Assembly (NCBI RefSeq): GCF_000144915.1 | Contig: NC_014374.1 | Location: 124,001 to 188,000 of the forward strand | From: Acidilobus saccharovorans 345-15 | GTDB taxonomy: Archaea; Thermoproteota; Thermoprotei_A; Sulfolobales; Acidilobaceae | Length of the DNA stretch: 64,000 nucleotides | Reading direction: 5' to 3' | Part shown: in pieces, positions 1 to 64,000 of the stretch | Layout of the letters: every line of letters starts with the position of its first letter | Numbering within the stretch: the stretch's first letter is position 1 | The notes under the pieces: generated by a model | What the model saw: only the letters and a program-made list of their open reading frames with translations | Databases searched by the model: none | Told to the model about the DNA's origin: nothing | Position numbers and translations under genes: made by a program

Positions 1-533
1 CCATAGGCAGGGCCAGGAACATAGTGTCGGAGCTGCCGAGCCCGCAGCAGGTCAAGGAGTTCGTTGACGCCATAGTTGACAAGGCCAAGGAGTACGCCGG
101 CAAGGTGGAGGTGGAGCTGGTCAGGGCTAACTTCGCGGGAATTTACATAGCCGACCTCCTGGCCAAGGATGGGAACGAGTTCATGGACTACCTGAAGCTC
201 ATAAGTGCGCAGGGGGACTGCGGGAGGAAGACCATAAGCATATACCCGGACGGCACGGTCAGGCCGTGCCAGTTCATAGACGAATACGTCATAGGGGACC
301 TGAGGAGGCAGAGCCTCAGGGAGATACTGAGCTATAACAACCCGGAGCTGGTCAAGTTCATAAAGCTCTACGAGAACCTCAGGGGGCCCAGGTGCGGCCC
401 CTGCCCCTTCAAGCTGGTATGCGGGGGCGGGAGCAGGGGGAGAGCTGAGGCAGCGAGCGGCGACTTCTGGGGCGACGACCCCCTCTGCTTCATAGACCCA
501 CTGGACGTGTGGCGCAGGAGGGGCCAGGGTTGA
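1..533 (+). CDS. Radical SAM/SPASM protein, C-terminal part (AhbC/AhbD-like, heme pathway)
   Basis: The gene enters from the left edge; the frame is open from base 3 and no start is visible. Only the C-terminal SPASM region is present. It shows a Cys followed by PDGTVRPC and, near the end, the cluster RCGPCPFKLVC plus a final Cys, the usual ligands of an auxiliary 4Fe-4S cluster. In this family (AhbC, AhbD, NirJ) such enzymes modify side chains of iron-coproporphyrin or didecarboxysiroheme. The next gene makes the siroheme precursor and overlaps the stop codon, which supports a role in the siroheme-dependent heme route. Which of the two Ahb enzymes this is cannot be decided without the N-terminal half. 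Confidence 0.75.
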   Translation, partial: IGRARNIVSELPSPQQVKEFVDAIVDKAKEYAGKVEVELVRANFAGIYIADLLAKDGNEFMDYLKLISAQGDCGRKTISIYPDGTVRPCQFIDEYVIGDLRRQSLREILSYNNPELVKFIKLYENLRGPRCGPCPFKLVCGGGSRGRAEAASGDFWGDDPLCFIDPLDVWRRRGQG

Positions 534-1201
534 CCTTCATACCCCTCTTCATAGACGTCAGCGGCCTCAGGGTAGTGGTCTTTGGCGGGGGCTCCGTGGG
601 GACCAGGAGGGCCCTGGAGTTCTCGTCAGCGGGGGCCAAGGTAACGGTCGTCGCCTCCCAGTTCTCCCATGAGCTTGAGGTTGCCGCCAAGGCAGGCCAG
701 GTGGAGCTCGTTAAGGCTGAGGTGAGGCCCGGCGACAACGTGGACAGGTTCATAAGGGGGGCCCACATAGTAGTTATAGCCACCTCCGACATGGAGCTCA
801 ACGACTACCTTGCCTCAAGGGCGCTAAGCCTTGGAGTCCTCGTGAACAACGCGACTGAGGCGAGGAGGGGAAACGTGGTCTACCCGTTCACGGCCGAGCC
901 CATAGAGGGCCTCAAGGTTGCCGTCACCTCCCTGGGGCTCTCTGGGGTCGCGGCCAGGAGGGCCAGGGACAGGATAGTTGAGTGCCTCAGCTCTGACAGG
1001 TACCTCAGGACGCTCCTCTCCGTTATGAGCAAGTTTAAGGAGGAGCTCAAGGAGTCAGTAAGCGACCCCAAGGTCAGGGTGCCGCTCTACTTCAAGGTGT
1101 CCGAGGACGAGGTGTTCAACAGGCTCGTGGAGCAGGGGGACGAGGACGGCGCCCTCAGGAGGGCCCTCGAGATAGCCCGCGCGTCGCTTAACAGAGCTTA
1201 G
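530..1201 (+). CDS. Precorrin-2 dehydrogenase / siroheme synthase N-domain
   Basis: A protein of about 223 residues. It has an N-terminal Rossmann motif (VFGGGSVGTRRA) followed by the NNATE and NVVYPF segments typical of the SirC/Met8p/CysG-B family, which oxidises precorrin-2 to sirohydrochlorin with NAD. The C-terminal part is the helical dimerisation region. I place the start at TTG 530, which overlaps the upstream TGA stop and follows an AGGAGGGG ribosome-binding site. A GTG at 509 in the same frame would add seven residues with no ribosome site. Overlap with the radical SAM gene implies translational coupling in a heme/siroheme operon. No SAM-methyltransferase domain is fused, as is usual in archaea. 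Confidence 0.85.
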   Translation: MTFIPLFIDVSGLRVVVFGGGSVGTRRALEFSSAGAKVTVVASQFSHELEVAAKAGQVELVKAEVRPGDNVDRFIRGAHIVVIATSDMELNDYLASRALSLGVLVNNATEARRGNVVYPFTAEPIEGLKVAVTSLGLSGVAARRARDRIVECLSSDRYLRTLLSVMSKFKEELKESVSDPKVRVPLYFKVSEDEVFNRLVEQGDEDGALRRALEIARASLNRA

Positions 1202-1518
1202 CCTACCCCCCCCCCCCCGATAAGGCTCTGAAAGGGCCCTGGGTTCCCCTCCTTCAGGGCCTCTAGCGCCTTCTCTATGTCAACTACCGAGAAGCTGCCG
1301 AGGGACCTTATGGCGATCCTTATCATGGTCCTTGCCATGCTCTCCGGCACCACCTGCAGCATCTCCCTGTAGGTGCCAACGGGGTCCTCCACCAGGGACT
1401 CCGCAAAGGAGCGACCGTGCGTCATATAAAAGTGGCTGTCCAGGTTAACCACCATACCCAGGGCCACCTTCCTGAGCGCTGCATCTATCAGCTTAACGGC
1501 CTGCTCCTTTGAGACCAA
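1198..1518 (-). CDS. Conserved hypothetical protein, about 106 aa
   Basis: I do not recognise a named family. The product is mostly alpha-helical, soluble, without signal or membrane segments. It opens with a TTG start preceded by little obvious ribosome-binding sequence. Its 3' end runs into a 13-nt G homopolymer that encodes the terminal GGGGVG, so the last residues depend on the exact tract length. It converges on the siroheme-synthase gene and overlaps its stop by four bases. Codon use resembles the neighbours, which is the main reason to accept it as a gene. Confidence 0.6.
   Translation of the reverse strand: MVSKEQAVKLIDAALRKVALGMVVNLDSHFYMTHGRSFAESLVEDPVGTYREMLQVVPESMARTMIRIAIRSLGSFSVVDIEKALEALKEGNPGPFQSLIGGGGVG
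1206..1218. repeat. Homopolymer tract, 13 C on the plus strand
   Basis: Thirteen consecutive C lie just after the stop of the siroheme-synthase gene and inside the last codons of the convergent minus-strand gene, where they encode a Gly run. Slippage would change that protein's C-terminus. It is also a classic place for a base-calling error. Confidence 0.9.
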
Positions 1519-1681
1519 GGCGACCGACCACGAAGCCTACAGTATATTTTATGAAGCCACTGAATATATTAGTTCTCAGACGTGGGCCGCATAGCGTTAC
1601 CCTGCAACAACCATGAAGTGTTGGTATTACTCTTCGGACCTGGAATATTAGGATAGAGAACCCAGCTGGAGCCCAGCGATG

Positions 1682-1759
1682 TGGCGGACCCGGGGGGATT
1701 TGAACCCCCGACCACCGGCTTAGGAGGCCGGCGCTCTGTCCTGGCTGAGCTACGGGTCC
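1682..1759 (-). tRNA. tRNA-Arg (anticodon CCU)
   Basis: A 78-nt cloverleaf can be folded by eye. The acceptor stem is GGACCCG with CGGGTCC, the D-arm GCTC/GAGC, the anticodon stem CCGGC/GCCGG with loop CTCCTAA (anticodon CCT), and the T-arm GGGGG TTCAAAT CCCCC. It ends with discriminator G and an encoded CCA. The variable loop is five nucleotides. No intron is present. Confidence 0.95.
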
Positions 1760-1850
1760 ACCGGCCTCCTCGCAGAGGGGTAGCCCACCACCTTATTTTA
1801 ACTTTACTGGATCCTTGGAACCAAGGAGCCGCCTGGAGTTGCCTTGCAGC

Positions 1851-2765
1851 TCAGCTCTCGCTCACCTGGTCCCTCCTCAGCACCCCAGTTAGGCAGTGCA
1901 CCCCTCCGCCTCCCTTGAGAACCTCGTCAATCTTGACCTCTATCACATCAACGCCCTCTGACTCCAGGGCCTTCCTGACGGGGTCGCACCCAGAGCCCAT
2001 GACCACCTTGAGGGGCCTGAGGGCGACCATGTTAAGGCACAGCCTCGCGCTCACGCCGCCGGGCAGCTGGGAGTACTCCATTGGCAGCACGTTAAACCCA
2101 AGCCTCTGCAGCCTGTCCATGGCCTCCCACGGGAACATCTGCCTCACTGTAACTATCGTCCTCACGTCAACCTGGGCTATGTACTCGTCTATGTGAATGA
2201 CGTTTATAGGTACCTGCACCTCGACCACCTCCTCGACCCCCATGGACTTCACAGTCTCTATGAAGGACCAGAGGCCCTTCCTGTTGGTCCTCTCGCCCAC
2301 GCCGGCTATTGCAACCTTTGGCGAGAGCATCATGGCGTTGCCCCCCTCGAAGACCTCGTCGTCCTCCATAACCTTCACTATGGGGTAGCCGAGGCCCTCT
2401 ATCTTATCCTTGAAGGCCCTCTCCTCGCCCCTGCGGACCTCGTACATGAACCTCGATATTATCGCGCCCGAGGGCCCCATGAAGAACGGGTCCCTGGCGT
2501 ACATAGCGTTTGGCTTGTCTGTGAGGCCCTCAACGGTGTGAATCTGAACCCCCTCCTTGCGGTAGACCTCTATTAAGCCCTCTACCTCCCTCCTGGCCTC
2601 CTCCAGGTTCACTGGGGAACGGAAGAGGTAACGGCGGTAGTTGCTCTCATTAACTATAGACACCTCCTGGCCGGGCACGTGCATTAAGACCTCCCTTAGC
2701 CTGCCCACCTCAGAGCTCACAAGAAGGCCTCCCATGCTAGGTCCCAGGCTAGGCTTAACTTCCAA
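1851..2765 (-). CDS. Amidinotransferase/arginine-deiminase superfamily enzyme
   Basis: A 304-residue protein of the guanidine-modifying pentein fold. The catalytic set is visible: Asp92 in ARDPFF, Glu140 in FEGGN, His191 in VIHIDEY and the nucleophile Cys291 in GGGGVHCLTG. All active-site residues being present argues for an active enzyme on arginine or a related guanidine compound (arginine deiminase, dimethylarginine hydrolase or amidinotransferase). The sequence alone does not give the substrate. The gene stands alone between a tRNA-Arg and a nucleoside phosphorylase gene. The GTG or ATG choice at the start makes little difference, since the first 12 residues are poorly conserved in the family. 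Confidence 0.85.
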   Translation of the reverse strand: MEVKPSLGPSMGGLLVSSEVGRLREVLMHVPGQEVSIVNESNYRRYLFRSPVNLEEARREVEGLIEVYRKEGVQIHTVEGLTDKPNAMYARDPFFMGPSGAIISRFMYEVRRGEERAFKDKIEGLGYPIVKVMEDDEVFEGGNAMMLSPKVAIAGVGERTNRKGLWSFIETVKSMGVEEVVEVQVPINVIHIDEYIAQVDVRTIVTVRQMFPWEAMDRLQRLGFNVLPMEYSQLPGGVSARLCLNMVALRPLKVVMGSGCDPVRKALESEGVDVIEVKIDEVLKGGGGVHCLTGVLRRDQVSES

Positions 2766-2804
2766 ACATTAAATTTCTGTTAACTTGAACGCACCGAAAG
2801 GCGC

Positions 2805-3650
2805 TCAGGGGCCAGGCCTCAGGAGCGAGGGGTAGAAGTACCTCTTCCCGGCCCTCCCCTTAACCTCGTCCCACTCGTGAAGTATCCTCACGGCCTCGTC
2901 AGCCACCTTTATCAGGTTCTCCTCGCCAGCGTGGGCAACGAACTCATCCTTAACCCTCTGGGCGTAGACGGCGTGCACTGCCCCCGCCCTGAAGCCGTAT
3001 ATATTTGCTAAGGTAAGGAGGGTGGCGCTCTCCATCTCAAAGTTCAGCACCCTCATCTGCCTCAGGTCAGGCACGAGGTTCCTTGACCAGCTCGGCATGT
3101 AACCCCCGTAGCCCGGCCTCCCCTGGCCCACGTAGAAGCTGTCAGTAGAGGCCGTGATGCCAAGGTGGTACCTCACCCCGAGGCTCTCGGCGGCCTCGAC
3201 CAGGGCCATGATTACCTCGTAGCTGGCCGAGGCCGGGTAGCCGGCCGGGGCGTACTGGTAGCTCGTGCCGTCCATCCTGACCGCGGCGGTGGTTATTATT
3301 ATATCCCCAACTTCTATGTCATCCTGTATGGCGCCGGTGCTTCCAACCCTTATCAGCGTGTCAGCGCCGAGCTCCAGCAGCTCCTCAACTGCTATGGCGG
3401 TGGCAGGTCCCCCTATGCCCGTGGAGACCACCGCCACGTCAACGCCCCTGTAAACGCCCCTGAAGCTTGAGTACTCCCTCCTCTGGGCCAGCCTCCAGCT
3501 CCTGTCCCAGGAGGAGGCTATCCTTGAGGCCCTCTCAACCTCGCCTGGCATAAGCACGTACTTTGGCACGTCGCCCTTCCTGAGGCCCAGGTGGTAGGCC
3601 CTGCCCTCCGAGTCGAAGGGCCTTGAAGCTGAAGACATGCGCTCCTCCAC
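2805..3650 (-). CDS. udp: Uridine/purine nucleoside phosphorylase
   Basis: A PNP/UDP-phosphorylase family protein of 281 residues. Recognisable segments are the phosphate-binding region near residues 30-40 (MPGEVERA), the STGIGGPA and VGSTGAI loops, and the ribose/phosphate segment NFEMESATLLTLANIYG near residue 205. The family splits nucleosides with phosphate to free base and ribose-1-phosphate. The FEMES and following hydrophobic region look more like uridine phosphorylases than purine enzymes, but base specificity is inferred. It is a salvage enzyme of the cytosol. The last 20 residues extend slightly past the usual family end. Confidence 0.85.
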   Translation of the reverse strand: MEERMSSASRPFDSEGRAYHLGLRKGDVPKYVLMPGEVERASRIASSWDRSWRLAQRREYSSFRGVYRGVDVAVVSTGIGGPATAIAVEELLELGADTLIRVGSTGAIQDDIEVGDIIITTAAVRMDGTSYQYAPAGYPASASYEVIMALVEAAESLGVRYHLGITASTDSFYVGQGRPGYGGYMPSWSRNLVPDLRQMRVLNFEMESATLLTLANIYGFRAGAVHAVYAQRVKDEFVAHAGEENLIKVADEAVRILHEWDEVKGRAGKRYFYPSLLRPGP

Positions 3651-3685
3651 TTTGGCCCCTGCGTAAGGCGAGGCCTCGCCTAGAA

Positions 3686-4633
3686 CTAAAGCTCTTCCTC
3701 CTCGGGCTCCCCTCCCTTAGCGCCGCTGTTCCTGCAGAGCGACCTGAGGAGGGGGTAGAGGAAGTCCTTCGGCTCCCTCGAGGCGGCCTTGTCAACCTCA
3801 ACGTAGACCGGGAGGTCGAGGTCGTCAAAGAGCCTGATCCTGTCCTTTATCACGCCGTTCTCCGGCTCGGCCATTATTGTGGGCATAAAGGCCACATAGC
3901 CAAGGCCGTTGGATCCCTCGACAGCGCCCCCCACCAGCACCGCAGAGAAGCCGTTCTCGCGGGTCCTCACGTCCAGGAGCTCCATTACCTGCTCATAGTC
4001 CAGCGTGAGTATGCCGTTGCTGGGCTCGGACCTCATCCTTATGAAGTTAGACTGGAACGGCAGCATAGCGCCTATCACTACGTCAGCCCCGTTATACGAC
4101 AGGGACCTGAGGACCTCGGGGTAGTTTATGTCCTCGTCAACAAAGACCCCGACCCTCACGTTAGTGCGCCCGACCTCAAACACCAGGACATCCTTGCCTG
4201 GCGTGAGCCCGCTCTCCCTCTCCTTCCTTGTAAGCGCCACCTTTCTGTACTTGCCTATGAGTCTCCCGTTGGGGCCCACCACTATTGTGGTCAGGTAGAG
4301 CCTGGGCCCGGCCCTCTCGACAAGGGGGCCAGCTATTACATAGACTCCATACTCCTCGCTGACCTTAGACACCATGGTTAGCGTGGGGCTCAGCTGCATC
4401 TCTGACTCCGAGATCCTCTCCGCAAAGCCCTTGAGTATTGAGGGGACCTTCTGGTCAGGGTAGTAGCCCACTATTGGGCCTGTGACCGGGTAGGCCGGAA
4501 GCACTAGAATGTCAACAGGATGATCGCTCACAGCCTTAGCCGCGAGCTCAAGGAACCTCTTAGTGTTGGTCCTCCTAGCGCCAAGCCTTATGCGGGTGTG
4601 CAGCACTGCTATCCTCAGTGGCATCGCCGGCAC
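3686..4633 (-). CDS. Nitrilase-fold (carbon-nitrogen hydrolase) protein, probably inactive
   Basis: The 315-residue product aligns with the nitrilase superfamily along its length. The DILVLPAYPVTG strand, the KYRKVAL segment and VGVFVDEDINYPEV are in order, at about residues 41-52, 128-134 and 161-174. Family members use a Glu-Lys-Cys triad. Here the Lys (131) is kept, but the Glu position reads Ala (47) and the nucleophile Cys position reads Asp (166). The fold is therefore kept and the standard amide/nitrile chemistry should be lost. It may bind a ligand, act as a subunit, or use another mechanism. The C-terminus is a short acidic tail. The gene ends 35 bases from the nucleoside phosphorylase start on the same strand, suggesting co-transcription. 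Confidence 0.8.
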   Translation of the reverse strand: MPAMPLRIAVLHTRIRLGARRTNTKRFLELAAKAVSDHPVDILVLPAYPVTGPIVGYYPDQKVPSILKGFAERISESEMQLSPTLTMVSKVSEEYGVYVIAGPLVERAGPRLYLTTIVVGPNGRLIGKYRKVALTRKERESGLTPGKDVLVFEVGRTNVRVGVFVDEDINYPEVLRSLSYNGADVVIGAMLPFQSNFIRMRSEPSNGILTLDYEQVMELLDVRTRENGFSAVLVGGAVEGSNGLGYVAFMPTIMAEPENGVIKDRIRLFDDLDLPVYVEVDKAASREPKDFLYPLLRSLCRNSGAKGGEPEEEEL

Positions 4634-4763
4634 CTGTGGCTCTTGATTCAGTTAGGCGAAGTGGACTTAAAGCCTATACAGGCTTTTAGCCCATATCATT
4701 AGGGGAACGACCTTCTCTATGAGTATTATGAACTTCAGCTGAAGGCTAACCTAAGGGTGAAAC

Positions 4764-4768
4764 AAAAA
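4764..4768 (-). terminator. T-run terminator after the 4814-4864 unit
   Basis: Five T on the minus strand follow the small Lys-rich reading frame by about 45 bases, in the form typical of archaeal termination. Confidence 0.35.
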
Positions 4769-4813
4769 GGTTAGCTTTCAGAATGATAAGAACCTAAAGC
4801 GACTATCAGCAGC

Positions 4814-4864
4814 TTACTTCTTCTGCTCACCCTGCTGCTCAGCGGTCTTCTTCTTCTTTGCCAA
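4814..4864 (-). CDS. Possible 16-residue Lys-rich peptide in its own transcription unit
   Basis: The 370-base gap between the nitrilase-like and glyoxylate reductase genes holds a compact minus-strand unit. It has a TATA box at 4922-4929, a strong hairpin (CCGGCCC GTAA GGGCCGG) around 4873-4890, a GGTGA ribosome site in its 3' edge, and a TTG start six bases on. The start opens the frame MAKKKKTAEQQGEQKK, followed by a T-run. The tail resembles the charged end of a ribosomal protein. A second, overlapping Arg-rich frame begins near 4908, so an untranslated RNA is equally possible. Nothing else in the gap is recognisable. Confidence 0.3.
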   Translation of the reverse strand: MAKKKKTAEQQGEQKK

Positions 4865-4921
4865 TTCAGGTCACCGGCCCTTACGGGCCGGGGATACTTT
4901 GTACTTGCCCGCACTCTTAAG

Positions 4922-4929
4922 AGTTTATA
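4922..4929 (-). promoter_or_regulatory. TATA box for the small 4.8-kb unit
   Basis: The minus strand reads GAGTATAAACTC here. Transcription would begin about 25 bases on, shortly before the hairpin of the small unit. Confidence 0.45.
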
Positions 4930-5003
4930 CTCCTGAGAGCGGGGAGGCCGATTCAGGTTCCTATCTTTGGCGTTATACTCCATAGGAGTACGCCCATGGC
5001 GGC

Positions 5004-6011
5004 TCAGAAGCCGGGCGGCCTGACCCTAAGGACTTCCTCGTTCACCAGCGTCGGAGGCCTCTCCCCCCTGCTGAACGCCTCAAGGTTCCTGTACACTAGC
5101 TCCGCCATCTTTGCCCTGGTCTCCCTGGTGGCGCTGCCTATGTGGGGGGTCAAAACCACGTTGCTCAGCTTAGTTATCGGGTGCGAGGGGTCGAGGGGCT
5201 CGGTGGGGTACACGTCGAGGCCCGCCCCGGCTATCCAGCCCTCCTTGAGGGCCCTGTAGAGGGCATCGATGTCTACTACCTTTCCCCTGGCAGTGTTAAC
5301 CACTATGGCCGTCCTCTTCATGAGCCTCAGCCTGGACTCGTTGACCAGGTTCTGGGTCTCGGGCGTGAGGGGCACGTGCAGGGTCACTATGTCACTCTCC
5401 CTGAAGAGCTCGTCAAGGTCAACGTAAGTTGCCCCCAGGGCCTCCATCTCCGGGTGCCTCCTCCTGCTGTTGTATATTATCCTCATGTCAAAGCCCTTGG
5501 CCCTCCTGGCGACCGCCTGGCCTATCCTGCCCCCTCCCACTATGCCCAGGGTCTTGCCGACGAGGTCGAAGCCTAACATCATAGTAGGGTGCCAGGCGGT
5601 GCCGGAGCTCTTCCAGCCCCCGCTCCTGACGTAGGCGTCCGACTCCACTATCCGGCGGGCCACGGCAAGTATGAGGGCCCAGGTCAGGTCAGCCGTGGCG
5701 TCGGTGAGCACGTCGGGGGTGTTAGTGACGTAGACGCCGTGCTTCGTGGCGCACTCGAGGTCTATGTTGTCAAAGCCCACGGCGTACTGTGCTATTATCC
5801 TGAGCTCGGGGCTCAGCGCCTCTATCACGTCACACGTTACCTTGTCCTCAAGCATGGTCACCAGGGCCTGCGCACCCTTGGCCCTAGATATGAGCTCCTC
5901 CTTGGTCGGGGGCCTGTACTCGGGCCACACGTCGACCTTCTGGAAAAGCCCCTTTATGGACTCAAAGGCGGGGAACGGTATCTCCCTAGTCACGAAGAGC
6001 CTGAGCTCCAA
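5004..6011 (-). CDS. gyaR: D-2-hydroxyacid dehydrogenase, glyoxylate reductase type
   Basis: The protein has all marks of the D-isomer-specific 2-hydroxyacid dehydrogenases: the NAD(P) loop [15 protein letters not shown], catalytic Arg in NTARGK, Glu in YPTEPLD and His in TPHIGSAT. Sequence style ([24 protein letters not shown]) is that of archaeal glyoxylate reductases, which reduce glyoxylate or hydroxypyruvate. The open frame extends to 6095, but the added 28 residues are Ser/Arg-rich and unlike the family. I choose TTG 6011, preceded by GGGCGAGAG and by a TTTTAAT promoter element near 6045. It is divergent from the Fe-S oxidoreductase gene and shares a 150-base promoter region with it. 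Confidence 0.85.
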
Positions 6012-6117
6012 GCTCTCGCCCAGGGAGCCGTGGACGCTTGAATTAAAACGGTGAGCTGCCTGACGCGAGCTAAATTGTGACCGGCTAGACTGCAAAGGTA
6101 CAGGCCATAGTTCAAGG

Positions 6118-6126
6118 CTTTTATAT
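6118..6126 (+). promoter_or_regulatory. TATA box of the Fe-S oxidoreductase gene
   Basis: The sequence CTTTTATAT lies 32 bases before the TTG start at 6158, so the message would be nearly leaderless. Confidence 0.6.
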
Positions 6127-6157
6127 CAATCTGGCCTCGAACGTCTCGGCGTTTAGC

Positions 6158-8242
6158 TTGACCTACATAGGCATAGTCAACTTCGCCTGGGTCAAGCAGT
6201 ACGAGGCCCTAGTATATGCGATAGGCTTCGTGGTCTTCCTGTGGCTTCTCTACGCGGCATACGACGGCTACAGGAGGTGGACCCACGGCCTGCCCAAGTG
6301 GAGGCTCATGTTCTGGCCGCCAGGCTACCCCGTGTCCAAGGCGCTGAGGAACTTCGCCCAGTTCGCGCTGCTGCAGTGGAAGACCCTGAGGCAGCGCTTC
6401 CCAGGGACCATGCACGCGCTGATATTCTACGGCATAGGGTGGCTCTTCATAGCGACCATACTGAGGGCCATAAACATGCACGTAGTTGTCTTCCTGACCG
6501 GTGACGTGTTCTACGCTTACAAGCTGCTCAACAACGTGGCCGGCCTAATGGTTATAGTGGGCGCCTCCATAGCCATTGTAAGGAGGAGGCTCAGGCTCAC
6601 CCCTAACCTGCCCCAGGACCCATACTACTACCTAGTGCTTGGCCTCCTCCTGGTCATTGTCGTAACCGGCTTCCTCGTTGACGGCATAGCTGGCGTTGCC
6701 TACAGGTACACGTGGGAGAGGCCGTGGTTTGACCCAGTTGGCTACCTAGTGTTCACGTGGGCTAGGACGGTGCCCGTGCCAGAGCTGCAGGAGATTTACA
6801 GAGGCCTGTGGCTCTTCCACATGAGCATAGCAATGGCCGCCCTGGCAATAATTCCGTTCACCAACCTCTGGCACATCTACGCCGCGTCGCTCAACGTGGC
6901 CTTCCAGAGGCAGGGCGCCGCCCCTCAGGGGGTCAAGCCCGTGACGGACCTTGACGAGAGGATAGAGCAGGGCAGGCCCCTCGGCGTGGTGAAGCTCTCC
7001 GACACCACCTGGAAGCAGCGCCTGGACTTCGACGCATGCACATCGTGCATGAGGTGCACCAACGCCTGCCCAGCGTTCACCGCGGGAAAGCCACTGAGCC
7101 CGAGGGACGTCATAGTTACCATGCGTGACGCCATGAGGGAGGGCCTCTGGGACCAGCAGGCCTGGGGCAGCGGCAGGCTGCAGGTTAACCCTGAGGCGCT
7201 CTGGAGCTGCGTCACCTGCGGCGCCTGCGTCTACGAGTGCCCCGTCACAATCCACCACGTTGACACCATAATAGACTTGAGGAGGGGCATGGTCAGCGTG
7301 GGCTCCGAGGACGTCCCCAAGGACGCCCTCGACGCGCTCTACAGGCTGCAGCAGAACGGCAACCCGCTTGGGGCGAACCCATATGACAAGGAGCAGTGGC
7401 TGAACGAGCTCGCCCAGAAGTATGGCGATGACATAATAGCCAAGGAGGGGGAGGAGTACGACTACCTCTACTGGGTGGGCTGCATAACCTCCTACGACCC
7501 AAGGATAAGGCCCGTGGCCGAGGCCATAGTATCGCTCCTGAGGTCCGCGGGCGTCAAGGTTGCTATACCAGCTGAGCAGGGGTGCTGCGGCGAGCCCGCG
7601 AGGGCCATAGGTGACGAGGCCCTCTACGTTGAGCTCATGAAGCAGGCTCTGGAGGTCCTCAGCAGGTACAAGTTCAAGAAACTGCTTGTCAGCTGCCCCC
7701 ACGGGTTCAATAACTTCAAGAACAACTACAGGCTCTACAGGGACTACCTGGCCAAGAGGGAGGACACCGCAAAGCTGGCGGAGGTCCTAGATAAGCTAGA
7801 GGTTGAGCACCACTCAGTCGTGCTCGCAAGGCTTATCAAGGAGGGCAGGATAAGGCCCGGCAAGGGGATAGATGCCGTGGTCACGTACCACGACCCGTGC
7901 TACCTCGGCAGGTGGAACGGCCTCTACGAGGAGCCCAGGAGCGTCATAGAGTCCACGGGCCTCAGGATAAGGGAGATGCCGAGGAACAGGTCCAGGAGCT
8001 TCTGCTGCGGGGGCGGCGGCGGGCAGCTGTTCTATGAGGTGAAGAAGGGGGAGCGCATATCGACCCTTAGGGCCGAGGAGGCCTCAAAGACCCTGGGCGA
8101 GGGCGGCAGGAAGGTCGTGGCCGTGGCCTGCCCCTTCTGCAACACAATGTTCAGGGCCGAGTCGGGGAAGTTCAACTTTGAAGTTATGGATATAGCCGAG
8201 ATACTTAAGGCGTCAGTCAAGGAGGACAAGGGAAGCTCATGA
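6158..8242 (+). CDS. Membrane-bound Fe-S oxidoreductase (HdrE/NarI-like plus HdrD-like fusion)
   Basis: A 694-residue fusion. The first 245 residues carry about six hydrophobic segments with His residues, like the cytochrome-b-type subunit of heterodisulfide or nitrate reductases. They are followed by two 4Fe-4S motifs (CTSCMRCTNACP near 293 and CVTCGACVYECP near 350). Two CCG domains follow (QGCCGEP near 475; DPCYLGR and FCCGGGGG near 570-615) that bind a noncubane cluster in HdrB/HdrD. The layout suggests electron exchange between the quinone pool and a cytosolic thiol or acyl-CoA-linked donor. Acyl-CoA dehydrogenase and enoyl-CoA hydratase elsewhere in the window fit beta-oxidation electron transfer, but that link is inference. 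The TTG start is supported by the TATA spacing. Confidence 0.85.
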   Translation: MTYIGIVNFAWVKQYEALVYAIGFVVFLWLLYAAYDGYRRWTHGLPKWRLMFWPPGYPVSKALRNFAQFALLQWKTLRQRFPGTMHALIFYGIGWLFIATILRAINMHVVVFLTGDVFYAYKLLNNVAGLMVIVGASIAIVRRRLRLTPNLPQDPYYYLVLGLLLVIVVTGFLVDGIAGVAYRYTWERPWFDPVGYLVFTWARTVPVPELQEIYRGLWLFHMSIAMAALAIIPFTNLWHIYAASLNVAFQRQGAAPQGVKPVTDLDERIEQGRPLGVVKLSDTTWKQRLDFDACTSCMRCTNACPAFTAGKPLSPRDVIVTMRDAMREGLWDQQAWGSGRLQVNPEALWSCVTCGACVYECPVTIHHVDTIIDLRRGMVSVGSEDVPKDALDALYRLQQNGNPLGANPYDKEQWLNELAQKYGDDIIAKEGEEYDYLYWVGCITSYDPRIRPVAEAIVSLLRSAGVKVAIPAEQGCCGEPARAIGDEALYVELMKQALEVLSRYKFKKLLVSCPHGFNNFKNNYRLYRDYLAKREDTAKLAEVLDKLEVEHHSVVLARLIKEGRIRPGKGIDAVVTYHDPCYLGRWNGLYEEPRSVIESTGLRIREMPRNRSRSFCCGGGGGQLFYEVKKGERISTLRAEEASKTLGEGGRKVVAVACPFCNTMFRAESGKFNFEVMDIAEILKASVKEDKGSS

Positions 8243-8710
8243 GGAGGCCTTCCTGACCGTTATTATGAGGACCCCTCCCTTCAGCTCAGACTTGGCTGTC
8301 CTTGGGTCCACGGGCTCGGGCAGCACCTGTTCCCCGCTGTAGTAGCTGACCTTTCTGGCCCAGGACACCTGGCCGTAGGCCTTCCTCAGGGCCTCGCTCC
8401 TTATCTGGGCCCTCACGGCTATCCTGTCGCGAGTCAGCCTGACGTCAACTGTGCGAGGGTCCGACCCAGACAGGTCAACCACTATCACTAGGTGGTCGCC
8501 CCTGTCATGCACGCTTATGAGTGGGCTCAGCACGCCGCTCCTGAGCTCCTTGAGCCTCTCCTCAAACAGCTGCTCAGGCCTCATCTCCTCCTCGAGGTCG
8601 TCCACCATTGACCTCATCCAGGCCTCCATCTCGTCGAAGTCAGACATGATATCGCGCATTATCCTCAGCGCCCTCTTCCTCATGCGCTCGAAGACGTCAT
8701 CATATGACAT
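8237..8710 (-). CDS. Small heat shock protein, Hsp20/alpha-crystallin family
   Basis: A 157-residue chaperone. The N-terminal 65 residues are helical and acidic, and residues 65-155 form the alpha-crystallin beta-sandwich (HLVIVVDLSGSDPRTVDVRLT, then GGVLIITV at the end). Such proteins hold unfolding clients as large oligomers without ATP. The C-terminal tail with an I-x-I anchoring motif is absent; the protein ends two residues after the last strand. The gene converges on the Fe-S oxidoreductase gene (six-base overlap) and lies 13 bases downstream of the PAC2 gene, with which it could be co-transcribed. Confidence 0.8.
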   Translation of the reverse strand: MSYDDVFERMRKRALRIMRDIMSDFDEMEAWMRSMVDDLEEEMRPEQLFEERLKELRSGVLSPLISVHDRGDHLVIVVDLSGSDPRTVDVRLTRDRIAVRAQIRSEALRKAYGQVSWARKVSYYSGEQVLPEPVDPRTAKSELKGGVLIITVRKASS

Positions 8711-8723
8711 GTCGGGTCAGCCC

Positions 8724-9518
8724 TCAGCTGTATATTAGTGGCGCCCTGTACTCATAGCCCTTACCTACCTTGGCCAGGGCGTCCTTGGCCTCCCTTGCCA
8801 TGCCCTGGAGCCTCAGCCTCAGGGTCTCCGCCTCCTGGAGCAGCTGGCTCACGTCAACGCTTACGCCGGTGACCCTCGACAGCCCCTGGACAGCGAGGGC
8901 CGCCGCCTCCGGGTCCGGTATGTCAACAAATGAGTCCGTCAACAGCAGCAGCGTGTTCACGCCCCTCTTCACGGACTCCTTAAGTATGGTAGCGTAGGGG
9001 CCGACTATGAGGCCGTCGGGGAACGGCTTCCCCATGTCCTTCAGCGGGGCCGCCAGTGCCTCGGCCTCAGGGGTGGTTGCGAGCCAGTAGAGCGAGGGCT
9101 GGGCCTCAGCCCTGGCCGGGTTGCCGAGGCCGGAGATCCCCACTATGTACTCTATGCCCCTCTTCCTGGCGAACTCCACTATCGCAATGGCCAAGGGCAC
9201 TATGCCGCTGGCCACAGGCATGACCTCGGTGACGAGAACGGCCATGTTGCCGCCCGAGTATATCCTTATTGGGTACTTCACCGAGCCGTTGACCACCACC
9301 GCCGCTGGGGGCAGGTAGCCGTAGCTCTCTATGCCCACAGCGTCACTTAACTTGAGGCTCCCTACTATGTGGCCAGAAGCTATGGGTCCCACGAGGCCAG
9401 CGTCCGGTATCCCCAGCACCAGGTACTTAGGCTTGCCGAGCTCGCCGTACTCTATGAAGTTATAGCCTAGGATCTCCTCCTCATAAGCTGCCAGAGGCAC
9501 CCTGCAGCACCGTCTCAC
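8724..9518 (-). CDS. PAC2-family (proteasome assembly chaperone-like) protein
   Basis: A protein of about 264 residues with the PAC2 family core: GIPDAGLVGPIASGH near residue 38, the alternating beta/alpha pattern with ISGLGNP, and GLIVGPYATIL near 165. In eukaryotes the family assists alpha-ring assembly of the proteasome; in archaea the role is not firmly settled. A coiled stretch (SQLLQEAETLRLRLQGM) closes the protein. The likely start is a few codons inside the frame given, since MRRCCRVPLAA is atypical. The upstream 265-base gap to the ferredoxin gene shows only AT-rich promoter-like stretches. Confidence 0.75.
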   Translation of the reverse strand: MRRCCRVPLAAYEEEILGYNFIEYGELGKPKYLVLGIPDAGLVGPIASGHIVGSLKLSDAVGIESYGYLPPAAVVVNGSVKYPIRIYSGGNMAVLVTEVMPVASGIVPLAIAIVEFARKRGIEYIVGISGLGNPARAEAQPSLYWLATTPEAEALAAPLKDMGKPFPDGLIVGPYATILKESVKRGVNTLLLLTDSFVDIPDPEAAALAVQGLSRVTGVSVDVSQLLQEAETLRLRLQGMAREAKDALAKVGKGYEYRAPLIYS

Positions 9519-9783
9519 AGCTGGTTACAAACAATAATAAAAAAGAATGATGGCGGAAACAGACCGCACCGAGCGCGCAATTTCCCGCGTCAAGGTCTAG
9601 CAGGCCCAGCCTGACGCAGGAGGCTAATCCGGTGCAGCGATCTCTTCATCATAATGAATCTCAGTGATATATAGGAGAAAGAGCGGGGCAGAGCCATTCA
9701 ATAACAGTCCTTGTCTAACTAGTGATAAGATTTTTGTATCTGTTCACCCAGAACGTGTGAGTCGGCAAGGGTGGTGACCTAGA

Positions 9784-10023
9784 GTGACCCTGAAGGTTTC
9801 GATAGACCCCAGGGACAACTGCATAGCTGACATGGTCTGCGTGAGCCTGTGCGGAGACGTCTTTGAGATGAGTGACGTGGACGGCAAGAGCCAGATAATA
9901 GCCAAGTGGAGGACCGACCCCAACACAATAAATGTTGGCCAGGTGCCAGACGACATGAAGGACTGCGCCGAGGCCGCCCAGCAGAGCTGCCCGACCAGCA
10001 TAATCCACGTCGAGCCCGCATAA
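9784..10023 (+). CDS. Ferredoxin, single 4Fe-4S cluster, Asp-ligand type
   Basis: A 79-residue acidic ferredoxin. The cluster motif reads C-x-x-D-x-x-C-x-x-x-C (CIADMVCVSLC), with the distal Cys in SCPTSI near residue 70. The second ligand position is Asp, as in the Pyrococcus furiosus ferredoxin, and the additional Cys in DCAEA could pair with another Cys as in that protein. It is a cytosolic electron carrier for oxidoreductases. The GTG start follows an AAGGGTGGTGA ribosome-binding region. It stands alone, facing glutamine synthetase, with T-runs for both genes in the 51-base gap. Confidence 0.9.
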   Translation: MTLKVSIDPRDNCIADMVCVSLCGDVFEMSDVDGKSQIIAKWRTDPNTINVGQVPDDMKDCAEAAQQSCPTSIIHVEPA

Positions 10024-10041
10024 AGTTCGCGAAACCCTTAT

Positions 10042-10047
10042 AAAAAA
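10042..10047 (-). terminator. T6 terminator of glutamine synthetase
   Basis: Six T on the minus strand lie 28 bases beyond the glnA stop, in the convergent gap with the ferredoxin gene. Confidence 0.5.
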
Positions 10048-10062
10048 GAACCGAGAGGCCCC

Positions 10063-10067
10063 TTTTT
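10063..10067 (+). terminator. T5 terminator of the ferredoxin gene
   Basis: A C4T5 run lies 40 bases after the ferredoxin stop. Together with the T6 on the other strand it makes this short gap a two-way stop. Confidence 0.4.
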
Positions 10068-10074
10068 GGCAGGT

Positions 10075-11424
10075 TCAATAGCTCATGTACATGTAGAGCT
10101 CCACAGGCGACGGGTACATCCTTATGGCGTCCGACTCCCTCCTCTTAACCTCTATGTAGGACTCCACCAGCTCCTTGCTCATGACTGGCAGCAAGTACTG
10201 GTAGTCGCTCTCCAGGGCGTCAAGGGCCTCGTCGAGGCTCTTGGGCAAAGTCTTGAGGCTTCTGCCCTCCATCTCATAGACGTTGTCGCTGACGGGGTCG
10301 CCGGGGTCTATCTTCCTAACTATGCCATCGTAGCCAGCGAGGAACGTAGCCGCCAGGGCCAGGTATGGGTTGCAGAGGGGGTCCGGGCTCCTGAACTCCA
10401 CCCTCGTCAGGCCCTTGTTGCCTCCGGTGGCCGGCACCCTAACGGCGGCGCTCCTGTTAGAGTAGCCCCAGACCAGGTACACCGGGGCCTCGTAGCCCGG
10501 CACCAGCCTCCTGTAGCTGTTAACGGTTGGCGCAACGAAGGCGGCAAGGCTCCTGCCGTGCTCCAGTATGCCACCTATGAAGTACCTGGCCGTCTGGCTC
10601 AGCCCGTCGCTGTCGTCAGCGAAGAGGTTGTTTCCCTTGGAGTCCCAGAGGCTCAAGTGAAAGTGAAGGCCGCTGCCGTTGTCCCCGTAGAGCGGCTTAG
10701 GAAGGAAGACGGCAACCATGCCGTTCTCCCTGGCGACCTGCCTGGCGACCTGTTTGAATGTTACTATCTCGTCAGCGACGAACAGCGGGTCGCCAGCCTT
10801 CACGCTCACCTCCGACTGGGACACCGCGACCTCGTGGTGGGTGGCGTTGAAGTCATACCCGAACGCCCTGAAGTACTTCAACATCTTCTCCCTTATGGGC
10901 TCGAGGGTGTCCATGGGCTCAGGAAGGTGGTAGGCCCTCTTAACCACGCTGTGCGGCGCCTCGGTGTCCCACGGCTGCTCCTGGCTCACTACTGAGTAGC
11001 CTACGCCCCTCAGCGGGTTGAGGACGTCTATCTTAAGTGACTTGAAGAGGAAGAACTCCACCTCAGCGCCCGCGAGGGGGCCGTAACCGCTGTCGGCAAG
11101 GTACTTTATTGTGGCCTCCGCCACGTACCTGGGATCCTTCCGGTACCTCTGGCCGCTCGGCTCGTATATTTTGCCCAGTACCCTGGCCCTCTCGGGCCTC
11201 CACGGTATCCTCGAGAACGTTGACTTGTCGGCTGCCAAAAGGAGGTCGCTCCTGTTTATCGGCTCGAAGCCCTCAACGCTGCTGCCGTCAAAGGCCGCAA
11301 TAAAGCCGTCAGACTTCTTGAGGTAGCTCTCGTAAGGTATGGTCACGGACCTTACAATTCCTGGCAGGTCTATATACTGTACCTCCAGGAAATCAGGATC
11401 CTTACCTGCCTCGGCCTCGCCCAT
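10075..11424 (-). CDS. glnA: Glutamine synthetase
   Basis: A 449-residue GS-I type enzyme that condenses glutamate and ammonia with ATP. Visible landmarks are the N-terminal beta-grasp, GAEVEFFLF (metal-binding Glu) near residue 119, NATHHEVAVSQSEV, the DNGSGLHFHLSLW region, the NSYRRLVPGYEAPVYLVWG segment and NKGLTRVEFRSPDP near 345. The Tyr adenylylation loop of the bacterial GS-I beta class is not evident, so covalent regulation is unlikely. The gene is divergent from an AbrB/PhoU-like regulator with 185 bases between, where both TATA boxes lie. A functional link between nitrogen assimilation and that regulator is possible. Confidence 0.95.
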   Translation of the reverse strand: MGEAEAGKDPDFLEVQYIDLPGIVRSVTIPYESYLKKSDGFIAAFDGSSVEGFEPINRSDLLLAADKSTFSRIPWRPERARVLGKIYEPSGQRYRKDPRYVAEATIKYLADSGYGPLAGAEVEFFLFKSLKIDVLNPLRGVGYSVVSQEQPWDTEAPHSVVKRAYHLPEPMDTLEPIREKMLKYFRAFGYDFNATHHEVAVSQSEVSVKAGDPLFVADEIVTFKQVARQVARENGMVAVFLPKPLYGDNGSGLHFHLSLWDSKGNNLFADDSDGLSQTARYFIGGILEHGRSLAAFVAPTVNSYRRLVPGYEAPVYLVWGYSNRSAAVRVPATGGNKGLTRVEFRSPDPLCNPYLALAATFLAGYDGIVRKIDPGDPVSDNVYEMEGRSLKTLPKSLDEALDALESDYQYLLPVMSKELVESYIEVKRRESDAIRMYPSPVELYMYMSY

Positions 11425-11461
11425 GTCGGCCTCACAGGCAAGGTAACCTGTAGCACACTAG

Positions 11462-11470
11462 GTTATAAAT
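11462..11470 (-). promoter_or_regulatory. TATA box of glnA
   Basis: ATTTATAAC on the minus strand lies 38 bases before the glnA start. Confidence 0.5.
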
Positions 11471-11553
11471 TTTTCTAAGCCTTTTCAGATAAAACAGGCG
11501 CTTTAATTTTTATGATAGACATATACAAATACTTGTAGAATTATGGTGGAGTG

Positions 11554-11560
11554 CTTTTAA
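11554..11560 (+). promoter_or_regulatory. TATA-like box of the AbrB/PhoU regulator gene
   Basis: GCTTTTAACC sits about 52 bases before the TTG start at 11610, allowing a leader of roughly 25-30 bases. Confidence 0.35.
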
Positions 11561-11609
11561 CCGCTGTACATTTATTTGTCCCACTCTGTATACCTTAATA
11601 GGGAGCAGT

Positions 11610-12635
11610 TTGAAAGCCCTCACCTCCGATGAAGGTTCCCTGGAGGGCCGCGTCCTTCCCCGCAAAGTCCAGAAGCTGGGCACCTCGTCGCTCATAATAA
11701 CGCTGCCGCGCGACTGGGCGAGGTCGCACGGCCTCAAGGCAGGCAGCATGGTAACCATAGTTGAGGACGGCGACAGGCTCGTGGTTATACCATACGTCAA
11801 GGGCAGGCCTCTTACTGCGTCCTTCTCGCTCAAGCACCTCAACATATGCAAGCACCTGGGCCGCGTGGTCTTCTGCGCCTACCTGTCAGGCCTTGACGGC
11901 CTGACATTTTACTCCAACAGGCCCATAAGGGCCGACCTCGTGGAGAAGATAAGCAGGGTCTCGGAGACTATAAACAATGACAGCGTCAAGGTATACCTGA
12001 ACAACATGTATGAGGTCAACGTCGCCATAGAGGAGTACAGGGACGACATAGCAAACGCGCTGGCCAACTACGGCAGGAGCCTCGCCTCGGCCTTCTCGAG
12101 GCTCTCCCAGCACGTGGCCGGCATAAGGATGACCGAGGAGGAGCTCGAGAGCATATACAGCGACCTGAGGGGCCTGGCCTTCAGGACCCTCAGGTCGGGG
12201 GCCAAAGGCGTGGGATACGGGATATCTCAGGAGCACCTGAACAGGCTCCTCATGGCTGGGGTAGGCCTAATGGTGCTGGTCAACGACTCCTTCTACAAGC
12301 TGGGCAAGGACCTCCTGACCCTGGACAGCCAGCTCACGCAGGACGAGAGGGACAGGGTCAAGTTCCTGTTCCAGGTGCTTGAGGTCTCCCTGGTGGCCGC
12401 CTCGCTTGGGGTGGAGCCGCCTAGCATAAAGAAGGAGGAGGACGCGTACTTCAAGCTCAGGAGCCTGCTCGACCTTGAAGGGGAGCTCAGCGACATAGTG
12501 CGCAACTCAACGGCTGCCTACGCCTACATACTGGCTAAGACGCTTGACATAGCGAGGATTATAAAGAACATAGAGGAGACCCTGCTCTGCCACGCGCTCT
12601 TCAAGAAGTACTCTGAGTCCGAGCAAGAGATATGA
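11610..12635 (+). CDS. AbrB/SpoVT-domain PhoU-like regulator
   Basis: A 341-residue protein. Residues 14-62 form a SpoVT/AbrB swapped-hairpin DNA-binding domain (RKVQKLGTSSLIITLPRDWA, then GSMVTIVEDGDRLVVIP). The remaining 250 residues are helical, resembling the two PhoU three-helix bundles that sense phosphate-transporter state. The combination is common in archaea and is usually named phosphate uptake regulator. No phosphate transport gene is nearby; the neighbour is glnA. The TTG start is preceded by GGGAG. The 3' end overlaps the convergent membrane-protein gene by 35 bases. Confidence 0.75.
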   Translation: MKALTSDEGSLEGRVLPRKVQKLGTSSLIITLPRDWARSHGLKAGSMVTIVEDGDRLVVIPYVKGRPLTASFSLKHLNICKHLGRVVFCAYLSGLDGLTFYSNRPIRADLVEKISRVSETINNDSVKVYLNNMYEVNVAIEEYRDDIANALANYGRSLASAFSRLSQHVAGIRMTEEELESIYSDLRGLAFRTLRSGAKGVGYGISQEHLNRLLMAGVGLMVLVNDSFYKLGKDLLTLDSQLTQDERDRVKFLFQVLEVSLVAASLGVEPPSIKKEEDAYFKLRSLLDLEGELSDIVRNSTAAYAYILAKTLDIARIIKNIEETLLCHALFKKYSESEQEI

Positions 12636-13275
12636 TGTAGCTCTCGGCCCTGAGCAGCGATGAGAGGAAGCTGTCAGTCACCGACGTAAGCTTCCCCTGC
12701 AGCTGGGGGTCAGGCCCATTGACCAAAGACTTTGCTATAACAGAGAGGTTCTGGGCCGCCTGCTCCGCCTGCGACAGGTAGCCAGTAAGGGTAGAGTTGG
12801 CCCCCGCCTCAGCCCCCACCAGCTGCAGGGACTTTATGGCCTCCACGCTCAGGTTGGCGGCCTCGGAGGCGGCAGTGACCAGCTCATACCTGTAGTAGAC
12901 GCTAGGAGTCTGGTTCGCCTCTATTGTGAGGTTCACGGCTGCGTCAAAGCTCTTTACGGCTATCAGGTTAAGCTCCAGGGACACGTTAGTAATTAGGAGC
13001 GACCTCTCGGCGTTCAGCACGTCTATTGTGGTGTTAAGGTACTTCGTCAGGTTCTCGTAGTCCTTGAGCAGCTTGACGCTCTCATTCAGCAGCTTGGCCG
13101 TGCTCAGGGCGTAGCCCGTGACGTTCTGAAGACTTGAGTAGACCCTGTTATACCTGGACTGCAGGGAAGTGTAGTTAAAGTACCAAGCCACGTTGGTGGA
13201 GATCAGGACCACGGCAAGCGCGATTAACACTATGAACGCTGCCGCCTTGGACTTAGGACCCCCCTGCTGGGACAA
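12601..13275 (-). CDS. Membrane-anchored extracellular protein, coiled-coil, unknown function
   Basis: Not a family I can name. Residues 11-34 form one hydrophobic segment (AAAFIVLIALAVVLISTNVAW), read as an uncleaved signal anchor. The remaining 190 residues are Ser/Asn/Leu-rich, helical, and hold about ten N-x-S/T sequons, which suggests an N-glycosylated exterior domain. There are no Cys residues and no charged clusters. The gene converges on and overlaps the AbrB/PhoU gene and is divergent from the cytidylate kinase gene. A structural or substrate-binding surface role is a guess. Confidence 0.6.
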   Translation of the reverse strand: MSQQGGPKSKAAAFIVLIALAVVLISTNVAWYFNYTSLQSRYNRVYSSLQNVTGYALSTAKLLNESVKLLKDYENLTKYLNTTIDVLNAERSLLITNVSLELNLIAVKSFDAAVNLTIEANQTPSVYYRYELVTAASEAANLSVEAIKSLQLVGAEAGANSTLTGYLSQAEQAAQNLSVIAKSLVNGPDPQLQGKLTSVTDSFLSSLLRAESYIISLARTQSTS

Positions 13276-13362
13276 GTCTTAAACCCGGGCAGGCGCACGC
13301 CTAAGAGCCTATTAAGCTGATCTGAACCGCCTAACTTAAGAGCCTTAAGGAGGCTTAGGGGC

Positions 13363-13920
13363 TTGAGCTCCATATGCGACGGTCGTAGGCCTGTCATAGT
13401 AGTCTCAGGCCAGCCGGGCTCGGGCAAGTCAACCTATGCAAGGAGGCTCGCGGCCGAGCTCGGCCTGAGGTATTACACCACAGGTCAGGCCTTCAGGAGC
13501 CTCGCGGAGAGGATGGGGGTCAGCCTCATGGAGCTTAACAGGCTCGCTGAGAGGGACCCATCCATAGACCTCGCCATAGACGCTGAGTCTCTTAACGAGG
13601 CCAGGAGGGGCTGCGTCGTGATAGACAGCCACCTGGCCGGGTGGCTCCTGAGGGACCTGGCGGACGTCACGATATACGTCAAGGCCTCGCTGCCAGAGAG
13701 GACAAGGAGGATAGCCTTAAGGGACTCCAAGCCTGAGAGCGAGGCGCTGTTCGAGGCATCCCAGAGGGAGATAAGCCACTGGGAGAGGTTCGCCAAGTAC
13801 TACGGCATAGACCTGAGGGACCTGTCAAGCTATGACCTAGTGGTTGACACCACGAGGATGGGCATCGAAGAGACCTATCAGGTGATCCTTACCTTCGTCA
13901 AAAAGGCCCTTTCTGTTTGA
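13363..13920 (+). CDS. cmk: Cytidylate kinase, archaeal type
   Basis: A P-loop kinase of 185 residues. It has the Walker A motif SGQPGSGKSTYARRLA at about residues 15-30, YYTTGQAFRSLAERMG for the NMP-binding helix, VVIDSHLAGW for the base-recognition strand and a LID segment with RTRRIALRDSK. The order and the FRSLAERMGVSLME style match archaeal cytidylate kinases, which phosphorylate CMP and dCMP. The frame starts at TTG 13363; the first nine residues are not conserved, and a start nearer the P-loop is possible. It is followed on the opposite strand by alba. Confidence 0.85.
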   Translation: MSSICDGRRPVIVVSGQPGSGKSTYARRLAAELGLRYYTTGQAFRSLAERMGVSLMELNRLAERDPSIDLAIDAESLNEARRGCVVIDSHLAGWLLRDLADVTIYVKASLPERTRRIALRDSKPESEALFEASQREISHWERFAKYYGIDLRDLSSYDLVVDTTRMGIEETYQVILTFVKKALSV

Positions 13921-13939
13921 CTTCGCTGAAGGCCTGCGC

Positions 13940-14248
13940 TTAGGCCTTAGCTATGCAGATCTCTATGCTGCTTACCCTCCTTGTCTTCTGCTGGTTCGTC
14001 TGCGGGTCGGTGACAGTTATGTCGTGACTGCCTATGTCAATGCCCTTTATTGTGACGTTCTTGGCAAACCTGCTCCTCACTATCTCGACGGTGTCTACGG
14101 CCTTAGTTATGTTCCTTCCCCTGGCCTTTATCACCACCTGGCTGACGTTCTGCTCCATTAGGGTTGTCAGGACTGCCAAAACATAGTTCATTACAGGCTT
14201 CTTACCGATCCTTACCTCAGGTGCGCCCTCACAGACCATTTCGGACAC
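13940..14248 (-). CDS. albA: Alba chromatin protein
   Basis: A 102-residue Alba/Sac10b homologue. The signature [17 protein letters not shown] contains the Lys pair whose first member is acetylated or methylated in Sulfolobus. It is followed by [21 protein letters not shown] and a terminal SSIEICIAK strand. Alba dimers coat DNA and RNA in crenarchaea. The N-terminal ten residues ([10 protein letters not shown]) replace the usual Ser/Thr-rich start. A clear TATA box precedes it. Confidence 0.95.
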
Positions 14249-14293
14249 CTCAGACCTAGACCTATGGACTGATTTGCAGTAGGACTATAGCCC

Positions 14294-14300
14294 ATATAAA
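14294..14300 (-). promoter_or_regulatory. TATA box of alba
   Basis: AAAGCTTTTATATGGGC on the minus strand has its TATA core 46 bases before the alba start. Confidence 0.55.
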
Positions 14301-14451
14301 AGCTTTTTGGAGCCTCCCGCGCTGTTTGGGCAGGCGTTTTGTCGGAGCCTGGCGGTGGCCTGCCTAATTGAAGCTAGCGCTTTTAACTTCTCTGGGCTGG
14401 AAATGAACTATGAGAAGAGATAATAAAAAGTGACAGGAGGAGGTGTGCAGC

Positions 14452-15675
14452 GTGGTAATGTACGATCCGCTCTTTGGGCTTTTCGCGTTTATGATGGCCT
14501 ACTGGTGGCTGCTGATCCTAACTTCTATAGCCGCTGGGGGCGCGGTGGCATTAATGGCGGCAATAGCGCCTAAGGCGATCAAGGGCGAGCCTAAGAGCCT
14601 GGCGAGGCTAAGGACTTCAATGGCTATAACAGCAGTGGCAATAGTCCTAGCTGGGGTCGGCGTCTTCATAGGGGTGGCCGAGCTCATTGGCTACATCTTT
14701 GGGTACTCGCTCGCGGGCTCCTACCTAGTAATGACTGCCGTCATATTCACGTTCTTCATAATATTGATACAGTGGCTCCTCTCGCCGCTCTTCATAAACC
14801 TGGTGTACAGGACCCACCCGCCCAGGACTGACGAAGAGAAGAAGTACCAGGCGATGCTAGAGGAGGTCGCCAGAAGGAGTCGCATAAGGACGCCTAAGCT
14901 CAGGATAGCAGAGACCAACGTGCCAAACGCCTTCTCCTACGGCAGCCCACTGTCTGGCAGTTACGTGGCCGTTACGAGGGGGCTCCTCAACCTGATGCCC
15001 GACGACGAGGTTGAGGCTGTGCTAGGCCATGAAGTAGGTCACCTCAGGCACAGGGACGTCTCATGGATCTTGGCACTAAGCGTCATACCCCTGGCAGTCT
15101 ACTACCTAGGTCAGATGCTCATCTGGAGCGGCTTCTTTGGAGGCGGTGGCGGCGAGGGGAGGGGCAGGGGCAGCGGGGCAAACGGCGGCATACTGCTGAT
15201 GCTTGTTGGAATGCTGCTGGTGGTGGTAGGCGTCGTGTTCAGGTTCCTGGTCGGCAACTTCAACAGGCTAAGGGAATATTATGCAGACGCTAACAGCGCC
15301 ATGGTGACCTCCCCAAGGAAGATACAGAGGGCCCTGGCGAGGCTCCACATAGCGGTAGAGGGCAACAACTACTTTAAGCACCAGGTCAACTCCAGCAGCG
15401 GTTCCATGCTTAAGGCGCTCTTCATAGTGGCGCCCTTCGTTGAAATAAGTGGGGGCTTCCTGTACGAGCCCGATGAGGGCGCATGGCCCTGGAGGAGGAG
15501 AAAGGAGCCTGACCTGAGCAGGTACAGGGACTACGACGTCGACCAGCTGATAGAGAAGATAAAGAATGAGAAGACGGATCCAGTGGCTGAGATGTTTGCA
15601 ACGCACCCGCCTATACCAAAGAGGCTCAGGTTCATTGACAACATAAGGTACTCCGTGAATCCTGTTGAGCCTTAA
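14452..15675 (+). CDS. htpX: HtpX-type membrane zinc metalloprotease (M48)
   Basis: The 407-residue protein has two N-terminal membrane segments, a second pair near residues 80-120, the zinc motif GHEVGHLRHRD at about 190, and another hydrophobic hairpin (near 205-270) interrupted by a Gly-rich cytosolic stretch. The third zinc ligand Glu lies in REYYADANSA. HtpX proteases degrade misfolded membrane proteins. The start is set at GTG 14452, seven bases after GGAGGAGG; ATG 14458 is equally possible, while the GTG at 14443 falls inside the ribosome site. The C-terminal part (ATHPPIPKRLRFID) is typical of the archaeal homologues. Confidence 0.9.
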   Translation: MVMYDPLFGLFAFMMAYWWLLILTSIAAGGAVALMAAIAPKAIKGEPKSLARLRTSMAITAVAIVLAGVGVFIGVAELIGYIFGYSLAGSYLVMTAVIFTFFIILIQWLLSPLFINLVYRTHPPRTDEEKKYQAMLEEVARRSRIRTPKLRIAETNVPNAFSYGSPLSGSYVAVTRGLLNLMPDDEVEAVLGHEVGHLRHRDVSWILALSVIPLAVYYLGQMLIWSGFFGGGGGEGRGRGSGANGGILLMLVGMLLVVVGVVFRFLVGNFNRLREYYADANSAMVTSPRKIQRALARLHIAVEGNNYFKHQVNSSSGSMLKALFIVAPFVEISGGFLYEPDEGAWPWRRRKEPDLSRYRDYDVDQLIEKIKNEKTDPVAEMFATHPPIPKRLRFIDNIRYSVNPVEP

Positions 15676-15740
15676 TTCGAAGTCTTTTCTTGCTCTAAGT
15701 GAAGGCTTTCTCCACCTGGGGCTGCCCCGTCAAGTCACCA

Positions 15741-15748
15741 TATAAATT
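15741..15748 (+). promoter_or_regulatory. TATA box of polB
   Basis: CATATAAATTAATAATAAATAAAAATAG lies far upstream of the polymerase start, implying a leader of more than 100 bases. Confidence 0.5.
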
Positions 15749-15776
15749 AATAATAAATAAAAATAGATAATACCGT

Positions 15777-15848
15777 CGCTGGTGGAGGGCTAAGCCCCCT
15801 AGGCGGGTTCGGGCCAGCCTGGGGCCCTTTCATTAATAGGTGCCAGCG
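15777..15848 (+). ncRNA. Possible structured leader RNA of polB
   Basis: This part of the 264-base gap before polB can close on itself: CGCTGG (15777-15782) pairs with CCAGCG (15843-15848). The interior holds GGGCT-AA-GCCCC and GGC/GCC helices. It starts right after the AT-rich promoter. It could be a regulatory leader or an independent small RNA. GC-rich DNA folds easily, so this is only a candidate. Confidence 0.25.
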
Positions 15849-15939
15849 CAGCTCCAACAGCTGGGGTTGAAGCCTGACGCCTGAACCGGCCGCCAAGAAG
15901 AAGGGGCCAAACCTGGACGAGTTCCTGAAGCAGCTCGAG

Positions 15940-18867
15940 ATGGCCCTGCGTAACGACGGGTCCCCCCAGGCAGGAGGGCAGGGCAGGGCCAACGAAGGAC
16001 GCAGCTCAGCGGCCTCAGCAAAATCAGAAGGGAAGGGCGGCGGCAATGATAGGGCCCCAGCAAAACAGCCCCAGAGCCAGAAGCAGCCGGAGCCTGCCAC
16101 GGGTAAGAGGGCGGCCAGAAGCATACTAGACTTCATGAGCGAGCCCAGCGCCCAGGAGCCGCCCCAGACAGCCCAGAGGCCAAAGGCAGAGCGGATCGAT
16201 AAGCAAGAGGCCAGCGAGGTCCCTACTAAGGTTCAGCAGGAGCCGGAGGAGCCGCCAAGAAGCGAGCCTGAGGTTAAGGAAGTTAGACTTCCCGAGACCT
16301 ACGCGTGGTACGCCAGCTCCAATGATTACCTGGTTGAGGCCCAGCAGGGCCAGAGGGTCCCAGGCCAGTGGTGGCTCTTCCAGGAGGAGACCTACGCGGC
16401 CCAGGCGTCAGGCTACCTGCTTGAGGTAAGGTATGACGGCGACCTTGGCAAGGCCGTCGCCTTCATATATGACCCCTCAACAAGTAAAGTGGTTAAGTGG
16501 GTGGACAGGACCGGGCATAAGCCCTACTTCCTGACAAACATGGAGCTCGGGGAGGACGGCAGACCCCCTATAGATTTGACCAAGTACAAGTCCTTCAGCA
16601 ACCTCGCAGTGGTGACCAAGAGGGACCCTATAACCAACCGCGACGTGAAGCTGACTAAGATAATAACCAACGATCCCCTGGCCGTCAAGACGCTGAGGGC
16701 TGTGCTTACAGAGAAGGGCTACAGGGTGTGGGAGGCGGACATAAAGTACTTCCTGAACTACATCTATGACAGCCAGCTCATACCTGGCATGCCGTACGAC
16801 GTGTCTGACAGCTGGAGGCAGAAGGAGTGGAAGCGCAGCGAGGAGTTGGAGAAGCTCATAAAGGAGTCCTTCACCGAGGACCTGAGGGACATGGCGCTTG
16901 ACTGGCAGTACATATTTGAGGAGCCGTCACCCAAGGTCCCTAAGGTCGCCTTCGACATAGAGGTCGTGGCCCCTGGCGAGGGCCGCTTCCCTGAGCCCAA
17001 GGAGGCTGACATGCCGGTAATGAGCGTCTCCATAGTAGATGACAAGGGCAACAAGTCCGTGCTCCTGCTGGCCAGGCCTGCGAGCCGGTTCAGCGGCAGG
17101 CAGAAGCTCGAAGGCGAGGTTGAGCTCTTCGACAGCGAGAGGGCCATGCTGCTCGAGCTGCTGAGGAGGCTGAGCCGCTACGCCGTGGTCTTCACGTTCA
17201 ACGGCGACAACTTTGACGTGCCATATATCTACAACAGGCTGGTAAACCTAGGCGTGAGGCCGGAGGACATACCAATAGTGTTCCTCCAGGACTACGTGAC
17301 CTTCAAGGGAAGGCTGCACGTGGACCTTCACAGGGTCTTTGACATAAAGGCCCTGCAGAGCTACGCCTTCGGCAATAAGTACAGGGAGAAGAGCCTTGAG
17401 GCGGTTTCCGAGGCGCTCCTCGGCCAGACGAAGCGTGAGATCAGCACGTTCCTTAACGACGTGAGCCTTGACGAGCTGGCGGCCTATAACCTTCAGGACT
17501 CAGTGCTGACCATGGGCCTCGTCATCTTCAACAACGAGCTCACCTGGAACCTGCTGGTCCTCCTGATGAGAATAAGCAAGTCAGGCCTTGAGGAGGTCTC
17601 CAGGTCCCAGGTCTCGGCCTGGATAAAGAGCACCCTTTACTGGGAGCACAGGAGGAGGGGCCTGCTGATACCGAGCAGGGAGGACATAGAGAGGATGATA
17701 GGCAAGCAGGCCCCGAGGAGCGCCGCCATAATAAAGGACAAGAAGTACAGGGGCGCCATAGTGCTCCAGCCGCCTCAGGGCGTGTTCTTCAACGTAATAG
17801 TCCTTGACTTCGCAAGCCTGTACCCGTCCGTTATAAGGAACTGGAACCTGAGCTATGAGACTGTCGACAACCCGTACTGCCAGAAGTACGTCGAGGCCCC
17901 TGAGGTTGGGCACAGGATATGCATGGACAGGAGGGGGATCTCAAGCCAGCTCGTGGGACTGCTGAGGGACTTCAGGGTTAAGGTGTACAAGAAGAAGGCC
18001 AAGAGCAAGGACCTAAGCGAGGAGGAGAGGATCTGGTACGAGACCGTCCAGGCGGCTATGAAGGTGTACATAAACGCTAGCTACGGCGTCTTCGGAAACG
18101 AGGCGTTCGCGCTCTACAGCCTCCCGGTGGCCGAGAGCGTCACAGCGATAGGTAGGGCAACGCTGCTTGAGACGCTGCGCAGGGCCTCGGAGCTGAACCT
18201 GCACATACTCTATGGCGACACTGACAGCCTCTTCGTCTGGGACCCGCCGAAGGACGCCCTCAACGAAATAATAAAGTACGTGCAGGAGAAGCTGGGCATG
18301 GACCTGGACATAGATAAGACCTTCAGGCTGGTGCTCTTCAGCGGCCTCAAGAAGAACTATGTAGGCTTTGACGGCGACAGCTACATAATAAAGGGCATGG
18401 TAGCTAAGAAGAGCAACACGCCCGAGTTCATAAAGTTTGAGACGGCCGACGTCATGAAGATATTGAGCGGCCTGCAGCGCCCGGAGGACCTGGAGAAGAC
18501 CCTGGACCTGCTCAGGGAGAAGGTGCAGGAGATATACACTAAGCTCAGGAGGAGGGAGTACACGCTGGACCAGCTCGCCATATCAGTGATGATGAGCAAG
18601 GACCCGATGGAGTACAAGAAGAACACCCCACAGCACGTCAAGGCAGCCCTGCTCCTCATAAACGAGGGCGTCCCCGTCACCAGGGGGGACATAATATCGT
18701 TCGTGAAGACGAAGGATAAGGTGGGCGTTAAGCCCGTGAGGCTTGCAAGGCTGGCCGACGTTGACACTACTAAGTACCTGGAGTACGTGAGGTCAGCCTT
18801 TGAGCAGTTCCTGCTGGCCTTCGGGGTCAGATGGGATGAGATGACTGGCGTCAAGAAGCTCCTCTGA
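15940..18867 (+). CDS. polB: Family B DNA polymerase (PolB1 type)
   Basis: A 975-residue replicative polymerase. A low-complexity Gln/Pro/Ala-rich tail (first 110 residues) is followed by the exonuclease motifs FDIEV (337), FNGDNFDVPY (about 420) and YNLQDSVLT. The polymerase motifs are A DFASLYPSV (623), B NASYGVFG (711), C YGDTDSLF (757) and the KKNYVG thumb signature. All catalytic Asp residues are present, so both activities are expected. Coding character continues 22 codons upstream of ATG 15940, with no ATG, GTG or TTG before the in-frame TGA at 15868. A CTG start at 15874 is conceivable. The gene stands alone. Confidence 0.95.
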   Translation: MALRNDGSPQAGGQGRANEGRSSAASAKSEGKGGGNDRAPAKQPQSQKQPEPATGKRAARSILDFMSEPSAQEPPQTAQRPKAERIDKQEASEVPTKVQQEPEEPPRSEPEVKEVRLPETYAWYASSNDYLVEAQQGQRVPGQWWLFQEETYAAQASGYLLEVRYDGDLGKAVAFIYDPSTSKVVKWVDRTGHKPYFLTNMELGEDGRPPIDLTKYKSFSNLAVVTKRDPITNRDVKLTKIITNDPLAVKTLRAVLTEKGYRVWEADIKYFLNYIYDSQLIPGMPYDVSDSWRQKEWKRSEELEKLIKESFTEDLRDMALDWQYIFEEPSPKVPKVAFDIEVVAPGEGRFPEPKEADMPVMSVSIVDDKGNKSVLLLARPASRFSGRQKLEGEVELFDSERAMLLELLRRLSRYAVVFTFNGDNFDVPYIYNRLVNLGVRPEDIPIVFLQDYVTFKGRLHVDLHRVFDIKALQSYAFGNKYREKSLEAVSEALLGQTKREISTFLNDVSLDELAAYNLQDSVLTMGLVIFNNELTWNLLVLLMRISKSGLEEVSRSQVSAWIKSTLYWEHRRRGLLIPSREDIERMIGKQAPRSAAIIKDKKYRGAIVLQPPQGVFFNVIVLDFASLYPSVIRNWNLSYETVDNPYCQKYVEAPEVGHRICMDRRGISSQLVGLLRDFRVKVYKKKAKSKDLSEEERIWYETVQAAMKVYINASYGVFGNEAFALYSLPVAESVTAIGRATLLETLRRASELNLHILYGDTDSLFVWDPPKDALNEIIKYVQEKLGMDLDIDKTFRLVLFSGLKKNYVGFDGDSYIIKGMVAKKSNTPEFIKFETADVMKILSGLQRPEDLEKTLDLLREKVQEIYTKLRRREYTLDQLAISVMMSKDPMEYKKNTPQHVKAALLLINEGVPVTRGDIISFVKTKDKVGVKPVRLARLADVDTTKYLEYVRSAFEQFLLAFGVRWDEMTGVKKLL

Positions 18868-19042
18868 AGCGTCAGCCCTCACACGGTTCCTCATCCCATG
18901 GGTCGGGCCGAAGTCGCTCTTCATCCGCCGCCTCCTCAGCTGTGGAAGAAGTTTAAGTGCTCTGAGCTCCACTGCTAAGAATTGAAAGGCCTTCGCGCAA
19001 AGGAAAACATAGCGAAGAACACTAAAGTTAAAGAAAATCAGG

Positions 19043-19047
19043 AAAAA
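19043..19047 (-). terminator. T5 terminator after the 19.1-kb hypothetical gene
   Basis: GCCCTTTTTCC on the minus strand lies about 20 bases beyond the stop of the gene at 19067. Confidence 0.4.
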
Positions 19048-19066
19048 GGGCTATAGGCTTTCGTCA

Positions 19067-19585
19067 TCACTTGGGGCTCCTTATGCCCCACAGCTTCCTG
19101 GCGGTGACCTTGAGGCCCGCACTTATGGCGTCAAGTATCTTGGGGTTCAGCTGCATCCTGGCCCTCGCTGGGGGCGGTGATATCTTGCTCAGCTGCAGGC
19201 CCAGGCTCAGCACTGAGCTCAGCACCTCGCGCGAGCCTGGGTACTTGGTGCCCCCTATGAGGTCGGCGAAGTAGGGCGCCCACGCGGTTGGGTCCCTGCT
19301 CCTCCTAGTTATCACCAGGAAGCCTCCAACCGCGGCGCCGACCTCAGGCTTTATCTTGTATGACGTGTAGTTGCCGGTGCTGGCCTCCTCCTCTATGTAG
19401 TTGCCGTTCTTAAGTGCCGTGGAAAGCATGTCAAAGAGCTGCTGCGCCTTCCTGCCGCCTATCCTTACCAGGGTGGCCTCCCTTCCCTGAGATCCTGGCC
19501 CCCTGAACTGTATGATTAGCCCCCTAGCTGTCTTCCTGAGCACGAGCCTGTACAGCACGGGCTTAGAGCTCTCCTCTGCCGCCAA
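19067..19585 (-). CDS. Conserved hypothetical protein, 172 aa
   Basis: I do not recognise a family. The product is basic and soluble. Residues 10-50 alternate beta strands (YRLVLRKTARGLIIQF, EATLVRIGGRKAQQLF), and later come GAAVGGFLVITRRSRDPTAWAPYFADL and a helical end. The early part resembles a small beta-sheet nucleic-acid-binding fold, but this is only impression. It ends in tandem TGA TGA stops and a T-run. It converges on polB across 200 bases that hold nothing else recognisable. Confidence 0.6.
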   Translation of the reverse strand: MAAEESSKPVLYRLVLRKTARGLIIQFRGPGSQGREATLVRIGGRKAQQLFDMLSTALKNGNYIEEEASTGNYTSYKIKPEVGAAVGGFLVITRRSRDPTAWAPYFADLIGGTKYPGSREVLSSVLSLGLQLSKISPPPARARMQLNPKILDAISAGLKVTARKLWGIRSPK

Positions 19586-19713
19586 CCTAGCTCACCTCTA
19601 CGACTCACAGAGTTAGTGACAGCCAGCTAAATTATAGTTTTCCTCCGCGAAACGGGGGCTATCAGCTTCTGCGAGCATTGTCTGGAAATACCGCCACGTG
19701 AGACGTCATAATT

Positions 19714-19719
19714 AAAAAA
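19714..19719 (-). terminator. T6 terminator of the symporter gene pair
   Basis: CACCTTTTTTAATT on the minus strand lies 33 bases after the stop of the symporter gene. Confidence 0.5.
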
Positions 19720-19751
19720 GGTGAAACAATGACCTGTAGCTGACTAAATGG

Positions 19752-21260
19752 TCACTTACTGGGCCTCCAGCCGGCAGCGTAGGCTATAGCCGTGCCCAGG
19801 AGCACTACAGCTATGTTTATTGCAAGCGATATGATGCCTATGTATATCGAATGCCCAAACACAGGGTAGGCTGACTTTGTCAGCGGGCCGAAGTGATTGG
19901 CCAGGAGCAGCAGGTATATTCCTGATAACATACCAGCAACCCACCCTGCAATTAGGGAGTGCTTGTTCAGCTTCCTCGTCAGGAGGCCCAGGAACACCGG
20001 TGGAAGGGTCTGCAGTATTATGATCCCTCCAGTGAGCTGAAGCTGAATTGCATACGTCAGCGGGGTCACGAACACGAAGCCCAGGGCGAGGAACTTGAAG
20101 AACACCGAGGCCCACTGCGCGGCCCTGGTCTCCCCCCTCTCGCTGAGCCTGAAGAATGGCTTTATTAAGTTCCTGACCAGCAGGTTGGCCTGAGCTATGG
20201 CCATTATAGCAGCTGGCACCATGCCGCCAACGAATATGCCCAGGAGCACTAAGCCGGCGAACCACGACGGCAAGGTGGCCACCGCGAGGGCTGGAACAGC
20301 TAACAGGCCCCTCTCGGCGGCCGGGAACTGGGAGAGCAGGCTCTCGGCGCCCGGGGAGGCGTAAACCAGTATGCCCAGCAGCGCGAGTATCGCAAGCCCT
20401 ATGCCGTAAAGGGGCAGGAGCGCCGTGCTGTACCTGAGCGCCTTCCTGGACTCCGAGCTGAGGGAGCCGTTAACCGCGTGTGGGTAAAGATAGAGTGCCA
20501 GCGCGCTCCCTATGAAGAGGCTCTCATAGGCTGAGGCGAACGCGGGCTTGAGGTACTCAGTGCCGCTGATAAGGTTGTGCTTGGCAGCTGCGCTGAAGGC
20601 CGCGGAGAAGCCGCCATTTATCGAGAGCGGCACTATAATAATGAGCGATATGACCCCAAGCCACACCAGCACGTCCTTGAACACGGCCCCGAGGGCCGAG
20701 CCCCTGAGGCCGCTCGTGTAGGTGAAGGCGGCCAGTATTATGAATGCCACCACCAGCGCTATCTCAGAGATCCTTGTGGCGCTTGAGAGGCCGGTCATCA
20801 TGACCTCCAGCACGGCCCTCATGCCGTCTATCTGAAGGGCTATGTAGGGCAGCTCCGCCACTATGCCCGTTACAGCAACAAGTATAGCTAGCGTCACGGA
20901 GTTGAACTGGTCCTGGACGAAGTCAGCGGCCGTTATGTACCCCTTCTCCCTGGACTTGTCCCAGAGCATAGTCATAAACAGCATGGCGACGGCGAAGGTT
21001 ATGGCTACGTAGGGCACCGCAAAGAAGGCTATGGCGCCCTGGGCATACTCGAGCGATGGGACGGCCACAAAGGTATACGCCGTGTAAAGGTCGGCGCCTA
21101 TGAGGAACCATGCAAGGAACACTCCAAGCCTCCTGCCGGCCAGGGCCCACTCGTGCAACTGGGCTAGGTTGCCCCTCCTCCACCTGGCCCCGTAGAAGCC
21201 CAGGAACACGAAGACCACAAAGAAGGCCCAGAACGTAACCCAGCCGGCGATGCCCAGCAT
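19752..21260 (-). CDS. Sodium:solute symporter (MctP-like)
   Basis: A 502-residue integral membrane protein with 12-13 hydrophobic segments of the SSS family. Visible are the first-helix GWVTFWAFFVVFVFLGFYG region, the family segment ARRLGVFLAWFLIGADLYTAYT near residue 45, and conserved GLxGSALGAVFKDVLVW. Related carriers take up lactate, pyruvate, acetate or amino acids with sodium or protons. The adjacent upstream gene encodes a small two-helix protein of the DUF3311 type, a known partner of MctP-like permeases, which favours monocarboxylate transport. The two genes are six bases apart and are surely co-transcribed. Confidence 0.85.
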   Translation of the reverse strand: MLGIAGWVTFWAFFVVFVFLGFYGARWRRGNLAQLHEWALAGRRLGVFLAWFLIGADLYTAYTFVAVPSLEYAQGAIAFFAVPYVAITFAVAMLFMTMLWDKSREKGYITAADFVQDQFNSVTLAILVAVTGIVAELPYIALQIDGMRAVLEVMMTGLSSATRISEIALVVAFIILAAFTYTSGLRGSALGAVFKDVLVWLGVISLIIIVPLSINGGFSAAFSAAAKHNLISGTEYLKPAFASAYESLFIGSALALYLYPHAVNGSLSSESRKALRYSTALLPLYGIGLAILALLGILVYASPGAESLLSQFPAAERGLLAVPALAVATLPSWFAGLVLLGIFVGGMVPAAIMAIAQANLLVRNLIKPFFRLSERGETRAAQWASVFFKFLALGFVFVTPLTYAIQLQLTGGIIILQTLPPVFLGLLTRKLNKHSLIAGWVAGMLSGIYLLLLANHFGPLTKSAYPVFGHSIYIGIISLAINIAVVLLGTAIAYAAGWRPSK

Positions 21261-21266
21261 GCCTTC

Positions 21267-21494
21267 TCACCTCCCGCTGAGCCACCTTTCCCACAGGACT
21301 GCAGCTACGATGAACAGTAGCGACGATATCACCAGCCAGAGCGTCTGGTACCAGTAGAAGAACGGAACGCCCCCAAGGGACGGGCTGACAAAGTCATAGG
21401 TTGTATATGCCATGTAGGCTATGAGAGGTATTATAAGGAGTATTGCGATCACTACCTTCTGTCCTACGGTAAGCCCTCCGCTCATCTCTATCAC
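21267..21494 (-). CDS. Small two-helix membrane protein, DUF3311 type
   Basis: A 75-residue protein with two hydrophobic helices (residues 12-32 and 48-68) and the FFYWYQTLW connector seen in DUF3311 proteins. These are accessory subunits encoded next to SSS permeases. A GTG at 21494 or the ATG three codons later can serve as the start; the ATG follows GATAGAG. An imperfect inverted repeat, CTAGG-AATA-CCTAG, lies at the very start (21494-21507). The AT-rich stretch upstream (21510-21570) contains several TATA-like words for the operon. Confidence 0.75.
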   Translation of the reverse strand: MIEMSGGLTVGQKVVIAILLIIPLIAYMAYTTYDFVSPSLGGVPFFYWYQTLWLVISSLLFIVAAVLWERWLSGR

Positions 21495-21655
21495 TAGGAA
21501 TACCTAGACTTGTATACATTTTTTATGCTTTTTTCTTAGCTCATATATGTTTTATCTTTTTATTATTTAAGACTCTAACTAAAAGGCCTTGGGTTTCCAT
21601 CGCGGCCTGAACGTTATTTAACTAAGCCTGAGAGCAGGAGAGGCAGGGTCAGGCA

Positions 21656-21877
21656 TTGCAGGGGGCCGGCGAGGGCTATCCAAGGAAGTTAGTAATAGGG
21701 GATATCAACAACATGTGGATAGAGTATGACAAACAGAGCGACACACTATATATAGGGTTCAGCGACAAGGAGGCCGAGGAGAGCTTCATGCTCGACGATG
21801 GGACGATAGTTAACGTCAGCGGCGACGAGCTGATAAGCATAGTTATACAGAACGCCAGCAGCAGGCTTAACCTCTAG
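21656..21877 (+). CDS. DUF2283-family small protein
   Basis: The core MWIEYDKQSDTLYIGFSDK and LDDGTIVNVSGDELISIVI matches the compact beta-rich DUF2283 fold, whose function is unknown. Family members usually begin at the MxIEYD segment, here ATG 21713. A TATA-like GTTATTTAAC at 21612-21621 better fits the TTG at 21656, which would give a 19-residue lead. Homologues are often found beside toxin-antitoxin genes, but no partner is visible here. Its 3' end overlaps the convergent coiled-coil gene by four bases. Confidence 0.7.
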   Translation: MQGAGEGYPRKLVIGDINNMWIEYDKQSDTLYIGFSDKEAEESFMLDDGTIVNVSGDELISIVIQNASSRLNL

Positions 21878-22326
21878 CCGCTCCTCCTTACCTTTGAGGA
21901 CACGCTGACGAGAACTTCCTGTATCAGCCCCGTCACCCTTCCAATGCCGTCAATGTCCTCACTTACGTCAACTACCCTGCTCGCCGCCGACAGGAGCTCC
22001 CTCTCCCTCCTTGAGCCTGCCATGAGGTAGTAGCCCAGGAGGGCCTCCATGTAGTCGTCCCTTGCAAGGCAGCACCCGACGAGCATCTCGTACTCCCTGG
22101 TGGCCTTCTCTATTCCCTCCCTGGCGCTCCTGATGGACCTGATTGTGTCCTCTATCTGCTCTACCATGCCCTCCCTCTCTTCATCCCTCAGCGACATGTA
22201 CTGGTTAAGCTGCCCCCTCATCCTCTCCAGGAGATCTGCGTGCTCCTGGAGGGCCTGGGCCGCCCTAGTAACGTTGAACTGAATAAGTTCAGTTATGTTA
22301 CCGCAGTTCACCTTGCAGTCGCTCAC
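21874..22326 (-). CDS. Helical hypothetical protein, 150 aa
   Basis: No family recognised. The product is almost wholly alpha-helical and rich in Glu, Arg and Leu, with a long amphipathic helix (residues 15-85). It has four Cys: two near the N-terminus (CKVNC) and a CC pair near residue 85, possibly a metal or disulfide site. Its start overlaps the stop of the AbrB-like gene by four bases (ATGA type), so the two are translated from one message and probably act together. Confidence 0.6.
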   Translation of the reverse strand: MSDCKVNCGNITELIQFNVTRAAQALQEHADLLERMRGQLNQYMSLRDEEREGMVEQIEDTIRSIRSAREGIEKATREYEMLVGCCLARDDYMEALLGYYLMAGSRRERELLSAASRVVDVSEDIDGIGRVTGLIQEVLVSVSSKVRRSG

Positions 22327-22670
22327 TTCGGGGACCTCACTGACACGGTGCTCCTGTCGGCTATTCCGTGCTCCCTCATTTCGTCAGGGTTGGCCCACAC
22401 CGAGGTGTCGTCGTCCGTGGACTCATCTATGGCTGCCTTGAGCCTGAGCCTTATCTTGCCTCCCACGGCTATCTCAGCCTCATCAGTTATGCCGAGCTCC
22501 GTGGCCAACTTCTTGGAGATCCTTAGGGTCCCCTGCTCGACCGCAGCGTCATGTATGAGCTTCACCCTCTTCTCCTGTATCTTGGACTGCTTCGAGTAGA
22601 GGGTAGACGCGGGAGGTATGAAAGACAGCATCTTGCCGATGTCCACTTTACCCTCGTCACCCGAGCTCAT
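22323..22670 (-). CDS. AbrB-like swapped-hairpin protein, 115 aa
   Basis: Residues 45-80 read as an AbrB/MazE-type hairpin: GTLRISKKLATELGITDEAEIAVGGKIRLRL. In the usual order, strand, helix LATELG and strand fold as a dimer. The surroundings are polar, with an N-terminal lead (FIPPASTLYSKQSKIQEKRVK) and a tail ending VSVRSP. A DNA-binding or antitoxin-like role is inferred only from this fold. It lies five bases downstream of glyS and overlaps the helical gene below it, so the three form one unit. Confidence 0.55.
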   Translation of the reverse strand: MSSGDEGKVDIGKMLSFIPPASTLYSKQSKIQEKRVKLIHDAAVEQGTLRISKKLATELGITDEAEIAVGGKIRLRLKAAIDESTDDDTSVWANPDEMREHGIADRSTVSVRSPK

Positions 22671-22675
22671 GGTCT

Positions 22676-24427
22676 CTACCCTTCAGGCTCTACAGGCTTC
22701 CCGAGCTGAGCTATGTCCACCAAGTTATAAATAAATTTCTTCAAGGCCTCGGGCGCGTCCTCAAGCCTGAGCCTGACCTGGCGCCACGTGTCCCTGTCCC
22801 TCAGGGTCACAGTGCCATCCTCAAGGGTCTGGTAGTCAACCGTGAAGGCCGCCGGCACGCCTATCTCGTCCGCCCTCGCGTACCTCTTGCCAATGCTGCC
22901 CGAGTCGTCGTAGAGCACAGTGAAGCCCGCGGAGACCAGCAGGTCCCTGAGCTGCCTGGCCCTGGCCTCGAGCTTCTCCTCGCCCTCTATTAGCGGGAAC
23001 ACAGCGGCGTCCACGGGCGCCAGGTACCTCGGCAGGGAGAGCACTACCCTGCCCTCCTTCTCCCTGTAGGCCCTCTCAAGTGCCACGTAGAGCAGCCTGT
23101 CGGTGCCAAAGGAGGGCTCGACCACGTGGGGTGTGTAGCTCCTGCCGCTGACCTTCTGCTCAACCTCCACTATCTTAACTGCCGAGGCGGGGAACTCGAA
23201 GTCCCCCACCCTGAGCTTGCCCATCTCCCTGAGCTGCCTCTCGGCCTCCTCCGCGGGCAGCGACTCAGCCAGCTTGACAGCCTCGGAGGCCCTTGACCTG
23301 TAGGTGCGGCCCGCGTACGCTAGGTCCACGAGCACCTTCTTCACCTTCTCAACGCGGGGCTCCTTGTAGGGCTCAAACACCTTCAGGTCCTGGCCGCTGT
23401 ACTTCATGTGCCTGCTGAGGTCGTAGTCACCCCTGTAGGCGTAGCCGGCCACCTCCACCCAGCCCCACCTTGAGGTCCTGACGAGCTGGTCGAAGACCTG
23501 CGTGGCGTAGTGGGCCTTCTCCTTGGGCCCCTTCTCCTCGAAGAAGGTCTCGTCCTCGGTCACACCTATGTACTTAACGAGGTCGAGGCCCACGGTCATC
23601 CAGTAGGCCATGCATGGGTGCGCCACGACCTTCTTCTCTATGAGCTCCCTCACCGTGAACTCCTGCGGCCCCCCGCCCTCAAGGCGGACCTTGTACTGCC
23701 TGACCCTGAGCTTGCGGTCCATCACCCTGTCTAGGTTTGGGCACTGGCCGCTCTGGGGGTCGAAGAAGAACTCCATTTCCATTATCGTGAAGTCCCTCAG
23801 CCTTATCATGCCCTGCCTTGGGCTTATCTCGTTCCTGCCGACCCTGCCAACCTGGGCTATGCCGAGCGGCATCCTGTTCCTCATGGTCTCGAGGACCCTC
23901 CTGAAGCTGACGAACATGCCCTGGGCCAGCTCTGGCCTTATGTAGCCCACGCTCCCCTCGTAGGGGCCTATCTGGGTCTTGAAGAGGAGATTGAACGTGC
24001 TCACCTCCGAGAGCTCGCCCCCGCAGACGGGGCACCTTATGTTGTTCTCCCTTATCTTCCTGGTCAGCTCCTCCGGGCTGAGCCCCTCAGCGCTGACCTT
24101 AAGGGCGTCCTCGACCAGGTGGTCAGCCCTGTATATCCTGCCACACTTAGTACATCTGACAACGGGGTCGGTGAAGCTCTCCACGTGGCCGCTCGCCTCG
24201 TAGACTATGGAGGGCCCCACTGCGGGGGTCTCTATCTCTACAACGTAGTCCTGGTGGTTGAACACAAAGAGCCTCCTCCAGGCCTCTATTATCTTGCGCT
24301 TCACAGTCAGTCCGTATGGACCTATGTCATAGAACCCCGCGAGTCCGCCGTAGATCTCGTAGCTGGGCCAGAAGAACCCCCTTCTCTTAGCAAGGTCGAC
24401 TATCTTGTCATAGATGTCCTCCGTCAA
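22676..24427 (-). CDS. glyS: Glycyl-tRNA synthetase, alpha2 class II
   Basis: A 583-residue enzyme charging tRNA-Gly. It starts with the KRRGFFWPSYEIYGGLAGFYD segment of the archaeal/eukaryotic type and has a Cys4 zinc insert (CTKCGRIY and CPVCGGEL, near residues 92-150). Class II motifs include ELAQGMFVSFRRVLE, RNRMPLGIAQVGRVGRNEISPR and, for motif 3, EPSFGTDRLLYVALERAY. The C-terminus is the anticodon-binding domain (GSIGKRYARADEIGVPAAFTVD). The length is normal. It heads a three-gene unit and is divergent from agmatinase. Confidence 0.95.
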   Translation of the reverse strand: MTEDIYDKIVDLAKRRGFFWPSYEIYGGLAGFYDIGPYGLTVKRKIIEAWRRLFVFNHQDYVVEIETPAVGPSIVYEASGHVESFTDPVVRCTKCGRIYRADHLVEDALKVSAEGLSPEELTRKIRENNIRCPVCGGELSEVSTFNLLFKTQIGPYEGSVGYIRPELAQGMFVSFRRVLETMRNRMPLGIAQVGRVGRNEISPRQGMIRLRDFTIMEMEFFFDPQSGQCPNLDRVMDRKLRVRQYKVRLEGGGPQEFTVRELIEKKVVAHPCMAYWMTVGLDLVKYIGVTEDETFFEEKGPKEKAHYATQVFDQLVRTSRWGWVEVAGYAYRGDYDLSRHMKYSGQDLKVFEPYKEPRVEKVKKVLVDLAYAGRTYRSRASEAVKLAESLPAEEAERQLREMGKLRVGDFEFPASAVKIVEVEQKVSGRSYTPHVVEPSFGTDRLLYVALERAYREKEGRVVLSLPRYLAPVDAAVFPLIEGEEKLEARARQLRDLLVSAGFTVLYDDSGSIGKRYARADEIGVPAAFTVDYQTLEDGTVTLRDRDTWRQVRLRLEDAPEALKKFIYNLVDIAQLGKPVEPEG

Positions 24428-24483
24428 TCCTGTTCACTTCCCGCGCTCCCTCTGTGCATGAGGTTTTAATCTATTGAAGCGAC

Positions 24484-25416
24484 ATGACCAAGGGGACTGG
24501 GATGGGGCTCGGAAGGCTTTACATAACCACGGCTAACAGGCAGTTCGCCGGCATAGAGGGTAACCCGAAGTCTAAGTATAGGATAATAGGGGTCCCCTAC
24601 GACTCGACGACGAGCTTCCGGCCCGGCACCAGGTTTGGCCCTGACGCCGTCAGGCTCGCCGCTGCTGGGCTCGAGAGCAACAGCGCCTTCATAAAGGACG
24701 TCTACCTCGAGGACCTGTCTCCCCTCGATGAAGGCGACGTCGCTGTCTCTATTGGGGACACCGGCGAGACCCTTGCTAGGGTCGAGGCCGTGGTGAGGGA
24801 GCTGGCCTCGGCGGGCCTCCCAGTTATGATAGGCGGCGAGCACACAGTTACGCTCGGCGCCCTCAGGGCCCTGGCTGACAGGAAGCCCTGCGTTGTCATG
24901 TTTGACGCGCACCTGGACCTCAGGAACGAGTACCTTGGCCTCAAGGTGGGGCACGCGACCTTCATGAGGAGGGCCCTGGAACAGGTCAACATACCCAGGC
25001 TAATTTACATAGGCGCCAGGGCGTTCTCAAGGGAAGAGCTAGAGTTCGCCAGGTCCAAGGATAACATAATAACCATCTTTGGGCCCTCTGACCTCATCAC
25101 CTTGGGCCCCATCAACGTGGCCTCCAACGTGCTGTCAGCCCTCAAGAGTTGCGAGAGCACATACCTGACTGTAGACATGGACGCCTTCGACCCTGCCTAC
25201 GCCCCAGGCGTCGGCAACCCGGAGCCCCTGGGGCTAGCGCCGTACGAAGGGCTCTACCTGGTGTCCCGTATAGTTGACGAGAGGCTTATCGGCATGGATG
25301 TGGTCGAGGTCTCGCCCCACTATGACCCAGGAGGTGGGACGGCGGCGCTAGCCGCCAAGGTATTAATAGAGGCCATGCTTAAGCACTACGTATCGCGGGC
25401 TAAGGCCTCTAGATAG
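24484..25416 (+). CDS. speB: Agmatinase / arginase-family ureohydrolase
   Basis: A 310-residue ureohydrolase. The manganese ligands are visible: GGEHTV near residue 118, the FDAHLDLRNE loop (Asp, His, Asp) near 140, and TVDMDAFDPAYAPG near 232. The terminal segment GMDVVEVSPHYDPGGGTA is typical of SpeB-type agmatinases rather than arginases. The reaction is agmatine to putrescine plus urea, in the archaeal polyamine route. The start ATG 24484 is five bases after a weak ribosome site; ATG 24505 would also be possible. It converges on rpo12 with an eight-base overlap. Confidence 0.9.
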   Translation: MTKGTGMGLGRLYITTANRQFAGIEGNPKSKYRIIGVPYDSTTSFRPGTRFGPDAVRLAAAGLESNSAFIKDVYLEDLSPLDEGDVAVSIGDTGETLARVEAVVRELASAGLPVMIGGEHTVTLGALRALADRKPCVVMFDAHLDLRNEYLGLKVGHATFMRRALEQVNIPRLIYIGARAFSREELEFARSKDNIITIFGPSDLITLGPINVASNVLSALKSCESTYLTVDMDAFDPAYAPGVGNPEPLGLAPYEGLYLVSRIVDERLIGMDVVEVSPHYDPGGGTAALAAKVLIEAMLKHYVSRAKASR

Positions 25417-25651
25417 CGTAGACCCTCCTCGGGGCAACTATGGTTGAAGGCGCCCTCACCTTAACGAATATCCTGTAGCCGCACTTTGGGCACACCATGC
25501 TGTAGTATTGGCTCAGCTCGCTCTTGCTGGCCTTGTAGCCGCACCTGAGGCACATGTAGTAGACCTCCCTAGGCTTAATGCCGTAAAGCTCCACCTCCCC
25601 AGACTCGCCCGTCCCCTGGGCCTCGCCCTCGTCCACAGGCTCCTCTGACAC
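25409..25651 (-). CDS. rpoP: RNA polymerase subunit Rpo12 (RpoP)
   Basis: The zinc ribbon YMCLRCGYKASKSEL...MVCPKCGYRIFVKVR is that of Rpb12/RpoP, with the usual hydrophobic C-terminal strand. The product is 80 residues against about 45-50 for most archaeal forms. The first 30 residues are an acidic, Gly/Glu-rich tail (DEGEAQGTGESGEVELYG) that may be unstructured, or the true start lies further in. This subunit helps assemble the RNA polymerase core. Confidence 0.85.
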   Translation of the reverse strand: MSEEPVDEGEAQGTGESGEVELYGIKPREVYYMCLRCGYKASKSELSQYYSMVCPKCGYRIFVKVRAPSTIVAPRRVYAI

Positions 25652-25685
25652 CTTAGGCTACCCTAAAGGTAGCGGCCCGGCAAAC

Positions 25686-25693
25686 GTATATAT
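25686..25693 (+). promoter_or_regulatory. TATA box of the aIF1 gene
   Basis: GTATATAT sits about 50 bases before the ATG of the SUI1 gene. Confidence 0.55.
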
Positions 25694-25743
25694 CCTTAGC
25701 TACAGCCTATCAGCAAGAGAGGGAGGGGTGGCTGCAAAAACCC

Positions 25744-26049
25744 ATGTCTGAGAACATAGAGTGTGGGGGACTGCCTCCTGAGATCTGTGAGCAGCTTAAC
25801 GCAGAGCAGCAGATTATTAAGATAAGACTTGAGGTAAGGAAGTTCAACAAGCAGGTCACAGTAATCGAGGGCATAGACAGCAAGCAGTTCAACCTCAAGG
25901 AGATAGCTTCAAAGCTGAAGAGCGAGCTGGCGGCCGGCGGCACCTATAAGGATGGAAGAATAGAGATACAGGGCGACCACAGGAGAAGGGTCAAAGAGAT
26001 CCTCGTCAGGATGGGCTTCCCTGAGGAGAACATAATGATAATAGAGTAA
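25744..26049 (+). CDS. Translation initiation factor aIF1 (SUI1 family)
   Basis: A 101-residue SUI1 protein. The core [52 protein letters not shown] and [16 protein letters not shown] is the complete eIF1 fold. It controls start-codon selection on the small ribosomal subunit. A GGAGGGG ribosome site lies 15-20 bases before the ATG. The N-terminal 18 residues are Cys-containing ([11 protein letters not shown]), as seen in some crenarchaeal homologues. A T6 run ends the gene before the cobalamin operon. Confidence 0.95.
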
Positions 26050-26081
26050 GTACCTCTCGTTTTGCACTCACCCTAAGGCTC

Positions 26082-26090
26082 TTTTTTAAA
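26082..26090 (+). promoter_or_regulatory. T-run terminator of aIF1 overlapping a TATA box of the cobalamin operon
   Basis: CTTTTTTAAATG serves as a T6 stop for aIF1 and as a TATA-like element. If used as TATA, transcription would begin near 26108, downstream of the ATG at 26090. That favours TTG 26123 as start of the first cobalamin gene. Confidence 0.45.
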
Positions 26091-27139
26091 TGGCTGGCTA
26101 CCCTAGCCAGCCAGGGACAGCGTTGAGGCCGATAGCCGTCTACGTGGGCGGCTCAACTCTTACCTCCACAATCCCAGGCCTCAGCATAGCCGGCCCCTCC
26201 CCAGAGGGGACCCTCTACACCCCCACGCTCGACCTTGAGTACCTGACGCTCGGGCTTCCCAGGACCATGAATGTGATTCCCATGACTCCTGACGGCCTGC
26301 CGACGCCAGCACTCATAACCAGGGCCGCGCTTGAGCTCATCAAGGTCCCTTACCTTGTCGTTGACGCCGGCACCTACTATGGAATAAAGGCGCCGCACGT
26401 GAGGCTTCCCAGCGCTAGACATGGGGGAAATATAGCCGAGGGGCCTGCGATGCCGAGGGGCACCGCCAGGTCCCTCTTTGAGGAGGCGAGGACCTTGGGG
26501 AGGCTCATATCAAGGGGCCACGACCTCGTCCTCATAGGTGAGACCATACCTGGCGGGACCACGGTGGCCGCGGCAATAATGAGCGCGGCCGGCCTGGACG
26601 GCGTGAGCTACGTGAGCAGCGCCTCCCCTGACAACCCCAAGGACCTGAAGCGCCAGGTGGTCTCTAAGGCGCTCAGCAGGGTCAGCGAGGGGTCAGACAT
26701 ATTCAGCATAGTTGACGCCGTTGGCGACCCTGTTCACGTGACCATGGCAGGCGTGGCCCTCGGGGCTATGGAGGAGGGGGCCATGGCTGTGTTGGCCGGG
26801 GGCACCCAGATGGGGGCGGTCCTTGCAATCCTCAAGGGAGTTGGCGCGGACACCAGTAAGGTCTCGCTGTGGACGACCAAGTGGATCCTTAACGACGAGA
26901 CGTCAAACATAAGGGCCATAGCCGAGGCCTTTGACGTCAGGGACCTGGAGGGATCCGAGGTAGACTTTTCCGACTCGCCGTTTGAGGGGCTGAGGATGTT
27001 TGAGAGGGGCTTCGTTAAGGAGGGCGTCGGCGCTGGGGGCACCATGGTTTTGGCCGCCAAGATGGGATTTGACGCGAACAGCGTCAAGTCGGCCATATAC
27101 TCCGAGTACAAGAGGCTAAGGAACCTTGGCAGCGCTTGA
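26090..27139 (+). CDS. cobT: CobT-like nicotinate-nucleotide:base phosphoribosyltransferase
   Basis: A 349-residue member of the archaeal CobT-like family. Segments HGGNIAEGPAM, GETIPGGTTVAAAIMSAAG near 150-168 and the Gly-rich GTQMGAVLAIL near 240 fit the fold. CobT makes alpha-ribazole phosphate from a base (such as dimethylbenzimidazole or adenine) and nicotinate mononucleotide for the lower ligand of cobalamin. The surrounding genes complete that branch. The frame opens at ATG 26090, but TTG 26123, preceded by CCAGGGACAGCG, fits the promoter better. Overlap with the next gene is 14 bases. Confidence 0.85.
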   Translation: MAGYPSQPGTALRPIAVYVGGSTLTSTIPGLSIAGPSPEGTLYTPTLDLEYLTLGLPRTMNVIPMTPDGLPTPALITRAALELIKVPYLVVDAGTYYGIKAPHVRLPSARHGGNIAEGPAMPRGTARSLFEEARTLGRLISRGHDLVLIGETIPGGTTVAAAIMSAAGLDGVSYVSSASPDNPKDLKRQVVSKALSRVSEGSDIFSIVDAVGDPVHVTMAGVALGAMEEGAMAVLAGGTQMGAVLAILKGVGADTSKVSLWTTKWILNDETSNIRAIAEAFDVRDLEGSEVDFSDSPFEGLRMFERGFVKEGVGAGGTMVLAAKMGFDANSVKSAIYSEYKRLRNLGSA

Positions 27140-28208
27140 GCTGGGCGACAGGTACCTTATAGTGAACTTCGGCGCCCCCAGGCACATACTTACCACGGCC
27201 CACCCCGAAGGCCTGGTGATGGCCTCGAAGGTTGCAATTTACCAGGTAACAGACTCCGACGACCTTTCAAGGCCTGAGAGGTTCAAGGAGGAGGTCAGGA
27301 GGGCCCTGGGCCTCGGCGGGAGCGACCCGGTGATGCTCACCGCGGCCGACGTTAGCAAGTATAGGAGCGCCGTCGAGGGCAACTATGGGGTCGTTGCCAC
27401 AGTGGGCCTCTCTCACCCCTCATGCCACGACATGAGGTCGACGTACGTCCCCCTTATGCCATCAACTATAAACATAGTTGCCTGGGTGCCCGACAGGCTG
27501 ACGGCGTCAGCCATGGTAGACCTCCTCAGGGTCGTGGCGGAGACGAAGGCTGCAGCCTCGGCGGACCTGATGCTCAGGTGCGACGGCGGGAGGGCCACGG
27601 GCACCGTGAGCGACGCCATAGCTGTGGCCGCCACCCTAGATCCCTCAGGAGCCCTGTGGGCTGGGCAGGCAACCACTGTAGGCTCCAAGGTGGCGTCCCT
27701 TGTCTACAGGGCTCTCGTGTCAGAGAAGCCCTCCCGCGAGCAGGTGCTCTCGTGGGCGCTGGGCCTCAGCCTCGAGGAGCTAGTCGATGACGCCATGAAG
27801 CTCTACAGGTCAGCCCCAGTGCCCGGCGTGGCTGAGGGCAAGGTTAAAGAAATGGTCGCACGAGAGCTCAGCCGAATACTTCAGGACCCGAACGTCTGGG
27901 CCTTCATAGTGGCCGCCAGGGAGAACGACATCAGGGGACAGGAGGGCCTGCTGCCTGGCCTCGGTTCCGATGAGTTCGCAGCCGACACCAAGAAGGTTAT
28001 AGCCGATGAGCTGCTGGCCACAGCGCTCAGCCTCTACATAAACGGCTTCAAGGCTCTGACCGCCACGTACTGGGCTGACGCCATGAAGGACAGGCTCGGC
28101 CTTAAACTGGCCTCGCTGCCGATGTTCGAGGACGACATAGCTGCGTCCCTGGCGGCCTCAGCCCTCTCGAGGGTCTACGACAGGCTCCTGGGCGAGGGCC
28201 ATGATTGA
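27126..28208 (+). CDS. cbiS: CbiS-type fusion: adenosylcobinamide amidohydrolase (CbiZ) plus CobZ/PgpA-like phosphatase
   Basis: A 360-residue two-domain protein. Residues 1-205 match CbiZ (SRPERFKEEVRRAL absent from most; NYGVVATVGLSHPSC, TINIVAWVP and a long helical end), which removes the lower loop from pseudocobalamin-type precursors so that they can be remodelled. Residues 215-360 match the CobZ/phosphatidylglycerophosphatase-A-like fold, with the C-terminal EDDIAASLAASALSRVYDRLL helix. CobZ removes the phosphate of alpha-ribazole phosphate. The same fusion, CbiS, is known from Methanopyrus. Which bases are involved is inferred. It overlaps cobY by eight bases. Confidence 0.8.
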   Translation: MAALELGDRYLIVNFGAPRHILTTAHPEGLVMASKVAIYQVTDSDDLSRPERFKEEVRRALGLGGSDPVMLTAADVSKYRSAVEGNYGVVATVGLSHPSCHDMRSTYVPLMPSTINIVAWVPDRLTASAMVDLLRVVAETKAAASADLMLRCDGGRATGTVSDAIAVAATLDPSGALWAGQATTVGSKVASLVYRALVSEKPSREQVLSWALGLSLEELVDDAMKLYRSAPVPGVAEGKVKEMVARELSRILQDPNVWAFIVAARENDIRGQEGLLPGLGSDEFAADTKKVIADELLATALSLYINGFKALTATYWADAMKDRLGLKLASLPMFEDDIAASLAASALSRVYDRLLGEGHD

Positions 28209-28716
28209 GGTGGCGGCCATAATGGCCGGAGGCCTTGGGTCAAGGCTTGGAGGCCCCTGGAAGCCCACGGTTAACGTCTGCGGGAGGCCCCTCATAAGCT
28301 ACGTTATTGATGCCGTCTCGCCAGTGTCAAGGCTCGCGCTAATAGTGACTTCACCCGCGTCCTCGAGCTACCTGAGGGGGCTCTCGCTGCCGCCCAGCTT
28401 CGCTGAACTTATGCTGGATGGCAGCGGCTACGGCTATGACCTTGGAAGGCTGCTTAACGTCGTGAGGCCGAGGCCCCTGCTGGTGCTTCCGGCGGACCTT
28501 TATGGCCTGAGGGCCAGGGACCTGGAGGAGGCCTGCCGCGTGAGCCTTAGGGTCGCGGAGCCCGTGGTGACTGTGAGGGCGCGCGGAGAGTACGTCGGCA
28601 TTTCCATCTTCAAGGGCTACAGCTACGATGAGTGGGCTGACGTAGATATTGACATGGACGTGATAAATGTTAACGACGGTGAGTCGCTTGAGGAGGCCCG
28701 CGGCAGGTGTAAATAG
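28201..28716 (+). CDS. cobY: Adenosylcobinamide-phosphate guanylyltransferase CobY
   Basis: A 171-residue nucleotidyltransferase. It has the sugar-nucleotide type signature MAGGLGSRLGGPWKPTVNVCGRPL at residues 9-32, and it lacks the kinase P-loop of the bacterial CobU. CobY is the archaeal non-orthologous replacement and forms AdoCbi-GDP from AdoCbi-phosphate and GTP. The start ATG overlaps the end of the CbiS gene; its 3' end overlaps the next frame by up to 50 bases, or 29 if the TTG start of that gene is used. Confidence 0.9.
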   Translation: MIEVAAIMAGGLGSRLGGPWKPTVNVCGRPLISYVIDAVSPVSRLALIVTSPASSSYLRGLSLPPSFAELMLDGSGYGYDLGRLLNVVRPRPLLVLPADLYGLRARDLEEACRVSLRVAEPVVTVRARGEYVGISIFKGYSYDEWADVDIDMDVINVNDGESLEEARGRCK

Positions 28717-29764
28717 AGCCCATGGGGGAGCGGCTCCCCCTGGGGCCCTGGACTTCAGCGCCCCAGCGAACCCCCTGGGGCCTCCGCCTGGGCTGAGGGA
28801 GGCCGTCAGCGAGTGCGCCGCCCTGGGCTCCTACCTCAGGTACCCCTCCCCAAGTGACTACTTGAACCTCCTGGGAGCGGTCTCCGAGTTCCTGGACGTT
28901 GACGAGGACCACATAGTGCTCTCCAACGGCTCGGCCGAGCTGCTGTCCCTAATACCGCTCTCGCTCAGGGCCAGGAGCCTTATAGTGGTGGAGCCCAACT
29001 TCGGCGACCACGAGCTCCTTGCGAGGGCGACGTCCCTGGAGCTGGTCAGGGTCGTGATGAGGCCCTCGGACAACGCCTTCTCCCTAGACGAAGACGGCGT
29101 CATCAGAGCCGCTAAGGCTGCGAGGGGGCCTGCCGTGCTGGTGCTCTCCAGGCCTAACAACCCCACGGGCCTTACTGTTGATGAGAAGGCCATAGATCGC
29201 ATAGCATCATCCCTGCCCAGGCACGCCTGGATGGTCGTTGATGAGGCCTTCGTGGACCTCTGCCCCAGCTGCCGCAGCCTAGGTGATCGCGACGACATAG
29301 TAGTGCTCAGGTCCTTTACTAAGAGCCTCGCGTCGCCGGGCCTCAGGCTGGGGGTCATGGTGACCGCAGACAGGAGGGCCCTTGAGGCTATAGCGGGCTC
29401 CATGCAGGCCTGGCCCGTGGACTCTATAACGGCCTGCTCGCTCTCCAAGGTCCTTGCCCTTAAGTCAACGGCGCTTCACGTGGAACGGGGGAAGGAGATA
29501 GTTAGGCAGGAGCTGCCCAGGGTTACATCGGCCCTGAGGTCCATGGGGCTCAAGGCCTTTGACTCCTCGGCCCCATATGTTTTGGTAAGACATACGCTGC
29601 CAAACCCTCAGTTCCAGAGGTCCCTGCTGGCTCACGGCTTTTACGTCAGGGACGCCTCCACGTTCTACTCCCTTGACAGCCATTACTCAAGGATATCGAT
29701 AAGGTCGCCTGCGGAGAACGACGCCATCTTAAAGGCCCTCGAGGTGGTCATGGGTTGGGCCTGA
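28688..29764 (+). CDS. cobD: L-threonine-phosphate decarboxylase, CobD type (PLP fold I)
   Basis: A PLP enzyme of about 358 residues related to histidinol-phosphate aminotransferases. Motifs are NRAHGGAAPPGALDFSAPANP near the N-terminus, LSRPNNPTG, VVDEAFVDL and the Schiff-base Lys in RSFTKSLASPGLRLG. The HGG-x-LDFS lead and the operon context point to threonine-phosphate decarboxylase, which supplies aminopropanol phosphate for the corrin side chain. A histidinol-phosphate aminotransferase cannot be excluded. The open frame begins at ATG 28667; I prefer TTG 28688, in a GA-rich stretch inside cobY, since the preceding residues carry no conservation. Confidence 0.8.
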   Translation: MRRPAAGVNRAHGGAAPPGALDFSAPANPLGPPPGLREAVSECAALGSYLRYPSPSDYLNLLGAVSEFLDVDEDHIVLSNGSAELLSLIPLSLRARSLIVVEPNFGDHELLARATSLELVRVVMRPSDNAFSLDEDGVIRAAKAARGPAVLVLSRPNNPTGLTVDEKAIDRIASSLPRHAWMVVDEAFVDLCPSCRSLGDRDDIVVLRSFTKSLASPGLRLGVMVTADRRALEAIAGSMQAWPVDSITACSLSKVLALKSTALHVERGKEIVRQELPRVTSALRSMGLKAFDSSAPYVLVRHTLPNPQFQRSLLAHGFYVRDASTFYSLDSHYSRISIRSPAENDAILKALEVVMGWA

Positions 29765-30477
29765 GGGACCTCCTGGCCCTGTTCACAAGGCTCCCCGTGG
29801 GGTCTGGGGACCTGGAGGCGGCCGCCTCGAGCTTCTACATGGTGCCCATAGTGGGCCTGGCGGAGGGCGTCATAGTGTCGCTCGTGGGCTTCGCGGTTTC
29901 AGCTGTTAAGCCAGCGCCTATGCTAGCAGCGGCGCTGATGCTAATAGCTCACGTTGCCGTGACCGGCGGGCTTCACCTGGACGGGCTGGCCGACTACAGC
30001 GACGTCCTGGGCTCAGGCCTCAGGGGTGAGGAGGCAGTTAGGGTCCTCAAGGATCCCAGGAAGGGCTCGTTCGCTATCATGGCAGTCGTGGTGGCCCTGG
30101 TGGCCAGGCTCTCGGCGTTCTACTACCTCTACAGGTGCCCAGCAATCATAGTTGCCGCGTACGCGTCGTCCCTGGAGGCCTCCTTTGTGGCCGCCAGGGC
30201 AGGTGTCCAGGAGCCCTACGAGGGCATGGCCTCCCGCTTCGAGAGGGCTGCCAGGGACGGCCGACAGCTGCTGCTAAACGCGCTGACCTACATAGCAATA
30301 ATGACAGCTATAGCTGTCTTAAGGCCGCTCAGCCTCATAGGTGCAGCGGCGCTGCTGGCGGGCTTCCTGCTCGCGGCCGACGCGAACTCAAGGCTTGGTT
30401 TCGTCAACGGTGACGTGATGGGCGCTTCCATAGAGGTCGGCGGAGTGGTGGCCCTGGTCCTGGGTGCCCTGGCTTGA
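29755..30477 (+). CDS. cobS: Cobalamin synthase CobS
   Basis: A 240-residue integral membrane enzyme joining AdoCbi-GDP and alpha-ribazole. The catalytic Mg-binding segment GGLHLDGLADYSDVLGSG near residue 62 and the KDPRKGSFAIMAVV stretch near 100 are intact. About six hydrophobic segments follow. It overlaps its neighbours by 10 bases upstream and 4 downstream, as expected in a tightly packed operon. Confidence 0.9.
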   Translation: MGLRDLLALFTRLPVGSGDLEAAASSFYMVPIVGLAEGVIVSLVGFAVSAVKPAPMLAAALMLIAHVAVTGGLHLDGLADYSDVLGSGLRGEEAVRVLKDPRKGSFAIMAVVVALVARLSAFYYLYRCPAIIVAAYASSLEASFVAARAGVQEPYEGMASRFERAARDGRQLLLNALTYIAIMTAIAVLRPLSLIGAAALLAGFLLAADANSRLGFVNGDVMGASIEVGGVVALVLGALA

Positions 30478-31418
30478 TGCTGCCCAGCTTCCTTTACCCA
30501 GGTCCCTTGGAGCTCCTCTCAGCCCTGGCCCTCGCGCTCGTCCTTGACATAGTCTACCCCTACCACAGCGGCTTCATGCTGATGGTACACCCCGTCCACA
30601 CATCCTACTTCATGGCGCTCAGGCTCTACAGGCCGTTCTCGTCGCGTGCCCGCGGAGCTATGATATGGGCTGCGGTCATGTCGTCTCACCTGGTGGCTTA
30701 CGCAGCGGCGCTCTACCTGGCCTACAGGCTCAGCCCCATCGCGTGGATTATTGTGGCGGGCTACATAACTAAGACGTCGGCCTCCCTGAGGCTGCTCATA
30801 GACGAGGTCAACGGCGCGGGCAGGGCGCTTGAGGAGGGCGACCTGGGCAGGGCCAGGGCCCTAGCCCAGGGCCTCGTGAGGAGGGACCTAAGCGTGGAGG
30901 ACGCGGGCCACGTGGCATCAGCGGCCATAGAGTCCCTGGCCGAGAGCCTCAATGACGGCTTCGTCTCCCCCCTCTTCTGGTATGCAGTCCTTGGACCCCT
31001 GGGGGCCCTGGCCCAGAGGCTCGTCAACACGTTGGACGGGGCGCTGGGATTCAAGGACCCCGAGCACCTGAAGGTGGGGTGGGCGAGCGCCCGGGCTGAT
31101 ACCATAGTTAACTACATACCCGCGAGGCTCACGGCCGCGCTGATAGTCATAGCCTCCGCGAGGTCCGCCAGGAGGGCGGCAGCCGCGTGGGCCTCGTGTT
31201 CAGGGCTGACAGAGAGCCTGAACGCCGGCGCACCGATGTCGGCCATGGCGGGAAGCCTTGGAGTGACCCTGGAGAAGAGGGGCTCCTACACCCTCTGCCC
31301 TGAGTTCGGCAGGCTCCCAGGAGCTCAGGACATAAGGGGGTCTGTCAGGGTCGCCTTAGCGGCGGCGTCGCTTATGGTGGGCCTTGAGGCTATTATTTTA
31401 GCCCTGCTGCGCGCCTGA
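30474..31418 (+). CDS. cbiB: Adenosylcobinamide-phosphate synthase CbiB
   Basis: A 314-residue membrane protein. It has the family's early HPVHTSYFM region near residue 40, the LVRRDLSVEDAGHVASAAIESLAESLNDGFVSPLFWYAVLG segment near 130-175, and AARLTAALIV later on. CbiB attaches aminopropanol phosphate, the product of the CobD-type enzyme two genes upstream, to adenosylcobyric acid. Its ATG overlaps the end of cobS. With these genes present, cobinamide or cobyric acid can be finished; no corrin-ring genes are in the window. Confidence 0.88.
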   Translation: MMLPSFLYPGPLELLSALALALVLDIVYPYHSGFMLMVHPVHTSYFMALRLYRPFSSRARGAMIWAAVMSSHLVAYAAALYLAYRLSPIAWIIVAGYITKTSASLRLLIDEVNGAGRALEEGDLGRARALAQGLVRRDLSVEDAGHVASAAIESLAESLNDGFVSPLFWYAVLGPLGALAQRLVNTLDGALGFKDPEHLKVGWASARADTIVNYIPARLTAALIVIASARSARRAAAAWASCSGLTESLNAGAPMSAMAGSLGVTLEKRGSYTLCPEFGRLPGAQDIRGSVRVALAAASLMVGLEAIILALLRA

Positions 31419-31437
31419 TCGCGGAAGTGAAGCCAGC

Positions 31438-32460
31438 TTGAGCTGCGAGGCCCTGGGCCTCAGGCTCCTTAGCCGTGTGGGCGACCTGCTCAGGAGGAGC
31501 TCCTGCGACTGCGTGCTTTTCAGCGGCGGCATAGACACCAGCTTTGTCACCCTCGCAGCCGTGGAGGCCGGCCTGAGGCCTAAGCTGATCACAGTCCTCT
31601 TTCAGGGGTCCGCCGATGAGCCATACGCTGAGTACGTCTCCAAGGTGCTTGGGCTTGACCTAATTAAAGTGAGGCCGACCCCCGAGGAGGCCCTTGAGTG
31701 CATCGACGTCGCCCTAAGGTCGATGGTTACCATAGACCCCATTGAGGCTGTCTCGGGAAGCGCGGTGTGTCTCGGGCTCAGGAAGGCCAGGGAGCTCGGC
31801 TGCAGGTGCGTGGCAACCGGCGACGGAGGGGACGAGCTATTCATTGGCTATGACTTCCTGTTCGGCAGGGACAGGAATTACCTTGATGGCTGGCTCAGCA
31901 GGGTGGCCAGCAGCGCCTTCTTCAACTCAGTTCCCATATCAGCCCAGCTCGGCGTCACCGTGCTCCTGCCCCTCTACAGCGATGATGCCAAGGCAATCTC
32001 GCGGGAGGCCTTTAATGAGGGGTGCGACGTCAGGGATGTTAACGGAACCACCTACGGCAAGTACCTCATGAGGAGGGTCCTGGAGCTCAAGGGCCTCAGC
32101 CTGGTGGCCTGGAGGAGGAAGGACCCCATAACCAGGGGCAGCGGCTCAGAGCGGCTGCTGGGCCTCATGTCGTCCCTGGTGGGAGATGAAGAGGTCAGGA
32201 GTCTGACCTCGCTTACGGGCGTGCTGGTGCCCTCAAGGCCTCACGCCTACCTGCTGGGCAGGAGGCTGTCCCTCAGGCTCCCTATGCCTGGCAAGGCGAC
32301 GAGGAACCTCTGTCCCATATGCGGGTCCGAGCTTAGGGACGGCTTCTGCAGGTTCTGCGGCGCCTACATCGACGAGGCAGGGAGCCTCTCCGTCTACTCC
32401 GACGACGCGTCCAACATATCTGGGGCCTCCAGGCTCCTCTCAAAGGGCCCTAAGGGCTGA
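31438..32460 (+). CDS. Asparagine-synthetase-like PP-loop protein with C-terminal zinc ribbon
   Basis: A 340-residue protein. Residues 10-240 are the ATP-pyrophosphatase half of asparagine synthetase: SGGIDTSFVTLAA (about 27), GDGGDELFIGYDFLFGR (about 128) and LRRVLELKG-type helices. The N-terminal glutaminase domain is missing. Residues 287-312 carry a zinc ribbon (CPICGSEL, FCRFCG). Loss of the glutaminase half suggests use of free ammonia or another nucleophile, or a distinct adenylation reaction. It sits 19 bases after cbiB on the same strand, so a role in cobamide amidation or in RNA modification are both conceivable, and neither is shown. TTG start. Confidence 0.75.
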   Translation: MSCEALGLRLLSRVGDLLRRSSCDCVLFSGGIDTSFVTLAAVEAGLRPKLITVLFQGSADEPYAEYVSKVLGLDLIKVRPTPEEALECIDVALRSMVTIDPIEAVSGSAVCLGLRKARELGCRCVATGDGGDELFIGYDFLFGRDRNYLDGWLSRVASSAFFNSVPISAQLGVTVLLPLYSDDAKAISREAFNEGCDVRDVNGTTYGKYLMRRVLELKGLSLVAWRRKDPITRGSGSERLLGLMSSLVGDEEVRSLTSLTGVLVPSRPHAYLLGRRLSLRLPMPGKATRNLCPICGSELRDGFCRFCGAYIDEAGSLSVYSDDASNISGASRLLSKGPKG

Positions 32461-33150
32461 GAGCATGAACCTGGCGTTGCCCAACATCCAGTGGTCGTTG
32501 TTAAAGAAGACGTAGACCTTCCTTGGGCTGAGGGACCTTATGGCGCTGACGTCCTCCATGAGCTCCCTCTCGCTGTAGTTGTAAGCGTACCAGGCGCTCC
32601 TCCCGTGCATCCTGAGGTAGACGATGTCATTGAAGCTCCTTATTATCACCCCGAGCGGCGAGTCCAGCGACACGAACGTGGCCCCCAGCCCCCTGGCCTC
32701 CTCAATGGCTTCCTCGCTGAGCCAGGAGCTGTGCCTGAACTCAAGGGCTGCCCTCGGGCCGAGCCCTGCCCTGGCCAGGAAGTCCCTCAGCCTCCCCAGG
32801 TTCTGCTCGTTAAAGGAGAAGTTCGGGGGCAGCTGAAAGAGGTAGAAGTCTATTACGTTATCCATTGGAGAGAAGAGCTGCCTGAACTTAAGCCAGAGCT
32901 CCTGGGCCCTCTCGTTGAGCCTGTGCACGTGGGTTATCAGCCTGCTCACCTTGATGGACCACCTGAGGCCTGAGCCCCTCCTGGCCCAGCCCTTGACCTG
33001 CGATGGGAATGGGAACCTGTAGAACGAGGCGTTGAGCTCCACGGCGTTGAGGCCGCTTTTGCTCACGTACCAGTCAAGGCTGCCGTCCTCGTTCCAGTCG
33101 TAGAGCCAGCCAGAGGTCCCGACGTAGACCTCCAAGCCCTGAGCCTCCAC
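32440..33150 (-). CDS. DUF72 family protein (TIM-barrel type)
   Basis: A 236-residue DUF72 protein. The N-terminal VGTSGWLYDW, the VELNASFYRFP segment (near residue 37), WSIKVSRLITH and the late YLRMHGR and VYVFFNNDHW motifs are all present. The function is unproven; the fold resembles sugar-phosphate-metabolising barrels. It converges on the PP-loop gene with a 21-base overlap and stands alone on this strand. The first residue may be ATG 33150, or a later GTG at VGTSGW. Confidence 0.85.
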   Translation of the reverse strand: MEAQGLEVYVGTSGWLYDWNEDGSLDWYVSKSGLNAVELNASFYRFPFPSQVKGWARRGSGLRWSIKVSRLITHVHRLNERAQELWLKFRQLFSPMDNVIDFYLFQLPPNFSFNEQNLGRLRDFLARAGLGPRAALEFRHSSWLSEEAIEEARGLGATFVSLDSPLGVIIRSFNDIVYLRMHGRSAWYAYNYSERELMEDVSAIRSLSPRKVYVFFNNDHWMLGNARFMLSALRAL

Positions 33151-33249
33151 AATGTTATCCCCGTCAGCTAGCTTAAAGGCCCTTAGGCCTGCTATCTAAC
33201 CGCGTGGAGGTGCGGGGCCGCGCAGGGGGACGCCAACAAGGGCGATGAA

Positions 33250-33867
33250 GTGGGGAGCAAGCTGATGTCGCTGAGCCCCCTCTCGCTCTACATACTGTTC
33301 CACCTGAAGAAGGCCAACGTTGACTACGCGGGGTCCATATCCAAGGTAATAGAGGTCCCGATAGATAAGGTCGTTGATGAGCTTGACAGGCTTGAGGCGG
33401 CCGGCCTGATACAGAGGAGGGTGGGGGGCTCGTCAATAAAGCGCAGCGAGGCAAGGTTCAAGCTGTCCGACGAGGTTCACAAGCACCACGTCTACTACGA
33501 GCTGAGCAGGGAGGGGGAGGGCCTGGTGAGGAGCCTAATGCGCGACCCCCAGGAGCTCTGCAAGTACTTTGAGTACCTGACAGGTCACAAGAACGTGCTC
33601 AAGCTTCTCCTCTTCCTCTTTGAGGTTGAGAACGAGCACGCGGGCACGCTGGCCAAGGTGGTCGGCGACACCCCGTGCAACACCGTGGACCTGCTGGACA
33701 GGCTTGAGACCCTGGGCCTCGTGACCAAGGTAAAGGAGAAGGTCATAAAGGCCTCCCACAGGAAGGCGAAGCCAAAGCCTGAGACGAGGACACACCACGT
33801 CTATTACAAGGTGAGCGAGCTGACGAAGATGCTCATAAGGTACAGCGGCCTCAGGAGGGCCTCATAA
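33250..33867 (+). CDS. Tandem winged-helix protein (DUF2250-like)
   Basis: A 205-residue protein made of two similar halves. Each starts with a helical HTH (LSLYILFHLKKA at residue 10; KNVLKLLLFLFEVE at 115). Each continues with a recognition region and L-x-x-L-E-x-x-G-L (DELDRLEAAGLIQ; DLLDRLETLGLVT) and closes with a Lys/Arg-rich loop and HHVYY (HHVYYELSREGEG; HHVYYKVSELTK). Two HTH units in one chain fit a DNA-binding regulator that works without a partner. Such proteins are seen in Crenarchaeota as DUF2250 proteins. It converges on ribC with a six-base overlap. Confidence 0.75.
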   Translation: MGSKLMSLSPLSLYILFHLKKANVDYAGSISKVIEVPIDKVVDELDRLEAAGLIQRRVGGSSIKRSEARFKLSDEVHKHHVYYELSREGEGLVRSLMRDPQELCKYFEYLTGHKNVLKLLLFLFEVENEHAGTLAKVVGDTPCNTVDLLDRLETLGLVTKVKEKVIKASHRKAKPKPETRTHHVYYKVSELTKMLIRYSGLRRAS

Positions 33868-34332
33868 GGGGCCGACGCTTGGCCTTCCCTGCCTAACCCC
33901 CTGGCCGGCCCACGGCCTGAGCGCGTCAAGGCCTCCCGTCAGGAGCTTCACCAGGTTCTCCGCGTGGGCCCTCGCCCTGTTTATAGCTATCTCCTTGAGC
34001 TCCCTTGGGTCCTGCGACTCGTCCTCGTGGACCGTCACGTCGACTATGACCTTCCCCGTGAGCACTGAGAGCATAACGAGGCCGACGCTCATGGCTATGT
34101 AGCTGTACTTGTCCACCTGGGAGGCGCCGACCCAGCCAAGAGTTATAATGCCGTCGCACCCCATGTCTATGAGCCTGCGGGCGGCCCCGGGGAGGTCCTT
34201 TATGCCTGGCACTGTGTACCTCACTACCCTGTAGTCTGGGAGCTCCTCCCTCAGCACCTCCTCGGCTACGGAGCCCATGTCGACCCTTGAGAACGTCGTG
34301 TCAATCACTCCAACACAGTTCGACCCCTTCAC
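33862..34332 (-). CDS. ribC: Riboflavin synthase, archaeal type
   Basis: A 156-residue enzyme, related to lumazine synthase rather than to bacterial RibE. It contains CVGVIDTTFSRVDMG at the start, the GIKDLPGAARRLI loop, ITLGWVGASQVDK and VTVHEDESQDP. It dismutates two 6,7-dimethyl-8-ribityllumazine molecules. It overlaps the start of the dihydroxybutanone-phosphate synthase gene by 32 bases, so the two are coupled. The C-terminal 15 residues are low in conservation. Confidence 0.9.
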   Translation of the reverse strand: MKGSNCVGVIDTTFSRVDMGSVAEEVLREELPDYRVVRYTVPGIKDLPGAARRLIDMGCDGIITLGWVGASQVDKYSYIAMSVGLVMLSVLTGKVIVDVTVHEDESQDPRELKEIAINRARAHAENLVKLLTGGLDALRPWAGQGVRQGRPSVGPL

Positions 34333-34993
34333 AGGCCTCCATCACCTCCCTGCCGCTCACCAGCGCCAGGCCCTCCCTCTCAGCGATAGCCCTGGCCTTT
34401 TCAAGGCTCAGGGAGGGGCCGCGGTCAAGCATCTCGGCAAAGGTGGTGGCGGGCTCAAGGCCTGCCAGCGTCGCTAACGCTATGCTGAGCTCCGTGTGCC
34501 CCCTCCTGCTCCTGAGCCCCCTGGACGCGAGGAGCGGAACATGCCCGGGGGCCTGGAACTCGCCCAGGAACTTCCTCCTCGCCCCCTCCCTGTCGCCCGA
34601 GACGAACATCTTGACGACCTCGTAGAGCTCCCTCACGGTCCTTGACCTGTCCACGTCGCTTATGCCCGTCCTCACTGACATGTGGTTCACCCATATGGTG
34701 AAGGCCGGCCTGTCGCCGTAGAACAGCTTCCTCTCGGTCAGGGGCCTCAGGGCTGGAACTGAGGCTATAAGGTCGTCGCCCCAGGGCACCCCGAGGTAAC
34801 TGGCTATTGACCACCTGGTGGCAAAGCATATGAGGCCCCCGGCCATGGTCCTTAAGGTGTATATGGCGTCCGGCGTCACCGAGGACGCGTGATATACAAG
34901 GTCCACCTCTGACTCCCTGGAGTCCGAGTCGTATATCAACACTGGCCTGCCGTCCTTGAAGGCCTTTATGGCATCATCTACGCCCACGCTCAA
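34301..34993 (-). CDS. ribB: 3,4-dihydroxy-2-butanone-4-phosphate synthase
   Basis: A 230-residue RibB. It has the acidic metal-binding DSDSRESEVDLVYHAS near residue 22-37, the FATRWSIASYLG segment, the later RRGHTELSIALATLAGLEPA near 170 and an end REVMEACEG, matching the DHBP synthase fold. It converts ribulose-5-phosphate to the four-carbon precursor of riboflavin. Some archaeal homologues lack parts seen here, so this is a standard one. It overlaps the upstream secreted-protein gene by 20 bases, in a five-gene minus-strand unit. Confidence 0.9.
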   Translation of the reverse strand: MSVGVDDAIKAFKDGRPVLIYDSDSRESEVDLVYHASSVTPDAIYTLRTMAGGLICFATRWSIASYLGVPWGDDLIASVPALRPLTERKLFYGDRPAFTIWVNHMSVRTGISDVDRSRTVRELYEVVKMFVSGDREGARRKFLGEFQAPGHVPLLASRGLRSRRGHTELSIALATLAGLEPATTFAEMLDRGPSLSLEKARAIAEREGLALVSGREVMEACEGVELCWSD

Positions 34994-35702
34994 CCACCAA
35001 CGAGGTAGTTAGGGCCAGTAGGGAGATTATTAGCAGAACGTAGGGTCCCTCCAACAGGTCCTTGCCCAGGGCCTCCCCGCCTCCGCTGCCTGGACTTACA
35101 TATATGGGCGGCGGCAGGCCCTGAGGCTGTGTATGATGAGCGGAAGGACCGTTCGTTAAGCCTCCCAACACTATATTGGCATACCAGCCGTCGCCCCTCA
35201 GTAGTACTGAGAGCCACGTTGAGTTAGTGAAGTATGTTACGAGCTGAAACTCCGGCAGGTTACCCTCAAACTCAACTATGTGGCCGCAGCTCGCCTCAGA
35301 CCCATTTATAATGCTTTCAAGGCCAGGGATCCCGCTGGCATTTACATAGGAGCTGCCCTGCCAGATCCCCGCCAGGGAGGCGTTGCTGCTGTTCACGCAT
35401 AGCGTTACATCAGCGGTCCAGCCTCCAAGCGATTGAACGTACGTGGGGCTCACGTTGATGAGCTTGAGGGACGCGTTAGAGATGGTTATGAGAACTAGGC
35501 CTCTGGCCTGGTAATAAGTCGTTATCTTGGAGCTGCCGGCTGGAAGGCTAACATATGTGACGTCAACGCCGTTAACCCTTAGAGCTGCCAGCTGAGGCGA
35601 TGCAAGCGTTATCGTGGAGTTCTGAACGGCTACAGAGCTGTTGCCTATCAGTATCAACATGGTCAGCAGGAGTAGTGCCGGGAGCGTCTGGCACCAGCTC
35701 AA
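34974..35702 (-). CDS. Secreted, C-terminally membrane-anchored protein, unknown function
   Basis: Not recognised. Residues 6-25 form a signal peptide (TLPALLLLTMLILIGNSSVAV). Residues 30-195 are beta-rich with many N-x-S/T sequons and two distant Cys. A Pro/Gly linker follows, and residues 215-237 form a C-terminal membrane segment before RGRR. This is an ectodomain with a type I anchor. It sits between the SpoIIM-like gene (four-base overlap) and ribB, so it may function with the SpoIIM-like membrane protein. Confidence 0.6.
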   Translation of the reverse strand: MSWCQTLPALLLLTMLILIGNSSVAVQNSTITLASPQLAALRVNGVDVTYVSLPAGSSKITTYYQARGLVLITISNASLKLINVSPTYVQSLGGWTADVTLCVNSSNASLAGIWQGSSYVNASGIPGLESIINGSEASCGHIVEFEGNLPEFQLVTYFTNSTWLSVLLRGDGWYANIVLGGLTNGPSAHHTQPQGLPPPIYVSPGSGGGEALGKDLLEGPYVLLIISLLALTTSLVVERGRR

Positions 35703-36331
35703 GGCATCGCACCGACGGTGGCGTTAGTGAGGGCCTGCACGAAGGAACCTGTCAATATTGTTACGCTTGACTCCATTAGTGCCGCGACCACCAGCAGGAG
35801 CACTGAGAGCACCAACATGGAGAACGCCACGGAGTAGGCCTTGCTTAGGCCCCGCTTAAAGATGAGAACCATGGAGGAGGCCACCAGCGAGAACGCCGGT
35901 ATCTCTATAACGCCGTGCGGCGCCAGGAAGTAGAATATTGCGAGCGAGCTGCCGTGAATCGGTAGCGTGTAGACGCTGACGAAACCGACGAGGCCCCCGT
36001 TGAGCACTACCACAAATATCGGAAAAACCATGGTTATCATGAGGACGAAGTCCATTATGTCCGTCAAGGAGTTCTTGGCAAATATTATGCCAGGCAGGGC
36101 GGCGTAAAAGTAAGGCGACGATGTATTTACAAAGCTTACTATGCTCCTTATGCTCTGCGTCTGGTTCAGCAGGTACTGGCCTACGTAGCTGCTTACTATC
36201 TCCTTGTAAAACGTGGCCACCAAGATGGCTACTACACCAAAAGCGATAATGAACAGGTACCAGGCCCTCCTGTAGGTGCTGTCACCGGCAAGCTCATCTA
36301 GCGCGTCGTCAAGCAGGCCCATCCCCCTCAC
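35699..36331 (-). CDS. SpoIIM-like membrane protein
   Basis: A 210-residue protein with about five membrane segments and the SpoIIM family signature APHGVIEIPAFSLVAS near residue 145. In bacteria, SpoIIM belongs to the engulfment complex; archaeal homologues are of unknown function. Upstream hydrophobic stretches (YLFIIAFGVVAILVATFYKEI) and FVLMITMVFPIFVVVLNGGLVGFVSVY fit the family fold. It overlaps both neighbours, the 61-residue gene by 23 bases and the secreted protein by four. Confidence 0.75.
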   Translation of the reverse strand: MRGMGLLDDALDELAGDSTYRRAWYLFIIAFGVVAILVATFYKEIVSSYVGQYLLNQTQSIRSIVSFVNTSSPYFYAALPGIIFAKNSLTDIMDFVLMITMVFPIFVVVLNGGLVGFVSVYTLPIHGSSLAIFYFLAPHGVIEIPAFSLVASSMVLIFKRGLSKAYSVAFSMLVLSVLLLVVAALMESSVTILTGSFVQALTNATVGAMP

Positions 36332-36494
36332 CCCATGCGACCAGGACGGCGCAGTCCCTGGCTATCCTGTCGGCTATCTTCAGAAGCACCTCCGGGGTCG
36401 TCTCAATAAGGCGGACGCTCTCGCAGGCCCTCAGGCACTCCTCGGGGCTGCCGCACCTAACGAAGTTCACTTTAAACTCAGGCGCTTCGCTCAA
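36309..36494 (-). CDS. Small hypothetical protein, 61 aa
   Basis: Not recognised. It is soluble and slightly acidic, with a beta-alpha-beta-like layout (FKVNFVRCGSPEECLRACESVRLIETTPEVLLKIADRIARDC) and a three-Cys pattern (CGSPEECLRAC). It begins 35 bases after a TATA-like ATTTAAC (36529-36535, minus) and overlaps the SpoIIM-like gene. That makes it the first gene of a five-gene unit ending in ribC. Overlap and promoter placement are the main support. Confidence 0.5.
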   Translation of the reverse strand: MSEAPEFKVNFVRCGSPEECLRACESVRLIETTPEVLLKIADRIARDCAVLVAWGEGDGPA

Positions 36495-36627
36495 GCTGAC
36501 CCGGCCTAGTGAGCGACTGGCCGTGAAAAGTTAAATGAATATAGCTTTCAGCAAACACAGGGTTCTAGGATAACGCCGGCGGTGATGGGCCACGAAAGGC
36601 AGAACCAACAAGGTTAGGTCAGAGGCC

Positions 36628-37329
36628 TTGATGAACGTGTGGAACAACATAATAAGCGTGTGGGACTCAGGCCAGCAGGTCGACAGGCAGGGCGCTATAG
36701 AGCTGCTCCGAAGGGAGTACGAGAGCCTCAAGATCACGCCCATCAAGGGCTCGGCTGACCCGTCTGACCTCTACGACAAGGAGCTTACCAGCCTCTACGT
36801 AATGGGTAAATATGGCATGGGACTTGACGAGCAGTACCCCGAGCAGTTCGACTCCCTCTTCAACCTTGAGATCAAGTTGGAGCAGGCCGCTTCCATGCTG
36901 ATCGCTGAGGGGGTGAACGCGAAGGATAAGGTGCTCATGTTGCTTGGCACTGTAGACGGCAACACCGTTGCAAGGATTCTCAGGATAGGCCTGACCAAGG
37001 TCTACTTCGGCTTTGCTGACGACTCCCACATGAAGCAGCTGAGCGACGCCATATCGGCCGCGTTCCCCGAGAGAGCTGATGACGTTAACAGGTTCCTCAA
37101 GTTCTACTCCGCCTTCAAGGTAGCCCTGGCCATAGAGCAGGGCTCCGTGAGGGACAGGCTCACGAAGGAGGCCCTCAAGGAGGCCGTTGCAATACAGCTG
37201 GGCAGGGGCAGGGAGGCGGTGCCCAGCGACAGGTACATAGTGAAGATAGCCTCGGAGGTTTTCAAGGTGCCTGGGAAGGTGCTGAGGCAGATCTTCGGGG
37301 GCATCAAGGAGGGGACGGGGAGGCCCTAG
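36628..37329 (+). CDS. Conserved crenarchaeal protein, 233 aa (possibly DUF2192)
   Basis: The family name is tentative. The product is soluble and helical, without motifs I can assign to an activity. Conserved-looking parts are YDKELTSLYVMGKYGMGLDEQYPEQF, the VDGNTVARILRIGLTKVYFGF segment and PSDRYIVKIASEVFKVPGKVLRQI, which has a DNA-binding look at its end. The start is TTG 36628 or the next ATG. It is divergent from the riboflavin-containing unit and convergent with the acyl-CoA dehydrogenase, from which it is directly adjacent. Confidence 0.65.
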   Translation: MMNVWNNIISVWDSGQQVDRQGAIELLRREYESLKITPIKGSADPSDLYDKELTSLYVMGKYGMGLDEQYPEQFDSLFNLEIKLEQAASMLIAEGVNAKDKVLMLLGTVDGNTVARILRIGLTKVYFGFADDSHMKQLSDAISAAFPERADDVNRFLKFYSAFKVALAIEQGSVRDRLTKEALKEAVAIQLGRGREAVPSDRYIVKIASEVFKVPGKVLRQIFGGIKEGTGRP

Positions 37330-38541
37330 TCATATCCTCAGCCCGAAGGCCTGCCTCAGCATCTCCTTCACTATGGTCAGCCTCTGGACCTCGTTTGTGC
37401 CCTCGTAGATGGTAGTTATTATGGCATCGCGCAGGTACCTCTCGAGGCCTGTCTCAAAGTCGACGCCGTAGCCTCCGTGTATCTGCACTGCCTGCCTGGC
37501 TATCCACTCGGCGGACTCCGAGGCAAAGGTCTTGGCCAGGCTCGCCGCTATCGTGTACTCAGGCCTCCCCTGGTCGGCCAGGCTAGCTGCCCAGTAGGTC
37601 AGGAGCCTTGAGGCCTCGAGCCTTATGTACATGTCTGCCAACTTCTCAACTATCATCTCAAAGTTGACTATCCTCTGCCCAAACAGCTCCCTCTGGAGGG
37701 CGTAGTTGACGGCCTTCTCAAACGCCGCCTGGGCTATGCCGACGGCCTGGGCGGCTATGCCTATCCTTGTGTGGTCGTAGGTTGTGACCACTACCTTGAA
37801 GCCCTCGTTCTCCTTACCAACTACGTTCTCCGCTGGTACCTTGACGTTATCTAGGACCACCTCATAGGGCTGCTCGCCCCTCATGCCTATTACCCTGAAC
37901 TGCTGCCCTATCTTGACCCCAGGCCAGTCCCTCTCAACCACAAAAGTGGTTATGCCCCACCACCTCTTGCCCTCCTGCGGCGGGCTTGTCCTGGCGGACA
38001 CGAGGAGGTAGTCAGCCTCGCCAGCGGCGCTTATGAAGACCTTCCTGCCGTTTATTATGTAGTGGTCATTCTCCTTAACCGCCCTCGACTGTATGCCCGC
38101 CACGTCGCTGCCCCCGCTGGGCTCGGTGTTGGCGTGGGCCCCCCTCCTCTCGCCCCTTGCAATGGGGGTCACGTACTTCTTCTTCAGCTCCTCCGTGCCG
38201 AACTCCAGCACTGGGACAGCGAAGAGGTGGTTGACTCCAATAGCTACCGCTAAGCTCGGCACGGCCCTCGCTATCTCCTCCATGGCTATTGCTGTCATCA
38301 GCTGGCCGCCGCCCTGGCCGCCGTACTCCTCAGGTATGCCAACGCCCGTCAGGCCCTGCTCCGCCATTGCCTTGAATATCTCTGGCTGTATCCTGTTGCT
38401 CTCCTCTATCTCCCTCCACCTTGGCATCACTTCCCTCTCCACGAACTCCCTCACGGACTTCCTGAAGAGCTCGTGCTCCTCGGTCAGGCCTATCTTAAAG
38501 TCTTCAACGCTCTTGAATGGAAACACCATACTGGGTCCCAT
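37330..38541 (-). CDS. Acyl-CoA dehydrogenase
   Basis: A 403-residue flavoenzyme with a complete ACAD fold. It has an N-terminal helical domain (LFRKSVREFVEREVMPRW), middle beta domain with SDVAGIQSRAV and the late segments YAGLGF-type helices ALQRELFGQRIVNFEMI and QIHGGYGVDFETGLERYLRDAIITTIYEGTNEVQRLTI. The catalytic Glu is in the YEGTNE loop, as in medium- and short-chain enzymes. It introduces the alpha-beta double bond of acyl-CoA and passes electrons to an ETF or similar carrier. No etf gene is in this window. The upstream 303-base gap holds its promoter. Confidence 0.92.
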   Translation of the reverse strand: MGPSMVFPFKSVEDFKIGLTEEHELFRKSVREFVEREVMPRWREIEESNRIQPEIFKAMAEQGLTGVGIPEEYGGQGGGQLMTAIAMEEIARAVPSLAVAIGVNHLFAVPVLEFGTEELKKKYVTPIARGERRGAHANTEPSGGSDVAGIQSRAVKENDHYIINGRKVFISAAGEADYLLVSARTSPPQEGKRWWGITTFVVERDWPGVKIGQQFRVIGMRGEQPYEVVLDNVKVPAENVVGKENEGFKVVVTTYDHTRIGIAAQAVGIAQAAFEKAVNYALQRELFGQRIVNFEMIVEKLADMYIRLEASRLLTYWAASLADQGRPEYTIAASLAKTFASESAEWIARQAVQIHGGYGVDFETGLERYLRDAIITTIYEGTNEVQRLTIVKEMLRQAFGLRI

Positions 38542-38844
38542 TCTAGGGGGTCCAAGGAAAATAATATGCGGAATGCCGTGCAGGCTTCTGACGGCTTCAG
38601 CTGGACAGCTTATTAAGCCGCCCTACGACAGTTCTAGACCTTGACAGGAGGCCTGTATCTTAAATCCCACTACATTACTTCTATATTATTGTTTAAAATC
38701 TGTACGCTAACCTCGAAACCTTTTAATTCTCACACCTCAGAGGGCTGGCTATAAAAGTGGTGGTAGCTTGCGTCAGGCGGAGGAAGTAGCGCTGGTGGAA
38801 GCCCTGAGGGAAAGGATGTAGCCCAGCCCACCCTCAGGAGGTCC
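38542..38844. other. 303-base intergenic region with two promoters
   Basis: No gene is evident. The minus-strand promoter of the acyl-CoA dehydrogenase gene should lie near 38545-38620 (AT-rich TATTAAG and AATAATATG). The plus-strand TATA box CTATAAAAG of the APC permease is at 38749-38757. A 17-codon frame from TTG 38768 to TAG 38821 lies in the leader; its position relative to the promoter makes translation doubtful. Confidence 0.6.
38749..38757 (+). promoter_or_regulatory. TATA box of the APC permease gene
   Basis: CTATAAAAG precedes the permease start by about 90 bases, so a leader of 60-65 bases is predicted. Confidence 0.6.
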
Positions 38845-40602
38845 TTGACCCTCCTGGACATCTTCATGTTAGGCATCACGGGCATGATAGGCTCGTCATG
38901 GCTCTTCAGCGTCCTGGGCGCCTCTGGCGTCATGGGTCCCGCGTCGCTGCTCTCATGGATTTTGGCCGGGCTCTTCTTTGCGCTCATGGTGTTTGGGTTT
39001 GCCGAGCTCGGGGGCCTCTTCCCCTTCAGCGGCTCGCTGGCCAGGTACAACCACTACACCCACGGCACCATCAGTAATTACATGCTGGCGTGGGCCTACT
39101 TTGTCGGCGCTGTTACCACGGTATCATCAGAGGCCGTTGCCGTGGTGGAATATGGAAGCTATTACATGCCATGGGCCTGGAACTCTAAGCTAGGGCTGCT
39201 AACGCCTGCAGGAGTGGCGCTGGCCGCGGCCCTCATACTCCTGTTCTTCGCCCTTCAGCTTGTCGGTGTCCACGTCTTCGGCTGGTTTAACAGGGTGATT
39301 ACAGCGTGGAAGCTCATAATACCGACGCTGACCTTCCTGCTCCTCCTGGCCCTTTACTTCCACCCGTCCAACGTAGTCAGCGCGCCTAAGGGGTTCTTCC
39401 CCTTCGGCACTGCAGCTGTGTTCAGCGGCATGATAACTACTGGCATAGTCTACGCCTACGAGGGCTTCAGGCAGGGCCTTGAGTACGCCGGCGAGGCCAA
39501 GAACCCGCAGAGGGACGTGCCTCTCGGGACGCTGCTGGCCCTCGTGGTTACCATAGCAATCTATGTGCTGCTGCAGCTGGCCTTCCTGGGCGGCATAAAC
39601 TGGTCCGCGGCAGGCGTGCCCTTTGGAAACTGGACGGCCTTAAGCCAGAGCAGCTGGGGGCCGCACCCCTTCTACTCTGAGCTGGTGGCCACGGGAGTTC
39701 CAATACTGGTTGGCTTTTCCGTGCTCCTGCTGATAGACGCGGTGGTGTCGCCAGCCGGCACCCTGGCGGCCTACGTGGGCACCAGCGGCAGGAACCTCTA
39801 CGGCATGTCAAGGGTTGGCTACATACCCAAGTTCTTCGCAGACATACACAGGGGCTTCAGGACTCCCTGGATAGCCCTGATAGTCTCTACCATAATAGCC
39901 GTGGTCTTCCTGCTTCCGTTCCCCACGTGGTATGAAATAATGTCAGTCTCGGCCCTGGCCACGGTCTATAACTACCTCACTGTTGGCGTCACCAACCACG
40001 CCCTGAGGAGGCTCGCCCCTGACCTGAAGAGGTCCTACAGGCCGCCGCTCTGGTACATAGTGTACCCGGCGTCGTTCATAGTGGCCGCCATGTTCGTCTA
40101 CTGGTCGGGCTGGAGCCTGGTTAACGTCATCATAGAGCTCGTGGTAGTGGGCCTTCCGCTGCTGGTGCTGGGCCCCTACAGGAGCGAGCTAAGGCTCTCA
40201 AGGAGCTTCGCGTGGTCCTTCGCGGGCGTCGTCTGGGCCTCTTCAGCCGCCGCAATAGCAGCCTATTACTTGAAGCTTAATAACATGGGGCTCGTGGGCT
40301 TTGCGATCTACTGGACCGTGATCTCGCTCATCCAGGTGGGCTCCTTGGCGGCGCTGTGGACTGCCAGCAGGGGACACCCAGATATAAAGGGCGCAGTCTG
40401 GCTAGTGATATTCAACATAGCGATGGGTATAATATCATTTATAGGGTCGCTGGGACCCCTGCCGGAGCCCATAGTGCCCTACCCGTGGGACTACCTCCTG
40501 GCGGCTCTGGTCTCGCTGGCCGTCTACTTCATAGGGGTCTACACTGCCTACGAAACCAAAGACCTCAAGCAGGTTAAGGAGAGGGGACTACCCATCGAGT
40601 GA
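38845..40602 (+). CDS. APC-superfamily amino acid permease
   Basis: A 585-residue transporter with 12-14 membrane segments. It begins LLDIFMLGITGMIGSSWLF, the first-helix signature of the APC superfamily (GxG-type substrate loop). Its later segments include TGIVYAYEGFRQGLEYAGEAKNPQRDVP, the family's conserved inner loop. The carrier likely imports amino acids with protons; the substrate is open. The TTG start follows AGGAGGTCC. In the same frame, the coding-like stretch EGKDVAQPTLRRS precedes it, but no usual start is found there. Confidence 0.85.
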   Translation: MTLLDIFMLGITGMIGSSWLFSVLGASGVMGPASLLSWILAGLFFALMVFGFAELGGLFPFSGSLARYNHYTHGTISNYMLAWAYFVGAVTTVSSEAVAVVEYGSYYMPWAWNSKLGLLTPAGVALAAALILLFFALQLVGVHVFGWFNRVITAWKLIIPTLTFLLLLALYFHPSNVVSAPKGFFPFGTAAVFSGMITTGIVYAYEGFRQGLEYAGEAKNPQRDVPLGTLLALVVTIAIYVLLQLAFLGGINWSAAGVPFGNWTALSQSSWGPHPFYSELVATGVPILVGFSVLLLIDAVVSPAGTLAAYVGTSGRNLYGMSRVGYIPKFFADIHRGFRTPWIALIVSTIIAVVFLLPFPTWYEIMSVSALATVYNYLTVGVTNHALRRLAPDLKRSYRPPLWYIVYPASFIVAAMFVYWSGWSLVNVIIELVVVGLPLLVLGPYRSELRLSRSFAWSFAGVVWASSAAAIAAYYLKLNNMGLVGFAIYWTVISLIQVGSLAALWTASRGHPDIKGAVWLVIFNIAMGIISFIGSLGPLPEPIVPYPWDYLLAALVSLAVYFIGVYTAYETKDLKQVKERGLPIE

Positions 40603-40665
40603 GCCCCAACTTTGTGTCAACGAGTTAACGAAGCCCCACCTTCTTTCTTTCCTCCCCCTTTATCG

Positions 40666-41508
40666 CTAAGCCAGCTGAACCAGGGTGGCGCCTAATATCA
40701 CTGCCGCTGAGGCCGCCACCTCTGTGGGCGCGAGGACCTTTCCGAGGAGGAGGGCCGTTGAGGCTATGGCTATCACTGGCGTCACCATTGAGAAAGCGCC
40801 AGCCCTGACGCCTCCCAGGCTCCTGACCCCGTAGAACCAGGTGAGCCAGCCCACGGCCTGAATAACCAAGGTTATGTAAATGATCATCACTATGGACTCC
40901 AGCGTCAATTTAATGTACATTCCCAGGGGCCAGAAGGCCAGCACGAGGGGGGTCGAGGCCAACGACATGAAGGCGGTGGCCCCTACCAGATCTATGGCGT
41001 CGCCCGCAACGTACTTCTCAAAGTACATGGTGCCCGCCGACCAAAGGACTGCCCCCAGCAGGCCCAGAAGTAAGCCCGTGTTTAGGCCCCGCGAATCAAC
41101 AGCTGTCAGAACCCCTATCCCGGTCATGCCTATGAGAACCCCTGCGTACTGAAGGCCGCTGATCTTCCTGTGCAGAACGTAAGGTGTCGCTATAGCTGTG
41201 AAGAGCGGCTGGGCGTAGATCATAACTGCCGCCAAGGATGGGTTTGGGGAGAGGACTATTGAGAGGTTAAGGAGGACCAGGAAGGCCCCTATGTTTATGA
41301 AGCCGGCGACCAAGGTCCTCCTGTTGGCGACCAGCCTTCTTGATATGGCCGCCAGCACGGCGCCCCCTACCAGGGTCCTGAGGGCTGCCAGGGCAACCGG
41401 GGAGACGTACCTCTCGGCCACATCTATTATTGGGTAGGCCGTGCCCCAGACCGCCACTGTCACCGCCAGTGAGGCGTAGCCCAGCCTCCTTGAGGCCCTC
41501 GGGCCCAA
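40666..41508 (-). CDS. DMT/EamA-family transporter
   Basis: A 280-residue membrane protein of ten segments arranged as two EamA repeats: AVWGTAYPIIDVAERYVSPVALAALRTLVGG in the first and LGLLGAVLWSAGTMYFEKYV in the second. Family members export metabolites, amino acids or nucleotide sugars; the substrate cannot be told. The 3' end lies 63 bases from the end of the APC gene, tail to tail. A promoter for it must share the short divergent region with the next gene. Confidence 0.85.
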   Translation of the reverse strand: MGPRASRRLGYASLAVTVAVWGTAYPIIDVAERYVSPVALAALRTLVGGAVLAAISRRLVANRRTLVAGFINIGAFLVLLNLSIVLSPNPSLAAVMIYAQPLFTAIATPYVLHRKISGLQYAGVLIGMTGIGVLTAVDSRGLNTGLLLGLLGAVLWSAGTMYFEKYVAGDAIDLVGATAFMSLASTPLVLAFWPLGMYIKLTLESIVMIIYITLVIQAVGWLTWFYGVRSLGGVRAGAFSMVTPVIAIASTALLLGKVLAPTEVAASAAVILGATLVQLA

Positions 41509-41541
41509 GCGGATATCCTCGGCTTAGGCACCCCAGCTTTG

Positions 41542-41549
41542 CTTTTAAG
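41542..41549 (+). promoter_or_regulatory. TATA box of the 41.6-kb gene
   Basis: GCTTTTAAGC lies 34-41 bases before TTG 41583, fixing the start of that gene well inside the longer open frame. Confidence 0.5.
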
Positions 41550-41582
41550 CAGCGCTGCAGCCAGACCCGTGGGCTGAAAGGA

Positions 41583-42050
41583 TTGAAGGTGCTTTCAATA
41601 AGGGCCGAGAGAGGCAAGGTGGTCCGGAGCGAGATAGTTGACGGTGACCTAAAGGAGGTCGTGAAGAGGAAGGCCCTCGAGGCCATGAATGAGTGGGACC
41701 CAGCCACCAGTGACTTCATAGTGCTTAAGGACGATAGGGAGCTTGAGTTCCCCCTGCCACTTAAGCCTGAGATAGTGGACCTCTTCAGGGACCTCGGCGA
41801 GCTTGGAGGCCTTGGGAGGACCAAGGACAAGGCTGTGGCCCACTTCCCGGTGTACACCATAAGCTTCGAGAACCACATGGTGAGCGAGGACAAGTATGTT
41901 GAGTACAAGATCTACCTCCTGGCCCCCTACATAAATGAGGACGTTAGAACTGAGCTTGAGGCGGAGGCCCAAGACATAACTACCGAGAAGCAGGGGCCCG
42001 AGGGCATAGAGGAGGAGGGCGAAGGAGAAGAAGGGGAGAAGGAAGGTTGA
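41583..42050 (+). CDS. Conserved crenarchaeal protein with acidic tail, 155 aa (DUF2286-like)
   Basis: The family name is tentative. The globular part (residues 1-125) has a beta-rich start (KVLSIRAERGKVVRSEIVDGD) and LKEVVKRKALEAMNEWDPATSDFIVLKDDRELEFPLPL, and a late VYTISFENHMVSEDKYVEYKIYLLAPYIN strand pair. The last 35 residues are mostly Glu and Gly. Start TTG 41583 is chosen because of the TATA box; the open frame extends to 41430 inside the opposite gene. Its stop overlaps the MarC start by one base. Confidence 0.6.
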   Translation: MKVLSIRAERGKVVRSEIVDGDLKEVVKRKALEAMNEWDPATSDFIVLKDDRELEFPLPLKPEIVDLFRDLGELGGLGRTKDKAVAHFPVYTISFENHMVSEDKYVEYKIYLLAPYINEDVRTELEAEAQDITTEKQGPEGIEEEGEGEEGEKEG

Positions 42051-42637
42051 TGAGCCTCGGCAGGGAGCTCTTCGGCCTGGGCGAGGCGGTCGTAACTCTC
42101 TTCATAGTCCTCGACCCGTTCTCTGTGGTGCCCTTCTACGTGAGCACTGTCGAGAAGCTCCCCCCTGAGAAGAGGGGAGGCTTCCTCAGGACGCTGATAT
42201 ACTCGGCCATTTTCATGTTGCTGGCGTTCATAATAATTGGCGTCTACATGCTTGAGCTCCTGGGGGTGACGCTGAACGACTTCAGGATAGCCGCCGGCAT
42301 AATACTGCTCGTGTACGCCATATCAAGCCTCTTCGACATAGAGATAGGCGCCCCGAGCAGCCCCGAGTCCATAGAGAAGCAGGCCATAGTGCCCCTGGCC
42401 ACCCCCCTCCTGGCAGGGCCAGGAAGCATATCTACGGCGCTCTACTTCAGGTACATCTACGGCTACCCGGTGGCCATAGCCAGCGTGCTGATAAACGCGG
42501 CCCTCGCCTACGTCATACTTTACTTTGGCGAGAGGCTCATGAGGCTCCTTGGAAAGCACGGCGCCCTGCTCATAGACAAGTTCATGAGCCTCATACTGGC
42601 AGGCTTCGCCGTGAGCCTCATAAGGGCCTCAATTTAG
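42050..42637 (+). CDS. MarC-family membrane protein
   Basis: A 195-residue protein with six membrane segments of the MarC/NAAT family. Features are TLFIVLDPFSVVPFYVS near residue 15, with the family Asp-Pro, SPESIEKQAIVPLATPLLAGPGSIST and a second half repeating the topology. Some members transport neutral amino acids; the general function is not settled. The ATG overlaps the previous stop (TGATG), so translation is coupled to the DUF2286-like gene. Confidence 0.85.
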   Translation: MSLGRELFGLGEAVVTLFIVLDPFSVVPFYVSTVEKLPPEKRGGFLRTLIYSAIFMLLAFIIIGVYMLELLGVTLNDFRIAAGIILLVYAISSLFDIEIGAPSSPESIEKQAIVPLATPLLAGPGSISTALYFRYIYGYPVAIASVLINAALAYVILYFGERLMRLLGKHGALLIDKFMSLILAGFAVSLIRASI

Positions 42638-42733
42638 CGCCTCAGCCGGGGACAGCGTCCTCACCAGCTCAGGCCTATCGACCTCCTCATCGGCGTTAAG
42701 CCCAAGGCCCTCTGCAACACAGGCCTTGATCAT
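42629..42733 (-). CDS. Possible small protein, 34 aa
   Basis: A short minus-strand frame opens with ATG 42733, six bases after a GTGA-like site, and reads MIKACVAEGLGLNADEE to VRTLSPAEALN, with the codon bias of its neighbours. The same stretch also reads as a loose C/D-box layout (CGATGA, CTGA, TGGTGA, CTGA with 12-15 base gaps) on this strand, which is a competing reading. Alternatively it is the tail of a lost gene. No promoter is visible. Confidence 0.3.
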   Translation of the reverse strand: MIKACVAEGLGLNADEEVDRPELVRTLSPAEALN

Positions 42734-42791
42734 CGGTAGTCACGCTTGCAGCGCTCTTCATCGGGCCGCTCTGACACTTTGCCTCCTAACG

Positions 42792-42799
42792 TTTATAAA
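42792..42799 (+). promoter_or_regulatory. TATA box of the universal stress protein gene
   Basis: ACGTTTATAAAATC lies 24-31 bases before GTG 42823, so the message is probably leaderless or nearly so. Confidence 0.6.
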
Positions 42800-42822
42800 A
42801 TCTAAACTTCAATAACAAGCAC

Positions 42823-43263
42823 GTGGTGGGCCAGGTGTATAAGAAGATACTCGTTGGCTATGACGGTAGCGAGGGCGGCGAGAAGGCGCTCAGCAGGGCG
42901 CTTGAGCTTGCCAAGAGCTTCAACAGCGAGCTCTGCCTCCTGACGGTTATACCTCCAAGCTCCATGGCCTTTGGAGAGATTGTGGTTCCAGACGCTGTCA
43001 ACCTCTCGCTCATAATAGAGTCCTCCAGGAAGAGGCTCTCGGACCTCGCCGCCAAGCTCTCAGCTGAGGGCTACAAGGTGAGGTTTGAGGTGCTTACAGG
43101 CGACCCAGGCGACACCATAGTTAGCTATGCTGAGGTCAATGGCTGTGACCTGATAGTCCTCGGCAGGAGGAGGCTCTCGAAGCTTGAGAGGCTGGTCCTC
43201 GGCAGCGTGACCCACAAGGTCGCGGGCAAGTCAACTAAGGCTGACGTGCTTGTTGTGCCTTAG
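42823..43263 (+). CDS. Universal stress protein, ATP-binding type
   Basis: A 146-residue UspA-fold protein: KKILVGYDGSEGGEKALSRALELA at the start and, near the C-terminus, the nucleotide-binding loop VLGRRRLSKLERLVLGSVTHKV, which has the G-x2-G-x9-G(S) pattern of ATP-binding members. The function is stress-linked nucleotide sensing. It is a single-gene unit with a very close TATA box and a 3' overlap of 29 bases with the MFS gene on the other strand. Confidence 0.9.
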   Translation: MVGQVYKKILVGYDGSEGGEKALSRALELAKSFNSELCLLTVIPPSSMAFGEIVVPDAVNLSLIIESSRKRLSDLAAKLSAEGYKVRFEVLTGDPGDTIVSYAEVNGCDLIVLGRRRLSKLERLVLGSVTHKVAGKSTKADVLVVP

Positions 43264-44446
43264 GCCCCCTCGGCAGCATCACAAGCATTATTGATGATGC
43301 GACTGCGAAGGCCGCGAAGGCCCACATGGTCGCCTCAAGAGGAGTCATCCCGAGGAGCCCATCCCCCTGAAGTATGAAGCCTCCCAGCAGGGCGCCCACG
43401 GAGCCTCCCACCGTGTTGCCTATGCCCCAGACTATCGAGTTCGCCTGAGCCCTCACGCTCCTGTCCACTACCTCGGAGACGTAGCCCAGCAGCACGGGGA
43501 AGCCGCTCATGGCGAAGAAGCTGTAGAGGCCGAGCAGCGTTGTTATCATTATCGGGCCGCGCGTGAACAGGAACGCTATGTAGAGGGCCGTGGAGGCCAG
43601 GGTTGTCAATATAATGACGCTCCTGCCCCCGTACCTGCTGACCATCCACCCAAACAGCGGCTGGCCGACTATGGCTGTAGCATATGACGTGGTGACTATT
43701 ACGCCCATGAGTATCCTTGACCTCACGAGGTGCTCAACGTAGGTCGGCACGTACGTCATTACCCCAGTCATGAATATGGCCCTGATGAACACTATGGCCG
43801 TCAGGGGCACAAGAAGGTAGCTGTACTGGGAGAGCCTTGAAAACGACCTGGCCGCGCTCTCCTTGGTCGCCGGCATCCTGAGGCCGTGAAGGCCCAGGCT
43901 TATGATGGCTGTCAGTATGAAGACGTACGCGGCTATTATCGCCAGGGCCTCGCTGCCCCCAAGGTAAGCTATGGCTATGGTCATCACAGTGGGAAATATT
44001 GCCCTGCCCACACTGCCGGCGGAGCCGTTTATGCCCAGGGCCCTCCCGGCCTGGCCCTCGTATGAGTACTGAAGTATTGAGCCCCCCAGCGGGTGGTAGA
44101 AGGAGAGCCCGAGGCCCAGCAGCACAGACCCAAGTCCTATCAGCGCGAGCCTTGCAACTCCCCCGTACACGAAGGTTCCAGCGAAGGAGGCCATGGAGGC
44201 CCCTATGAGTATGAAGCCTACCGTCATGAGCGTGACGTGGCTTCCCGCCCTGTCGGCCCTGTTGCTGATCAGGGGGCTGGCAAGGCCCGAGAGCACGTTG
44301 ACCAGGGCAGCCATGCCGCCCAGGAAGGCCGGCGACACGTGCATGTCTATATAGTAAGTTATCAGTATCGACACCGTGACCAGAAAGCTGTCATTTAAGA
44401 AGTGGGCTACGGACGTGAACAGCAGCGACCTGGTCCTGATATTCAT
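43235..44446 (-). CDS. Major facilitator superfamily transporter
   Basis: A 403-residue protein with 12 membrane segments in two six-helix halves. It has the first-loop NRADRAGSHVTLMTVGFILIG (motif A-like) after the second helix, and NSIVWGIGNTVGGSVGALLGGF in the second half. The substrate is open; the layout is like the fosmidomycin-resistance (Fsr) type. The open frame reaches 44473, but ATG 44446 (MNIRTRSLLFTS), five bases after GAGGGGA, is the better start. A perfect palindrome lies in the promoter. Confidence 0.8.
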   Translation of the reverse strand: MNIRTRSLLFTSVAHFLNDSFLVTVSILITYYIDMHVSPAFLGGMAALVNVLSGLASPLISNRADRAGSHVTLMTVGFILIGASMASFAGTFVYGGVARLALIGLGSVLLGLGLSFYHPLGGSILQYSYEGQAGRALGINGSAGSVGRAIFPTVMTIAIAYLGGSEALAIIAAYVFILTAIISLGLHGLRMPATKESAARSFSRLSQYSYLLVPLTAIVFIRAIFMTGVMTYVPTYVEHLVRSRILMGVIVTTSYATAIVGQPLFGWMVSRYGGRSVIILTTLASTALYIAFLFTRGPIMITTLLGLYSFFAMSGFPVLLGYVSEVVDRSVRAQANSIVWGIGNTVGGSVGALLGGFILQGDGLLGMTPLEATMWAFAAFAVASSIMLVMLPRGPKAQQARQP

Positions 44447-44478
44447 GCAGGTCCCCTCACGGGCCCGAGGCAAGCTAC

Positions 44479-44494
44479 AGATAAATATTTATCT
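44479..44494 (-). promoter_or_regulatory. Perfect 16-base palindrome at the MFS promoter
   Basis: AGATAAATATTTATCT reads the same on both strands, 33-48 bases upstream of the MFS start, over the expected TATA position. It may be an operator as well as the TATA region. Confidence 0.45.
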
Positions 44495-44566
44495 AATAAT
44501 TAGCGAAGTTCTGGGGCATTCAAGATTTGAAACCCAGGGCCAGGACCGCCTAAGAAATTATAAAGA

Positions 44567-45337
44567 ATGGAGTTAACCACAGAGACGTGGGGGAACCGCT
44601 TGTCCCTCACGGCAGCTATCCTGGCAGGAGGGGAGGGCACGAGGTTTAGGCCATACACGGACCTCATACCGAAGCCCATGATACCGCTGGGCCCCGATGA
44701 GAAGCCCGTAGCGGACCACATAGTTAATGTCCTGATAAAGGGTGGCGTGAGCCACATAGTCTTCCTCGTCAACTACAAGTGGAAGTACGTGAGGAACTAC
44801 TTCGGCTACGGCGACAGGTTCGGCATAAAGATAGACTACAGCATAGACGACGACAAGTACAAGAACACCGGGGGCTCGCTGCTCAAGGCCTACAAGCACC
44901 ACCTGCTCGACAGCGACCCCATAGTTGTGTGGTACGGCGACATACTGGCTCCCATAAACGCCAGCGGGCTGGTCAAAGAACACGTCAGGCAGGGCGTCGA
45001 CGCGCTTTTGGTGGTTGCCAACAGCTACCAGGTCCCGGTGGGCGTGGCCGAGGTCAACGAAAAGAATGACGTGGTCAGCCTCAAGGAGAAGCCATGGGTC
45101 GACATGAAGGTCACCATAGGCGTCCTCACCATAAGGCCTGGCCTGCTTGAGGAGTACGAGGGGCAACTGGGCACCTCCTTTGACATAATGGGGGACCTGA
45201 TACCGGCCATGATAAGCTCGGGCAGGAAGGTCAAGGCCTACATATACGACGGCCCATGGGTTGACGTTGGGAGCCTCGAGAGGTACAAGAAGATAGACGA
45301 GGACCTCCTCAGGAAGGTCACGGAGCTGCCCTCCTGA
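44567..45337 (+). CDS. Sugar-1-phosphate nucleotidyltransferase
   Basis: A 256-residue NTP-transferase. The signature LAGGEGTRFRPYTDLIPKPMIPLG lies near residues 16-39, with ADHIVNVLIKGGVSHI and YSIDDDKYKNTGGSLLKAYKHHL (sugar-binding) following. The active-site VWYGDIL segment holds the metal Asp. It likely forms an NDP-sugar such as dTDP-glucose or GDP-mannose for glycosylation; the base is not resolved. No left-handed beta-helix domain follows, and no neighbouring glycosyltransferase is present. It overlaps the convergent phosphomevalonate dehydratase small-subunit gene by 20 bases. Confidence 0.85.
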   Translation: MELTTETWGNRLSLTAAILAGGEGTRFRPYTDLIPKPMIPLGPDEKPVADHIVNVLIKGGVSHIVFLVNYKWKYVRNYFGYGDRFGIKIDYSIDDDKYKNTGGSLLKAYKHHLLDSDPIVVWYGDILAPINASGLVKEHVRQGVDALLVVANSYQVPVGVAEVNEKNDVVSLKEKPWVDMKVTIGVLTIRPGLLEEYEGQLGTSFDIMGDLIPAMISSGRKVKAYIYDGPWVDVGSLERYKKIDEDLLRKVTELPS

Positions 45338-45704
45338 CCCTCACGACCCCGCTCCCGTCAAGCTCCACCAGGTCCCCGTCCCTAACCTTGGAGAGCTGGT
45401 CCTCCGGTATGGAGTCGACCAGGGGTATGCCAGCCAGCACGCACCCAGCCACTATTATGGGGTCGACCCTCGACATCACTATGGCGGCCGGGGCCGCCCC
45501 GTTGGCCTTAAGGGCGTAAATTACGTAGCTGCCTACGGTGCTCCCCCTGGGCCTCCTAGCCACTATGACCCTCGAGGCGACGCTCCTGCCGTCAGGCGTC
45601 CTGCCGGTGTGGGGGTCCACGTCCCCGTAGAAGCTCAGCGCATCCATTACTACGGCCTGGCCGGCCGCCCTGCCGGGCACCAGCTGCCTTCCCCTGAGCT
45701 CCAT
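45318..45704 (-). CDS. Phosphomevalonate dehydratase small subunit (aconitase X swivel, DUF126)
   Basis: A 128-residue beta-barrel protein starting MELRGRQLVPGRAAGQAVVM. It continues SRVIVARRPRGSTVGSYVIYALKANGAAPAAIV, with the catalytic-Ser-containing loop PRGSTVGS, and ends DLVELDGSGVVRVR. With the large subunit next door it forms aconitase X, shown in archaea to dehydrate mevalonate 5-phosphate to trans-anhydromevalonate 5-phosphate. The open frame runs to 45854 inside the other gene; the ATG at 45704 lies two bases after the large subunit's stop and is the clear start. Confidence 0.85.
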   Translation of the reverse strand: MELRGRQLVPGRAAGQAVVMDALSFYGDVDPHTGRTPDGRSVASRVIVARRPRGSTVGSYVIYALKANGAAPAAIVMSRVDPIIVAGCVLAGIPLVDSIPEDQLSKVRDGDLVELDGSGVVRVRRAAP

Positions 45705-45706
45705 GG

Positions 45707-46912
45707 TCACGCCTCCGAGCCCAGCCTCCTGGCCAGCTCCTCCATGGACTCGAGGCCCACCCTGAGGCCATGCCTCGAGAGGTAGAACATGGCCTTGTAG
45801 CTGTAGGTCGCCACCCTGAGGCCCTCCCTCCGCAGCTTCGACACTATGAGGCACGTGTCCCTGAGCACGACGGCCCCGTACTCCCTGAGCACAGCCATGG
45901 CCTCAGGGCTTATGCGCCTCTCCTCGTCCCTTGACGTCGTTATGAGCAGCTGGGGCCTGTTTCCCTTCGGCTTAAGCCTTGAGAGCTCCCTGGCCAGGGC
46001 CTCCACCTCCTCCGCTGAGGCGTGAGGGCACCCCACGTACACCAGGTCCACGTCGTCAAGCCTCATCGACTCGAGCTCCGCCTCCACGTCCCTGTAGTCT
46101 ATCGTCACCACCTCCTCAAACCTGCTGGGGGGCTCCTCGGGCGTCAGGCCAGGGACGAAGACCATTGCTATGTCGCCCTCAGCGCCCACGGCCGCCCCGA
46201 GCTCCTTGAACGTCTCCCTGTCCACGCTGGCGTCGAGCAGCGGCGGCCCCTCGCCGCGGTGGAGCCTGACAAGCACCCTGCCGAGCACTGCAGCCCTGGC
46301 GTAGTCAAGCCTGTAGCCTCCGGGGGCCTCAAGCCTGTAGGCCGCCCTCGGCCTCCTGAACTCGGGCACGTGCATCCCGTAGTAGTAGGTCCTGCCTGCT
46401 ATGGCCGCCATCAGGGCCACAGGCCCTCCCTCCCTGTTGGTCCTCAGGCCGAGCACGCTGTTGGCGTAGACCACCGCGTTTGACTCGCCCCAGGCCACGC
46501 TCTGGCCCGGCCTCAGCCCCCTGACGGATGGTATGTAGTATGGGGTGCAGGTGAGCGTCAGCGACGCGCCCATCCTGTGAAGTGCGCTCACTATGGCCCT
46601 CTGCCCCTCAAGGACCTCCCTGTCGGCCGATATGAGGTCGAAGGCCTCGGGGGCCTCCAGGTCAAAGCCTATGGGGTTAACGGTCGTGGGCACCGAGAAC
46701 CTGGCGCCCATGTTAGCCAGGTCCTCTATGAACTTCCTGCCGGGCTCGCCTATGTTGTTGTAGGAGACGCCCGAGACGTGGGCGTGGACTATGGGCTGGA
46801 GCCTCTCGGCTCCCAGGGCCTCGCCAACCTTAACTATGACCTCCAGCGCTTTGGCCCTGGCCTCCCCCTCCTCGCCCCTCAGCACCCTCTCCTCCTCGGC
46901 CGTCAGGTACAT
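45707..46912 (-). CDS. Phosphomevalonate dehydratase large subunit (aconitase X, DUF521)
   Basis: A 401-residue Fe-S enzyme subunit starting MYLTAEEERVLRGEEG. The three ligand Cys of the cluster are expected in TCTPYYIPS (about residue 122), VYVGCPHAS (about 297) and RDTCLIVS (about 352). The substrate-loop stretch GESNAVVYANSVLGLRTNREGG near 140 is typical of the family. Together with the small subunit it acts in the archaeal mevalonate pathway for isoprenoid lipids. Its ATG overlaps the stop of the preceding gene by one base (TGATG), so that gene is coupled to it. Confidence 0.88.
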   Translation of the reverse strand: MYLTAEEERVLRGEEGEARAKALEVIVKVGEALGAERLQPIVHAHVSGVSYNNIGEPGRKFIEDLANMGARFSVPTTVNPIGFDLEAPEAFDLISADREVLEGQRAIVSALHRMGASLTLTCTPYYIPSVRGLRPGQSVAWGESNAVVYANSVLGLRTNREGGPVALMAAIAGRTYYYGMHVPEFRRPRAAYRLEAPGGYRLDYARAAVLGRVLVRLHRGEGPPLLDASVDRETFKELGAAVGAEGDIAMVFVPGLTPEEPPSRFEEVVTIDYRDVEAELESMRLDDVDLVYVGCPHASAEEVEALARELSRLKPKGNRPQLLITTSRDEERRISPEAMAVLREYGAVVLRDTCLIVSKLRREGLRVATYSYKAMFYLSRHGLRVGLESMEELARRLGSEA

Positions 46913-47910
46913 CAGTACCACCACGTGTCCATGAAGCTGTGCTCCGGCACCAGGTAGAGCCTCTCCGCCCTCGCCCTGCACGCCGGGGCCAATATGCACT
47001 CGCCACTATCGCAGCCGCCAAAGGAGCTGCACTTAGCCGAGCAGCCGGAGGCGCAGGAGGGCCCCTCGAAGGTGCAGCAGGACCTGCCGAAGGACCAGAG
47101 GAAGTCGTCCATTATGAACGGGTCCACGCCGGCGGCCTGGGCCACCAGCCTGTAGGCCTCCCTGACGGCGAGCCTGAGCATGACGTCCTCCTGGGGCCTG
47201 AAGGGGTGGCCGGCAGCTATTAGCTCGAGCGTGTTTGGGTCGACGTCAACTATGCCCGTCCTGAGGGCTATCCTGGTCAGGTGGTTGTCAACGGGCACCT
47301 CCTTGTTCTGCGGGTCCTGGAATATCACCACCTCCCTCCTCTCTATGAACTTTGCCAGGAGGAACGCCTTCTTTTCAACCGGGTCCTGGTAGGCCTTGAA
47401 GACCTTGAGCAGGTCTATGAAGCCCTGGGCTACCCCCCTCCTAAGGTAGCCCCCTGAGTCAAGTATGAGCCTGTAGGGGTCGCCGTCGAAGATCGCCTTG
47501 AGCTTCAGTCCAAGGTCCCTGAGCAGCTCCGCCCTGACGCGGGCGTCCGGCGGCCTGGCCCTGTCAACGGTGAGCCACCTCAGCACGTCCTCCTCGGTGA
47601 CCTTGGCCAGCCTCTCCGCGGTGAAGAACCCTGGGTCATCGGCGAAGAGCCTTGAGCCGAGCCTGTAGAGCAGGTCAGCGCCGTGGAACCTCTCCCCGTT
47701 GACCTCGGCCTCGTACTGCCTCCTGCCCCTGCTTAGCCTGTGGTCCATGGCTACCATGACTAGGAAGTATGCCATCACGTCCCTCCTGGGGGTCCCCCTG
47801 GGCGGGTAGTACCTTGGGTCCTCGAAGGTGTCGGGCCTGAGCCTGCTGACGGCCTTGGCTATCAGTCTGCCCAGCTCCCCTGCCCTGTCCCTGTTAACCT
47901 CTACCTTCAA
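46912..47910 (-). CDS. HhH-GPD-like protein with expanded Fe-S cluster loop
   Basis: A 333-residue protein without a firm family name. The second half resembles endonuclease-III-type DNA glycosylases. PVDNHLTRIALRTG (Asp208) matches VDTHV-type active-site Asp segments, and DDFLWSFGRSCCTFEGPSC...ECILAPAC matches the C-x6-C-x2-C-x5-C loop of those enzymes. Between the middle cysteines is an insert bearing three more Cys. The rest is helical. I take TTG 47910 as start; the frame runs to 48048, but the extra residues are Ser/Leu-rich and overlap the divergent gene. It is coupled to the aconitase X subunits, for which an Fe-S role could be imagined. Confidence 0.6.
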   Translation of the reverse strand: MKVEVNRDRAGELGRLIAKAVSRLRPDTFEDPRYYPPRGTPRRDVMAYFLVMVAMDHRLSRGRRQYEAEVNGERFHGADLLYRLGSRLFADDPGFFTAERLAKVTEEDVLRWLTVDRARPPDARVRAELLRDLGLKLKAIFDGDPYRLILDSGGYLRRGVAQGFIDLLKVFKAYQDPVEKKAFLLAKFIERREVVIFQDPQNKEVPVDNHLTRIALRTGIVDVDPNTLELIAAGHPFRPQEDVMLRLAVREAYRLVAQAAGVDPFIMDDFLWSFGRSCCTFEGPSCASGCSAKCSSFGGCDSGECILAPACRARAERLYLVPEHSFMDTWWY

Positions 47911-47965
47911 GCGGCGTCCCGTAACGCTGTTAAGTCCGACCAAAGATAAGCTTAGAGGAAGAGGG

Positions 47966-48268
47966 ATGAGCGAGGACTGGGAAATAAGGGCCTCCCAGCT
48001 CCTTGAGGTCGCCAGGTCGCTCAAGGGGGAGCTGAGGGAGGCCTTCATCTACCTGGTTGACAACGTGTCCGTGGGCGACCTCAGGGCAGCCATAGACCTC
48101 AGGAGGAGGGGGATCAGGGACCCGGCGGCGGTGCTGGAGGAGCTGGTTAACATGGGGCTTGCCGAGAGGGGGGACGAGTGCTACAACCTCCCCGCGCCCC
48201 TCAGGAAGCTCATAGCCGAGAGGGGAATCGGGGCTATAGAGAGGGTCCTGGGCTCAGGGCCCGGATGA
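47966..48268 (+). CDS. Small helical protein, 100 aa, possible winged helix
   Basis: A 100-residue protein starting MSEDWEIRASQLLEVARSL at ATG 47966, after GAGGAAGAGGG. Residues 25-70 (AFIYLVDNVSVGDLRAAIDLRRRGIRDPAAVLEELVNMGLAERGDECYNL) look like a winged-helix turn with a strand pair at its end. A DNA-binding role is inferred. The family is not known to me. It is divergent from the HhH-GPD-like gene, sharing a 55-base promoter region. Confidence 0.55.
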   Translation: MSEDWEIRASQLLEVARSLKGELREAFIYLVDNVSVGDLRAAIDLRRRGIRDPAAVLEELVNMGLAERGDECYNLPAPLRKLIAERGIGAIERVLGSGPG

Positions 48269-48865
48269 CAGGGCCTTGGCGCGCCCGGCAGGCCCCAGCC
48301 CTCCCCTTCACGGCCTGGGCAGCCGAGTGAACCGTGCAGTAGGCCGTGGCCGAGGCCACCTCAGCGCCCCGGCGACCTCCCTCCACGAGGTCCTCGCCAC
48401 TAGCAGCGCGGCCCTGCGACGCCTCCTTGGTTATTGACGGCCCCGGCAGCCTGGTGGACTCGGGCACCTCGATGTCAGGCACAGCCCCGCCTGTGGCGTC
48501 CCCGAGGGGACTTAAGCGTCGAGCACCTGCCGTTGAGCACTGCCGCGCCGGCCTTGCCCAGCGGCGCCGAGGCCCTGGTTATGTCCTTCAGGACTCCTCG
48601 AGCCGCCCTGAAGGCTGAGTCGCAGGGCCCCTCCCCAGCCAAGCGATACTTTCAGCCTCCCTGAGGTCAGGGGTGCCGCAGAAGTTAGCCCTCGCGGACC
48701 CTACTGCCTTGACGGGCGACTCAGGGTCGTCAGCCGCCTTGGCGGCCGGGACGCTGTCCCCGTGGACCGCTTTGCCACCCTCCACGACGGCCAAGCATGA
48801 GGCACCGCCCAGGGTCGACTTCCGGGCCCTCAGGGCTTACGCTGGGCTTAGCCGCCGGGACTAGT
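48269..48865 (-). pseudogene. Degraded coding-like stretch, unidentified
   Basis: This 600-base stretch before the rRNA genes has no whole gene. On the minus strand three frames in turn give protein-like text: EGGKAVHGDSVPAAKAADD with VGSARANFCGTPD (48588-48794), then DSAFRAARGVLKDITRAS, then ATGGAVPDIEVPESTRLPG to AYCTVHSAAQAVKGRAGA (to 48240). Frame changes would be needed near 48610 and 48490. That fits a decaying gene of unknown function. No complete homologue is recognised, and chance coding in GC-rich DNA is not excluded. Bases 48866-48937 are AT-rich without a feature. Confidence 0.3.
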
Positions 48866-48937
48866 ATGATGAGCCCTTGCGCGTGCAGTCCTGAGGCTAA
48901 ATTATGAGAGAATGGAAAGGAAAAGGAGCATAGTCAC

Positions 48938-48990
48938 GAGCGCCGCCCACCCGATGGGGCCGGCTGAACCCTCCAGGCCTGGCCCCACCA
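48938..48990 (-). other. 23S rRNA processing stem, 3' arm
   Basis: Bases 48938-48961 are a perfect inverted match to 52140-52163, and CCTGGCCCCACCA at about 48979 pairs with 52111-52123. Together they flank the 23S gene and form the pre-rRNA stem with unpaired bulges cut by the splicing endonuclease. Confidence 0.85.
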
Positions 48991-48997
48991 AGGTTCT

Positions 48998-52102
<3,105 letters not shown>

Positions 52103-52110
52103 GGTGCCCC

Positions 52111-52163
52111 TGGTGGGGCCAGGCCCAGATCTGGGCGCTGGCCCCATCGGGTGGGCGGCGCTC
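52111..52163 (-). other. 23S rRNA processing stem, 5' arm
   Basis: The arm pairs with 48938-48990. The central CCCAGATCTGGG on this side can fold on itself. The matching pair of interrupted helices is the usual bulge-helix-bulge substrate. Confidence 0.85.
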
Positions 52164-52252
52164 ATTGAGCTCAGCTGGCGCTGAGCCCTAGCGCCCTTCG
52201 CTCACAAGCAAAGCTTGTGAGCTGCATCGGCAGAGGGGTCCGTGAGCTTTCA

Positions 52253-52272
52253 CGCGGCAGGGTGTCCAACCG
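52253..52272 (-). other. 16S rRNA processing stem, 3' arm
   Basis: GCGGCAGGGTGTCCAACCGCC here pairs with GGCGGTTGGGCACACCCTGCCG at 53796-53817, and GTCCGTGAGC (52237) with GCTCACGGAC (53829), flanking the 16S gene. Confidence 0.8.
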
Positions 52273-52280
52273 CCATTCGA

Positions 52281-53776
<1,496 letters not shown>

Positions 53777-53795
53777 CAGCCGCAAGGCGGCGGCT

Positions 53796-53817
53796 GAGGC
53801 GGTTGGGCACACCCTGC
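53796..53817 (-). other. 16S rRNA processing stem, 5' arm
   Basis: The partner arm of 52253-52272. A further hairpin, CAGCCGC-AAGGCG-GCGGCTG, lies between this arm and the mature 16S end. Confidence 0.8.
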
Positions 53818-53951
53818 CGTTACGTGGCTCACGGACCCCTGTCAGACCTAAGCGTCCCTGAGGTACCACTCCCCAGGGTTTGCTTAGGCCCCCATTCGCT
53901 AAGCGTCCACGGCTCCTGTCAGAGCCGTAGATTCTTCTTACTGTGCTAGGG

Positions 53952-53959
53952 TTTATAAC
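53952..53959 (-). promoter_or_regulatory. TATA box of the rRNA operon
   Basis: CAAACGTTATAAACC on the minus strand has a good BRE/TATA layout. Transcription would start near 53928, about 150 bases upstream of the mature 16S. Confidence 0.7.
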
Positions 53960-54077
53960 GTTTGCTAGTAGCTGATACCTCAGAACAAAGTTATTAGCCG
54001 CCCCAAGGCCCCCGTGGACGCCGCTGAACGGGAATCCATGGCATGCAAATCGCCATAATAGAACGTCAGGACGGTGT

Positions 54078-54158
54078 CCCCGCAGCCAGAGGCCGGGCCT
54101 CACGCCGGGAGCGACGACTCCCTGTTGGCCCAGCGCCGCCGGGCGAGCAGCTGCGGGG
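54078..54158. other. Cloverleaf-like inverted-repeat element between rRNA operon and the 54.2-kb gene
   Basis: Within the 414-base region 53777-54190, CCCCGCAG (54078-54085) can pair with CTGCGGGG (54151-54158). Three hairpins sit inside: GAGGC-CGG-GCCTC (54089-54101), GGGAG-CGACGA-CTCCC (54107-54122) and GCCC-x9-GGGC (54128-54144). No tRNA T-loop or other conserved tRNA letters occur, so I do not call a tRNA. The rest of the region is the rRNA promoter and 5' leader. Confidence 0.25.
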
Positions 54159-54190
54159 CGCTGTTATTGTGGCCTCCGGGGCTATTAACT

Positions 54191-54778
54191 TCAGGGCTCC
54201 CTGAGAAGGCCGAGCCTCCTGGCCAGGAGCTCCCAGTCAAGGCTGAAGACTATGAGGCCCGCCACGAGGCCCGCGGCCGCCATGAATATTATGATCACGT
54301 ACTCCGGCAGCCTGAATATCATGGACACCTCGCCGGTTATGAAGTAGAGCAGGGAGGTCTCGGCCACGGTCTTCAGAAGCTTGGCGGCCGCGGCTATGAG
54401 GCCCATGAGCTTGGCCCTCATGCCCGAGGCGCCCCCCACCATGTAGACAAAGTCGTCAAGTGGGAGCACCGGCACCACCGCCGCGAAGAACGCCAACAGG
54501 TAGGCCCACCTGCTGTTGGAGTACCTTGCCAGGAACCTCACGTTCCTGTTCCTCCTCAGGACCCCCTTAAGGCCCACCCCGAGGTAATACATGACGACCT
54601 TGGCTATCGCCGCCCCGAGGGATGCTGCAAGCACCGGGGGCCAGAAGCCCAGGCCCCCATACTTTATCTCAAGCAGGACGACGGTGACATAGGGAGGGGC
54701 CCCAAGGGGGATTAGGTTGAACAGCAGGGCCACAGAGAAGCTGGCGGCTATTACTGCGAGGGCGCTCACGTGCGTCAC
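54191..54778 (-). CDS. VTT/DedA-like membrane protein
   Basis: A 195-residue protein with four or five membrane segments. LGAPPYVTVVLLEIKYGGLGFWPPVLAASLGAAIAKVVMYYLGVG near residues 25-65 and VVPVLPLDDFVYMVGGASGM near 105-125 resemble the VTT/SNARE-associated domain re-entrant loops. Homologues act as lipid scramblases or transport proteins in other organisms; here the role is open. It overlaps the aEF1-beta gene by four bases and is the last gene of a four-gene unit. Confidence 0.6.
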   Translation of the reverse strand: MTHVSALAVIAASFSVALLFNLIPLGAPPYVTVVLLEIKYGGLGFWPPVLAASLGAAIAKVVMYYLGVGLKGVLRRNRNVRFLARYSNSRWAYLLAFFAAVVPVLPLDDFVYMVGGASGMRAKLMGLIAAAAKLLKTVAETSLLYFITGEVSMIFRLPEYVIIIFMAAAGLVAGLIVFSLDWELLARRLGLLREP

Positions 54779-55050
54779 TCGCTCATCCTTGTGACGGCCT
54801 CCACCTGAACGTCCTCGACGTCAGGCACGGACCTCAGCACGTCCTCAAGGGTCTCGGTGCCGCCCTCCACGTCCTCGGGCATGGCTATCACCAGCTTGAG
54901 CGCCTTGAGGCCGAAGGCTATGGGCTCCTCCCCCGAGTTCAGGACCTCGTAGCCCTGCGGCAGCGAGCCCTTGATCCTGTTGAGCAGGTCGCCAAGGTTA
55001 ACGTCAACTGAGGAGGGGGTCACGGTGACCAGCACAGCCACTCTTGCCAC
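54775..55050 (-). CDS. Elongation factor 1-beta
   Basis: A 91-residue guanine-nucleotide-exchange factor for aEF1A. It shows the compact ferredoxin-like fold (MARVAVLVTVTPSSVDVNLGDLLNRIKG, then EPIAFGLKALKLVIAMPED and VEDVQVEAVTRM), in the archaeal size. It promotes GDP release during elongation. It is 11 bases downstream of the zinc-ribbon gene and overlaps the VTT-like gene; zinc-ribbon and EF1-beta are commonly neighbours in archaea. Confidence 0.92.
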   Translation of the reverse strand: MARVAVLVTVTPSSVDVNLGDLLNRIKGSLPQGYEVLNSGEEPIAFGLKALKLVIAMPEDVEGGTETLEDVLRSVPDVEDVQVEAVTRMSE

Positions 55051-55061
55051 AGCCCCTCACC

Positions 55062-55271
55062 TCACGGACCCACGAAGCCGCAGTTGGGGCACCTGTACGG
55101 CGTCCCCTGCTTCCTGCACTTGGCGCAGCGCCATATCAGCACCTTGCCGCAGTTGGGGCAGTAGAAGGCCACGGCCTTCTCCTTCGGGTGTATGATCCTC
55201 CCGCAGCTGGTGCACACGGGGGGCTGGACCATGTCAAGCATGTCTATCTTTCTCACAGCGGCCACTGACAT
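55062..55271 (-). CDS. Zinc-ribbon RNA-binding-type protein (HVO_2753-like)
   Basis: A 69-residue protein with two zinc fingers of four Cys pairs: CTSCG, CPNCG, CAKCR and CPNCG. The last, YRCPNCGFVGP, sits in the C-terminus. Archaeal relatives of this small family are translation-associated and lie beside EF1-beta, as here. The probable start is one of the Met near MLDMVQPPV; the first ten residues may be extra. Confidence 0.8.
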   Translation of the reverse strand: MSVAAVRKIDMLDMVQPPVCTSCGRIIHPKEKAVAFYCPNCGKVLIWRCAKCRKQGTPYRCPNCGFVGP

Positions 55272-55315
55272 GCCCTTGTCTCCCCGCTCAGGCCTGTGAT
55301 CTCCCTTATTAAGTG

Positions 55316-57259
55316 TTAATCGGCCACGCCCCTGGGCCTCCTCAGCCCCCCTGCCTGGCCCCTCCTGGCCTGTGATATAGAGGCCCTGCCCGGGAGCCTG
55401 GTAGCTACCTCCGAGGGGTCCAGGGCCCTTATTACCTTGGCCTCGGGCGCCGCCCTTGAGAGGGAACTTATGATCTCCTCCGCCGCCTCCTCAACCTTCA
55501 TGTCCCCGGGCGTCACCCTGAGGTAGGCTATGGACTGGGGTAACACGACGCTCTCCGGGCCCACTACCACCACTGGAAGCCCCTCCTCGTCAAGGGCAAT
55601 GCCCAGGTACAGCTCAAGCCTCAGCGGTCTCAGGTAGTTCTTCTTGCCGTAGACCATGAAGGATCCCTTAGTTAAGTACTCGCCCGAGGGAGGGCTCTTT
55701 GACACCTGGGAGCCGTAGGCCCAGTAGACGCTGACGCTCGCCATCCCCTCCTTCCACGCCCTGCTGTAGGCGGCCGTCAGCACCGCTGCCTCGCTCACGT
55801 CAGTCTCAGTGAAGCCCCCAGCGGCGGCAGCCATGAGTATGACTGCAGGCGCCCCGTGTATGTCGGCGTGTAGGAAGACGTCATTTGGGCCGAGCATCTT
55901 CCTCACGAGGCTCTCGTTCTGGTCGGCGTCCCTGCCGCCAACTGCAAGCACCCCTGAAGACGTCACAAGCCAGTGGTACCTCTCGTACCAGGCCCTGCGC
56001 CTATGGCTTACCTTCTCCCTGAGCTCCTGGAGCTCGAGCTGCTCCTCAAGCTGCTTAAGCTTGGCCTCTATGTCAAGCTGCGTCCTGGAGGCCCTCTCCG
56101 CCTTAGCCCTGAGCTCCCCCGCCTGCCTGTAGAGCCTCTTTATGGCGTCGTCCACGGTCTCGTAGAGGTAAAGCTTCACGTCAACGCCTGACAGGTTGAC
56201 TATCATGTAGCCCTGCCTCCTGTTGACCTCCTTGGCCCCACACCCCTCCCTGCCCTCCTTGACGCACTGCAGGGCCTCGAGGGCCTGGTAATAGGAGGAG
56301 GCCACGGCGTTGGCCTGCGCTTCGAGGGCGCTGGCCTGCCTCAGGTACTCCTCGGCCTCAGCCTTAGCGGCCTCGAGGCTCTTGAGGAGCCTCTGCCTCT
56401 CCGCATCGAGGGGGCTCTGCCTCCTTGGCGTAAATGAGCTGAAGTAGAGGTCTAAGGCCTCGTCAAACGTGCTGAAGCTAAGCTCCCTGAGGCCTGCCGC
56501 TGAGGTCGCTCTGAACGGCGTGGCCTGCACAGGCGAGCCGTCCTGGCCCACGTAAACGTAGCCCTGCCCCCTCAGCGACTCCTCAGCTATGGATCTGAGC
56601 GCGTCCGCGACCTTAGCCAGGTCCGCCTCGCTTACGGCCTGCGGCTGCTCATTACCCTTGAGCCCCGCCCTGAAGGCTGCCTCCTCCGCGGCCTCGCCGG
56701 GCACCCCGAGGTTCATGACAAGGGCCCTCACTATGTCCTTGGCCTGGGACCCCCTGAGCCTGCTCGCCAGCCCAGCGCCGTCGAGGGCGAAGGGGCTCTC
56801 GAGCCTCAGGGGAGGGTAGGAGTACTGGAGCCCCCTCCTCACCCTCCTGTCCTTGGCGTCAAAGTATGACGAGGCCGCCACCAGCCTGCCGTCAGGCGAG
56901 ACCAGCGCTATGACCCCCCTGGGCAGAAGCTCAAAGACGAGCCTGTGGCCGTCCTCAAGTGTGATCTCGACAAGCCTGTCGAAGCCCACCTGCTTGACCT
57001 CTGACACCCTCAGGTCCCTCACGGCGTCCCTCATTGCCTTTGCGAGCGGGCCCAGCTCCCTCCCTGGCTGGTACCTGGCGCTCGCGTGGAGCCTGACCCC
57101 AGGCTGGGCTACAAGGAAGTCCCCGTACCTCAGCCTCATCCTTATGGCCAGAAGGTCCCCGTCCTGGTATATGTTGTCCAGCCTCTGGCCCCTGAGCTGG
57201 CTCGCCTGCTGCGCCACCCAGGCCATAACGTCAAGCGAGCTCATGGACTTCCTTGCCAC
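55316..57259 (-). CDS. Rqc2/NEMF (RqcH) homologue, DUF814 protein
   Basis: A 647-residue protein. The N-terminal NFACT-N domain (SSLDVMAWVAQQASQLRGQRLDNIYQ) is followed by a long Ala/Glu/Arg coiled coil (about residues 275-420) and NFACT-R (WLVTSSGVLAVGGRDADQNESLVRKMLGPNDVFLHADIHGAPAVIL, near 430-475). The family recognises stalled large ribosomal subunits and in bacteria adds alanine tails. It abuts the next gene by one base. Archaea lack a clear Ltn1 ligase, so the downstream fate of stalled chains is open. Confidence 0.9.
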   Translation of the reverse strand: MARKSMSSLDVMAWVAQQASQLRGQRLDNIYQDGDLLAIRMRLRYGDFLVAQPGVRLHASARYQPGRELGPLAKAMRDAVRDLRVSEVKQVGFDRLVEITLEDGHRLVFELLPRGVIALVSPDGRLVAASSYFDAKDRRVRRGLQYSYPPLRLESPFALDGAGLASRLRGSQAKDIVRALVMNLGVPGEAAEEAAFRAGLKGNEQPQAVSEADLAKVADALRSIAEESLRGQGYVYVGQDGSPVQATPFRATSAAGLRELSFSTFDEALDLYFSSFTPRRQSPLDAERQRLLKSLEAAKAEAEEYLRQASALEAQANAVASSYYQALEALQCVKEGREGCGAKEVNRRQGYMIVNLSGVDVKLYLYETVDDAIKRLYRQAGELRAKAERASRTQLDIEAKLKQLEEQLELQELREKVSHRRRAWYERYHWLVTSSGVLAVGGRDADQNESLVRKMLGPNDVFLHADIHGAPAVILMAAAAGGFTETDVSEAAVLTAAYSRAWKEGMASVSVYWAYGSQVSKSPPSGEYLTKGSFMVYGKKNYLRPLRLELYLGIALDEEGLPVVVVGPESVVLPQSIAYLRVTPGDMKVEEAAEEIISSLSRAAPEAKVIRALDPSEVATRLPGRASISQARRGQAGGLRRPRGVAD

Positions 57260-57697
57260 CTACGCCACCCTCTCGGACCTGAGCCCCCTGAAGAGCCACG
57301 AGTACTTGTCGTAGAGGGAGCAGTCAACTATAATGTCGTCGCCCTCCCTTATTATTGAGAGCCCTTCAAGGGGGTTCTCCGGGGGCTCCGGGAGCCCCTT
57401 GGGCTTCACAGAGCCCGCGTATATGAGCTTCCTCTCCCCTTTCCTCCACCAGTACCTGCCGTAGTACTCGTACACCCTGGTTACTCCGTTGACCCTCTTG
57501 TACACCTTGTGGACGGGCTTAAGGTAGTAGCCCCTCCTGGAGGCGAGCTCGTTGTAGACGTAGAGCTTCTCCTTGACCTCGCTCAGGACGGAGTATATGG
57601 CTGAGTAGCCCCCATACACCCTTACCCTGCAGTGGGGCTCACTCGGCTTTTCTCGCTCATCCCCGCCCGCCGGTCGCCTCGTCGCAGGTTCCATCAT
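57260..57697 (-). CDS. Conserved hypothetical protein, 145 aa
   Basis: Not recognised. It is basic and Tyr-rich with a core (GGYSAIYSVLSEVKEKLYVYNELASRRGYYLKPVHKVYKRVNG) and YEYYGRYWWRKGERKLIYAG, suggesting a small nucleic-acid or ribosome-associated fold. The N-terminal 20 residues are low complexity. It directly precedes the Rqc2-type gene with no spacing, so they share a message, and a linked role in ribosome rescue is possible. Confidence 0.6.
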   Translation of the reverse strand: MMEPATRRPAGGDEREKPSEPHCRVRVYGGYSAIYSVLSEVKEKLYVYNELASRRGYYLKPVHKVYKRVNGVTRVYEYYGRYWWRKGERKLIYAGSVKPKGLPEPPENPLEGLSIIREGDDIIVDCSLYDKYSWLFRGLRSERVA

Positions 57698-57729
57698 TGC
57701 CCCTTGGATAAGGTTATGTGCGAGGCTAA

Positions 57730-58446
57730 TTAGCTGAAGAAGGCCTCCAGCCCCGCCCTGACCTCCTTAACCCACACGGGCGATCTGTTGAGGGGAAACG
57801 CGACGTTATAGACTGGCACGCCGCCGACGGTGGTGAACCTGGACCCCTTGTGGGCGTGGCCGTGGACCGCCACCGTGGGCCTGAGCTCTGCTATCAGCCT
57901 CTCCATCCTGGAGCTGTAGAGGTTCGAGTAAAACCTCGGGTCCTCGCCCTTGAGGTTTGCCCTGGCCAGGGCGTAGTGCGAAAGCAGGACCACCCTGTCA
58001 GCCTCGGACTTGGCCCTTGCAAGGAGCTCCCTGACGACCTCAACCCTCTTCATGTAGATCTCCTCTATGCCCTTGATGTGGGCCTCCTGCCACCTCGTGG
58101 GCCTGTCCAGCGCTCCCGGGGTTCCCACCACTGCCACCCTAAGCCCCCCGCAGTCGTAAACCTTGAGCTCGTCCGCCAGCCAGTCGACCTGCGGGTACCG
58201 CCTCCTCAGCTCGTCCCACCTGTCCTGGAACTCGTCGTTGCCAAATGTAGCCACAATTTTGGACCCAAACCTCTCCTCTATGACCTTCATCACGGGCTCC
58301 GCCATAGCGACGTTTCCCCTGTCAACTATGTCGCCCGCCAGGAGGAAGAGGCACGGCCTTCCAGTCACCGATGCCAGTGACCTGATGAAGTCGTTAAGGT
58401 ACTCCGGCGAGTGTATGTCAGACGAGGCCAGCAGCTGCAGGCTCAA
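57730..58446 (-). CDS. Metallophosphoesterase
   Basis: A 238-residue calcineurin-like phosphoesterase: SSDIHSPEYL, AGDIVDRGN, TFGNDEFQD (in place of GNHD), LLSHYALA and VHGHAHKG. The family's dinuclear metal site appears complete except that the GNHD position reads GNDE. Substrates may be cyclic nucleotides, phosphorylated proteins or nucleic acids; not decided here. It lies 32 bases upstream of the preceding hypothetical gene and is divergent from Pus10. Confidence 0.85.
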   Translation of the reverse strand: MSLQLLASSDIHSPEYLNDFIRSLASVTGRPCLFLLAGDIVDRGNVAMAEPVMKVIEERFGSKIVATFGNDEFQDRWDELRRRYPQVDWLADELKVYDCGGLRVAVVGTPGALDRPTRWQEAHIKGIEEIYMKRVEVVRELLARAKSEADRVVLLSHYALARANLKGEDPRFYSNLYSSRMERLIAELRPTVAVHGHAHKGSRFTTVGGVPVYNVAFPLNRSPVWVKEVRAGLEAFFS

Positions 58447-58623
58447 GCCCGCTCCCTGTTGGAAGAGTGCCGCGCAGGTTTACAGCGTTGTTATAAACGT
58501 CACAGTCCCAGACAGGTGTGGGCCTATGATGCGCGATGGGCAGTCCGAGCCGTGAGGACTAACGACTTTCTGAGGCCCTACCCTTAATATTCCATAGGGG
58601 ACGCTAGAGGAGGGCCTACCGAC

Positions 58624-59826
58624 TTGAACGAAGACCCTGCTCAGCAGGCCATGAAGGTGCTTGCCAAGTACCCGCTCTGCGACAGGTGCCTGGGAAGGCT
58701 GTTCGCGGGCCTAGGAAGGGGGCTGAGCAACGCCGAGAGGGGCAGGGCCCTCAAGCTTTCGGTCGTGATGAGCCTTCACGCCATGTCACTGAGCGGAAGG
58801 CTCCCGGAGAACGCTAGGGACGTGCTGGCCAACGCCGGAGGGGCCGCTGCCCAGGTCTATGTAGAGCTCTTCGGCTCCCCTCCAGAGCACAGGAGCTGCT
58901 ACATATGTAATGACGCACTGGACAAGTTCCTTGATGAGATGCCTCAGAGGGTGGCAGACGCAGTGAAGGAGTGGGGCGGCAGCACGTTCCTGGTTGGCGC
59001 AAAGGTTGACCCAGGGGTCATAGCCAGGGAGGAGCGCATAAAGGCAGAGTTCGGCCTGGCCTTCGGCGAGTCCATAAAGTCTGAAATAAAGAGGGAGCTG
59101 GGCAAGAGGGCCCAGCAGCTGGGCCCCAAGGTCTCCTTTGACAGGCCGGACGTTGTCGTTATGGTGAGCTTTCCTGACGGCAGCGTGAGCGTGCAGCCCA
59201 GGAGGCTCGTGGTCAAGGGGCTCTACAGGAGGCTCAGAAGGGACCTCCAGCTGAGGCCCAGGGAGGCACTCTCTCACCCGCTCGTGGCCAGGCTGATCAA
59301 CGACACGAGGTCGTCAAGGGTCGGGATAGTCGGGCTCGTGAGGGACGAGAAGGAGGTCAGGGCCCTGGGGCTGGGCATTCCTGTTGAGTTTCACCTCGGA
59401 GGGCCTAGGGTGCGCCTGGTGCCCCCTGACGGCTCCATCATAGAGGCCGAGGGGGCCTCGCTTGAGGTCAACAGCTCGGTGGAGGCCTCCGGACCCGAGG
59501 ACCTCTCAAGGAGGGTCAGGGTTTACAGGTGCGTCCTCTATGTCGAGGGAGGCGCCTTTGAGTCCCTGCAGCTGGCGGCGGCGTCGCTGCGTGGCAAGGA
59601 GGTCAGGCAGAAGTTCATGGGAAAGGAGGTCAGCGGGGTCGTCAGGGGGGCCGAGTGCGTTGACATGGGCGGAGGCCTGGCGGAGTGTATCATAGCGCTT
59701 GACGAGAGGCTCCACGTAATGGAGCTGGTGAGCGGCAGTGGGACCGAGCCGAGCCTGAGCGGCCTCCTGGGGACAGCTGCCGAGTGCGTAGTGGCTGATC
59801 TACTTGGAGTGATCCCCCTGAGGTGA
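58624..59826 (+). CDS. pus10: Pus10-family pseudouridine synthase homologue with altered active site
   Basis: A 400-residue protein whose N-terminus carries the Pus10 zinc site (Cys19/22 in LCDRCLGRL, Cys92/95 in CYICND) and THUMP-like region (SFDRPDVVVMVSFPDGS). The usual catalytic segment GREDIDVRMLG-x-GRPF aligns with DEKEVRALGLGIPVEF near residue 241. The catalytic Asp would then be Glu244, and the conserved Gly-Arg-Pro-Phe is lost. The C-terminal SGSGTEPSLSGLLG segment is kept. Pus10 makes pseudouridine at tRNA positions 54 and 55; this copy may be inactive or specialised. The start is TTG 58624. Confidence 0.75.
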   Translation: MNEDPAQQAMKVLAKYPLCDRCLGRLFAGLGRGLSNAERGRALKLSVVMSLHAMSLSGRLPENARDVLANAGGAAAQVYVELFGSPPEHRSCYICNDALDKFLDEMPQRVADAVKEWGGSTFLVGAKVDPGVIAREERIKAEFGLAFGESIKSEIKRELGKRAQQLGPKVSFDRPDVVVMVSFPDGSVSVQPRRLVVKGLYRRLRRDLQLRPREALSHPLVARLINDTRSSRVGIVGLVRDEKEVRALGLGIPVEFHLGGPRVRLVPPDGSIIEAEGASLEVNSSVEASGPEDLSRRVRVYRCVLYVEGGAFESLQLAAASLRGKEVRQKFMGKEVSGVVRGAECVDMGGGLAECIIALDERLHVMELVSGSGTEPSLSGLLGTAAECVVADLLGVIPLR

Positions 59827-61139
59827 GGGGCTTGATACTATATGGTCACGTGAAGGAGCTTGCGGGAGGCGCGATCATAGCCCTTATACTTGGCGGCCTC
59901 ATGTTCAGGTCTAGGTACTTCCACAACCTGCCCATCTGGACCTTCATGTCGTTTGCCGCGTTCATAGCAATAGTCAGCGGCCTCGTGAAACCTAATGACG
60001 TGGAGGACTACGTTAACTGGAACGTCATACTTTTCCTCATAGGCATGTTCAACATCGGCGCCCTCGCGGAGGAGTCAGGGCTCCTTGAATACGTCACCTA
60101 CTATATAGTCTACAAGGTGAGGGACAGGGTCAGGCTAATAATAGTCCTAACCATCGCGCTAGGCGTCATGGCTGCCATAGTTGTCAACGACGCAGTTGCC
60201 GCCATGGGTTCGCTCATAATAGTGCCGCTGGCCAAGGTCATAGGCGTTGACCCAGAGCTCGCAATACTCATGTTAGCGTTCGCCGTCACCATAGGCTCCA
60301 CCATGACGCCCCTGGGCAACCCGCAGAACATGCTAATAGCCGTGAGCTCCGGCGTCCAGGCACCACTGAGCACGTTCGTCATCTACCTCGCCGTCCCTAC
60401 GATGGTAAACCTTGCCGTCACGGGCTACATCCTGGCTAAGATCTATGGTGTTAAGGGCGGGCCCGTGAAGCTGCCCTACAGGATACCTGAGGAGGCCATA
60501 AGGAACAGGAGGGACGCCATGCTCGCCGCCCTGTCCCTGGTAGTCATAATAGTGGCGCTGACTGTCAATGACATGCTTGAGCTAATGAGAAGGCCCGCAA
60601 TAACTGAGATAGGAATCATACCGTTCACGGTCGCCGCTGCAACCTTCATACTGTCAAGCGATCCAAGGGAAACCATCAGGAGGGTCAACTGGGGCACGAT
60701 ACTGTTCTTCATAGTGATGTTCATAGCTATGGCTGGCGTCTGGAACTCCGGCATACTCACATCCCTCTTCAGGTACCTGCTGCCGGGCGTTGGGAGCCCG
60801 CTTAACGACTTCATCAGAATCACGGCGTCATCGCTTCTGTTCAGCCAGCTTCTGAGTAACGTGCCCTTCGTGGAGCTCTTCATAATTTACATGCAGAGCA
60901 TTGGGTTCAGCGGCGCCAATTACATGGCCTGGCTAACGCTTGCCATGGCATCAACCATAGCTGGCAACCTGACCATACTTGGGGCTGCGTCAAACGTTAT
61001 AATATTAGAGTCCACAGAGGCCCGTCACGGCGTCTCTGTAAGCTACTGGAAGTTCATGATCGTAGGGGCGTTGGTCACGCTAGTAAACGTGGCCATCTAC
61101 GCCGCCTATATGATACCGCTGTCGATGCTGCGCATCTAG
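59823..61139 (+). CDS. SLC13/ArsB/NhaD-superfamily permease
   Basis: A 438-residue membrane protein with about ten segments of the ion-transporter superfamily. VNDAVAAMGSLIIVPLAKVIGVD is the helix-loop typical of the group, GSTMTPLGNPQNMLIAVSSGVQ the first re-entrant loop, and NVPFVELFIIYMQ the second. It could carry arsenite, carboxylates or sodium/proton; the loop style is nearer to ArsB/NhaD than to citrate carriers. It overlaps the Pus10 stop by four bases (GTGA), so translation is coupled. Confidence 0.8.
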   Translation: MRGLILYGHVKELAGGAIIALILGGLMFRSRYFHNLPIWTFMSFAAFIAIVSGLVKPNDVEDYVNWNVILFLIGMFNIGALAEESGLLEYVTYYIVYKVRDRVRLIIVLTIALGVMAAIVVNDAVAAMGSLIIVPLAKVIGVDPELAILMLAFAVTIGSTMTPLGNPQNMLIAVSSGVQAPLSTFVIYLAVPTMVNLAVTGYILAKIYGVKGGPVKLPYRIPEEAIRNRRDAMLAALSLVVIIVALTVNDMLELMRRPAITEIGIIPFTVAAATFILSSDPRETIRRVNWGTILFFIVMFIAMAGVWNSGILTSLFRYLLPGVGSPLNDFIRITASSLLFSQLLSNVPFVELFIIYMQSIGFSGANYMAWLTLAMASTIAGNLTILGAASNVIILESTEARHGVSVSYWKFMIVGALVTLVNVAIYAAYMIPLSMLRI

Positions 61140-61921
61140 GCCCGTCGCTCAAGCTTCCTGACGGCCGCCGGCTTGAGCTTGTGCTCCTTGAAGAGCCGCA
61201 TCCTCTCCTTGGCCTCGTCAGTCATGGCTAGGGAGGCCAGCTGGCCTGTGGCCTCCTTCATGCGCGATAGGTCGACGTCGCTCAGGGCCAGCCTCTTTAT
61301 CGCCTGCAGGGCCTGCGGCGGGAACGACATAAGCGTGCTCAGTATATCATCTACTGTTTGGTCAACGTCGGCCTGAGGCACAACCTCGTCAACTATGCCC
61401 AGCAGGGAGGCCTCCGTGGCCGACAGCCTCTGGCCGGTCATCGCTAAGTACCTGGCCTTCCTGTGGCCCAGCGCTGTGACGCCAAGGCTTAACAGGAAGG
61501 GGGGCAGAAGGCCAAGGGCGACCTCGGGGAAGCTAATCCACGCGTTCTCAGCAGCTACCACGACGTCGCACGCCAGGAGGAGCTCCGCCCCGCCGCCAGC
61601 GGCCAGGCCCTTGACGGCGCAGACTATAGGCTTATTGCACTTTATCATAGTTGTAACCACGTCAAGTATCCTGTTGAAGAACTCCTCTGACTCCCTCTGC
61701 GTGCTAAGCCTTGACATGGCGTCTATGTCATCCCCTGCGCTGAACGCCACCTCGCTTCCAGTGAGCAATATAGAGCGTAGGTCAGTGGCGCAGCCCTTCT
61801 CAAGCTCCCTTGCAAGAGAGTCCCACATCTCGCCGTTTATGGCATTCAGCTTCTCAGGCCTGTTTATCGTGATCCTGTAGGCCATGTTCTTATAGTTCTC
61901 ACCGTATACATAAGTGGACAT
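61136..61921 (-). CDS. Enoyl-CoA hydratase/isomerase family protein
   Basis: A 261-residue crotonase. The oxyanion motif SAGDDIDAMSRL (residue 60-70) and GLAAGGGAELLLACDVVVAAEN near 105 with a first catalytic Glu are present, followed by ISFPEVALGLLP with the second Glu, so hydratase activity is expected. It adds water to 2-enoyl-CoA, the step after acyl-CoA dehydrogenase, which is encoded 24 kb away. It ends on the permease stop with a four-base overlap. Confidence 0.88.
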   Translation of the reverse strand: MSTYVYGENYKNMAYRITINRPEKLNAINGEMWDSLARELEKGCATDLRSILLTGSEVAFSAGDDIDAMSRLSTQRESEEFFNRILDVVTTMIKCNKPIVCAVKGLAAGGGAELLLACDVVVAAENAWISFPEVALGLLPPFLLSLGVTALGHRKARYLAMTGQRLSATEASLLGIVDEVVPQADVDQTVDDILSTLMSFPPQALQAIKRLALSDVDLSRMKEATGQLASLAMTDEAKERMRLFKEHKLKPAAVRKLERRA

Positions 61922-62016
61922 GTTTCCGCCTGTGCTGCCCTTAGAGGGCCACGGAGTATTTTTGCGGAGGCACGTGCCGGGTAACTAAGACTTCATGCAA
62001 TTATGAATTAGGGCGA

Positions 62017-62102
62017 CGCCGGGGGTGGGATTTGAACCCACGCGCCCCTTGCGGAGCAACGGGTCTCCAGCCCGTCCCCTTGGGCCGCTCGGGCACCCCG
62101 GC
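62017..62102 (-). tRNA. tRNA-Ser (anticodon GGA)
   Basis: A type II tRNA of 86 nt. The acceptor is GCCGGGG with CCCCGGC, the anticodon stem ACGGG/CCCGT with loop CTGGAGA (anticodon GGA), and the T-arm GTGGG TTCAAAT CCCAC. A long variable arm (TGCTCCGCAAGGGGCGC region) is diagnostic for Ser. The discriminator is G, and CCA is not encoded. It lies directly downstream of cbf5 on the same strand. Confidence 0.93.
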
Positions 62103-62137
62103 GCCAAGGTGTAGATGAATGCTTGTGCTTAAATCTG

Positions 62138-63210
62138 TTAGCTAGCCCCTTTGCTCTTCCACATGCGCGGGTAGATGCCGCGCGGCATCACTATGCGGGT
62201 GGGCTTGACGGCTATGCCCTTATCGCGCTCCATGACTTCTTTGGCATCCATGACAGCCTCACCTAAGCCTACCAGCTCTCCCTTAAGCGTTAGCATGGCA
62301 ACCCTGCCGCCTGCCTTTACATCAGGCGTGAGCAGCGATATCCCCGGCACGGCGAGGGGGGCACCGTTTACGACGCTCTCAACCGCGCTGTCCCTGAGCA
62401 CAACCTTAGGTAGCTCGCACGTAATGACCTCCCCTGGGAGCACCGCCCTCCTGAGGTAGTCATCCTTACCCTCCTCCCTGAAGCGATACACGGCCTCCGA
62501 GAGCTCCTGCAGAGTGACTAAATTGTGGTCCTCGTCGAAGGGGCCCGTCTTAATTCTCCTCAGCTCCCTCATGTGCGCGCCGACTCCCAGGACAAGCCCC
62601 ATGTCCCAGCACAGCTTCCTCATATAGGTCCCTGGGTCCGACTCTACCCTAAGCAGGGCCAGCCTGCCCCTGACCTCAAGCACCTCAAGCGAGAATATTC
62701 TCCTGGTGCGCAGGGCCCTCTTGACGTTGCTCCTAACGGGCGGCCTCTGATATATCGTGCCCGTGAACTCCTCCGCCACCTCCCTGAGCTTCTTCTCGCT
62801 TACATCGCCATGAAGTTGCATGACGCAGACGTACGCCTTCCTCGAGTGCACCACAGAGCCCATTATCTTGGTCATATGGTCAAGGGCTACGGGCAGGACG
62901 CCTGTTACTTTGGGATTTCCCCGCCCAGGCCACGCGGCCTGAGCCCAAGGGTCCCTCCATGCCCCGCCCGCTTAACCCCCAGGAGCCTCTTAACCCAGGC
63001 CGTGACTTCATGGCTTGTAGGCCCGGGAGGCTTGTCTATGTTAACCACCCCATAACTTATGTACTCCTCTGCGGGCCTCTCGGTTGGTATAACACCGTAG
63101 TCGCCCGAGGTGTCCTCTGGCATCTTCTCAAGCCACTGGGCCCTGTGGCCGCAGAAGTCGTTGACGAAGTTCAAAAACTCCCTTCCACGCCTTGTGAGCT
63201 CAGAGCTCAA
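62138..63210 (-). CDS. cbf5: tRNA/rRNA pseudouridine synthase Cbf5 (split by an intron)
   Basis: The gene is read as two exons on the minus strand, 63210-62946 and 62916-62138, joined to 347 codons. Exon 1 (TTG start) ends ...KRAGHGGTL and exon 2 continues [13 protein letters not shown], so the catalytic Asp loop GHGGTLDP is only complete after removing 29 bases (62917-62945). Without removal the frame ends at once. The rest ([42 protein letters not shown] and a C-terminal PUA domain) is standard Cbf5, the H/ACA-guided pseudouridine synthase. It follows the eL14 gene by 15 bases. Confidence 0.95.
62917..62945 (-). other. 29-nt bulge-helix-bulge intron in cbf5 pre-mRNA
   Basis: On the RNA, the outer helix GGGA/UCCC is followed by a 3-nt bulge AAA, a 4-bp helix CCCU/GGGG, a 3-nt bulge UGG, and the 9-bp inner helix GCUCAGGCC/GGCCUGGGC with loop GCGU. 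This is the canonical symmetrical motif of the archaeal splicing endonuclease. Cutting after the second base of each bulge removes exactly 29 bases and restores Thr-Leu-Asp-Pro. Introns in cbf5 are known from other Crenarchaeota; this fits them. Confidence 0.95.
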
Positions 63211-63225
63211 CCCTAAGCACCGGCC

Positions 63226-63516
63226 TCAGGCTAAGGCCTGCTGAAGCTTTACCCTCTCCCTCATAAAGTCCGCGAGGCCAGCAGCCTCTATTGCCTTGAG
63301 CACCTCCTCGTCGCTGGCCCCCTTGTTTATCTGAACTACCTTGTCTAGGGGCATTATGTGCGATATGTTTACCCTCCTCCTTCTTACGCCAGTAAGCGTC
63401 TTGGGCCCTGTGACTAGCACGTTGTTCTCATCCACTATGTCAACTATTACGCACTTCCTGCCGGCCTCACGGCCCCTCAGCTTATAGCATATCCTCCCGA
63501 CCTCTATGGCAGGCAC
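63226..63516 (-). CDS. rpl14e: Ribosomal protein eL14
   Basis: A 96-residue large-subunit protein: AIEVGRICYKLRGREAGRKCVIVDIVDENNVLVTGPKTLTGVRRRRVN, with the short SH3-like barrel and the GPK loop typical of eL14, and a helical C-terminus. It precedes cbf5 in a translation-linked pair also found in other archaea. The upstream 55 bases hold a probable promoter. Confidence 0.92.
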   Translation of the reverse strand: MPAIEVGRICYKLRGREAGRKCVIVDIVDENNVLVTGPKTLTGVRRRRVNISHIMPLDKVVQINKGASDEEVLKAIEAAGLADFMRERVKLQQALA

Positions 63517-63571
63517 CTTAAGGCCACCCTGGAGGTTTTGAGGAGGTGGTTCACTTTAAAACTGTTCTAGC

Positions 63572-64000
63572 CTAAGACCCGCGTTTAAGCTCGGTCTCTT
63601 TTATCTCCCTGTCGCCAACCATGTAATAAACTCCGCTTTCCCTAACCTCAGTCTTCCAGACGGGGGCCTCATGCTTAACATGGTCAACAAGCCACTCCAG
63701 CGCCGGGAAGACGTTCTTCCTGGACTCCCCTGAGACGCCGACTACCATGGTGAGCTGGCCCGGCTTTCTTGGACCCACGAAATGTATTACGCAGGCGCCT
63801 GCCAGGGAGAACTTAGTTATGGCTTCAGAGGCTAGCTCCCTCAGCTTAGGCTCCATGAGCTCCTCGGAGTGCTCGTAGTCCAGCTCCTTAACCTGCTCTC
63901 CGTTGTTTATGCCCCGGACGATGCCTATGAAGAAGGCCACGGCCCCGACCCTAGGGTTGTCGCCGTAGAGGAAGCTGGTCAGAGAGGCTAGGTCGACCGG
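63572..64000 (-). CDS. moaE: Molybdopterin synthase catalytic subunit MoaE, 5' truncated
   Basis: The gene runs off the right edge; the frame is open at 64000 (VDLASLTSFLYGDNPRVGAVAFFIG...). The visible 142 residues include GAVAFFIGIVRG, the LDYEHSEELMEPKL segment, CVIHFVGPRKPG, ESRKNVFPALEWLVDHVK and PVWKTEVRESG, with the active-site Lys of MoaE in PVWK. It transfers sulfur to precursor Z to form molybdopterin. Start and MoaD partner lie outside the window. It ends 55 bases before eL14. Confidence 0.88.
   Translation of the reverse strand, partial: PVDLASLTSFLYGDNPRVGAVAFFIGIVRGINNGEQVKELDYEHSEELMEPKLRELASEAITKFSLAGACVIHFVGPRKPGQLTMVVGVSGESRKNVFPALEWLVDHVKHEAPVWKTEVRESGVYYMVGDREIKETELKRGS

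Follow-up and report, generated by a model that had tools for sequence, protein, structure and literature searches.

AsnB-type enzymes form an acyl-AMP, which is then attacked by ammonia. The beta-lactam synthetases use the AsnB-type fold with an amine other than ammonia, and both they and the carbapenam synthetases retain an N-terminal glutaminase-like domain. Another PP-loop family, DUF71, includes a subfamily for which a role in (pseudo-)B12 salvage was predicted in 2012, and AsnB-DUF71 fusions were described in a few archaea (PMC3541065). The gene cbiP served as one of 11 cobalamin-synthesis markers in a study of thaumarchaeota (PMC4303638), and an asparagine synthase was noted near an unrelated putative B12-dependent protein (PMC2667541). 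The available part of PMC3541065 yielded no mention of the family described below as a B12 gene, those of PMC8305020, PMC5481537, and PMC11615228 held nothing decisive on it, and no description of it in B12 metabolism was found in the open-licence literature searched.

The window analysed here is a stretch of 64,000 nt from Acidilobus saccharovorans 345-15 (NC_014374.1, positions 124,001-188,000, forward strand; GCF_000144915.1), whose archaeal genome is complete at 1,496,453 bases. An ORF on the plus strand (31438-32460; TTG start, 340 aa) encodes an AsnB-like PP-loop ligase with a C-terminal zinc ribbon and without a glutaminase domain, as judged from the ORF, Pfam, alignment, a structure model, and a structure search. 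We refer to this protein and its relatives as PPL. The Pfam model Asn_synthase (PF00733) matched residues 25-147 with 68.1 bits (cut-off 21), which places PPL in that superfamily; no other protein of the genome matched PF00733. TIGR01536 (asparagine synthase, glutamine-hydrolysing) gave 43.3 bits vs. an equivalog cut-off of 267.1, and cobQ (TIGR00313) was absent from the NCBIfam scan of PPL. No glutaminase domain was found in PPL, where only 28 residues precede the P-loop. These results bear out the anatomy given in the initial annotation, i.e., an intact PP-loop half, no glutaminase half, and a zinc ribbon at the C-terminus. PPL matches were present in 30 of 48 genomes of the window's taxonomic family, and 41 columns of a 26-member alignment were invariant; together with the confident model described below, they establish PPL as a real gene. 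A scan of genome contigs with PPL returned five bacterial matches of the AsnB type besides two close relatives. The 3' end of PPL overlaps by 21 bases a DUF72 gene on the minus strand (32440-33150), which is a convergent neighbour in several relatives too.

PPL is the last gene of an operon on one strand with the order cobT, cbiZ, cobY, cobD, cobS, cbiB, and PPL. Pfam identified the upstream genes, all on the plus strand, as a cobT-like phosphoribosyltransferase (DBI_PRT; 26090-27139), the adenosylcobinamide amidohydrolase cbiZ (27126-28208), the NTP transferase for adenosylcobinamide phosphate, cobY (28201-28716), a cobD-like class I/II aminotransferase (28667-29764; threonine-phosphate decarboxylase by context), the cobamide-5'-phosphate synthase cobS (29755-30477), and the adenosylcobinamide-phosphate synthase cbiB (CobD_Cbib; 30474-31418). 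The cbiB stop codon and the PPL start are separated by 19 bases (31419-31437), the distance reported in the initial annotation, which had also named CobT, CobY, CobD, CobS, and CbiB as Pfam does; the gene that it called CbiS matched Pfam CbiZ. The product of this gene is 360 aa long, with the CbiZ match confined to residues 15-196 and a C-terminal extension to which Pfam assigns no domain; this extension may correspond to the CobZ-like C-terminal half of CbiS proteins. An eIF1/SUI1 gene (25744-26049) lies directly upstream of cobT, as it does in other family members. Proteins of the CbiC, CbiP, and CbiA types gave no match in the window's genome (CbiP/CobQ searched at E ≤ 1e-10), and the Acidilobus host was taken as salvage-only for cobamide. 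The earlier remark that no enzyme of the operon needs the activity of PPL holds for the operon itself, but the genome has no CbiP, the enzyme that would supply such an activity.

An AlphaFold2 model was built from the 26-member alignment (A1, from which L002, at the same place as L064, L041, with an undetermined residue, and L044, a near copy of L045, had been left out). Mean pLDDT was 95.8 and pTM 0.92. The top structural match was human ASNS (Z 25.9, rmsd 2.9, 284 residues aligned), followed by E. coli AsnB (Z 23.2) and the beta-lactam and carbapenam synthetases (Z about 23); each of these enzymes was matched through its synthetase half. TsnB9 scored Z 18.6 and the next family, LarE, Z 13.6. 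TtuA and NcsA reached about 12, against 25.9 for ASNS, in the comparison with AsnB and tRNA thiolases suggested in the initial annotation. Aligned with the window protein, the 66 relatives are 256-372 aa long, except for three with an N-terminal CobY. Eight residues were invariant in 67/67 members: S29, D33, D60, D132, E133, K208, R212, and K228. The PP-loop SGGIDT (residues 29-34; 31522-31539) also has G31 in all 67 and G30 in 66. D132 and E133 belong to the GDGGDE motif of the AsnB-type synthetase site (residues 128-133, GDGGDEL from 128; 31819-31836), and Lys228 (32119-32121) aligns with Lys449 of the AsnB AWRxK motif. The zinc ribbon CPICG..CRFCG (residues 292-308; 32311-32361) has its four cysteines in 60-61 of the 67; one cob-linked clade lacks it (f2, f3, f5, f7, f10). 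Five additional cysteines (23, 25, 122, 124, and 196), candidate Fe-S ligands, are conserved or nearly so within the window's family and present in just 35-44 of the 67 overall. The aspartate-site Thr-Thr-x-Arg of AsnB is aligned with Ile-Glu-x-Val in the window PPL. Arg325 of E. coli AsnB, which reportedly helps to bind aspartate and to form aspartyl-AMP (PMC12018205), corresponds to Val105 here. We considered this column as clean evidence against aspartate and set it aside: although the window's clade differs from AsnB here, the family as a whole does not, and since 29/67 members have arginine it cannot rule out aspartate family-wide.

The surroundings of PPL were taken for 26 whole-genome loci of the window's family and 40 more, mostly from other families; adding L003 brought the set to 67 loci, which represent 27 families plus one unplaced MAG. 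Within the window's family, PPL stood beside the cobT-cbiZ-cobY-cobD-cobS-cbiB operon in 18 of the 26 loci, in three arrangements: on the same strand after cbiB (14 loci), divergent from cobT (three loci; L049, L050, L061), or convergent with cbiB (L051). One locus (L060) had a CobY-like gene alone, and seven had no cobamide-assembly neighbour. Over all 67 loci, a cobamide-assembly gene was found within 8 kb of PPL in 37, a Btu-type B12-transporter gene in 13, and DUF71, the B12-linked PP-loop family, in 27. At least one of the three was present at 49 loci and none at 18; some of these absences carry little weight because the contigs are short. By our estimate, a stretch of this length covers roughly 1% of a genome of this kind, and chance neighbours should accordingly be few. 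The link of PPL with cobamide genes is not due to chance. In three genomes of three families (L103, L109, L116), CobY and PPL form a single protein of about 530 aa, in which the CobY profile matched with E-values of 2e-29, 9e-24, and 1e-27, respectively. At another locus (L128), the neighbour of PPL is methylmalonyl-CoA epimerase, and mutase and MeaB are close by; these genes belong to a B12-dependent pathway. A link to riboflavin or lower-ligand synthesis through downstream ribB and ribH was considered and set aside; both were matched in 5/28 loci, and it was dropped because they were seen in close relatives only.

The phyletic pattern was examined in 398 Thermoproteota genomes searched for PPL, CbiP/CobQ, CbiB, and CbiC, the last as a marker of de novo corrin synthesis. 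PPL was counted at E ≤ 1e-35, a cut that we placed in a gap between about 1e-28 and 1e-35; 183 genomes passed and G323 (7.9e-26), G111 (1.8e-24), and G207 (1.3e-14) fell below. One CbiP split into three pieces (G411) and two that match the model up to positions 444 and 438 of its 477 (G317 and G373) were counted as full-length, while nineteen genomes with short C-terminal CobQ matches only (E about 1e-11 to 1e-14) were scored as having no CbiP. CbiB was present in 163 of the 183 genomes with PPL vs. 45 of the 215 without it (PPL only, 20; neither, 170). This is not the random spread over cobalamin-free genomes that the initial annotation had named as evidence to the contrary, and its view that the context was suggestive only proved too cautious. 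Its idea that orthologues with the zinc ribbon always adjoin cbiB or cobS did not hold, given the 37/67 loci with an assembly gene nearby and the ribbonless clade.

Among the 208 genomes with cbiB, full-length, glutaminase-bearing CbiP and PPL are mutually exclusive: 39 have full-length CbiP only, 162 PPL only, one has both (G373), and six have neither (G039, which is 95% complete, G111, G207, G239, G252, and G323), so that 201/208 carry exactly one of the two. Fisher's test by genome, which ignores shared ancestry, gave p 1e-34, and a count by family that omitted two mixed families (3 CbiP-only, 21 PPL-only) gave p 5e-4; these p-values overstate the number of independent events because the genomes are related. 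Full CbiP occurred in 24 of the 135 CbiC genomes, none with PPL; 72 had the CbiP N-terminal domain only, 71 of them with PPL, and 39 had no CbiP, 37 of them with PPL. The 73 cbiB genomes without CbiC were taken as salvage-only. Full CbiP was found in 16 of these (one with PPL) and no CbiP in 57 (54 with PPL); therefore, salvage-only genomes too keep one or the other. The two mixed families show switches within families. In f39, G266 has CbiP and G165, G171, and G225 have PPL; in f30, G304 and G308 have PPL, most others CbiP, and G373 both. In a PPL tree of 60 rows, which left out the fragment L097 and 11 close relatives of f1, proteins of the same family mostly grouped together, four bacterial AsnB rows sat on a long branch (2.08), and f14, f46, and f50 clustered with weak support (85/52). 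Many deep forks were poorly supported. L095 of f39 fell inside the f1 clade, and its PPL may have been acquired by horizontal transfer. A bacterial protein among the archaeal rows (L004, Dehalococcoidia) was considered as a counterpart and rejected, as it has no zinc ribbon and no cob gene was seen on its contig.

PPL was also found among genes for the corrin ring. In G110, a ring operon CbiX/C-CbiH-CbiD-CbiT-CbiL-CbiF runs straight on into DUF71 and PPL (CbiX/C, CbiD, CbiF, and DUF71 were confirmed; CbiH, CbiT, and CbiL were named by eye). The ring genes of G088 comprise CbiG, CbiE, CbiX/C, CbiH, CbiD, CbiT, CbiL, and CbiF, and both genomes have CbiB and PPL. No full-length GATase_3 protein was found in these two single-contig genomes, which therefore have no full-length CbiA or CbiP. 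In G116, the genes for PPL and a CbiA (E 5e-154) overlap. Six further full-length GATase_3 proteins that were scanned were all of the CbiA/CfbB type and none was CbiP. G150 has two CbiA, and a pair of cbiA genes was reported in Thermoproteus tenax (PMC3189178). DUF71-B12 tracks PPL loosely; G039 has it without PPL, and none was recognisable in f14, f46, and f50. The window's genome has one B12-type DUF71 (L137:9888-10595; C1:599887-600594; NF052347 over cut-off, motif GENGEYH), at a distance from the cob operon.

We conclude that PPL very probably belongs to cobamide metabolism. As to its reaction, we rate at somewhat better than an even chance that PPL takes the place of CbiP as an AMP-forming ligase that uses ammonia to amidate the side-chain carboxylates of corrinoids. 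This reading draws on the fold and the conserved residues, the genomic linkage, the CobY fusions, the exclusion with full-length CbiP, the corrin-ring context, and the lack in the window's genome of any other PF00733 protein and of CbiC, CbiP, and CbiA-type matches. One of the suggestions in the initial annotation, an amidating enzyme new to cobamide metabolism, is partly supported and is now the reading with the best support. PPL would activate the carboxylates with ATP to give acyl-AMP and PPi, and ammonia would attack the acyl-AMP to yield the amide; since PPL comprises a synthetase half alone, the ammonia would be free or come from a partner. PPL would thereby fill the role of the glutaminase-bearing CbiP/CobQ (b, d, e, and g amides). 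In de novo makers it would complete corrin amidation. Corrinoids that salvage-only hosts import, or that heat has hydrolysed, may have their amides completed or restored by PPL, heat hydrolysis being our assumption, before CbiB, CobY, and CobS build the nucleotide loop. To our knowledge, a corrinoid is far larger than any AsnB-type substrate, which counts against this proposal. A broader proposal, that most cobamide-using Thermoproteota amidate via PPL and that PPL and DUF71 carry out all six corrin amidations in G088 and G110 with no known-type glutamine amidotransferase, is tentative, and we consider it more doubtful than probable. Several observations count against PPL as a CbiP stand-in, i.e., the 18/67 loci with no B12 neighbour, the 20/183 PPL genomes without cbiB, the six cbiB genomes with neither protein, and G373 with both.

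The main problem for the CbiP-substitute reading is the co-occurrence noted above of PPL and the CbiP N-terminal domain. The 71 of 72 de novo genomes with both belong to f14, f46, and f50, families that, judging by the size and content of their genomes, are probably ammonia-oxidiser-like. They keep a conserved domain of about 290 aa with no glutaminase, which adjoins cbiB where positions were compared (for example, G188:C1:1396091-1396828); their PPL lies away from assembly genes (L105, L106, L133, L121, L122, L128). The domain is possibly an ammonia-using CbiP, and if so PPL would be redundant or have another job in these families. Either the domain has another role, or the work is shared, or PPL does something else there. 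The statement that PPL replaces every form of CbiP was therefore given up and the claim narrowed to full-length, glutaminase-bearing CbiP.

Two other readings also keep PPL within cobamide metabolism. PPL could act with DUF71 in the remodelling or salvage of wrong cobamides, or take part in the synthesis or modification of the linker or lower ligand. The predicted role of DUF71 in pseudo-B12 salvage (PMC3541065), its presence within 8 kb of PPL at 27/67 loci, and the 13 loci with transporter genes agree with this, but it leaves unexplained both the exclusion with full CbiP and the PPL of de novo makers without recognisable DUF71-B12 (f14, f46, f50); we regard it as unlikely. We give slightly less credence to PPL as a soluble counterpart of CbiB that joins cobyric acid to (R)-1-amino-2-propanol or its phosphate. 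The substrate of CobY is the CbiB product, and of the three genomes with the CobY-PPL fusion, two (G274 and G380) gave no CbiB match; nor did G078 and G309, which have PPL with CobS and CobY. The AsnB fold can take an amine other than ammonia, as in the beta-lactam synthetases. However, cbiB is also present in most PPL genomes and the gene that PPL excludes is CbiP, and the overlap with CbiA in G116 and the ring genes ahead of PPL in G110 are better suited to side-chain amidation.

The remaining two readings place PPL outside cobamide metabolism. Asparagine synthetases are closest to PPL by fold and sequence, and arginine occupies the Arg325 column in 29/67 relatives, as would suit an ammonia-dependent asparagine synthetase with an incidental cob neighbourhood. 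The score of 43 bits vs. an equivalog cut-off of 267 and the altered aspartate site of the window PPL speak against this, two GatB-type proteins in the genome probably point to tRNA-dependent Asn/Gln formation, and such a synthetase would give no reason for the varied linkage, the CobY fusions, or the CbiP exclusion; we consider it quite improbable. Still less credible is a tRNA-modifying or thiolating PP-loop enzyme, the other role proposed in the initial annotation, for which we found no support. The zinc ribbon, the cysteines conserved in the window's family, and the structural matches to TtuA and NcsA could be read this way, but those cysteines are missing from many members (35-44/67 have them), a cob-linked clade lacks the ribbon, ASNS matches twice as well, and no tRNA-modification gene recurred among the identified neighbour clusters of PPL.

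If PPL does stand in for CbiP, the missing CbiP-type enzyme would be identified across much of an archaeal phylum, and a role would be assigned to a widespread protein recognised by profile libraries only as asparagine synthase. It would represent a second corrin-amidation chemistry, AMP-forming and ammonia-using, that is open to a defined test. Where the B12 self-sufficiency of archaea has been judged with CbiP as a marker, the conclusions would be corrected, and a partner would be suggested for the still unassigned DUF71-B12 protein.

Compared with known systems, PPL shares with the AsnB/ASNS synthetase domain (PF00733) the fold over residues 1-312, the PP-loop, the GD/E-G-x-DE motif, and the Lys449 equivalent; it differs in the absence of the N-terminal glutaminase domain, the C-terminal zinc ribbon, the linkage to cobamide genes, and, in the window PPL, the changed aspartate-site residues. 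With CbiP/CobQ (TIGR00313) it has in common the same genomic place and, as proposed here, the same reaction class, whereas the two families are unrelated by profile search, CbiP consisting of ATPase and glutaminase domains and PPL of a PP-loop domain and a zinc ribbon. Like DUF71-B12 (PF01902 subfamily; NF052347, TTX_0299 family), PPL is a PP-loop protein tied to B12 salvage genes, but DUF71-B12 is a PP-loop family of the diphthine-ammonia ligase type, about 215 aa long, and is not beside PPL in the window. The beta-lactam and carbapenam synthetases offer a parallel for an AsnB-type fold turned to non-aspartate carboxylates; unlike PPL as proposed, they make an intramolecular amide, and they have no zinc ribbon.

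Follow-up and report, generated by a model that had tools for sequence, protein, structure and literature searches.

cbf5 is interrupted by a 29-nt segment

The window analyzed here, a 64-kb stretch of the Acidilobus saccharovorans 345-15 genome, carries cbf5 on its minus strand as two neighboring reading frames separated by a short insertion (Table 1). Cbf5 is the pseudouridine synthase of H/ACA RNPs. When the 29 nt at 62917-62945 (GGCUCAGGCCGCGUGGCCUGGGCGGGGAA) were deleted, the frame at 62905-63210 and the frame ending at 62138 fused into one stop-free frame, encoding a 347-aa protein that contains GHGGTLDPKVTG. The spliced protein scored 442 bits against the NCBIfam Cbf5 profile, passing the curated cut-off of 242, and its alignment to solved archaeal Cbf5 (3lwo/2hvy) was free of gaps at the junction, with GTLDP and its catalytic Asp retained in the alignment to 3lwo. 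The original prediction that removal of this segment restores Cbf5 was therefore correct to the base.

The insertion is in phase 1 and splits the catalytic Asp codon (G/AT) at 62946/62916. It had also been claimed that the two frames miss only the Asp-Pro pair of the motif; this holds for Asp, but not for Pro, whose codon lies whole in exon 2, where the frame itself reads N-P-K-V-T-G. The TTG start of exon 1 was assigned by the ORF caller and is putative.

Table 1. Features of the interrupted cbf5 gene, in transcript order (window coordinates)
Feature	Position	Strand	Evidence
cbf5 exon 1: N-terminus and DKCLD domain, through GHGGTL and Asp base 1	62946..63210	-	
BHB exon-1 half: outer GGGA and central CCCU (codons GGG ACC CTn)	62948..62955	-	fold
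Bulge 1, UG/G; predicted 5' cut 62946/62945	62945..62947	-	fold and protein limits
cbf5 intron, 29 nt, BHB, phase 1, in catalytic Asp codon	62917..62945	-	protein continuity, MFE fold, shared position and compensatory changes in 74 relatives
Intron inner helix, 9 bp, GCGU loop	62923..62944	-	fold and covariation
Central helix, intron half GGGG	62919..62922	-	fold
Bulge 2, AA/A; predicted 3' cut 62917/62916	62916..62918	-	fold and protein limits
Outer helix, exon-2 half UCCC	62912..62915	-	fold
cbf5 exon 2: Asp bases 2-3, remaining TruB-like catalytic domain, PUA domain	62138..62916	-	

The junction folds into a canonical bulge-helix-bulge

Unconstrained folding of the RNA at 62905-62960 produced a canonical bulge-helix-bulge (BHB) as the minimum free energy (MFE) structure, at -28.9 kcal/mol, with 71% of the ensemble and a z-score of -2.6. 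Its outer helix (GGGA/UCCC), central helix (CCCU/GGGG), bulges (UGG and AAA), and 9-bp inner helix are identical to those described in the original prediction, which had proposed folding as a check. Cutting each 3-nt bulge after its second base gives exactly the 29-nt limits derived from the protein, which confirms the earlier claim that the two lines of evidence define the same segment.

We scanned both strands of the 64 kb for strict BHB motifs, with a 4-bp outer helix, 3-nt bulges, a 4-bp central helix, and an inner helix of at least 6 bp. The scan returned 11 places, and an inner helix of at least 9 bp was found only at the cbf5 intron. When the intron was shuffled with dinucleotide composition preserved and the exons fixed, 0 of 5000 shuffles retained the 4-bp central and 9-bp inner helices; the cbf5 BHB is not a product of chance. 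Positions 54527-54576 (minus strand, 50 nt, 8-bp inner helix) were considered as a second BHB intron and rejected as probably a chance match, because they lie within an uninterrupted 195-aa frame. Rfam matches in the window were limited to two tRNAs and the 16S and 23S rRNAs.

The intron and its structure are conserved across the order

Spliced Cbf5 was used to search 98 genomes, consisting of the organism's own and those from the same genus, family, and order, and the junction was readable at 89 cbf5 loci, the window's own counted. An intron was present at the identical base in 74 of the 89, with lengths of 13-57 nt and a median of 31.5 nt; those in two further genomes of the genus measure 29 and 30 nt. 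The original prediction had treated the short size as special, but 29 nt lies close to the median for these 74 and is typical rather than short, since 29-bp cbf5 introns are listed for Acidilobus aceticus and Caldisphaera lagunensis in Table 1 of Yokobori et al. 2009 (PMC2738675). Intron lengths fell about equally into the three frames (24/26/24, n = 74), as expected for a segment that is removed. Because the lengths cover all three frames, an in-frame insertion that is simply read through was ruled out.

Across the 74 introns, the central helix was paired in 99.3% of cases at the predicted positions and in at most 74% when the positions were slid by 1-3, while the inner helix averaged 6.4 bp at the predicted positions and at most 0.45 when slid. 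A set of six 29-nt introns, drawn from two genera of the family, had changes on both sides at six of the nine inner pairs, and 15 double-changed cells were counted compared to 5.8 expected (0 of 500 shuffles; at most 4 when slid). Since pairing is conserved and inner pairs change on both sides, these comparisons indicate that the BHB structure of the cbf5 intron is under selection.

The shortest introns, of 13 nt, occur at two loci from one genus (L075 and L076, in G095 and G088), where the central and outer helices are full and the inner helix is nearly absent. They are smaller than the smallest intron, of 16 bp, in the 2009 table (PMC2738675).

This conservation bears on two other ways to account for the split gene. 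One is that the sequence or its assembly is wrong, or that cbf5 is a frameshifted pseudogene, and a likely one-base frameshift in rtcB of the same assembly (described below) would be in keeping with it. However, 74 relatives carry an insertion at this very base and its pairing is compensated, and both cbf5 exons are conserved as far as the C-terminus; judged by sequence comparison, this vanishingly improbable reading is already refuted by the order-wide conservation of insertion and structure. The other is that ribosomes cross the strong hairpin between the two frames by translational bypassing or programmed frameshifting, rather than the RNA being spliced, as hairpin bypass is known elsewhere. 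What is conserved, however, is an exon-intron BHB with 3-nt bulges rather than a take-off/landing pair, the limits read from the protein follow exactly from the BHB cut rule, and homologous introns are spliced in cDNA of other species (PMC2738675). We therefore consider bypassing very unlikely, and an intron removed by RNA splicing remains our preferred reading.

The intron constrains codon choice and is absent from several lineages

On its exon side, the central helix consists of codons for Gly-Thr-Leu. ACCCT was found in 68/74 intron-bearing genes compared to 4/15 intronless cbf5 genes (Fisher p = 3e-7, kinship ignored), and purine-ending Thr codons were seen in none of the 74 but in seven of the 15. 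A control Thr codon downstream (in KVTG) was free in intron-bearing and intronless genes alike. These sequence patterns suggest that intron-bearing cbf5 genes restrict the Thr-Leu codon pair while intronless genes leave it free, an observation that is new but modest.

On a tree of 89 spliced Cbf5 proteins, built from exon residues only, intron absence required at least five changes, all forced by well-supported branches. The intron was absent from all five sampled genomes in each of two families (f7 and f6) and from both sampled members of one genus in a third (g27 in f5). Absence also arose twice inside a genus of the window's family (g6), in G008 and in G034 plus G041 (intronless loci L006, L009, and L014), whereas the other three members (L012, L045, and L060) kept introns of 36-40 nt. 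At least five changes, with two in a single genus of this family, is likewise a new but modest result; the published minimum for cbf5 intron loss was two lineages (PMC2738675).

In the intronless genes the Asp codon is uninterrupted and one chain is encoded, which argues against cbf5 being two cistrons for two half-proteins, even though the ORF finder reported two frames and the second has an internal ATG at 62875. Neither half has an active site, as the catalytic Asp codon itself is divided between them, and the probability of two functional halves is close to nil. A single spliced Cbf5 chain is the reading we retain.

Interpretation of the five changes as losses, not gains, rests on a published argument for ancestral presence (PMC2738675) and on the shared position. 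We lean toward a history in which the intron was lost precisely at least five times in the sampled order, twice in one genus, with a minimum size of 13 nt and with the ACC CTn constraint released upon loss. If this is true, the clade would provide a test bed for archaeal mRNA intron loss.

The genome encodes both subunits of a splicing endonuclease

The genome's sole EndA above cut-off is a 187-aa protein (G000:C1:38771-39163) whose best PDB matches were the Aeropyrum pernix catalytic chains 3p1z_B/3ajv_B, with the Tyr, His, and Lys of the triad aligned; it is the catalytic subunit. A second, divergent EndA-like protein of 113 aa, encoded near 217530-217760 (G000:C1; L092:1423-1764), had its best matches in 3p1z_A/3ajv_A (E 2e-27), the partner chains in the A. 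pernix enzyme. Like Cbf5, both EndA subunits have close relatives with solved structures. With its two subunits matching the A. pernix heterotetramer, the genome encodes a hetero-oligomeric EndA, a type that has been linked to mRNA introns (PMC2738675). The 113-aa structural subunit aligns to the A. pernix chains (170-190 aa) over their C-terminal part; its own N-terminal part appears to be missing, and its length is near that of the Pyrobaculum chain 2zyz_A (116 aa).

The gene for the likely splicing ligase, rtcB (G000:C1:939883-941186; L093, L094), lies outside the window and is present as two overlapping frames. A one-base frameshift interrupts it in this assembly just before the HTGSRG motif (CTCTCGAAGG versus CTCTTCGAGG in a congener), and this counts against the explanation given below. 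Because three congeners carry an unbroken rtcB, an assembly or sequencing error or a recent mutation is more probable than a missing ligase, and a BHB is not needed to explain the split.

Splicing of cbf5 and its relation to known introns

We conclude, with a probability of about 0.98, that the segment at 62917-62945 is the crenarchaeal cbf5 pre-mRNA intron already described in Desulfurococcales and Sulfolobales, for which cutting by EndA and ligation of the exons are predicted. This reading connects the split gene, its conserved and covarying BHB, and the two EndA subunit genes with cutting and joining steps that, by analogy to published homologues, would occur in A. saccharovorans. The cbf5 transcript would fold into the canonical BHB, hetero-oligomeric EndA would cleave both bulges behind their second base, and a ligase, RtcB according to the established pathway, would seal the exon ends and so make the catalytic Asp codon G/AU whole again. 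An unspliced message is predicted to yield only a 101-aa dead-end product that stops at 62905 and lacks the catalytic Asp; production of active Cbf5 should therefore depend on splicing. Dependence of cbf5 on the splicing endonuclease can thus be soundly inferred, and a ligase would be needed as well.

Such an intron would tie production of the rRNA-modifying Cbf5 to tRNA-splicing enzymes. Its significance is mainly one of annotation, as automatic gene callers split cbf5, a problem of which the 2009 paper warned (PMC2738675). The comparative set of 74 genes with and 15 without the intron offers a slightly richer view than that paper (PMC2738675) of repeated loss and of coding constraint at the RNA level.

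Yokobori et al. 2009 described the cbf5 intron in Desulfurococcales and Sulfolobales, located it after the first letter of the catalytic Asp codon, and attributed its removal to EndA acting on a BHB-like structure, with cuts between the second and third base of each bulge and splicing proven by cDNA in several species (PMC2738675). The cbf5 introns of A. pernix and Sulfolobus spp. were first reported in 2002, as cited in that paper (PMC2738675). The original prediction of a BHB intron in cbf5 belonging to an established class was borne out, as the A. saccharovorans intron is a homologue of the published one at the same codon position (PMC2738675); nothing in its type, position, or size is new, as it was described in the same archaeal group in 2002-2009.

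The closest counterparts are the introns of A. aceticus and C. lagunensis, which share the gene, position, 29-bp size, and cut rule. They belong to other species, and comparison with the published descriptions revealed no structural or positional difference. The A. pernix and Sulfolobus introns share the position and the EndA-dependent BHB mechanism, and splicing was experimentally shown there, but their sizes differ (38 nt in A. pernix and 22-31 nt in Sulfolobus, compared to 29 nt in A. saccharovorans). Archaeal tRNA and rRNA introns have the endonuclease motif in common with the cbf5 intron, although their host RNA is a tRNA or rRNA rather than an mRNA. Finally, many cbf5 introns form a relaxed BHB, whereas that of A. 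saccharovorans is fully canonical.
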